24,470 nucleotides of DNA, taken from the IMG/VR virus record IMGVR_UViG_3300049595_001574, positions 1 through 24,470 of that record; one strand, 5' to 3'. Source of the DNA: a virus. Made by a program: the position numbers and the translations under genes. Of the stretch, positions 1 through 24,470 are shown one piece after another (within the stretch, counting starts at the first letter, position 1; every line of letters begins with the position of its first letter). The notes beneath the pieces are model-generated. The model made no database searches and was not told the origin of the DNA. It worked only from the letters and a program-made list of their open reading frames with translations.

Positions 1-263
1 TAATCAATGAAACGTTGTGCTTGTTCAGGACGTAGAATACCTCCTGCGTTGCCAGTTGGATTGACTGCGTTATCTCCAGTTGTTACACCGAAGCCAGCAG
101 TAGCAGTGTTACCAAGTTGTGAACCTACAGATGATCCTGCAGCGTTCAGACCTGTTGCACTACCTACACCGCCAGATACTAATGAACCTTCTGAGTTAAT
201 ATCACTCGCTGGTGCACTAGAACTTGGATAGTTTTTTTCTAGATTTGTGTTTTGTTCCGACAT
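1..263 (-). CDS. Major capsid protein, N-terminal part (runs off the window)
   Basis: The first 87 codons are visible, and the gene continues beyond the left edge. The start is an ATG at 263, with a very strong Shine-Dalgarno AGGAGGTG (271-278) 7 bases upstream. The N-terminus is a low-complexity Ser/Gly/Ala/Asn-rich arm (about residues 10-70). It is followed by GGILRPEQAQRFID, which resembles the 'G.L.PEQA..F.DY' segment at the start of the folded capsid domain in many actinophage and cyanophage major capsid proteins. Position agrees: it is directly downstream of the protease-scaffold gene in the usual portal, protease/scaffold, capsid order. The shell would be built from many copies of this protein. 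The strong ribosome site fits the highest-copy virion protein. The identity rests on this short segment and on gene order, because the fold itself lies outside the window. Confidence 0.8.
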   Translation of the reverse strand, partial: MSEQNTNLEKNYPSSSAPASDINSEGSLVSGGVGSATGLNAAGSSVGSQLGNTATAGFGVTTGDNAVNPTGNAGGILRPEQAQRFID

Positions 264-291
264 TATTTTTCACCTCCTAGTGATTTTTACC

Positions 292-882
292 TTAGTTAAA
301 TAGGTCGGCATTTGTGAGGAAACGACCGCCCCATAGGGATTTGTGAATCACTTGTGGTGATTCCTGTACGATCTCGCCTAGATCGCCAGACTTGCGGAAA
401 GCGGTATCTTGCTCTACAAGATCTACTCGCTTGCCAAACTCGTTAAAGTTGCTCTTAATACCGTTAACATCTGATGTTACTGCATCAAGAGACTTTGTTA
501 CTGCTGTTACCTTCTCGTTAAGAGATTTGATAGTTGCAGCAAGATCGCCAAAGGCATTAGTAAGAGAAGTATTAATTTCTGAAACTGCCTTGGCAACTTC
601 TTCTTTAACATCTGCAATAGATTTTTCCACTGCATTCTCTACTTCAACTGCTGCTTTTGCAACAGAAGAATCTGCACTAGCATCATCTGATTTAGCAACA
701 GCAAGTTCTTCAACTGCTGGTGCTTCTTCAGCGACTGCGGGGGTTTCTGTTGCTTCTGCAACAACTTTTTCTGCTTCTGCAACAACTGCTGCTTCTGCAT
801 TTACCTCTGCTGGCTGTGCCTCTGGAGCAACCTCTGCATTTTCAACTACAGTTTCTACAACTGCTTCTGTTGATTCTGTCAT
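292..882 (-). CDS. Putative nested capsid scaffolding protein (internal in-frame start)
   Basis: Codon 254 of the protease-scaffold gene is an ATG (880-882). It is preceded by a textbook Shine-Dalgarno, AAGGAGG (891-897), 8 bases upstream. Initiation there would give a 196-residue product containing only the Ala/Glu-rich segment, the long predicted coiled coil (about residues 330-415 of the parent) and the C-terminal tail ending near WGGRFLTNADLFN. That is the composition expected of a scaffolding protein. Phage lambda does the same, with Nu3 started in frame inside the protease gene C. The site and frame are read directly from the sequence; use of this start is inferred. It is one of the strongest ribosome sites in the window, although it lies inside a coding region. 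Confidence 0.6.
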   Translation of the reverse strand: MTESTEAVVETVVENAEVAPEAQPAEVNAEAAVVAEAEKVVAEATETPAVAEEAPAVEELAVAKSDDASADSSVAKAAVEVENAVEKSIADVKEEVAKAVSEINTSLTNAFGDLAATIKSLNEKVTAVTKSLDAVTSDVNGIKSNFNEFGKRVDLVEQDTAFRKSGDLGEIVQESPQVIHKSLWGGRFLTNADLFN

Positions 883-1641
883 TGGATTTACCTCCTTAGT
901 AATCTTAATTGTATTAATGCCTTTAGCACTATCAACTAAGAATTTTATCATTTCTGCGTTATCTTTATCATTTTTTTCTATAAAACCAATATTTTGCATT
1001 TTGTTTCCAGTTACTGGACTTGTTACTGAATCAGAGTCTGAGACCATAACAATACCGTTTTCTGAATCCCAGAATACGTTTTCAATTTCTGTCTTTGACA
1101 AGTAACCTTCAACAACATTTTGGCCATTTACTTTTTCAATAGAAAGTATGTTTGCAAACTGATTTGCTGGATTATCTACAAGAGAAAGTTCGTGCAACTC
1201 ATAAGTTTTAATTACACGGATTGTTTTATCAATCTTTTCATCATAAGCATCATCCCAAGTTTTTATATTTCCACCAATTGAAAAACCAGTATATGTTCCG
1301 TCTAAAACTTTTTCCCAAGCATCTTGTGCGCCTTTAGAAACATAAGCAGATACATAAACTCCGCTATAAAACTTTTTATCGCTAGGATCAAAATATTTGT
1401 CTTCTTTAAAAGAAACAATTTTTCCTACAGCACTTGGTTGATGCATTTCACGAAGATTGCCACGGAAATTCTTAAAAGCCTCTACACTAGATTCTGTTGT
1501 GACGATGTCGCCTTGACGGTCAACGTTATCAAGCGTAGCAAAGCCAGACACCATACGGCGTTCAACGTCTACTTTTCCGATGGGCATTGAAAGGCGAACA
1601 TTGTTGCCTTTAGTTTCCCAATGAGCCTTGTTTGTTAACAT
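292..1641 (-). CDS. Prohead protease (XkdF / S78-like) fused to scaffold
   Basis: Capsid maturation protease joined to a scaffold domain, 449 residues. The N-terminal half looks like the XkdF-type putative phage serine protease, related to the HK97 prohead protease. Landmarks are DNVDRQGDIV (38-47), the likely catalytic His in REMHQPSAVG (His67), the likely nucleophile in GFSIGG (Ser121), and LHELSLVDNPAN (149-160), a conserved block of this family. Residues 255-330 are Ala/Glu/Val-rich. Residues 330-415 form a long heptad-like helix, and the C-terminus ends WGGRFLTNADLFN. The gene lies between the portal and the major capsid protein. It has no Shine-Dalgarno: the ATG is 9 bases after a TGCTATAAT box, so the message is probably leaderless. 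The family identification is strong; which residues are catalytic is inferred from motif position. Confidence 0.85.
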   Translation of the reverse strand: MLTNKAHWETKGNNVRLSMPIGKVDVERRMVSGFATLDNVDRQGDIVTTESSVEAFKNFRGNLREMHQPSAVGKIVSFKEDKYFDPSDKKFYSGVYVSAYVSKGAQDAWEKVLDGTYTGFSIGGNIKTWDDAYDEKIDKTIRVIKTYELHELSLVDNPANQFANILSIEKVNGQNVVEGYLSKTEIENVFWDSENGIVMVSDSDSVTSPVTGNKMQNIGFIEKNDKDNAEMIKFLVDSAKGINTIKITKEVNPMTESTEAVVETVVENAEVAPEAQPAEVNAEAAVVAEAEKVVAEATETPAVAEEAPAVEELAVAKSDDASADSSVAKAAVEVENAVEKSIADVKEEVAKAVSEINTSLTNAFGDLAATIKSLNEKVTAVTKSLDAVTSDVNGIKSNFNEFGKRVDLVEQDTAFRKSGDLGEIVQESPQVIHKSLWGGRFLTNADLFN

Positions 1642-1650
1642 AACGTTATA

Positions 1651-1659
1651 ATTATAGCA
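1651..1659 (-). promoter_or_regulatory. Extended -10 promoter for protease-scaffold gene
   Basis: The minus strand reads TGCTATAAT, a perfect extended -10 box, 9 bases before the ATG at 1641. The expected transcript start is near 1644, leaving only about 3 bases of leader. The bases between box and start (1642-1650) include a palindrome, ATAACGTTAT (1640-1649), which overlaps the start codon. Confidence 0.6.
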
Positions 1660-1681
1660 CTGGTTTCTATACTTTTCTCAA

Positions 1682-3286
1682 CTATTGAGACGATCTACCC
1701 TCACCTTGTGCATTACGTCCAGATATTGTAGTTGGTGAATCAGAATTGTTATTTGTTCTTTCTGAATCTCTTTCACGATTCCCTGCTAAATTTGCTCTAG
1801 CATCAGTTGCTTGTCTTGGTGACATTACAAATGGCTCATCTCCATCTGCTCTTAATGGCAAGTCTAACTTTTCACGAGCCTCATTTGGAGTCATAACCTG
1901 AGTCTTTACATATCTTTCAAGAATCTGAGATTGTGCAATTTCGTCAGTTAATGTTAACTCATTAAATTTAAGTTCAAGAATATCTGTTTTTTCTCTAACA
2001 ACCTTGTTTATGATTTTCTCTAGGTGTCTTTGTGCTGGACGAGATACTTGCTCTTTAAATGTGCGATCTTGAGAAAGTGCTGCTGCTATACCTGCAGAGT
2101 CTGCACCACCCAGTTTTGAAATAGGAACTTGATGGGCAATTAGAATGTCATCACGATTTTGTTTACGATACTCTTTAAATGAGCCATCTTGTATACCGTT
2201 TTCAATTGGCTCCATCTTAAACTCAACCTTATTGCCCTCTGTATCTCCAGGAAGCGGTATATAAAGGGTTCTGTGTGACTGAGCCTTAAGACCAGTTTGT
2301 AAAAATCTAAACATCTTATCTTCAGCGTCTCCTGATAGTTTTGCACCTTTTAAAGTTACAACATATCTTGGAACAGCCTTGTTTTCAAAGTAGTCAATAT
2401 TATATTGAGAAGCAAGTTGATCTCCGATAAGAGATGGCATTGCTGAAATGATGTCTGGAATACCATAAAATGTGTTTAAGGGTGAATACTCTTTAAGATG
2501 AATAATCTCGTTAGGTCGTGGATCTGTACCTAAAGGATTTGCATTCTTTGCTCCAAAGTTTCTAAAGTAAACCACCTTTTGACCAATAATCTGCACAAAT
2601 CCATCACGTAAGCGTCGTATACGAACAGTAGTTGCAGGAATGTGACCAAGGTAGCCAATCTCTCCAGCAGTTGTTCTACCAACTTCAATAAATCCATTAC
2701 CTGTTGCTTGAAGATCTGTATAGACTTTTTCCATTGTTTTTGTAAAACTATCATCATCATTTAAATTTTCTAGCCAGTCACGTAGTTGAATCTTGGCTCT
2801 TTCAATACGATTGCGAGCACGTTCTACCGCTTCTGCGTCATCGTTCATTTCAAACCTTAATAACGTTCTATCTGAAATATCAAAACGATATCCAAGACCT
2901 ACAACGTTTTCTACCTTAGCATCAATAGCAGCATGGTTAGCAAATGATGTGTCATAAAAGTTTGCTAATTCATACATGTTATATGGAGGGGTAATTACGT
3001 CAAATAGTCCATAGCCATTTCTATATACCGTGCCAGGATTGATTTGTTTTGATCCCGCATTTGTTCCAGATGGGGTTGCGTTTGCTGCATCTAAATATCT
3101 TTCATTAAATTCAGGAGCAGCATATTTTGTTAAGTTGCGAGTTGTTCTGCGACGAAAGTTTTGATCAAGTCCAACGTAATCTTTTAAAACGTCCCAACTT
3201 TTATTAAATGGATCGTGTGATTTAAAAGCATTATCTTCTCTTTCCTGTGTATTAATACTTGCACGGATATATTCTTCGTCACTCAT
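1682..3286 (-). CDS. Phage portal protein
   Basis: Forms the dodecameric ring at one capsid vertex through which DNA enters and leaves. The protein resembles the PBSX/HK97-family portals: the core includes PNEIIHLKEYSPLNTFYGIP, then a helix-rich clip and crown region (FENKAVPRYVVTLKG). The C-terminus is hydrophilic and disordered-looking (Ser/Asn/Arg-rich, ending GRSSQ). The open frame allows an ATG at 3304 (540 residues). The ATG at 3286 is preferred because GAGGGG sits 6 bases upstream; it gives 534 residues starting MSDEEYIRAS. This start overlaps the end of the upstream gene by 8 bases, which suggests translational coupling. Position before the protease and capsid genes supports the assignment. 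The likely length is normal for the family. Confidence 0.85.
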   Translation of the reverse strand: MSDEEYIRASINTQEREDNAFKSHDPFNKSWDVLKDYVGLDQNFRRRTTRNLTKYAAPEFNERYLDAANATPSGTNAGSKQINPGTVYRNGYGLFDVITPPYNMYELANFYDTSFANHAAIDAKVENVVGLGYRFDISDRTLLRFEMNDDAEAVERARNRIERAKIQLRDWLENLNDDDSFTKTMEKVYTDLQATGNGFIEVGRTTAGEIGYLGHIPATTVRIRRLRDGFVQIIGQKVVYFRNFGAKNANPLGTDPRPNEIIHLKEYSPLNTFYGIPDIISAMPSLIGDQLASQYNIDYFENKAVPRYVVTLKGAKLSGDAEDKMFRFLQTGLKAQSHRTLYIPLPGDTEGNKVEFKMEPIENGIQDGSFKEYRKQNRDDILIAHQVPISKLGGADSAGIAAALSQDRTFKEQVSRPAQRHLEKIINKVVREKTDILELKFNELTLTDEIAQSQILERYVKTQVMTPNEAREKLDLPLRADGDEPFVMSPRQATDARANLAGNRERDSERTNNNSDSPTTISGRNAQGEGRSSQ

Positions 3287-3674
3287 CCATAGCCCCTCTT
3301 CCATGCTTTTCTAATGTTTGTTGTGCTGCATGCCAAGCACCTAAATCATTCATTGAAGGAATTAAACCTTCTTTTAATCTTGCTTTTTGTTCTGAATACT
3401 CTTCTTCACTAACCTGAGTTAACCCTGGAACAAACACAGCCTTGCCAAGTCCATCATCTCCGTAGTGAATTGCAGCCTTTTTTAACTCTGCAATTTTTGT
3501 AAGATCTCCACGATCAGACGGTATATTTAAAACTGAGCCTTCATCGTCTGTAAACCATTTACCACTAGATGTCTTATACACGTAAAGACCCCAGTCATAA
3601 TGTTTATCTATTACCTGACGACGTACATTTTTAACATAAGGTTTACCAGTTTTTGGATTAATTAAAGATTCCAT
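3279..3674 (-). CDS. Unknown phage protein between portal and LamG protein
   Basis: Not recognised. The product is 131 residues, charged and soluble, with no membrane segment or signal peptide. Visible features are SLINPKTGKPYVKNVRRQ at the N-terminus, a middle section rich in Asp/Gly (WFTDDEGSV), and a Glu/Lys-rich helical C-terminus (EEEYSEQKARLKEG). The frame opens at a GTG (3680), but the ATG at 3674 is preferred. A TGCTATACT extended -10 box ends 7 bases before this ATG, there is no Shine-Dalgarno, and a leaderless transcript would begin almost on it. The gene overlaps the portal start, so the two are probably translated together. Position next to the portal suggests a role in head assembly or head-tail joining. 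That is context only. Confidence 0.7.
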   Translation of the reverse strand: MESLINPKTGKPYVKNVRRQVIDKHYDWGLYVYKTSSGKWFTDDEGSVLNIPSDRGDLTKIAELKKAAIHYGDDGLGKAVFVPGLTQVSEEEYSEQKARLKEGLIPSMNDLGAWHAAQQTLEKHGRGAMDE

Positions 3675-3681
3675 AACCACA

Positions 3682-3690
3682 AGTATAGCA
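3682..3690 (-). promoter_or_regulatory. Extended -10 promoter upstream of portal operon
   Basis: The minus strand reads TGCTATACT, ending 7 bases before the ATG at 3674. A second box, TATAAT (3692-3697), overlaps the stop codon of the upstream gene. The first box would give an essentially leaderless message for the 3674 gene and the portal. Confidence 0.5.
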
Positions 3691-3692
3691 GA

Positions 3693-6600
3693 TTATACTG
3701 GTGTAGATACGTTAGTTGACCATTCTACTTCTGCATATACATTTAATTTTTCAGGCTGATAAACTAATCCTTCTCCATCATCAACGATTATTTTATTTGT
3801 GCCTATATATGTTTTATAAATATCTGAGGGGTTAATACCATAGAACTCTGATGATCCTATTACTAACATACCGTCCCAAGTAAAGTTATTAAACCAAAAT
3901 TGCCAGTCATTTGTTGTAATACCATCTGTTAATACCTGGAACCATGGTCTAAATGTTCTACTTTCAACCTCTTGTAGGCTGTTTGCCTGATAATAGGCAA
4001 TGTTATTAAATAATATTGGTCCCGTCAAGTTTATGCCTCCAAGATATGAATTATAAACAAGAGAAGTCAAAAAGGATATACCTATTGAGGACCACTCTTT
4101 AAGAGATAAGACTGGCTCTCTTACTAAACTTCCATTTAAATAAAATCCAACACCGTTATAAGGAAAACCGTTTTGGTTTAAAACAAACACTCTGCCTCTA
4201 TCCAGGTCTGCGCTGTTTGCCTGTAGGTAAAACTTAAGAGTTCCGCTTTTATGATTAATTTCAAAAATCTCTGTTGCTGTTGCTGGAAATGCATCTTGAT
4301 CATATCTTAGCCATAACTGCATAGCGCTTACTTTATAGTCTGTTGCTAATTCTTTATTAATTGGTAGGGTTAGTCCACGATTTTCTAAAATATTAATCTC
4401 ACCACGAACTTCAATTCCAGATGTTTTTGTCAAGTATAGATATGGTGTGCTTTCTTTATATATGCTAAATGGGTTTTTAGACTTATAGTCAAAATAAATT
4501 CCATTCTTTTTATACGGAAACAGGTCTACTCCAAACCTAGTTCCCACAGGATTAAAAGAGTTGTCATTAAATGCTTGAGATGCTAACTGTAACTTATTTA
4601 ATAAAATAGGCTTTGTTAAAATTCCACGGCTGTTAAACTCAAGGCTGTAGACAATTGCAAGTTCATTAAAGTCTACCGATTTAATTGGATAGATTAATGT
4701 GTTATTTAATACCTCAAACCTTGTAGTTTCCCAATCTTCATAATTATTTAAGTCAAGAACTTTGTATTCGTCTGGCGCTTCTTCATTAGCAAAAGAGGTA
4801 GGAATATTAGCACCATCTGCAACATATTGAAATGTTACATAACTTTTTATTTGTGCACCATCTGTGTTGTAATAATAGTCCGATGCTCCAGATTCCTGCT
4901 CTAAGGTGGTTGTTGTCGGATACCCCAAATTAAATTGTAAAAAATCTATTTCATAAAATTCTTCTCCACTGCTATTTTTTACAAATTGAGCAAAATAAGA
5001 AAGTGGAAGATAATCTTGCCAATACCCAGCAACACCGATGTCTAAAAAGTATTTTTCATATGCCTCTGATGGAAGTATTGTGTAACTGGCAGTGTGATCA
5101 ATTAATTCTTGCCCCTTGTCTAATTCAATAAATCCGTTACTATCAACATAATCTACTATTTTTGTAGAGTTTAAGGTTGTAGATAACCCTACAGAATAAA
5201 GTCTTCCAGTAAAAGTAAACTCTCCAGAATCGTCTCCACACACGTACATTTTTAAGGAACTTTGATTTCCAAAAAATGAACTTACGTTGCTGCCAAATTT
5301 TTCTGACAATGTATTTATGTTAAACCCAACTGCAAAAAGGCTATTAGCAGTTATTGCACTAGAAGTAAATAGCAATTGTGTAGTTCCGTTATAGGTTAAA
5401 GAATATTTGATTAAATTTCCGTCTTTAAGAATCGTAAAATAGTTATTGTTTAAGGGGTTGTATATCTTAAATAATATTTCATCTGATGCTAGGTTGTGAG
5501 AACTAAAGACTCCATAACAACTCTCAACCTCACTTGACAATAAATTAAATCTTGAAAAATTAATATATGACTCAATAGAGTTCCAGGTGTTGTTAGGTCT
5601 AAATGATAAAAATTTATCAGTAATAACTGGTCCAGACTCATTATCCTGTGCGTCTTTATTGTCATCGTACAACTCTTGCAATGTTTTAGTGCCTAAAAAT
5701 ATTTCTGGTAAAGTATACTCTGGCGTTCTTAAACTTGTTTGAGTAGTTGCTAAATTATCAAAACTGCCTTGATCCCAACCAGCAAAATCTGGATAGTTGT
5801 AGTTAGCAGTGTAGTCTGCAAATGAATAATCTATAAACGCGGTAGTTCCACCATAAGATGAGTTAATTCCTTCTGCAGAAATAACTCCTTGCCCATAAAC
5901 CCATCTACGCTTTGCAACTGTAACTGGAACCTGATAAGAATATATAGCAACACAATCAAGTTCAAAAGGATATACGTTGTTACTTGCATAAAACCCTAAC
6001 CAATCTTGACTATCTCCATTGTTGTCAAGTTCTTCTGGGAGAGTTAAACTGGCGGTATCTAAAGATAATGACAACACTTCTTCTCCATTGACCAACAGAG
6101 ATGCAGAATCTTTAATTAAACGAATATGAATAAGCATTGGTCTAAACCATTCGCCTACGAAATGTGATGCAAACTGATCTCCAATAACTAATGTTAAAAA
6201 TCCATCTTCAACATATAAGCCATCCTCTGAAGATATTGGTCCAAATATTTTAAATGGTGTAAATGTGTTTGCTGCTACTCTTGCCCAAAATTCAACAGTG
6301 TAATCGTTGTACTGTCCTTTTTTATTTAAAAATCCTTTTCCTGGAATAATCAAAGATGCATCAGTGTTTGGTTCTAATCTTGTAACTCCACTTGCACCAT
6401 AAACTAATGGAACACCAGCATTCTTGCATTTTAATCCACCCTCAGTAATATAGTATCCAGAATCTTCTGCTACTCCATATGCTTGTGCCTCTACTGCATC
6501 GTATCCACCATAAATACTTATGTCTGTTGGAACTGTTGTTTCTGTTATTCCGTTTAAAGAATAAGTATTAAATTCTTCATTCCATTGTCCCAAAGTAATG

Positions 6601-7157
6601 CCATTAACATAAAATTCGTTATCTTCAACTTCATTTGATCCTTCAAAAACTTTAATTTTAAATACGATTCTTAGTTGTGCAGATACGTTTGGTATTTCAA
6701 AAGTTTCAGAAACAAAGCCCCACTTTTGATAAAGTGTACTTGTAAAAGTTTTTAAATTTTGAACTATTGTTGAGGTGGCTGGATCTGTATACTCATATCC
6801 TATTGACACTGTTTGTAAAAATAAACTATTTGAATAAAAATATGATCCAATGGTAAATGTTCCAAGATCTGAAAGAGTGTTAAAGTTAAGAATGTTTGGG
6901 CTAACGATTGATGCTTCAAGACTTTCTGATATGGGAACGTCAACTCTAACTCTTGTTAAATGACTATTTATGAATGGCTCGTTTAGGTCTTCAGAGGATG
7001 CTACAAGAGCAGCACTTGTTGGTGTCCATAAAGTTGCAACATCTCTTTGTGCTTCAGTAATCAAACTTTTATAGTCAAGTTTGTCGTCTAGTGCCCACAA
7101 AACTAGCGGATGCTCAGAGTATATTTTTTCTGCATACAAGTTTGATGGGTTAGACAT
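3693..7157 (-). CDS. Large structural protein with LamG-like (concanavalin-type) domains
   Basis: A 1154-residue virion protein, the largest in the window. At least one region is a good LamG/concanavalin A-like jelly roll: about residues 260-385, with NDYTVEFWARV, WFRPMLIHIRL and ASLLVNGEEVLSLSL. Two further beta-rich stretches look similar: about 505-660 (SYINFSRFNLL, LKMYVCGDDSGEFTFTGRLY) and about 880-1095 (SAMQLWLRYDQDAFP, GVGFYLNGSLV, EWSSIGISF). The N-terminus begins with EHPLVLWALDD, a start seen in large phage minor structural proteins. There is no signal peptide. Such jelly rolls typically decorate capsids or tails and may bind surface sugars. The gene has a clear GGAGA ribosome site and its own TGCTATAAT box. 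It separates the head genes from the B12 cassette. The exact virion location is unknown. Confidence 0.75.
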   Translation of the reverse strand: MSNPSNLYAEKIYSEHPLVLWALDDKLDYKSLITEAQRDVATLWTPTSAALVASSEDLNEPFINSHLTRVRVDVPISESLEASIVSPNILNFNTLSDLGTFTIGSYFYSNSLFLQTVSIGYEYTDPATSTIVQNLKTFTSTLYQKWGFVSETFEIPNVSAQLRIVFKIKVFEGSNEVEDNEFYVNGITLGQWNEEFNTYSLNGITETTVPTDISIYGGYDAVEAQAYGVAEDSGYYITEGGLKCKNAGVPLVYGASGVTRLEPNTDASLIIPGKGFLNKKGQYNDYTVEFWARVAANTFTPFKIFGPISSEDGLYVEDGFLTLVIGDQFASHFVGEWFRPMLIHIRLIKDSASLLVNGEEVLSLSLDTASLTLPEELDNNGDSQDWLGFYASNNVYPFELDCVAIYSYQVPVTVAKRRWVYGQGVISAEGINSSYGGTTAFIDYSFADYTANYNYPDFAGWDQGSFDNLATTQTSLRTPEYTLPEIFLGTKTLQELYDDNKDAQDNESGPVITDKFLSFRPNNTWNSIESYINFSRFNLLSSEVESCYGVFSSHNLASDEILFKIYNPLNNNYFTILKDGNLIKYSLTYNGTTQLLFTSSAITANSLFAVGFNINTLSEKFGSNVSSFFGNQSSLKMYVCGDDSGEFTFTGRLYSVGLSTTLNSTKIVDYVDSNGFIELDKGQELIDHTASYTILPSEAYEKYFLDIGVAGYWQDYLPLSYFAQFVKNSSGEEFYEIDFLQFNLGYPTTTTLEQESGASDYYYNTDGAQIKSYVTFQYVADGANIPTSFANEEAPDEYKVLDLNNYEDWETTRFEVLNNTLIYPIKSVDFNELAIVYSLEFNSRGILTKPILLNKLQLASQAFNDNSFNPVGTRFGVDLFPYKKNGIYFDYKSKNPFSIYKESTPYLYLTKTSGIEVRGEINILENRGLTLPINKELATDYKVSAMQLWLRYDQDAFPATATEIFEINHKSGTLKFYLQANSADLDRGRVFVLNQNGFPYNGVGFYLNGSLVREPVLSLKEWSSIGISFLTSLVYNSYLGGINLTGPILFNNIAYYQANSLQEVESRTFRPWFQVLTDGITTNDWQFWFNNFTWDGMLVIGSSEFYGINPSDIYKTYIGTNKIIVDDGEGLVYQPEKLNVYAEVEWSTNVSTPV

Positions 7158-7174
7158 TTTTCTCCTATAACCTT

Positions 7175-7183
7175 ATTATAGCA
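7175..7183 (-). promoter_or_regulatory. Extended -10 promoter for the LamG-type gene
   Basis: The minus strand reads TGCTATAAT in the 34-base gap after the adenosyltransferase stop codon. The predicted start near 7168 leaves a leader of about 10 bases that contains GGAGA just before the ATG at 7157. This would let the LamG gene be expressed independently of the B12 cassette. Confidence 0.5.
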
Positions 7184-7191
7184 GGATGAAA

Positions 7192-7686
7192 CTAATTTTT
7201 AGGAACCCATAACTTTTCATTACCCTTGTTGTGATATCTTGCCATTACGAACAACAAGTCTGAAAGCCTGTTTAGATACTTTGCAATATTAGGGTTTATG
7301 CCTTCTATTTTCCAAACCTGACGCTCTGCTCTTCTAACAACAGTTCTTGCATTATGAATAGCCCCAGTAGGTAAGACAAAAGAATGAAGTGGCTCTAAAT
7401 GTTCGTTATAGTCATCAATAATATTTTCTAAGTGAGTAATTCTTGCTTCTGATATTACGATTGTTGGAGCACCAGAAAGTTCTGCTCCTAGATCAAATAG
7501 ATCGTTTTGTATTCTATCTATAATGTCATTATGAAACTCAGTTGCCATTCCTATAGCAGAGTTTGCTTCATCTACCGCTCCTATTGCTTCAATTAAGTCG
7601 CTGCTCTTATCTATTCGCTCATTAGTGGCGGTAGAGGTTTTTCCATCATCGCCAGTCTTTGTATAAATACGAGTTAGGTGAACCAT
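7192..7686 (-). CDS. Cobalamin adenosyltransferase, PduO type
   Basis: Transfers the 5'-deoxyadenosyl group of ATP to cob(I)alamin, making adenosylcobalamin (coenzyme B12). The 164 residues carry the family landmarks in order: the ATP loop TKTGDDGKTS (9-18, usually TRTGDDGTT), NDLFDLGAELS (61-71), the FVLPTG block (103-108), RTVVRRAER (114-122) with the nucleotide-binding Arg/Arg/Glu, and NRLSDLLFVMAR (139-150). Compared with bacterial enzymes the N-terminus is compact and the loop after FVLPTG is shortened (TGAIHNAR in place of a longer Gly/Ala loop). The start ATG overlaps the stop of the 54-residue gene upstream (TAATG). It lies three genes after the B12-dependent ribonucleotide reductase, so its obvious job is to regenerate that enzyme's cofactor. 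A phage-borne copy is unusual. Confidence 0.9.
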   Translation of the reverse strand: MVHLTRIYTKTGDDGKTSTATNERIDKSSDLIEAIGAVDEANSAIGMATEFHNDIIDRIQNDLFDLGAELSGAPTIVISEARITHLENIIDDYNEHLEPLHSFVLPTGAIHNARTVVRRAERQVWKIEGINPNIAKYLNRLSDLLFVMARYHNKGNEKLWVPKN

Positions 7687-7850
7687 TAGTGCCCCGTCAA
7701 AGAACGCCAGATATCAACAGTTATATCGTTTGCTATGTACAATGCTGCAAGATTTATAGCCAATTGAAAAATATACTCAGCAGTTTTAGTTTTTCTTTTT
7801 TGTATGGGAAACTGTACTATATTATCAAATTTTTTATATGTAGTCTTCAT
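7686..7850 (-). CDS. Hidden 54-residue gene inside the B12 cassette
   Basis: Not recognised. The start ATG overlaps the stop of the DUF4430 gene as ATGA, and the stop overlaps the start of the adenosyltransferase as TAATG. A complete frame coupled at both ends is strong evidence that it is translated. The product is basic at the N-terminus (FPIQKRKTKTAEY) and then forms one amphipathic or partly hydrophobic helix (residues 24-48, containing FQLAINLAALYIAND), ending DIWRSLTGH. It is too short for an enzyme. It could be an adaptor, a peripheral membrane peptide or a partner of one of its neighbours; nothing in the sequence decides between these. Confidence 0.65.
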   Translation of the reverse strand: MKTTYKKFDNIVQFPIQKRKTKTAEYIFQLAINLAALYIANDITVDIWRSLTGH

Positions 7851-8299
7851 GGAAACTTAATTTCTCCGTTATCAGCAAAAACCAAGCCAAGAGAGTCTCC
7901 TGGATTAAGATATTGTTGATCTACAGCCAGTTGTCCCCAACCCCATTCTTTTCTAGGAAAAGGAATTGTTTGTTTTTCTTTAATGATTACTGCCCAATAT
8001 GCTTTCTCTGGTGGCATTATTTCGCAAGACTCTGCTTTTTTATCTGGCAAACCATTAACCCTACAAACAACTGCCAAACCATATTTTTTAGTTCCTTCTA
8101 ATTCAAGATTGGCTTTTTTTAAAACATCTAGGGCAACTGTCTTGGTAGATACATCTATACATTTTGTTAATTTTGTACCGCCATCTAATGGGCCATAGTC
8201 AACATATAGATTAACACAACTGTTATCTGATTTATTTATACCTTGTAGTCCAACAAAAGCCAACAAGACAATTGCTAAAGACGCTAACACTCTTTTCAT
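7847..8299 (-). CDS. Secreted DUF4430 / transcobalamin-like protein
   Basis: A 150-residue exported protein. Residues 1-20 form a signal peptide (KR followed by a hydrophobic core LASLAIVLLAFVGL); no lipobox is seen. The mature part matches the DUF4430 pattern (Pfam PF14478), which is related to the C-terminal beta domain of transcobalamin and intrinsic factor. Features are VNLYVDYGP (29-37), CRVNGLP (79-85), the PP..AYW segment (96-102), and the closing YLNPGDSLGLVF (130-141). Cys28, Cys47, Cys79 and Cys92 could form two disulfides, as expected outside the membrane. AGGGG lies 7 bases before the ATG. The gene sits between a B12-using enzyme and a B12-activating enzyme, so a role in binding cobalamin at the cell surface is the leading guess. 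Binding itself is not shown by sequence, and other DUF4430 proteins have no known ligand. Confidence 0.75.
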   Translation of the reverse strand: MKRVLASLAIVLLAFVGLQGINKSDNSCVNLYVDYGPLDGGTKLTKCIDVSTKTVALDVLKKANLELEGTKKYGLAVVCRVNGLPDKKAESCEIMPPEKAYWAVIIKEKQTIPFPRKEWGWGQLAVDQQYLNPGDSLGLVFADNGEIKFP

Positions 8300-8307
8300 T
8301 TATCCCC

Positions 8308-10338
8308 TTAGTAAAGTTTAATTTCACAGGCATCTGTGCTGCAATAAGCCTCACCCTGTGCTTCCAGATTTTCTACGCCATCATAAATTGCAGACCAATC
8401 AATTTTTGCAATTTTGCCTACGTAAGAATTATATTCTTCTCTTGTAATATTGTTGTATGGTTGTTGCGGAAATGTTTCATTACCCATAGGTAAAAACGAA
8501 ACAGCCTTTAACTCACCTTCATAAAGATGAAGGGCTGGAGCCACATGCTTCTTTTCTGTTTCTTTATCAAAAGACAGAGTTACAGAAACTCCATTATCAG
8601 ACCAATACTTTTGAGCAGTTGCTGCCAAACCAATTTTTTCAAAAAGACTTACATCCTTTTCAGAGCGGGGATGTCCAGATGCTACTGGGAAGTAGACTAC
8701 TGAAGTGTTAGCAGAAACTAAGTCTGCTTCAACTTTATACCCTGCTGCTTTAAATAAATGAAGCATTGGGTCTGTATTTCCAAACCTTATAGCACGTAGA
8801 TAAAATGCTCCTCCTGGACCCCAATGAACTCCTGGTGTTGCACCAGATAGTAGTGACACAGAGCCTGAAGGTTTGACGGTAGTTACACGAATTGATTCAC
8901 GTACACACAACCATTCTGAGTATGAATGATCGTATGCTTTAATTTTTTTATACCCTTCGTCCATCCATTCACGAACTGCTGGCATACCCTTTGTATCTGC
9001 AAAAGATGCAATACCAGTTAAAGATGTTCCAATACGACGATTACGTTGCATAATGCCATTTGTGGTTTGCCAATGTGTTGGCATCAGGGTTACAGTCTTT
9101 CCATATAGATACGCAAACTTTAGTGTACGAAGAAAATCTTCTTTATCTTCGTGACGGTTTAAGTGAACTTCTACTAATGTACATAGTTCGTATGATTCTA
9201 ATGGTTGTTCTGCACATGGATTAAAACCCATTACACGATAATCTTTTCCATCTGGTGCATCTGCAAGTCTTCCATAGTTACGAGCAACGTCAAGCCAAAT
9301 AAATCCTGGCTCTCCATTGTCTGCAATTAAGTCAACATAATCTTCATAGTTTGTTCCAACCTCTGCAGCAATAGAGTTGTTAGACATCCAAGCCCATCCT
9401 GGATTTTTTGGATCATAAGAATTACGCTCTGGGAAAACTTCTGCATTTTTTAAATTACTAAAATCTTTGTCTTCTGCATTTCCTAAAGCAAGGGTAGCAG
9501 AACGACGAACATTACCAGAAACAACGCAGGTACCGATAAGATTAATAATATCCACAATTGCACGAGAATCAAACTTGTCTCCTGCTCTAGATCCCACAAT
9601 CTTTGTAATTCGGTTATGTAAATCCATTAATGGTCCTGGACCACTGGCTACCCCGCCAAAACCTTTAATAGGTGCCCCCAAAGGTCTAATAAGGCTATAT
9701 TCAAACTGCTGTATAGGCTGGTTTGGACGAAGATATGAATTTATTAATAATCTTACAGACTCAACCCATCCTTCTCTAGTATCAGGAATTTCATATATTG
9801 AGGGTGGTTCTGTTGGAGCATAAATTAACATTTCTTTTTCTTGTCCTAGAGTATCAAAGCCTACGCCTATACCCAACATTAATGCATCCATAACCCATGC
9901 GAACAAGGCTCCTGGATCATTACGATCAATATCACGAGTAGATACCATTGCACAGTTTTGCAAGGCAGCAGAGTTACGTTTATCCATAGTCATAGGGGTT
10001 CCAAATGCCCATAGGCCACGACCTGGTGGGGTCCACTTTAATTCAAACATTCTTTGAAAGGCTTCTTGAGCAGACTTTTGAGCCTTGTTATCATTCCAAG
10101 GTAAACGATTTTCTTTAGCATGGTTTTTTTGAACTGAATACATACCTTCAATTACACGTTTACAAACCTCATACCATCTTTCTTTTGTACCGTCTTCTTT
10201 CATACGTGAATAAGTGCGTATAAAGGTTACCTCGCCAAGAGAGTTTGATCCAGCATCTGAGAATCCAAATGGGGGTGGAGTGTCTTTGTATTTTGCTACG
10301 AAGTCTTCTAGTAAACGAAAAGAAAAGGTATCTGACAT
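8308..10338 (-). CDS. nrdJ: Class II (adenosylcobalamin-dependent) ribonucleoside-triphosphate reductase
   Basis: Reduces ribonucleoside triphosphates to deoxynucleotides for phage DNA synthesis, using a thiyl radical generated from adenosylcobalamin, so no oxygen or metal radical cofactor is needed. The 676-residue protein is of the monomeric Lactobacillus leichmannii type. Key residues are all present with the reference spacing: Cys129 (reducing pair), Asn373 and radical-bearing Cys375 and Glu377 in NPCAE, Cys386 (second of the reducing pair, 11 residues on as in the reference enzyme), and a C-terminal shuttle pair Cys666/Cys671, five apart. The protein is somewhat shorter than the 739-residue reference. 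It is the first gene of a coupled cassette with a signal-bearing DUF4430 protein, a 54-residue gene and an adenosyltransferase. It has a weak ribosome site and a leader of about 40 bases. Confidence 0.93.
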   Translation of the reverse strand: MSDTFSFRLLEDFVAKYKDTPPPFGFSDAGSNSLGEVTFIRTYSRMKEDGTKERWYEVCKRVIEGMYSVQKNHAKENRLPWNDNKAQKSAQEAFQRMFELKWTPPGRGLWAFGTPMTMDKRNSAALQNCAMVSTRDIDRNDPGALFAWVMDALMLGIGVGFDTLGQEKEMLIYAPTEPPSIYEIPDTREGWVESVRLLINSYLRPNQPIQQFEYSLIRPLGAPIKGFGGVASGPGPLMDLHNRITKIVGSRAGDKFDSRAIVDIINLIGTCVVSGNVRRSATLALGNAEDKDFSNLKNAEVFPERNSYDPKNPGWAWMSNNSIAAEVGTNYEDYVDLIADNGEPGFIWLDVARNYGRLADAPDGKDYRVMGFNPCAEQPLESYELCTLVEVHLNRHEDKEDFLRTLKFAYLYGKTVTLMPTHWQTTNGIMQRNRRIGTSLTGIASFADTKGMPAVREWMDEGYKKIKAYDHSYSEWLCVRESIRVTTVKPSGSVSLLSGATPGVHWGPGGAFYLRAIRFGNTDPMLHLFKAAGYKVEADLVSANTSVVYFPVASGHPRSEKDVSLFEKIGLAATAQKYWSDNGVSVTLSFDKETEKKHVAPALHLYEGELKAVSFLPMGNETFPQQPYNNITREEYNSYVGKIAKIDWSAIYDGVENLEAQGEAYCSTDACEIKLY

Positions 10339-10383
10339 AAAATTTCCAACTTTCTAATAAAAAATATGATAAGTACTTTAAGA

Positions 10384-10412
10384 ATTATAAAGTAGTGTTA
10401 AGTATATCATAA
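10384..10412 (-). promoter_or_regulatory. Promoter of the nrdJ-B12 cassette
   Basis: On the minus strand a perfect TATAAT (10384-10389) lies 17 bases after TTATGA (10407-10412), a half-matching -35. Expected start is near 10377, within an AAGTACTT palindrome (10371-10378). The promoter stands just after a terminator for the upstream fibre gene, so the cassette is its own transcription unit. Confidence 0.55.
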
Positions 10413-10414
10413 GT

Positions 10415-10447
10415 TTAAAAAGAAAAACACGCTTGTTTAAGGCGTGT
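10415..10447 (-). terminator. Intrinsic terminator between fibre gene and nrdJ
   Basis: Read on the minus strand, ACACGC (10442-10447) and GCGTGT (10427-10432) form a 6-bp stem around a 9-base loop. A T-rich tract follows: five T, C, five T. It separates the tail-fibre transcript from the nrdJ promoter. Confidence 0.75.
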
Positions 10448-10506
10448 AAATCTTTAGTTTAGAGTTAGTGCTTTAATTTTTAAAAAGTGTTAATAAAAAA
10501 TTAAGT

Positions 10507-10533
10507 TAGTACTTTTATTTTAAATAAGTACTA
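10507..10533 (-). repeat. Inverted repeat overlapping the fibre gene stop codon
   Basis: TAGTACTT (10507-10514) and AAGTACTA (10526-10533) are exact inverted arms of 8 bases around an 11-base AT-rich loop. The fibre gene's TAG stop is inside the right arm. On the minus strand a short T run follows within 10 bases, so this could be a weak first terminator or an mRNA 3' end stabiliser. No gene lies between 10339 and 10530. Confidence 0.45.
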
Positions 10534-11943
10534 TGCACCAATTAGCATAAATTCGCTAAATGCTGCTCCGCCACCTGATGTTGCCCAAGATAAGTTTCCA
10601 GAGCCATCTGTTGACAATGCTTGTCCCGCTGTTCCGTCTGCTGCAGGAAGTACCCAAACCTTATTTGTTGTAACAGTTCCTGGTGACTTAAAACCAACAT
10701 AGTGAGTTGAATCTGTATCTGCTAAACGAAGTTCTGCTGTGGCATTAAGAGTAAGTGCTGTTGTTGCTATTGCACTTCCCAAAGTTTTATTCGTCAATGT
10801 TTGTGCTGTTGAAAGATCTGCAGTTATTGCAGTATCAATACTAAATACTGATCCAGTTAATGTTAACCCTGTGCCTGCAGTAAAAGTTCCTGCACCTGAA
10901 AACTGACTAAACGTAATTGGATCTGTTCCTACTGTTGTAACAACACTTGTCTGTACATATCCCGTATTGTCATTTACAGTTCCACCAGTTACGAAAATAA
11001 AGTCACCACCTTGAATTTCTGCAGAAGAATCAAAATCTGTTGCTCTAGTTGGTGCTCCTGATGCTGCTACTACATAAATACCGTTTTCAGATGCAGTTGA
11101 TTGATTCTTAACAAGTATTCTATTTCCTGTTGCAAGAGTTACTCCATCAAGAACGTCTCCATTTTCAACATCTGTTGCAAGAGTAATGTTGGCAGTGGTT
11201 GCTGCAACTGCGGATGCATGAATATGTAATCCTTGTGCAACTGAGTCTACATATGATGTTAGTGCAACTGTACCAGTTTCATCTGGAAATGTAATTGTTC
11301 TATCAGCAGTTGGGTCAGTTACTGCTAAAGTAGTTTCAAAAGCATTTGCAGTTGAACCTTCAATAATAATTGAAGAATCTGAAATGGTTAGACCTGATAC
11401 AACTGGGCCTGTTAAAGTTTTATTTGTAAGAGTTTGTGTTCCAGATTCAGTTACAACTCCTGCTGGAATATCTGTTGTAAGAGCAAGTGTTCCTGTAGCA
11501 TCTGGAAATGTTACTGTGCGGTCTGCAGTTGGATCTCCAGCAGAAAGGGTAAGTTCAAAGGAGTCTGCCGTAGCACCTTCCATTACGATTGTTGAAGTAA
11601 ATACACCAATGTCTGTAATGTCTGAAAGGTTACCAGTTGTAATAACTGTACCGCTAACGTTTGGAAGAGTGATTGTACGATCAGCGCTTGGATCTGTTAC
11701 TTGAAGAACTGTCTCGTAAGAATCTGCGGTAGCACCTTCAAAAGTAATACTTGAACCAAAAGCAGGATTTACAGTAGAGTTAATATCTGCAAAATAATCT
11801 AGGCTTGCCCAGTGGTTTGTTCCATCACCAATTTTAAATTTATTTGTGTCTGATTCCCAACCCATTTCACCAGCATTTAATACTGGGTTTGCTGATGTCC
11901 ATTGTGCTGCAGTACCTCTGCGTTGCTGCATTCTGGTTGCCAT
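10531..11943 (-). CDS. Tail fibre with Mtd-like N-terminus and triple beta repeats
   Basis: A 470-residue receptor-binding fibre. Residues 1-52 (RMQQRRGTAAQW, LNAGEMGWESDTNKFKIGDG) are the N-terminal module familiar from phage hyaluronidase-like and major-tropism-determinant fibres. Three copies of a module of the form EGATADSYETVLQVTDPSAD-(R-T-[IV]-T) follow at about 68-100, 121-154 and 194-228. Then comes a larger module (248-355, including LDGVTLATGNRILVKNQST) that is almost identical to one in the fibre encoded at 12454-14397. The C-terminus is a glycine-rich turn ending SEFMLIGA, similar to the ILMMGA end of the protein encoded at 17607-18038. The ribosome site is GGAG. Repeated modules suggest that host range changes by recombination between fibre genes. 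Confidence 0.8.
   Translation of the reverse strand: MATRMQQRRGTAAQWTSANPVLNAGEMGWESDTNKFKIGDGTNHWASLDYFADINSTVNPAFGSSITFEGATADSYETVLQVTDPSADRTITLPNVSGTVITTGNLSDITDIGVFTSTIVMEGATADSFELTLSAGDPTADRTVTFPDATGTLALTTDIPAGVVTESGTQTLTNKTLTGPVVSGLTISDSSIIIEGSTANAFETTLAVTDPTADRTITFPDETGTVALTSYVDSVAQGLHIHASAVAATTANITLATDVENGDVLDGVTLATGNRILVKNQSTASENGIYVVAASGAPTRATDFDSSAEIQGGDFIFVTGGTVNDNTGYVQTSVVTTVGTDPITFSQFSGAGTFTAGTGLTLTGSVFSIDTAITADLSTAQTLTNKTLGSAIATTALTLNATAELRLADTDSTHYVGFKSPGTVTTNKVWVLPAADGTAGQALSTDGSGNLSWATSGGGAAFSEFMLIGA
11029..11193 (-). repeat. Dispersed fibre module, copy A
   Basis: Encodes residues 251-305 of the upstream-neighbour fibre and matches 13159-13317 closely at both DNA and protein level. 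The core LDGVTLATGNRILVKNQST is identical in both copies. It is a likely site for recombination between the two fibre genes. Confidence 0.75.
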
Positions 11944-11967
11944 TTATGACTCCTTATACTTAGTTAT

Positions 11968-11976
11968 ATTATAACA
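11968..11976 (-). promoter_or_regulatory. Extended -10 promoter for the 470-residue fibre gene
   Basis: The minus strand reads TGTTATAAT just after the stop of the preceding gene. The start codon is 24 bases on, with GGAG in the leader, so this message would have a short ordinary leader. Confidence 0.5.
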
Positions 11977-11981
11977 GATAA

Positions 11982-12434
11982 TTAGTTAAAATTATCTATT
12001 GCTGTTCCGCCATCAAACGTTGCTTCAAACTCTGAAGTGTTGTATAGTCCTGCACTTACTAAAACTCCAGGTTCGTTGTATGCTCCACCACTAATAAACG
12101 TACTAACAATCAAACCAGTTCCATCAATAGCAGTATCGTGAATGTGATCTTGTAATGTTTCTGCATCTTCAAGTGTTGCAATTGCAACCCATTGCCCACT
12201 ATAGTAAACGTGTACACGTTCTGTTAAAGTGTCAAACCACAAACTTCCATTTACTGGAGATACTGGTTGTGTTGTTCCAACAGTTGGTGATCCTACTGCA
12301 GTATCTACATATAGTTTTGTTGCTGCATGTGTATTTTCAGTAGGGGTGGCAACTGTGACTGTTGATCCAAAGATTCCGCCTTCGGCTACATTAATACCGT
12401 GCTTTACTCTGAAGTCTTTATTTACAGTTGCCAT
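11982..12434 (-). CDS. Short tail-fibre-like protein
   Basis: A 150-residue probable virion protein. It opens MATVNKDFRVKHGINV, nearly the same as the start of the next gene upstream (MATVVKDFRVKSGLIV), so both may attach to the same site. A THAATKLYVDTAVG segment follows (about 36-49), the 'ATTK-YVD-AV' motif common in trimeric phage fibres. Then PVNGSLWFDTLTERVHVYYSGQW, a frequent short beta unit that precedes fibre tips. The C-terminal 50 residues are unlike anything recognised. AGGGG is 7 bases upstream of the ATG. The stop is followed by the promoter of the 470-residue fibre. Confidence 0.7.
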   Translation of the reverse strand: MATVNKDFRVKHGINVAEGGIFGSTVTVATPTENTHAATKLYVDTAVGSPTVGTTQPVSPVNGSLWFDTLTERVHVYYSGQWVAIATLEDAETLQDHIHDTAIDGTGLIVSTFISGGAYNEPGVLVSAGLYNTSEFEATFDGGTAIDNFN

Positions 12435-12453
12435 GATTTAGCCCCTATCTTAA

Positions 12454-14397
12454 TTATGCTTCAATATATGTTTTGTGTACTTTAACAACAGTATCTGATG
12501 CAGCACCAGTTACTAAAAGACGAACATTTCCACCACTATAATCAGCATCTGTCGTTCCTAGGACTGCATTGCTAATTACATCTGCATACTCTGTTAAGTA
12601 AACATTGTTTGATCCGTCAACAGTAACTAAAACTTCAATTACTTCAATGTCTCCCGCTTTTTTCATCTGAACAATATATTTTGCAGATGAATAAGTGGTT
12701 GCTGACCATGAATCAATCACTGTTGCTGATGTTGATGCGGTAGCAGTGGCAGTTCCAAGTAATGCATCTGTAAGAGTTACAGATCCAACTGTTACACCAC
12801 TAAATGTTGGTGTTGCTGTTGAGTGAATATCTTGTGGTGTAGATAATGTAATTGCACCAGTTGATGCGCTTGCAGTAATTTGGTTTGCTGTACCAGTGAT
12901 TGAAAGTACGCCATCGTTTGTAACTGCATCACCAGTAATACTAATACCAGTTCCAGCGGTAACGTTTAATGTATTTCCTGTCTTAGAAAGACCATCGCCA
13001 GCAACTACTTGTCCTAAACCAGTAAACTGAGTAAAGACAAGGGCTGTGGTTCCAACTGTAATTGCGCCATCGTTAGTTAATACGTAACCTTGATCAGCGT
13101 TAGCAGTTCCTTCTTCTACGAATACCGCAAAATTTGAAGTAAGTTCTGCGCCTGTATCTGCATCTGTAGAACGAGTTGGTGCTCCAGAGGCTGCTACTAC
13201 ATAAATACCGTTTTCTGAACCAGTTGATTGGTTTTTAACAAGAATGCGATTTCCAGTTGCAAGAGTTACTCCATCAAGAGTGTCTCCGTTTTCTAGATCA
13301 GATGCAAGAGTTACGTTAGTAGTTGTTGCTGCACGTACTGATGCTTTCCAGTCAATTCCTTGAACAGCAGAATCTACATATCCTTTGGTTGTTGCATCTG
13401 TTGCATCTGTTGGAGTTCCAAGACCTGTAATTTTGTTTGTGCCCATTGCAATTGCACCAGTCATGGTACCACCAGCAAGTGCTAATACGTTTTCAGAAAA
13501 CGCTACAGTTCCACCTGCATCAGGGAATGTTACGGTTCTGTCTGCAGTCGGATCAGTGAAAGACAAGGTAGTCTCATGAGCATCTGCTGTGGCACCCTCT
13601 ACAACAATTGAACCATCTGTAATAGTTAAACCAGATACTAGTGGTGATGTAAGTGTCTTGTTTGTAAGGGTTTGTGAGTTTGTTGTTCCAACTACTGCAC
13701 CAGTTGCACCGTGTGCCTCTGTTGCTCCTGTGTGTGTTGTAAGGTCTCCAGAAGAGGCCTTGTCATTTAATTGTGTTTGGATTGCTGATGTAACACCATC
13801 TACATAGTTAAGTTCTGCAGCGGTTGCAGTAATTGATGTACCAGCAATTTGTAAAGTTGTAGCATTCACTTCTCCTGCTGCACCATAAATAACTGCTTTA
13901 CCATTTGCAATAGTTCCTGCTGTTGATCCATCTATTAAGTTAATTTCTGTAGCAGTTGCGGTAACAGCAACATCTTCATTAATTTTTGGTGAAGTAAGAG
14001 TTTTATTTGTTAGTGTATCTGTTGTGTCACGAAGAACAACCTGTCCAGTTGCATTTGGAAGTGTGATTGTTCTGTCTGCTGTAGGATCTTCTACCTGTAA
14101 GACTGTTTCGTAATCATCAGCAGTGGTACCTTCAAATGAAACGCTTGCTTGAAATACTCCAACTGGTTGTGTTTCTTTCCAGGCAATTCCATTTGTTGCT
14201 TGATCGTCTGCTGTAAGCACATAGTTATTTGTTCCAACTGCTAGACGAGTTACTGCATCTGCACCAGATGCAACTAGTAAATCACCTTTTGCGTCTACTA
14301 ATGCTTCTGTTAATATATCGTGGTTGTTTACAGTTGCGGTTGAACCTTCAACTATAAGTCCCGATTTTACTCTAAAATCTTTTACTACGGTTGCCAT
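12454..14397 (-). CDS. Long modular tail fibre
   Basis: A 647-residue fibre built from repeats. Residues 1-16 are the shared MATV-KDFRVK anchor. Two copies of the 'EG-TAD--ETTL--TDPTADRTIT' module are at about 88-121 and 266-300. A KITGLGTPTDATDATTKGYV segment is at about 322-341, and the large module shared with the 470-residue fibre at about 356-462. The C-terminal domain (about 548-647, containing TTYSSAKYIVQM and TVDGSNNVYLTEYADV) is shared with the protein encoded at 14413-14859 and looks like a beta-sandwich tip. The start has a strong AAGGAG. It probably recognises the host surface or forms the fibre shaft. Alignment of these repeats with relatives would show which segments are exchanged. 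Confidence 0.8.
   Translation of the reverse strand: MATVVKDFRVKSGLIVEGSTATVNNHDILTEALVDAKGDLLVASGADAVTRLAVGTNNYVLTADDQATNGIAWKETQPVGVFQASVSFEGTTADDYETVLQVEDPTADRTITLPNATGQVVLRDTTDTLTNKTLTSPKINEDVAVTATATEINLIDGSTAGTIANGKAVIYGAAGEVNATTLQIAGTSITATAAELNYVDGVTSAIQTQLNDKASSGDLTTHTGATEAHGATGAVVGTTNSQTLTNKTLTSPLVSGLTITDGSIVVEGATADAHETTLSFTDPTADRTVTFPDAGGTVAFSENVLALAGGTMTGAIAMGTNKITGLGTPTDATDATTKGYVDSAVQGIDWKASVRAATTTNVTLASDLENGDTLDGVTLATGNRILVKNQSTGSENGIYVVAASGAPTRSTDADTGAELTSNFAVFVEEGTANADQGYVLTNDGAITVGTTALVFTQFTGLGQVVAGDGLSKTGNTLNVTAGTGISITGDAVTNDGVLSITGTANQITASASTGAITLSTPQDIHSTATPTFSGVTVGSVTLTDALLGTATATASTSATVIDSWSATTYSSAKYIVQMKKAGDIEVIEVLVTVDGSNNVYLTEYADVISNAVLGTTDADYSGGNVRLLVTGAASDTVVKVHKTYIEA
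13159..13317 (-). repeat. Dispersed fibre module, copy B
   Basis: Encodes residues 361-413 of the 647-residue fibre and matches copy A at 11029-11193. Long nearly identical runs include the stretch coding VTLATGNRILVKNQST and ENGIYVVAASGAPTR. Confidence 0.75.
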
Positions 14398-14412
14398 CTT
14401 TTATCTCCTTGG

Positions 14413-14859
14413 TTAGGCCTTTAATCCCATACGCATGTAGCGTAGAGTTATAGGTGTAATTCCCCCCACGGGAACCACAGTTAGTGAAACTGTGTCTCCA
14501 GCCTTTGAAACAGAGATGGTGCCAATATTCCCATCATTTTCAATCGTTCCATATTGACTAACAGATACATCTGATCCGTCATTCAATATCGTTAATTCTG
14601 TAACGGCGTACTTGTTAGCACCGCCTGCTACATATTTGAGTGAAATCATATATTTCATTGATCTAAACTCGCTTGATGCAAAACTATCAAAAACAGTTGA
14701 GTTTTCAATTCCATTAATTGTTAACTCGTTATTGCCATCTGAACCAAGATCGGTAGACCTAGCAGAAGTACTATCAATTAAATCTACATAGTTTTCTTGC
14801 GTTGGTCTATCGCCAGTTTGAAATAATGCTTTAACGTTGTTGGTTGATATCTTTGCCAT
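14413..14859 (-). CDS. Short fibre protein sharing the long fibre's tip domain
   Basis: A 148-residue protein in two parts. Residues 1-33 (FQTGDRPTQENYVDLIDSTS) are a short fibre-start motif found in many phage fibres. Residues 50-148 (FASSEFRSMKYMISLKYV, LTILNDGSDVSVSQYGTI) are clearly related to the C-terminus of the neighbouring 647-residue fibre (TTYSSAKYIVQM, VTVDGSNNVYLTEYADV), so the domain has been duplicated. There is no Shine-Dalgarno: TGATATAAT ends exactly six bases before the ATG, so the message should start on the A of the start codon. The protein probably occupies the same tail location as the longer one, or offers an alternative tip. Confidence 0.75.
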   Translation of the reverse strand: MAKISTNNVKALFQTGDRPTQENYVDLIDSTSARSTDLGSDGNNELTINGIENSTVFDSFASSEFRSMKYMISLKYVAGGANKYAVTELTILNDGSDVSVSQYGTIENDGNIGTISVSKAGDTVSLTVVPVGGITPITLRYMRMGLKA

Positions 14860-14865
14860 ACCGCA

Positions 14866-14874
14866 ATTATATCA
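14866..14874 (-). promoter_or_regulatory. Leaderless-type extended -10 promoter
   Basis: The minus strand reads TGATATAAT followed by six bases and ATG (14859), so the predicted start is the A of ATG. A second TATAAT is at 14874-14879. No ribosome site is present. Confidence 0.6.
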
Positions 14875-14881
14875 TTATATG

Positions 14882-15223
14882 TTAAAGTATATAATTAGAA
14901 AAACCAATTATTTGAATACCAATTCCAGGGGGATTTGCTGGATCATACCCCTCAATGCCAATGTTTGTAAGTGTAAGTCTAAAAGGTAAAACTGATGATG
15001 GTGTAATAATTTTTGCATAATCTACTTTTTGAAAATTTGACGTTATCGGCTTTAAGTCAGAAACTGCGACGGTATTGGTCAATGTAGCAATAGCAAGAAC
15101 TGCACCTAAAGCAGCATTAGATGCTGTTGAGTTAAAAGGTTTTATGTTAGAAAGGGTTTTTATTGATTTTATATCTTGAATAGAAACGGGGTTTGATATA
15201 TTGCTAATGGTTGTTGTAGCCAT
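14882..15223 (-). CDS. Unknown small virion protein
   Basis: Not recognised. It is 113 residues, beta-strand and Ser/Thr/Ile-rich, without signal peptide or membrane segment. The middle has LGAVLAIATLTNTVAVSDL and the C-terminus PGIGIQIIGFSNYIL. Ribosome site GGAG lies 6 bases before the ATG. It starts 2 bases after the stop of the 'RGDTA' paralogue at 15226-15678, so both are read from the promoter at 15688. Composition and neighbours suggest a tail or baseplate component. Confidence 0.65.
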   Translation of the reverse strand: MATTTISNISNPVSIQDIKSIKTLSNIKPFNSTASNAALGAVLAIATLTNTVAVSDLKPITSNFQKVDYAKIITPSSVLPFRLTLTNIGIEGYDPANPPGIGIQIIGFSNYIL

Positions 15224-15225
15224 TA

Positions 15226-15678
15226 TTATGACTCCTGGTCTGTAACTTCACCTATCATTGTCATTTCACCTTGACATACCGTCCAAACACGAGTAGCGTC
15301 AGATAGTTGAACATCAAAGACATCACCAGTTCTCAGTTGTTTAGATTGTGCTGGGGATAAGGTTACTGTAAATTCTCCTGGATCATCAAACTCTGTTGCA
15401 TATGGAGTTAATGTAAATAATAAATCATCTCCAACATTGTCTGAGTACCTTCTAAAATCAGCATGAATGTCCCACCCAGTAACATCTCCACTTTCGTCAT
15501 TAGTATAGTCTAATTCATTTCCAAGGTCATCTTCTACATAAATTCTAAAAGAAGCGCTATCTCCTATAACTACCGTCCAGTTTACAAGTGGTGGTATATT
15601 TCCAAGATTGTATGTTGCTGGAGCCGTTGGCTGAGGCGAGATTGGAGATTCATTAGGATTGCGATATTGTGCTGGCAT
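15226..15678 (-). CDS. Baseplate-like beta-sandwich protein, 'RGDTA' paralogue 1
   Basis: A 150-residue protein resembling the N-terminal domain of phage upper baseplate proteins (BppU-type). Visible pattern: NWTVVIGDSASFRIYVED (33-50), WDIHADFRRYSD, FTVTLSPAQSKQLRTGDVFD and a final WTVCQGEMTMIGEVT strand. The same pattern occurs in the genes at 19128-19472 (NYYRGDTAEFVIR) and 20315-20713 (QWTVVRGDTATLLVQF). The N-terminus (PNESPISPQPTAPATY) is a Pro-rich tail not seen in the others. There is no Shine-Dalgarno; a TGGTATAAT box ends 9 bases before the ATG, which suggests a nearly leaderless message. It is the first gene of the minus-strand run below the endolysin. Confidence 0.7.
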   Translation of the reverse strand: MPAQYRNPNESPISPQPTAPATYNLGNIPPLVNWTVVIGDSASFRIYVEDDLGNELDYTNDESGDVTGWDIHADFRRYSDNVGDDLLFTLTPYATEFDDPGEFTVTLSPAQSKQLRTGDVFDVQLSDATRVWTVCQGEMTMIGEVTDQES

Positions 15679-15687
15679 GATTACATC

Positions 15688-15696
15688 ATTATACCA
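15688..15696 (-). promoter_or_regulatory. Extended -10 promoter, minus strand
   Basis: The minus strand reads TGGTATAAT, ending 9 bases before the ATG at 15678; predicted start near 15681. There is no plausible -35. It is divergent from the endolysin promoter 50 bases away. Confidence 0.6.
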
Positions 15697-15743
15697 CTAA
15701 CTAATAATAAAATTAAAAATATTTTTTATTTTTGTGCGGGTAT

Positions 15744-15773
15744 TTGACTTAAAAGGTCAAACAATGGTATAAT
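15744..15773 (+). promoter_or_regulatory. Endolysin promoter with operator-like inverted repeat
   Basis: TTGACT (15744-15749), 18 bases, then TGGTATAAT (TATAAT at 15768-15773): both a good -35 and an extended -10, the strongest-looking promoter here. TTGAC and GTCAA (15744-15760) form an inverted repeat covering the -35, a natural place for a regulator. Confidence 0.75.
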
Positions 15774-15779
15774 TAATGT

Positions 15780-15800
15780 ATGCTACCTACTTGGTAGCAT
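15780..15800 (+). promoter_or_regulatory. 5' leader hairpin of the endolysin mRNA
   Basis: ATGCTACC and GGTAGCAT form a perfect 8-bp stem with a 5-base loop, starting at the predicted transcript 5' end. AGGAGGT follows at 15810-15816. Such a 5' hairpin could stabilise the mRNA. Its short T run makes it a poor terminator. Confidence 0.65.
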
Positions 15801-15824
15801 TTGTTCTCTAGGAGGTAATTTACA

Positions 15825-16370
15825 ATGAGAGAATCTAATGCTTGGCTAGGGGTATTTACGTTAGTTATTTGCAGTACCGTTTTTGTGGGTACAGCAAAGG
15901 CTACAAACGAAAACAACTTACTAATTAGAGAGTCTGTGAAGTCTGCCACCCAAAAGGTGGCTTTTTTGGTTTCTAAAGACAAAAAATTAGAAAAGTACGA
16001 AAATGCTCATAATTTAACTGATGAGCAACTGGTGGATATGTTACGTCATGTAGGGTTTGAAGGAAAGACTTTGAGGTCTGCTTGTGCTATCGCTAAGGCA
16101 GAGTCTAATGGCCGTCCTTTGGCTTTCAATGGTAACGTAAAAACTGGAGATAATTCTTACGGTGTATTTCAAATAAATATGCTTGGAGAATTAGGGTCAG
16201 ATCGTAGAGAGAAGTTTGAGTTAGACTCAAATGCTGAGTTGTTAAACCCAGTAGTCAACGCACAAATTGCTCTTCACATGACTAAGGGTGGAAAAGACTG
16301 GTCTGCATGGAGTTCTGTAAATGGAAAAAGGTATCAAGAATGGTACAACAAGTATCCGTGTAAGCAATAA
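15825..16370 (+). CDS. Secreted endolysin: lysozyme/transglycosylase-like
   Basis: A peptidoglycan-cutting enzyme that ends infection. Residues 8-25 are a signal peptide or signal anchor (WLGVFTLVICSTVFVGTAKA, likely cut after AKA), so export does not depend wholly on a holin. The catalytic domain starts about residue 83: LRSACAIAKAESNGRP with the probable catalytic Glu93, then SYGVFQIN (111-118) and a WSAWSS segment (159-164), as in lysozyme-like and transglycosylase SLT folds. Cys87 and Cys179 might pair outside the cell. The gene is alone on the plus strand inside minus-strand tail genes, with its own promoter, leader hairpin, strong AGGAGGT and terminator, so it looks like an independently controlled unit. 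Residues 41-48 are encoded by an intrinsic-terminator-like hairpin. Confidence 0.85.
   Translation: MRESNAWLGVFTLVICSTVFVGTAKATNENNLLIRESVKSATQKVAFLVSKDKKLEKYENAHNLTDEQLVDMLRHVGFEGKTLRSACAIAKAESNGRPLAFNGNVKTGDNSYGVFQINMLGELGSDRREKFELDSNAELLNPVVNAQIALHMTKGGKDWSAWSSVNGKRYQEWYNKYPCKQ
15945..15967 (+). terminator. Intrinsic-terminator-like hairpin inside the endolysin gene
   Basis: GCCACC, loop CAAAA, GGTGGC, then six T: a perfect 6-bp GC-rich stem and T tract, about 165 bases after the predicted transcript start and within codons 41-48. On the opposite strand there is no T tract after the stem. Translating ribosomes would prevent the hairpin, so termination may depend on how well the leader is translated. 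Confidence 0.7.
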
Positions 16371-16387
16371 AAATTAATCAATAAAAT

Positions 16388-16416
16388 ACCCCCATTGGAT
16401 ATTCTCCTTTGGGGGT
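16388..16416. terminator. Bidirectional terminator between endolysin and tail genes
   Basis: ACCCCCA (16388-16394) and TGGGGGT (16410-16416) form a 7-bp GC-rich stem with a 15-base loop. T-rich sequence follows on both strands (TGTTTTAT on plus; TATTTTATTG on minus). It lies between convergent genes, so it can stop both the endolysin transcript and the minus-strand transcript. Confidence 0.8.
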
Positions 16417-16433
16417 TGTTTTATATTAAATTA

Positions 16434-16652
16434 TTAAGCAGGTGTCTCTTCTGCAGGTGTCTCTTCTGCAGGTGTTTCTACTACTGGAGCAGAAAATGCT
16501 CCATCAGCATATAAAAAACCAATGTCAACAAAAGTTCCAATAGGAACTTTTACACAGTCAGAAAAAGTTACAGATTCTGCAATTTCTAAAGAAGGAGCAA
16601 GAATTATATTTTGAACTAAAGACTCTGAGTTTAAAACTGCATATTTTTTCAT
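16434..16652 (-). CDS. Small phage protein with repeated C-terminal tail
   Basis: A 72-residue protein. The first 55 residues (SLVQNIILAPSLEIAESVTF, VPIGTFVDIGFLYADGAFSA) match a small family seen near phage tail-fibre genes; function unknown. The C-terminus is a run of AEETP repeats, encoded by 15-base tandem repeats, that could vary in copy number. A GGAG lies 7 bases before the ATG. It is last of the cluster that starts at 18517. Confidence 0.65.
   Translation of the reverse strand: MKKYAVLNSESLVQNIILAPSLEIAESVTFSDCVKVPIGTFVDIGFLYADGAFSAPVVETPAEETPAEETPA
16438..16476 (-). repeat. Tandem 15-base repeat in gene 3' end
   Basis: GCAGGTGTCTCTTCT occurs exactly at 16438-16452 and 16453-16467, followed by a partial third copy. 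It encodes AEETP units and could change length by slippage. Confidence 0.85.
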
Positions 16653-16661
16653 TTTTTCTCC

Positions 16662-17270
16662 TTAAGCATAAATGTGCACTTGTCCGCCACCACTGCCAGT
16701 AGAACCAGGACTACCAGTGCTGTATCTACTGCCTATGTTTCCGCCTGCACCACCAGTTGTTATTCCACTATTTTGAGTTGCAATTGTAGCAGTTCTAGTT
16801 AAAGCCCCTGATGGTGATACTGTACTTAAAGTTGTTGAACCACTTGCCGTAGCACTTGCTGCGTTTGCTGCGCCATATCTTGTAGTGACGCCAGCGTTTC
16901 CGCCTGTACCACCTGCGAGAGCCAATGCTGTTCCATCAAAACTTGTAGTCCCACCATTAGAACCACCTGTACCAGGATTATTAACAGAGTTTGAGGCGGC
17001 ACCACCTGTACCTGCTGCACCAATTACAATTGGAACAGCAACTGATGGAATTACTTGAACAAAAGCAGAACCAATTAGTCCGTTACCTCCTGCTTGAACA
17101 GGCGCACCACTGCCAAAAGTACCGCTAAAGGTACCCCCACCGCCACCACCTGCTGCTGCATGAATGCTTACAAAAACAATATTAGTTCCTGCTGGCGGAG
17201 TAAAGTTTGATGAAGAGTTAAAAGTTGCTACTTGTCTTAAAGGGGTGCCTGGGTTAATATTAATTGCCAT
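16662..17270 (-). CDS. Glycine-rich adhesin
   Basis: A 202-residue tail-tip-type adhesin. The N-terminus has the typical lead-in (QVATFNSSSNFTPPAGTNIV, then VFVSIHAAAGGGGGG). Gly/Ser/Ala-rich loops follow throughout (AAGTGGAASN, NPGTGGSNGGTTSF, GGAGGNIGSR), and the end is SGGGQVHIYA. Such proteins (compare the polyglycine-sandwich adhesins of some T4-like phages) recognise the host surface with exposed variable loops. The start ATG overlaps the stop of the gene upstream (TAATG). High-variation loops make it a likely host-range determinant. It is not certain which receptor it binds. Confidence 0.75.
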   Translation of the reverse strand: MAININPGTPLRQVATFNSSSNFTPPAGTNIVFVSIHAAAGGGGGGTFSGTFGSGAPVQAGGNGLIGSAFVQVIPSVAVPIVIGAAGTGGAASNSVNNPGTGGSNGGTTSFDGTALALAGGTGGNAGVTTRYGAANAASATASGSTTLSTVSPSGALTRTATIATQNSGITTGGAGGNIGSRYSTGSPGSTGSGGGQVHIYA

Positions 17271-17605
17271 TATGAGTTCTCCGATCCGAATAAGTTAAAT
17301 GAGCACTTTCCAAGTGCATCATAAACCGTAACAACATCTGTTGCTGCTAAAGTGATGCCAATTGTAAAAACCTGTGTTCCAAATGGAGAAATTCCATTGC
17401 TATGAATAATATAGTGTTTATCTTCAAGTGTTGCTCCTGCTGGTCTGATTGCAACCCGAACATTGGTTACATCTGCAGTTATATTATTAACAACCAAAGA
17501 AGATATCACTGCGTAATTTCCAGCACCTGTTGGAACTGTGTAAAGAGTTGTTGCTGTGTCTGCTGCAGGTTTGGCCTGGCCTAACACTTTGTAACTTACA
17601 GCCAT
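17270..17605 (-). CDS. Small beta-sandwich virion protein
   Basis: 111 residues with the pattern TATTLYTVPTGAGNYAVISS, NNITADVTNVRVAI, FTIGITLAATDVVTVY and a final LFGSEN. This looks like a small phage structural beta domain found beside fibre genes. There is no signal peptide. GGGAG lies 7 bases before the ATG, and the stop overlaps the start of the glycine-rich adhesin. Probable tail or baseplate part; exact function unknown. Confidence 0.65.
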   Translation of the reverse strand: MAVSYKVLGQAKPAADTATTLYTVPTGAGNYAVISSLVVNNITADVTNVRVAIRPAGATLEDKHYIIHSNGISPFGTQVFTIGITLAATDVVTVYDALGKCSFNLFGSENS

Positions 17606-17606
17606 C

Positions 17607-18038
17607 TTAGGCTCCCATCATAAGTATTACTTGGGTCATAGCATCTGGTGCTTGTTCCCATGAAGATATTGTACCATTACTTTTTAAGATTTTATCTGTT
17701 TGTCCAACTGGAGATGGAAGAACTGTTGTCCAACTACTACCAATATAAACTTGTATTTCATTTATTGTTGTTCCCCCAGAATTTTGTCTAATTAAACATA
17801 TTGTGCCAGCAGTAGGGGATGGAATTGCTGCATCTCTGGCTGCTGGATTAAGAAAGTTATTAGTTCCTTTTTTTGCAACAGATGCTTCTGCAGTTGTAAA
17901 ATTAGAAAGGTGTGTGTGTAGTCCAGTCCATTCAAATGTTCCAGAGATATCAGTCTTTCCAGAAACCTGATACCAAGTGTCATCTGCTGCGTTATATACG
18001 TAGGCTGCTTTGCCGTCTGAATCAAATACTGTAGGCAT
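17607..18038 (-). CDS. Fibre-associated protein with 'MMGA' C-terminus
   Basis: 143 residues. Opens with DSDGKAAYVYNAADDTWYQV, a short beta unit repeated in fibre tips, then a Gly/Thr-rich middle (RQNSGGTTINEIQVYIGSSW). It ends VILMMGA, resembling MLIGA at the end of the 470-residue fibre. The start overlaps the stop of the upstream gene (TAATG), and AGGTGG precedes it. This suggests a common C-terminal assembly or chaperone-recognition motif. Confidence 0.65.
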   Translation of the reverse strand: MPTVFDSDGKAAYVYNAADDTWYQVSGKTDISGTFEWTGLHTHLSNFTTAEASVAKKGTNNFLNPAARDAAIPSPTAGTICLIRQNSGGTTINEIQVYIGSSWTTVLPSPVGQTDKILKSNGTISSWEQAPDAMTQVILMMGA

Positions 18039-18517
18039 TAGACCACCTGATCAAAACTGCTAGTGTCGGCATTGTAAACATACATCTCAATTGGAGTTGA
18101 TCCTTTTTTAATCCATATAAGTCCATTTGCTAAATTTGTTGATGGAGCAGTTGCTGTATAAACTGATGTTGCAGCAAAGTATCCAACTCCAGCAGAAGAA
18201 TCTTTGTCTAACCAAATATATCCATTTGGGATTGTGTTAGAAAATGCTGTAAATGCTGCTGCGGTTGGTGCTGTTGTTGTTGCTCTTGATATATCTCTTG
18301 CTGCAACTTCTAGGGCAGCCTTTGTATCAATTTGATCTTGTAAATCGTTAATTGTATAAGCAATAGATGGATTTAAAAGGTTTTCTGGGTCATCCTCTGC
18401 AGTATCAAAATCATAAGAGCCATAATGATATGCTTTTAAAGCATCTTGAATATTAGCATTATCAATTAATGCTGGAATTTTAGTTGGTACTAAATTTCCT
18501 ATATTTTCTACAGCCAT
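18038..18517 (-). CDS. Tail-fibre N-terminal-type protein
   Basis: 159 residues. The start PALIDNANIQDALKAYHYGS is the conserved N-terminus of a phage fibre family that attaches to the tail. It is followed by a helix (YTINDLQDQIDTKAALEVAA) and two copies of a short unit, NGYIWLDKDSS and NGLIWIKKGST, each followed by a beta hairpin. Promoter TGGTATAAT is at 18536 and GAGGTGA is the ribosome site, so transcription of this run restarts here. It likely serves as an attachment part for the fibre tips encoded next. Confidence 0.7.
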   Translation of the reverse strand: MAVENIGNLVPTKIPALIDNANIQDALKAYHYGSYDFDTAEDDPENLLNPSIAYTINDLQDQIDTKAALEVAARDISRATTTAPTAAAFTAFSNTIPNGYIWLDKDSSAGVGYFAATSVYTATAPSTNLANGLIWIKKGSTPIEMYVYNADTSSFDQVV

Positions 18518-18535
18518 TGGGTCACCTCTTTAAAG

Positions 18536-18544
18536 ATTATACCA
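18536..18544 (-). promoter_or_regulatory. Extended -10 promoter
   Basis: The minus strand reads TGGTATAAT. Expected start is near 18529, with a short leader carrying GAGGTGA before the ATG at 18517. Confidence 0.55.
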
Positions 18545-18552
18545 TTTTTATA

Positions 18553-19128
18553 TCAAACTATAGATATAAATAGGTGTACAGTTTTGCTTCCAGTAAGTGC
18601 TGACCAACTACCGCCACTATATTGAACGGCATCAAAGTTTATAACTAAGTTTGTTCCAGCCCCTGCTAGTGCAGGTATTTCCATTGCTGATGCAATTGGG
18701 TTTGCTCCTTCAATTCTAAATTGAACATTGAAGTTTGAAGCGGTAAGTGGTGAACCACTAACTGTTACTATATTTGATATTGGAATAGTTATTGATCCAG
18801 CCCCAGATGAAAAAGATATTGTTTCTACTGCAGAATAAATTGCTGGATTTATTTTTAAAACTTGAACCCAAGTATTTGATCCAGCCTGGGAAATGTATTG
18901 ATACATATATCCATAATTTTCTCCTGGAGCGGTATTGATATACATATCATTTAAAATTAAAGTAGTTCCCAATAAGACACCACTTGAGGTTAAAGGATTA
19001 GGCTCTCCAGAACCAACAATAAATTTGTTTCCACGGGTTCCTTGTGGCCCAATATCTATTAAAACATCAACAGAATCTGGTGGTCCTAAAACAACAACAT
19101 CTTCAGTATTAAGTAATACATCTACCAC
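18553..19128 (-). CDS. Tail protein with 'GPQGTRG' start
   Basis: 191 residues, GTG start. N-terminal VDVLIDIGPQGTRGNKFIVG is a recurrent lead-in of actinophage and other tail proteins. A beta-rich body follows (YMYQYISQAGSNTWVQVL, ITIPISNIVTVSGSPLT), ending KTVHLFISIV. The start overlaps the stop of the 'RGDTA' gene by one base (TAGTG), with GGAG upstream, so it is coupled to it. Probably a baseplate or fibre component. The single GPQG may be a remnant of a collagen-like stretch as in the gene at 19497-20213. Confidence 0.65.
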   Translation of the reverse strand: MVDVLLNTEDVVVLGPPDSVDVLIDIGPQGTRGNKFIVGSGEPNPLTSSGVLLGTTLILNDMYINTAPGENYGYMYQYISQAGSNTWVQVLKINPAIYSAVETISFSSGAGSITIPISNIVTVSGSPLTASNFNVQFRIEGANPIASAMEIPALAGAGTNLVINFDAVQYSGGSWSALTGSKTVHLFISIV

Positions 19129-19472
19129 TAGACTGCTCCAGTAATATCATCTGTCACTGTTATGACCCCAGTTAATACTGTATAGATTTCTGATGCACTA
19201 GAGTCAATTTGAACATCATAAACATAATTACCAGCAGAAAGTTCTCTTCCTACTCCTGGAAGAATAGTACATGTAATAGTGTCTGCGGATCCATCAACAA
19301 CTGCCTGAGCCTCATACTGAGTTCCTGACTGACCTCTTACTGTAGCAATAAAAAAATCTGAACTAAAGCCAGTTAAATCAAAAGCATCGCCATTTGCTGT
19401 TTTAGGGCGTATGACAAATTCGGCGGTATCGCCACGATAATAATTAAAATTATAAGAACCTGGAAAAGCCAT
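19128..19472 (-). CDS. Baseplate-like 'RGDTA' paralogue 2
   Basis: 114 residues, the shortest of three paralogues: NYYRGDTAEFVIRPKTANGD, FDLTGFSSDFFIATV, and a final IYTVLTGVITVTDD strand. This is the BppU-type beta-sandwich that joins fibres to the baseplate in other phages. AGGAGG lies 6 bases before the ATG, and a TGGTATAAT box is 16 bases upstream. Its end is coupled to the next gene. The repetition of this module next to different fibre genes suggests fibre cassettes, each with its own adaptor. Confidence 0.7.
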   Translation of the reverse strand: MAFPGSYNFNYYRGDTAEFVIRPKTANGDAFDLTGFSSDFFIATVRGQSGTQYEAQAVVDGSADTITCTILPGVGRELSAGNYVYDVQIDSSASEIYTVLTGVITVTDDITGAV

Positions 19473-19487
19473 TATTCCTCCTGTAAC

Positions 19488-19496
19488 ATTATACCA
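19488..19496 (-). promoter_or_regulatory. Extended -10 promoter
   Basis: The minus strand reads TGGTATAAT directly after the TAG stop of the collagen-like gene; predicted start near 19481, just before AGGAGG. It restarts transcription at the 'RGDTA' paralogue 2 pair. Confidence 0.55.
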
Positions 19497-20213
19497 CTAT
19501 GATACCGATATATATATGCCTTTTAATATAAAAGAACTTTCATTGTCGGTCCTAATTTGTGGTTGACCACCATAGTTTTTAATTTTGTCGCTATTGATAA
19601 AAATGGTTTGACACTGTGATATGTCGTATGAATACTGATATTTAAGTAATCCTACATAGCCTATCGGAGAAACCTCTTCTTCTCTCAAAAGAGTTCTTAT
19701 CCAAACCTCTGTATTCGGAACATATGTTTCTAAAGAAAAGTCATATCTAATATCTACCTTTGCACCAACTTTTAAAGTTTTTAAATTTATGTTTCTTGCT
19801 GTTTCATTCAATAGAGAAACTGATCGGTTTGGCAAATAAGATTCAATAGTTTTTGATTCATCAATATTTAAGAAAAAATTAACCCAACCATCATCTCCCC
19901 TTTCTGGACCAGCCCTATATGTTTGTATGCTTTTGTTTGAGTAATATGCCCATCCAGGATATTGGCCAGATGGGCTGTCATATCCATCCCCTGCTTTTCC
20001 TGGCTCACCACGTTCACCTTGTGGTCCTTGTTTTCCTATATCACCCCTATCGCCCTTATCACCTTTTGGTCCTTGTGGTCCAGGAAGTCCTTGTGGCCCT
20101 GTATCACCTTTTTCTCCAGTAATTCCAGGTACAGCAATATATTCTGTAGTTTTGACTTCTTGGATAGTTTCTAGATATTTTTTCTTTTTAGGAAAGTCCA
20201 TGCTTTTAGCCAT
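19497..20213 (-). CDS. Collagen-like tail fibre
   Basis: 238 residues. About 16 uninterrupted Gly-X-Y triplets occupy residues 30-77 (GEKGDTGPQGLPGPQGPKGD and onwards), which form a collagen triple helix in many phage fibres. The N-terminus is basic (DFPKKKKYLETIQEVKTTEY). The C-terminal domain (80-238) is a beta-rich head (QYPGWAYYSNKSIQTYRAGP, EVWIRTLLREEEVSPIGYVG) of unknown type, probably the surface-binding part. The Shine-Dalgarno is weak; an alternative ATG is four codons in. It follows the 29-residue gene. Confidence 0.75.
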   Translation of the reverse strand: MAKSMDFPKKKKYLETIQEVKTTEYIAVPGITGEKGDTGPQGLPGPQGPKGDKGDRGDIGKQGPQGERGEPGKAGDGYDSPSGQYPGWAYYSNKSIQTYRAGPERGDDGWVNFFLNIDESKTIESYLPNRSVSLLNETARNINLKTLKVGAKVDIRYDFSLETYVPNTEVWIRTLLREEEVSPIGYVGLLKYQYSYDISQCQTIFINSDKIKNYGGQPQIRTDNESSFILKGIYISVS

Positions 20214-20225
20214 GACTGAAGCCTA

Positions 20226-20315
20226 TTACTTTATTTTAGTTTTAAATATTTTTTTGCCAATTTTTATTACTGGCGGAAGTAGAGGTGTAGGGTTGGATAC
20301 TTTTACGATTGGCAT
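20226..20315 (-). CDS. Possible 29-residue gene before the collagen-like fibre
   Basis: The ATG overlaps the stop of the 'RGDTA' paralogue 3 (TAATG) and the frame closes 12 bases before the collagen-like gene. The peptide is Pro/Lys-rich (SNPTPLLPPVIKIGKKIFK) with no acidic residues at all. No strong ribosome site; translation would depend on coupling. It may be a short leader or a small virion or regulatory peptide. Confidence 0.45.
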   Translation of the reverse strand: MPIVKVSNPTPLLPPVIKIGKKIFKTKIK

Positions 20316-20713
20316 TATAGTCCTGGGGTCATATCACTTAAAACGCAAATAGTTCCTATAACTGGTGTCCAGACGGTATCTGCATTTGGTCCGCTGCCAC
20401 CTTCTATAATTACCTCAAGATCAAATCTTAATTCTGCTGCTACTTGCTTATACCCTGTTCCCCAGTCTTCAGTAATTGACGCTGGAGCGGTAATGGTGAC
20501 TTCATTGTCATCAACAGTTACGGTTAAATTATCTAACACATCTCCCATTGGATCATAGGCAGTTGCTCTAAAGGTCCACTCGTCGCAGTCAAATGGTGTT
20601 ATTTCATCGTCTTCTAAAAACTGTACAAGCAGGGTTGCTGTGTCTCCACGGACTACGGTCCACTGAATATTTGCTGGCGAGGCGCCATATTTTTCTATTG
20701 TAGGAGCACACAT
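20315..20713 (-). CDS. Baseplate-like 'RGDTA' paralogue 3
   Basis: 132 residues: IQWTVVRGDTATLLVQFLED (about 17-36), CDEWTFRATAYDP, then TVWTPVIGTICVLSDM at the C-terminus. Same beta-sandwich family as at 15226-15678 and 19128-19472. No Shine-Dalgarno; TGGTATAAT ends 8 bases before the ATG, so the message is nearly leaderless. First gene after the terminator in the noncoding region 20714-20994, and upstream of the collagen-like fibre. Probably its baseplate adaptor. Confidence 0.7.
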   Translation of the reverse strand: MCAPTIEKYGASPANIQWTVVRGDTATLLVQFLEDDEITPFDCDEWTFRATAYDPMGDVLDNLTVTVDDNEVTITAPASITEDWGTGYKQVAAELRFDLEVIIEGGSGPNADTVWTPVIGTICVLSDMTPGL

Positions 20714-20721
20714 GATAATTG

Positions 20722-20730
20722 ATTATACCA
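20722..20730 (-). promoter_or_regulatory. Extended -10 promoter
   Basis: The minus strand reads TGGTATAAT, 8 bases before the ATG at 20713. Transcript start is predicted near 20715, and there is no ribosome site. It follows a terminator hairpin. Confidence 0.6.
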
Positions 20731-20732
20731 TT

Positions 20733-20787
20733 AAATAAAACTGGACACCTAGACGCAGTGGGGTGGGGGGTAGTATCTAGGTGCCAG
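20733..20787 (-). terminator. Terminator with G-rich loop on the opposite strand
   Basis: CTGG (20741-20744) and CACCTAGA (20746-20753) pair with TCTAGGTG and CCAG (20776-20787), 12 bp with one bulged A (20745). The minus strand then has TTTTATTT. The 22-base loop contains GGGGTGGGGGG on plus. It should end minus-strand transcripts arriving from 20995 and beyond. Confidence 0.65.
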
Positions 20788-20794
20788 CATAAAA

Positions 20795-20890
20795 ATTATA
20801 ACATTGTATTATTGTAAAACGGACATATTATAACAAAACGTTATAAACCAGACATTGAAAAATAATCGTTATAAAATTGTTATAGTCAAT
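20795..20890. repeat. Array of GTTATA/TATAAC hexamers in a noncoding region
   Basis: Five copies of GTTATA or its complement: 20797, 20829, 20840, 20868 and 20879. Two (20829-20845) form TATAAC-AAAAC-GTTATA, an inverted pair. On the minus strand two copies are part of TGTTATAAT extended -10 boxes (20795-20803 and 20827-20835). The 281-base stretch 20714-20994 has no gene that I can support; it holds this array, the terminator and AT-rich sequence. Confidence 0.5.
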
Positions 20891-20994
20891 TTTTAAAAAG
20901 TATAAAAACCAGGGTATTAGTAGTGTATACTTAAAATATATAAAGAAAAAGAATAACTAGCAAGTAAGGTATTAAGATATCTTATATATAGTAA

Positions 20995-21255
20995 TTAAGG
21001 TTTAGTAGATTTAGATTTCTTAGAATTTTGATTAGCGATAAAATCAATTAATATTTCATACAAATGATCCACTTTGTCGGCAAGCCTTTTATGGTCTTCC
21101 TCTAGGCGGTTAACGGAGTCTTTTAAACTGGATCCAGAATTCGGCTTAAGTTCGTTTAAATAATGTTTTACGAGCCAACGAATTGATCCGCCAATAATAG
21201 CAAGTATTGAAAGAGTTGTAAGTATTAATCGTGCCCAGTCTTCTACTGTCATCAT
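20995..21255 (-). CDS. Holin-like membrane protein
   Basis: An 86-residue protein with a single transmembrane segment (about 8-30: LILTTLSILAIIGGSIRWLV) and a charged C-terminal coiled coil (LKDSVNRLEEDHKRLADKVD). The segment ELKPNSGSSLKD directly after the membrane span resembles the 'ELKPNGGSS' signature of actinophage holins, which supports both the function and the host type. It would form the membrane lesion that lets the endolysin act. The ATG at 21255 is preferred over a TTG at 21264: TGATATAAT ends 9 bases before the ATG and there is no Shine-Dalgarno. Separated from the endolysin (15825) by the tail genes and encoded on the other strand. Confidence 0.7.
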   Translation of the reverse strand: MMTVEDWARLILTTLSILAIIGGSIRWLVKHYLNELKPNSGSSLKDSVNRLEEDHKRLADKVDHLYEILIDFIANQNSKKSKSTKP

Positions 21256-21264
21256 TGTAAACAA

Positions 21265-21273
21265 ATTATATCA
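21265..21273 (-). promoter_or_regulatory. Extended -10 promoter of the holin-like gene
   Basis: The minus strand reads TGATATAAT; predicted start near 21258, three bases before the ATG at 21255. Sits right after the stop codon of the upstream gene. Confidence 0.6.
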
Positions 21274-21283
21274 CTATTTGAGA

Positions 21284-21730
21284 TTATTCACAAATGTATG
21301 AAAAAGACATGTGAAATAAATCTGCTGTAGTTAAGTTAATTGGAGTGTTGTGATCAAATGTTTCATCTGCTGCCGAAGATTTAATATTCCAAATTGTAAA
21401 GATAGAACTGCCATCATCTAAGTGTCCTTTAAGACTATAATGATCTACACCTTGATTTACAGTATCATGAACAGATCCGCCATAAACATCGGTATGATAT
21501 TTTGAGGGGAACGGTAAAGTCAACGAATACTGTCCAGTTCCAAAATTACTTACATTATCAAAGTCAACACTGATTTGAACCTGAATAAGATTTCCAATTT
21601 TTATATATGTTCCTGTCGCGGGAGTTCCAGTAAATGCTAAACCAGTTCCAGACCACACTGGGGAATAAGATTTTATTTCGGTCGTAAGTCCACCGACATC
21701 GCCAAATGCTGGATGAGTAAATCTAGCCAC
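21284..21730 (-). CDS. Minor virion beta domain protein
   Basis: 148 residues, GTG start, with GGAG 8 bases upstream. The core SYSPVWSGTGLAFTGTPATG and YIKIGNLIQVQISVDF, GTGQYSLTLPFP is a beta module found at the ends of many phage fibre and appendage proteins. It ends in TTADLFHMSFSYICE. The start lies next to the stop of the gene upstream, so the two are coupled. Probable surface-exposed appendage. Confidence 0.7.
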   Translation of the reverse strand: MARFTHPAFGDVGGLTTEIKSYSPVWSGTGLAFTGTPATGTYIKIGNLIQVQISVDFDNVSNFGTGQYSLTLPFPSKYHTDVYGGSVHDTVNQGVDHYSLKGHLDDGSSIFTIWNIKSSAADETFDHNTPINLTTADLFHMSFSYICE

Positions 21731-22009
21731 TTAAGGCTCCAAGCCAATTTGAATCATTGCAACGTTCATAGAGTTTACAGAAGAAGTAGCATATAAGGCA
21801 TCATTTGATGGAAGTTCAAAAGAGATTGAGTGATTTGGCATAATTCTAAAACCATAATTTGATGATGCAACTCCTTCGCCACCAATATAAATATATCCAG
21901 TTGCGTTAACATTTTGGAGAGTAATGTCCATACCTCCGTGTGCGCCTGGTGGCGTCAAGCGAGTAGCGGAAGTATCGCTAAGTGTGACTAATGAATGCGC
22001 TGTTGCCAT
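21731..22009 (-). CDS. Small virion beta protein, leaderless
   Basis: 92 residues: HSLVTLSDTSATRLTPPG, ITLQNVNATGYIYIGGEGVA, SISFELPSNDALYATS. A frequent small beta protein of phage structural regions with unknown function. The message should start exactly at the ATG: TATACT ends six bases upstream and no ribosome site is present. It leads the minus-strand operon 22009 to 21284. Confidence 0.65.
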   Translation of the reverse strand: MATAHSLVTLSDTSATRLTPPGAHGGMDITLQNVNATGYIYIGGEGVASSNYGFRIMPNHSISFELPSNDALYATSSVNSMNVAMIQIGLEP

Positions 22010-22015
22010 CTATTG

Positions 22016-22021
22016 AGTATA
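22016..22021 (-). promoter_or_regulatory. Leaderless -10 box
   Basis: The minus strand reads TATACT, six bases, then ATG (22009), so the predicted start is on the A of the start codon. The -35 region is poor (TTATTC at 17 bases). Confidence 0.5.
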
Positions 22022-22089
22022 TCTTATTTTTTGGCGGGGAATAAGATTAAGCCGAAAATAGAATATCAAACCATCATAAGACACAATAC

Positions 22090-22103
22090 GACTGCAAGCA
22101 GTC
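22090..22103. repeat. Perfect short inverted repeat in the divergent gap
   Basis: GACTGC-AA-GCAGTC, a 6-bp-armed palindrome in the gap between the divergent promoters at 22016 and 22158. It may be an operator. Confidence 0.45.
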
Positions 22104-22134
22104 AATAATGTCTAACTGGATGTAATATCTATGT

Positions 22135-22163
22135 TTGCTTAATATCCCGATATAGGTTATAAT
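22135..22163 (+). promoter_or_regulatory. Promoter of the nuclease-like gene pair
   Basis: TTGCTT (22135-22140), exactly 17 bases, TATAAT (22158-22163). Predicted start at 22169-22170, on the GTG start codon itself; leaderless. Confidence 0.7.
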
Positions 22164-22168
22164 GGATT

Positions 22169-22765
22169 GTGCTAGATAACATTAAGCAAATCCTAATTGA
22201 AGGTTTGACAAGTAAACTAAAAATACATCATAGCGTTTATAGACTTCCTTGTACCAGCGAATTTCTAGAAGAACTTATCGCCAACACTTTCACAGAAAAT
22301 GGTTTGATAAACGACTGGCAGCCTAATAGAAGCCATAGCATCAGCGTAGACATGTCTTTAGAGTCAGGCGAGAGTTTCTCTGTCAAGTCTGGAGTATACG
22401 CAAATAACACACTAACCTTCTCTGGATCCCGTCTTGGAAAATATCAAACCTTAGATGCCATGATATCTAGCGTAGTGGATAATAGTGCTAGGTATTATGT
22501 GTGTCTTGCTAAAGCCGACCAGGATTGGTCTTCTGTCCCCGCCGAAAATGAGGTTAAAACTTATTATTTGTTTGTATTTGATTCCCAAACCTTAATATAT
22601 GATAATGGGGTTTGGAACAAGGTTGAAACCAAGTCTGGAGGATATAACTACGTTATGGAGTCTATAGGTATGTCTGCTAGAATTAATACTAGTATGTCGT
22701 CACAATTATGGACCAGTGTTAATGAGAGTCTTATTGGTGCCCCGACAAAATTGGAGATCTTGTGA
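22169..22765 (+). CDS. Predicted PD-(D/E)XK-type nuclease-like protein
   Basis: 198 residues, GTG start. Possible nuclease core: a helix with Glu31/Glu34/Glu35 (SEFLEELIANTFTENG), then SISVDMSLESGESFSVKSG, where Asp61 and Ser71-Val72-Lys73 sit like the D and x-x-K of the fold, followed by SGSRLGKYQTLD (85-96). The motif is weaker than standard since Ser replaces the usual Asp/Glu before Lys. It could be a restriction-like or recombination nuclease. Alternatives cannot be excluded. Leaderless start from the promoter at 22158. The next gene overlaps by GTGA. Confidence 0.5.
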   Translation: MLDNIKQILIEGLTSKLKIHHSVYRLPCTSEFLEELIANTFTENGLINDWQPNRSHSISVDMSLESGESFSVKSGVYANNTLTFSGSRLGKYQTLDAMISSVVDNSARYYVCLAKADQDWSSVPAENEVKTYYLFVFDSQTLIYDNGVWNKVETKSGGYNYVMESIGMSARINTSMSSQLWTSVNESLIGAPTKLEIL

Positions 22766-23472
22766 GGTTTGGAAAGTCAGATAAGATACAGTTTATAAGT
22801 ACTTTTGAAGGTTTGGAATCTATTGAAGAGTGCTTGCCAAGACCTGCAAAACATTTTATACCACAATGGTTTAAAGACATTCCATCAAAAGAAATAGGAA
22901 CTGTTAAGGATTGTCCATCATTTCCAGATTACTTTTCACAAGGATATATTATCCCTATGTGGTCAGATGTTAAGATGAAATTTAAAAACGAAATCCCAGA
23001 ATTTCAACTTTCAGCAAAAAGATTTTTATTTGATGCTCATGGTAATAATCAAATGATAGATTATAAAAAACCAACATTTAATGGAATTGAAGGTCAGTTT
23101 GTTTTTAAGGCTATTTGTCCTTGGAGAATTATTACACCGCCAGGATGGTCGGTTTTACAATTACCTCTTTTTTATCATTTTAATCAAGAGTGGTCAGTGT
23201 TGCCTGGAGTTATAGATACTGATATACATTCAGAAATTAATCAACAAATTTTATATCATGGAGATGGCAAAGAAGTAACTATAAAGTGTGGAGATCCATT
23301 TGTTTTATACATTCCATTTAAAAGATCAGATAAGTTAAAACATGAAGTTAGATATGAGACACCAGAAGAGAATAAAAGATTTGACAAAGATCTTTTACTT
23401 TTGAATCAACATTTCAAGCCTAATGGTACATATAGGAAAATGCAAAGAAAAAGAGATAAAGGATTATCGTAA
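22762..23472 (+). CDS. Beta-rich protein of unknown function (phage family)
   Basis: 236 residues; GTG start overlaps the upstream TGA (GTGA) with GGAG in place, so it is coupled to the nuclease-like gene. The pattern PRPAKHFIPQWFKDIP (26-41), GYIIPMWSDVKMKF (61-74) and ICPWRIITPPGWSVLQLPLF (118-137) looks like a family I recall from marine and freshwater phages and cyanophages, with a cupin-like or jelly-roll strand pattern (GDPFVLYIPFK, 178-188). No catalytic motif can be pointed out. The C-terminus is basic (RKMQRKRDKG). Partner or substrate of the upstream gene is possible. Confidence 0.55.
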   Translation: MRFGKSDKIQFISTFEGLESIEECLPRPAKHFIPQWFKDIPSKEIGTVKDCPSFPDYFSQGYIIPMWSDVKMKFKNEIPEFQLSAKRFLFDAHGNNQMIDYKKPTFNGIEGQFVFKAICPWRIITPPGWSVLQLPLFYHFNQEWSVLPGVIDTDIHSEINQQILYHGDGKEVTIKCGDPFVLYIPFKRSDKLKHEVRYETPEENKRFDKDLLLLNQHFKPNGTYRKMQRKRDKGLS

Positions 23473-23604
23473 GTATTTGTTTAATAGGTATGCTGCTAGG
23501 ATAATACCTGCAGAAATTGCAAGAATTAACAAACCTCTATCTGAGTGATCGTAATCTCCCCAACAGCCTATCCAATTACCATCAAGATAACACTTATTCC
23601 TCAA
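23464..23604 (-). CDS. Possible small membrane protein
   Basis: 46 residues if the TTG at 23604 is the start; no ATG is in frame and no convincing ribosome site is seen. The C-terminal half is one membrane helix (GLLILAISAGIILAAYLLNK). The N-terminus NKCYLDGNWIGCWGDYDHSD has two Cys. It overlaps the upstream gene's stop and the convergent gene's stop. Confidence 0.4.
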   Translation of the reverse strand: MRNKCYLDGNWIGCWGDYDHSDRGLLILAISAGIILAAYLLNKYLR

Positions 23605-23761
23605 AGGAGACTTGAGTTTCCATTAGTTTATTAAACTGCTCTTCTTTTGTTGGTTCACATTCACAGGTATCACAACATTTTTTTGATTTAGTTGTTGTGG
23701 CTATAATACTCATGCCCTTTGGAGTATGTCTGTGCCATGGATCAGGATACTTAGATTCCAT
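23594..23761 (-). CDS. Small Cys-rich protein
   Basis: 55 residues. Starts ESKYPDPWHRHTPKGMSI; a CCDTCEC cluster (29-35) may bind a metal or be redox active; the C-terminus is a helix rich in Glu. The start codon overlaps the end of the preceding gene. Not recognised. Part of a run of five tiny minus-strand genes. Confidence 0.6.
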   Translation of the reverse strand: MESKYPDPWHRHTPKGMSIIATTTKSKKCCDTCECEPTKEEQFNKLMETQVSFEE

Positions 23762-23915
23762 TTTCTTCCATGTACTTTAGGCGTTCGTTATATTTTTCTA
23801 TTTGTTCTATACTTAAACGTTCTTCTAATTCAATAGGTAATTCGTCTTGTATGATTTCTCCGTTACCCGCTTCTTCTAGAAATAGGAATTCTTCAAAGTT
23901 ATCTAGAAAAGCCAT
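23751..23915 (-). CDS. Small acidic protein
   Basis: 54 residues, strongly acidic, with Glu/Leu-rich helices (NFEEFLFLEEAGNGEII, EERLSIEQIEKYNERLKYME). GGAAG ribosome site about 8 bases upstream. Overlaps the neighbouring genes at both ends. Not recognised. The composition resembles small phage proteins that mimic DNA or bind host factors, but this is only an impression. Confidence 0.6.
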   Translation of the reverse strand: MAFLDNFEEFLFLEEAGNGEIIQDELPIELEERLSIEQIEKYNERLKYMEENGI

Positions 23916-24073
23916 TTGCCTTTCTTCCTTTCAAACCTTGTACCTTCTTGTATCAAACCATCATGATCTCTATCAACTGCTTTTGGATTATAACCTTTTT
24001 GTTTAAGATCATCAATAAGGGCAATCACAGTAATTGCCATAGCCATGCATACGTATACTAATATTGCTTCCAT
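23903..24073 (-). CDS. Small membrane-anchored protein with EF-hand-like loop
   Basis: 56 residues: a membrane helix at the N-terminus (ILVYVCMAMAITVIALI), then a basic linker and DRDHDGLIQEG (35-45), which has the D-x-D-x-D-G spacing of a calcium-binding loop (position 12 is Thr rather than Glu). Ends RFERKKGKWLF. Similar 'DxDxDG-IQEGT-FER' segments are seen in phage proteins. Starts one base after the stop of the zinc-ribbon gene. Confidence 0.6.
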   Translation of the reverse strand: MEAILVYVCMAMAITVIALIDDLKQKGYNPKAVDRDHDGLIQEGTRFERKKGKWLF

Positions 24074-24074
24074 T

Positions 24075-24215
24075 TTATTCGCATGTAGAACAACGATTGT
24101 CTACCCTCAAATTTTCTTTAACTACCCAGATAACTTTGCCACAAGAATAGCAGGACCTCATAGAGTATTTTTTCTCTCTACGGTCTTTGCGAATCTCTAG
24201 TCCTAGTGCATACAT
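24075..24215 (-). CDS. Zinc-ribbon mini-protein
   Basis: 46 residues. CYSCGK (22-27) and CSTCE (42-46) form two CxxC pairs, a typical zinc ribbon, with a basic N-terminal helix (RKDRREKKYSMR). First gene of the small-gene run; the ATG is exactly six bases after a TAAAAT -10 box, so the message is leaderless. Could bind nucleic acid or host RNA polymerase; unproven. Confidence 0.65.
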   Translation of the reverse strand: MYALGLEIRKDRREKKYSMRSCYSCGKVIWVVKENLRVDNRCSTCE

Positions 24216-24221
24216 ATATTT

Positions 24222-24250
24222 ATTTTACCATACTTGAAGTACTTCGTCAA
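24222..24250 (-). promoter_or_regulatory. Divergent promoter, minus side (small-gene operon)
   Basis: On the minus strand TTGACG (24245-24250), 17 bases, TGGTAAAAT (TAAAAT at 24222-24227), then six bases and the ATG at 24215: a complete leaderless promoter. Confidence 0.7.
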
Positions 24251-24262
24251 ATGGTGTATACT
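24234..24262 (+). promoter_or_regulatory. Divergent promoter, plus side (speD)
   Basis: TTGAAG (24234-24239), exactly 17 bases, TATACT (24257-24262). Predicted start near 24269, with GGGGG before the speD ATG. Confidence 0.75.
24236..24245. promoter_or_regulatory. Operator-like palindrome shared by two promoters
   Basis: GAAGTACTTC, a perfect 10-base palindrome, covers most of the plus-strand -35 and lies in the spacer of the minus-strand promoter, touching its -35. A protein here would affect both. Confidence 0.55.
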
Positions 24263-24283
24263 ATAAATATAGATGGGGGTAGT

Positions 24284-24470
24284 ATGATATTTCACAAACA
24301 CTTATTAATCAACGCTAAAGTTGAAAAGCCTATGAAGACTGAAGGTCAGGCAATGGCTTTCTTAGAAAAACTAGTTGAACGCATTGATATGAAGATTATC
24401 AAAGGACCTTTTGCCTCTTACGTTGACAAACCAGGCAATCGTGGACTTACGGCTATTGTAATGATTGAGA
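24284..24470 (+). CDS. speD: S-adenosylmethionine decarboxylase, N-terminal part
   Basis: Makes the aminopropyl donor for spermidine by decarboxylating S-adenosylmethionine; the enzyme cleaves itself to form a pyruvoyl cofactor. Sixty-two codons are visible before the right edge. The order HKHLLINAKVEKP, AMAFLEKLVERIDMKIIKGP, FASYVDKPGNRGLTAIVMIE matches the phage and bacterial SpeD N-terminus, including the invariant GNRGLT. The cleavage serine and the ESH-type catalytic motif lie beyond the window. GGGGG is 4-9 bases before the ATG. Divergent from the small-gene run. Similar genes occur in some cyanophages. The partner (spermidine synthase) is not in this window. Confidence 0.85.
   Translation, partial: MIFHKHLLINAKVEKPMKTEGQAMAFLEKLVERIDMKIIKGPFASYVDKPGNRGLTAIVMIE

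Follow-up and report, generated by a model that had tools for sequence, protein, structure and literature searches.

A cassette of four minus-strand phage genes is likely to be a mobile vitamin B12-provisioning module, with which the phage would capture cobalamin, adenosylate it and use it for dNTP synthesis outside the adenosylcobalamin (AdoCbl) feedback of its host. The cassette lies in IMG/VR record IMGVR_UViG_3300049595_001574, a stretch of 24,470 bases that also holds head, portal and fibre genes and that was analysed whole (the window). Our data show that its ribonucleotide reductase (RNR) falls in an AdoCbl-dependent class, that its adenosyltransferase (ACA) is a member of an AdoCbl-making family and that a third product is exported and related to proteins encoded in actinobacterial B12-uptake loci. 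The ligand of the exported protein, the hand-over of cobalamin, the role of the remaining 54-residue protein (S54) and the escape from riboswitch control are all inferred. A preliminary description, made from the sequence alone, had interpreted these genes as capturing, activating and using B12; the interpretation is supported, with capture and enzyme activity still inferred.

The RNR gene (8308..10338, minus strand, 676 aa) encodes a monomeric class II ribonucleoside-triphosphate reductase of the NrdJm type. Eight bases separate its stop from the ATG of the gene for an exported or membrane-anchored transcobalamin beta-domain-like protein of 150 aa, a predicted corrinoid binder (7847..8299, minus strand), which overlaps S54 (7686..7850, minus strand) by the four bases ATGA; S54 in turn overlaps the PduO-type ATP:cob(I)alamin adenosyltransferase (7192..7686, minus strand, 164 aa) by one base within TAATG. 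The next gene is that of a 1154-aa virion-block (tail-block) protein (3693..7157, minus strand), which follows RNR directly in relatives lacking the cassette. An intrinsic terminator on the minus strand (about 10416..10447; 6-bp stem, 9-nt loop and T tract, z −3.5) separates RNR from the fibre gene in front of it. The four open reading frames, the gap, both overlaps and the terminator had been claimed in the preliminary description and all held; the promoter it had placed in front of the cassette did not, promoter matches there being no better than chance (11 found against 12.4 expected). Searches in front of the phage genes found no cobalamin riboswitch, and profile searches of the window found no ECF gene beside the cassette. 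Elsewhere in the window, the fibre protein encoded at positions 10531-11943 carries an Mtd_N domain, named for the N-terminus of the major tropism determinant (Pfam E 5e-13), and collagen repeats (Pfam E 5e-8) occur in a tail-fibre-like protein encoded at positions 19497-20213.

Both enzymes are securely placed in their families. RNR scored 356.4 bits against TIGR02505, above the curated cut-off of 340.05, and matched PHROG 367 (E 1e-142) and the structure of Lactobacillus leichmannii RTPR (1L1L; E 1.3e-97), with which its active-site cysteine, NPCxE motif and C-terminal cysteine pair all aligned. Profile and residues thus show a monomeric class II enzyme (NrdJm/RTPR), bearing out the earlier claim of a class II reductase with its catalytic cysteines; AdoCbl-dependent activity is inferred. 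Relatives of this RNR occur in 1,200 deposited phage records. ACA exceeded the cut-offs of both PF01923 (167.8 bits; cut-off 24) and TIGR00636 (154.4 bits; cut-off 108), confirming the PduO-type assignment made beforehand. Its closest PDB structure is the Mycobacterium tuberculosis enzyme (2g2d/6wgs; E about 8e-34), and the TGDxGxT, SFVLPxG, RRAER and YLNRLSDLLF motifs were all found in the alignment with 2g2d. Membership of the family that makes AdoCbl is shown; adenosyltransferase activity is inferred. Five residues directly after LPTG are missing from the short phage form. Two independent acquisitions of ACA by phages were considered and found no support, every phage form falling on one side of a single branch (96/87). 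Only 15 deposited phage records contain ACA, mostly short unannotated contigs from Listeria, Enterococcus, Salmonella or faecal sources. The INPHARED matches H4-H12 and H15 are short 'phage' records without annotation, obtained from Listeria, Salmonella or Enterococcus preparations; they encode PduO-type ACAs and could represent carried-over bacterial DNA.

The exported protein is harder to identify. No Pfam, PHROGs, NCBIfam or PDB sequence profile matched it, the DUF4430 Pfam profile matched none of 30 family members even at E ≤ 10, no match to any known or proven B12 binder emerged from profile searches, and the deposited phage genomes searched contained no match to it. An AlphaFold (AF2) model built from 30 relatives (pLDDT 83.5, pTM 0.74) gave DUF4430 or transcobalamin proteins as its first 16 PDB matches in Foldseek (probability 1.00, best E about 1e-3), with TM-scores by target of 0.69-0.71 for the DUF4430 protein 3u7z and 0.55 for the solo beta domain 5no0. 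With TM-scores this modest, and with a host homologue whose model matched transcobalamin only weakly (probability 0.98, E 0.03-0.04, with other beta-grasp proteins mixed in), a transcobalamin-type beta-grasp fold is a likely prediction rather than a proven one. Nothing similar to the model was found among deposited viral-protein structures or predicted viral proteins. The 'DUF4430' label of the preliminary description therefore held only in part, supported by the predicted fold and by no sequence model, and its corrinoid capture, for which there are no binding data, remains inferred. The N-terminus is hydrophobic, and C28, C47, C79, C92, W102 and W119, together with MP and AxW, are invariant across the phage and cell proteins, the four cysteines being common to every member of the family.

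We regard the cellular homologues as the strongest evidence on the identity of this protein. When the phage alignment was scanned against 84,980 species genomes, six loci were returned, all from Actinobacteria, and a second genome set added 20 more. All 26 have ECF transporter genes directly after the homologue, and 20 also carry metH, for the B12-dependent methionine synthase, on that stretch. Among candidate stretches, tblastn matched the exported protein to that of locus L188 with E 5e-20. Three small genomes whose ACAs are among those nearest the phage ACA hold a solo homologue, 36-42% identical (L319-L321; profile E about 1e-47, the profile including both phage and cell sets), and each of the three homologues directly follows a cobalamin or AdoCbl riboswitch. 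The same chromosomal site in L322-L326 holds a riboswitch (5/5), a relative matched only weakly (E 6e-5 to 1e-3) and ECF genes. With L191-L193, where a cobalamin riboswitch directly precedes the homologue gene, riboswitches stand upstream of clear homologues in six loci and of weak ones in five; no cobalamin riboswitch was found at ten host ACA or nrdJ loci, nor, at Rfam's threshold, at most Microbacteriaceae-type homologue loci. We conclude that the exported-protein family belongs to B12 uptake; corrinoid binding itself is inferred.

Some features of these loci are recorded for their own sake. The solo transcobalamin-like genes behind riboswitches lie at L319:6980-7706, L320:9159-9885 and L321:8847-9591 in small-genome actinobacteria. 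In the ECF-linked relative at L322:8758-9297 the domain halves are apparently swapped, with the C-terminal-like half first, and NCBIfam SCO2322_fam, which weakly matches the protein of L188, may be of the same type. Microbacteriaceae-type genomes with an ECF-metH arrangement (L188:7848-15155, L189:7875-14988 and L248-L265) mostly lack a PduO- or CobA-family adenosyltransferase (PF01923 in 3 and PF02572 in none of 24 Microbacteriaceae-type genomes with homologues), and imported B12 therefore probably serves MetH only.

S54 is predicted to cross the membrane once; it has a hydrophobic stretch at residues 27-45 and a near-invariant C-terminus (consensus DIWRSLTGH). The codons under this motif vary synonymously, and we conclude that the motif is maintained by selection at the protein level. 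That variation led us to reject the idea that the sequence encoding this end of S54 serves ACA translation as an RNA signal, as did retention of the motif where ACA is missing (L118-L120, L106). A role for S54 in docking the exported protein is possible but no more than a guess.

We asked how far the arrangement is conserved using IMG/VR relatives of ACA (235), of the exported protein (41) and of RNR (at least 596). The order and overlaps of the trio of exported protein, S54 and ACA are kept in 53 distinct cassettes, every one of which contains S54; S54 overlaps ACA by one base in all 53, the exported-protein gene overlaps S54 by four bases in 48, and RNR is directly upstream, at most 11 bases away, in 34. 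Median dN/dS was 0.09 for RNR, 0.25 for the exported protein, 0.28 for S54 and 0.055 for ACA. Order and overlaps, and with them translational coupling, are conserved far beyond chance, with purifying selection on every gene. The preliminary description had named an unconserved gene order as grounds for refutation; the order proved to be conserved in dozens of relatives, with the trio present at a second position as well. In 42 loci with RNR only, the site is empty and the tail-block protein starts 35 bases after RNR; partial sites hold RNR and S54 (L118-L120) or RNR, exported protein and S54 (L101). The second locus places the trio among replication-type genes, with no RNR on the stretch examined (L080, L081). 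Among 40 IMG/VR records of 18-111 kb, 21 had both exported protein and ACA, one had ACA only, two had the exported protein only and 16 had neither. These counts are inflated by physical linkage and kinship, and the case for a functional unit rests more on the second locus than on co-occurrence. Nor is the trio obligatory, since ACA is missing from two records that hold the exported protein with S54, and many RNR-bearing phages lack the trio. The isolate DSL-LC01, whose RNR is 61% identical, gave no match to ACA or the capture protein, and the gene after its RNR is unrelated to S54. On our reading the three genes form an accessory unit that phages gain or lose either next to RNR or within the replication module. 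Two further arrangements were seen. A second phage group (L106:6082-8605 and L107-L111) has a distant RNR (28% identity) with exported protein and S54 but no ACA, and ACA occurs alone in L066, L075, L077 and L079 beside replication-type neighbours (RecA-like and MazG-like by eye), with no RNR on the stretch examined.

The cassette phages are very likely to infect freshwater actinobacteria. WhiB, an actinobacterial marker, was found in 13 of 33 phage records, and phage isolates of Nanopelagicales carry whiB (PMC10202952; no B12 gene is mentioned in that paper). The cellular ACAs nearest the phage ACA, up to 62% identical, are in small Actinomycetia genomes, mostly of 1.2-1.8 Mb and 40-52% GC, values that fit 'Ca. 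Nanopelagicales' (acI), an assignment inferred from size and GC alone. Class II NrdJ exceeded its cut-off in 27 of 30 small Actinomycetia genomes. The RNR of these candidate hosts is of the NrdJ_Z type and that of the phage of the monomeric RTPR type, so the phage gene is not a simple copy of the host's. The corrin-ring gene cbiC was found in none of 34 candidate host genomes, consistent with B12 auxotrophy and fitting the earlier remark that many freshwater actinobacteria may be B12 auxotrophs. Compensation by the phage ACA for a host without one was rejected as a general reason for the cassette, since the likelier, small-genome hosts already own an ACA; hosts without one are the case for most Microbacteriaceae-type genomes with homologues.

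In the mechanism we propose, the exported protein would bind cobalamin at the cell surface and deliver it to the B12 importer of the host, with S54 perhaps docking the exported protein; host reductants would yield cob(I)alamin, which the phage PduO-type enzyme would adenosylate to AdoCbl, and this would power the phage RNR to supply dNTPs. Because the host relatives are riboswitch-controlled and the phage copies have no riboswitch, the phage could sustain capture at high AdoCbl. A bolder version, which we hold to be as likely as not, is that a riboswitch-free surface capture protein works with the host importer so that import and adenosylation continue in the infected cell; by means of a mobile trio the virus would then command the supply of the cofactor all the way from the cell exterior to the active site. 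Several observations count against provisioning: the exported protein has no profile match to DUF4430 or B12 binders, the host model matches weakly and beta-grasp folds bind many ligands; in addition, no riboswitch reaches Rfam's threshold at most Microbacteriaceae-type loci, the trio is not obligatory and the likely hosts have their own ACA.

Three other explanations deserve weighing. RNR and ACA might supply dNTPs while the exported protein does another surface job, such as masking a receptor on the host's B12 importer in superinfection exclusion. Its export, its hydrophobic N-terminus and its faster evolution than the enzymes (dN/dS 0.25) would suit such a role, as would its presence with S54 but without ACA in some phages (L101, L106-L111). 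Against this, it is linked to ACA in 21 of the 24 records holding either, both genes are at the second locus, and its most conserved residues are those common to the host B12-operon proteins, and we consider the explanation unlikely. It is likewise improbable, in our judgement, that the protein's ligand is something else, whether cobalt, cobinamide or a non-corrinoid, and that the B12 context of its relatives is only indirect. In favour of this are the diverse ligands of SLBB/beta-grasp domains (PMC1796856), the transport of other vitamins and metals by ECF modules and the absence of a sequence match to a proven B12 binder; it is opposed by the cobalamin-class riboswitches before homologues and their metH neighbours, and by the RNR and ACA neighbours in phages.

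Least credible, and in our view very unlikely, is a hitch-hiking cluster of separately useful genes that have no joint role and merely share one permissive intergenic site. The site between RNR and the tail-block protein is indeed variable, with full, partial and empty versions, but an unrelated second site (L080, L081) holds the trio with its order unchanged, and the genes match successive steps of one pathway. Provisioning of B12 remains the reading we prefer. If it is true, phage DNA synthesis in abundant freshwater bacteria is tied to a trace vitamin, an unnamed family of actinobacterial B12-locus proteins gains a testable role, and a cofactor supply line travels as a mobile viral module. 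A phage class II RNR has been used as an argument that the host makes B12 (PMC6775973); a phage that brings its own cofactor capture and activation weakens this argument, since B12-scavenging auxotrophs may be able to support its replication.

The combination of RNR, adenosyltransferase and exported B12-locus protein in one phage unit is unreported in the open-access literature we searched, which excluded subscription papers and preprints. Its parts have precedents. Class II RNRs are known from Cobaviruses (PMC6775973) and, as NrdJm, from a Thermus virus (PMC6459318), which like the cassette phage have an AdoCbl-dependent RNR for dNTP supply; their hosts are indicated to be B12 makers, however, and no adenosyltransferase or capture protein was described. 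Viral cobA, encoding a cob(I)alamin adenosyltransferase, is among the auxiliary genes catalogued for wastewater viromes (PMC11183165); it covers the same adenosylation step as the cassette ACA but is CobA rather than PduO, and was not reported joined to an RNR or an exported binder. Transcobalamin-like SLBB domains were already known in bacteria (PMC1796856), and this clade and DUF4430 share a predicted beta-grasp domain, export and the top structural matches with the phage protein, which differs in having no sequence-profile match to them and no alpha/alpha toroid partner domain. The last precedent is the actinobacterial B12 ECF-transporter locus, comprising a cobalamin riboswitch in some cases, an exported protein, EcfT/A, an S component and often a metH neighbour. 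The product of its first gene is homologous to the phage exported protein (up to 42% identity), and it is this gene alone, without the riboswitch or the ECF genes, that the phage has within its RNR/ACA unit.
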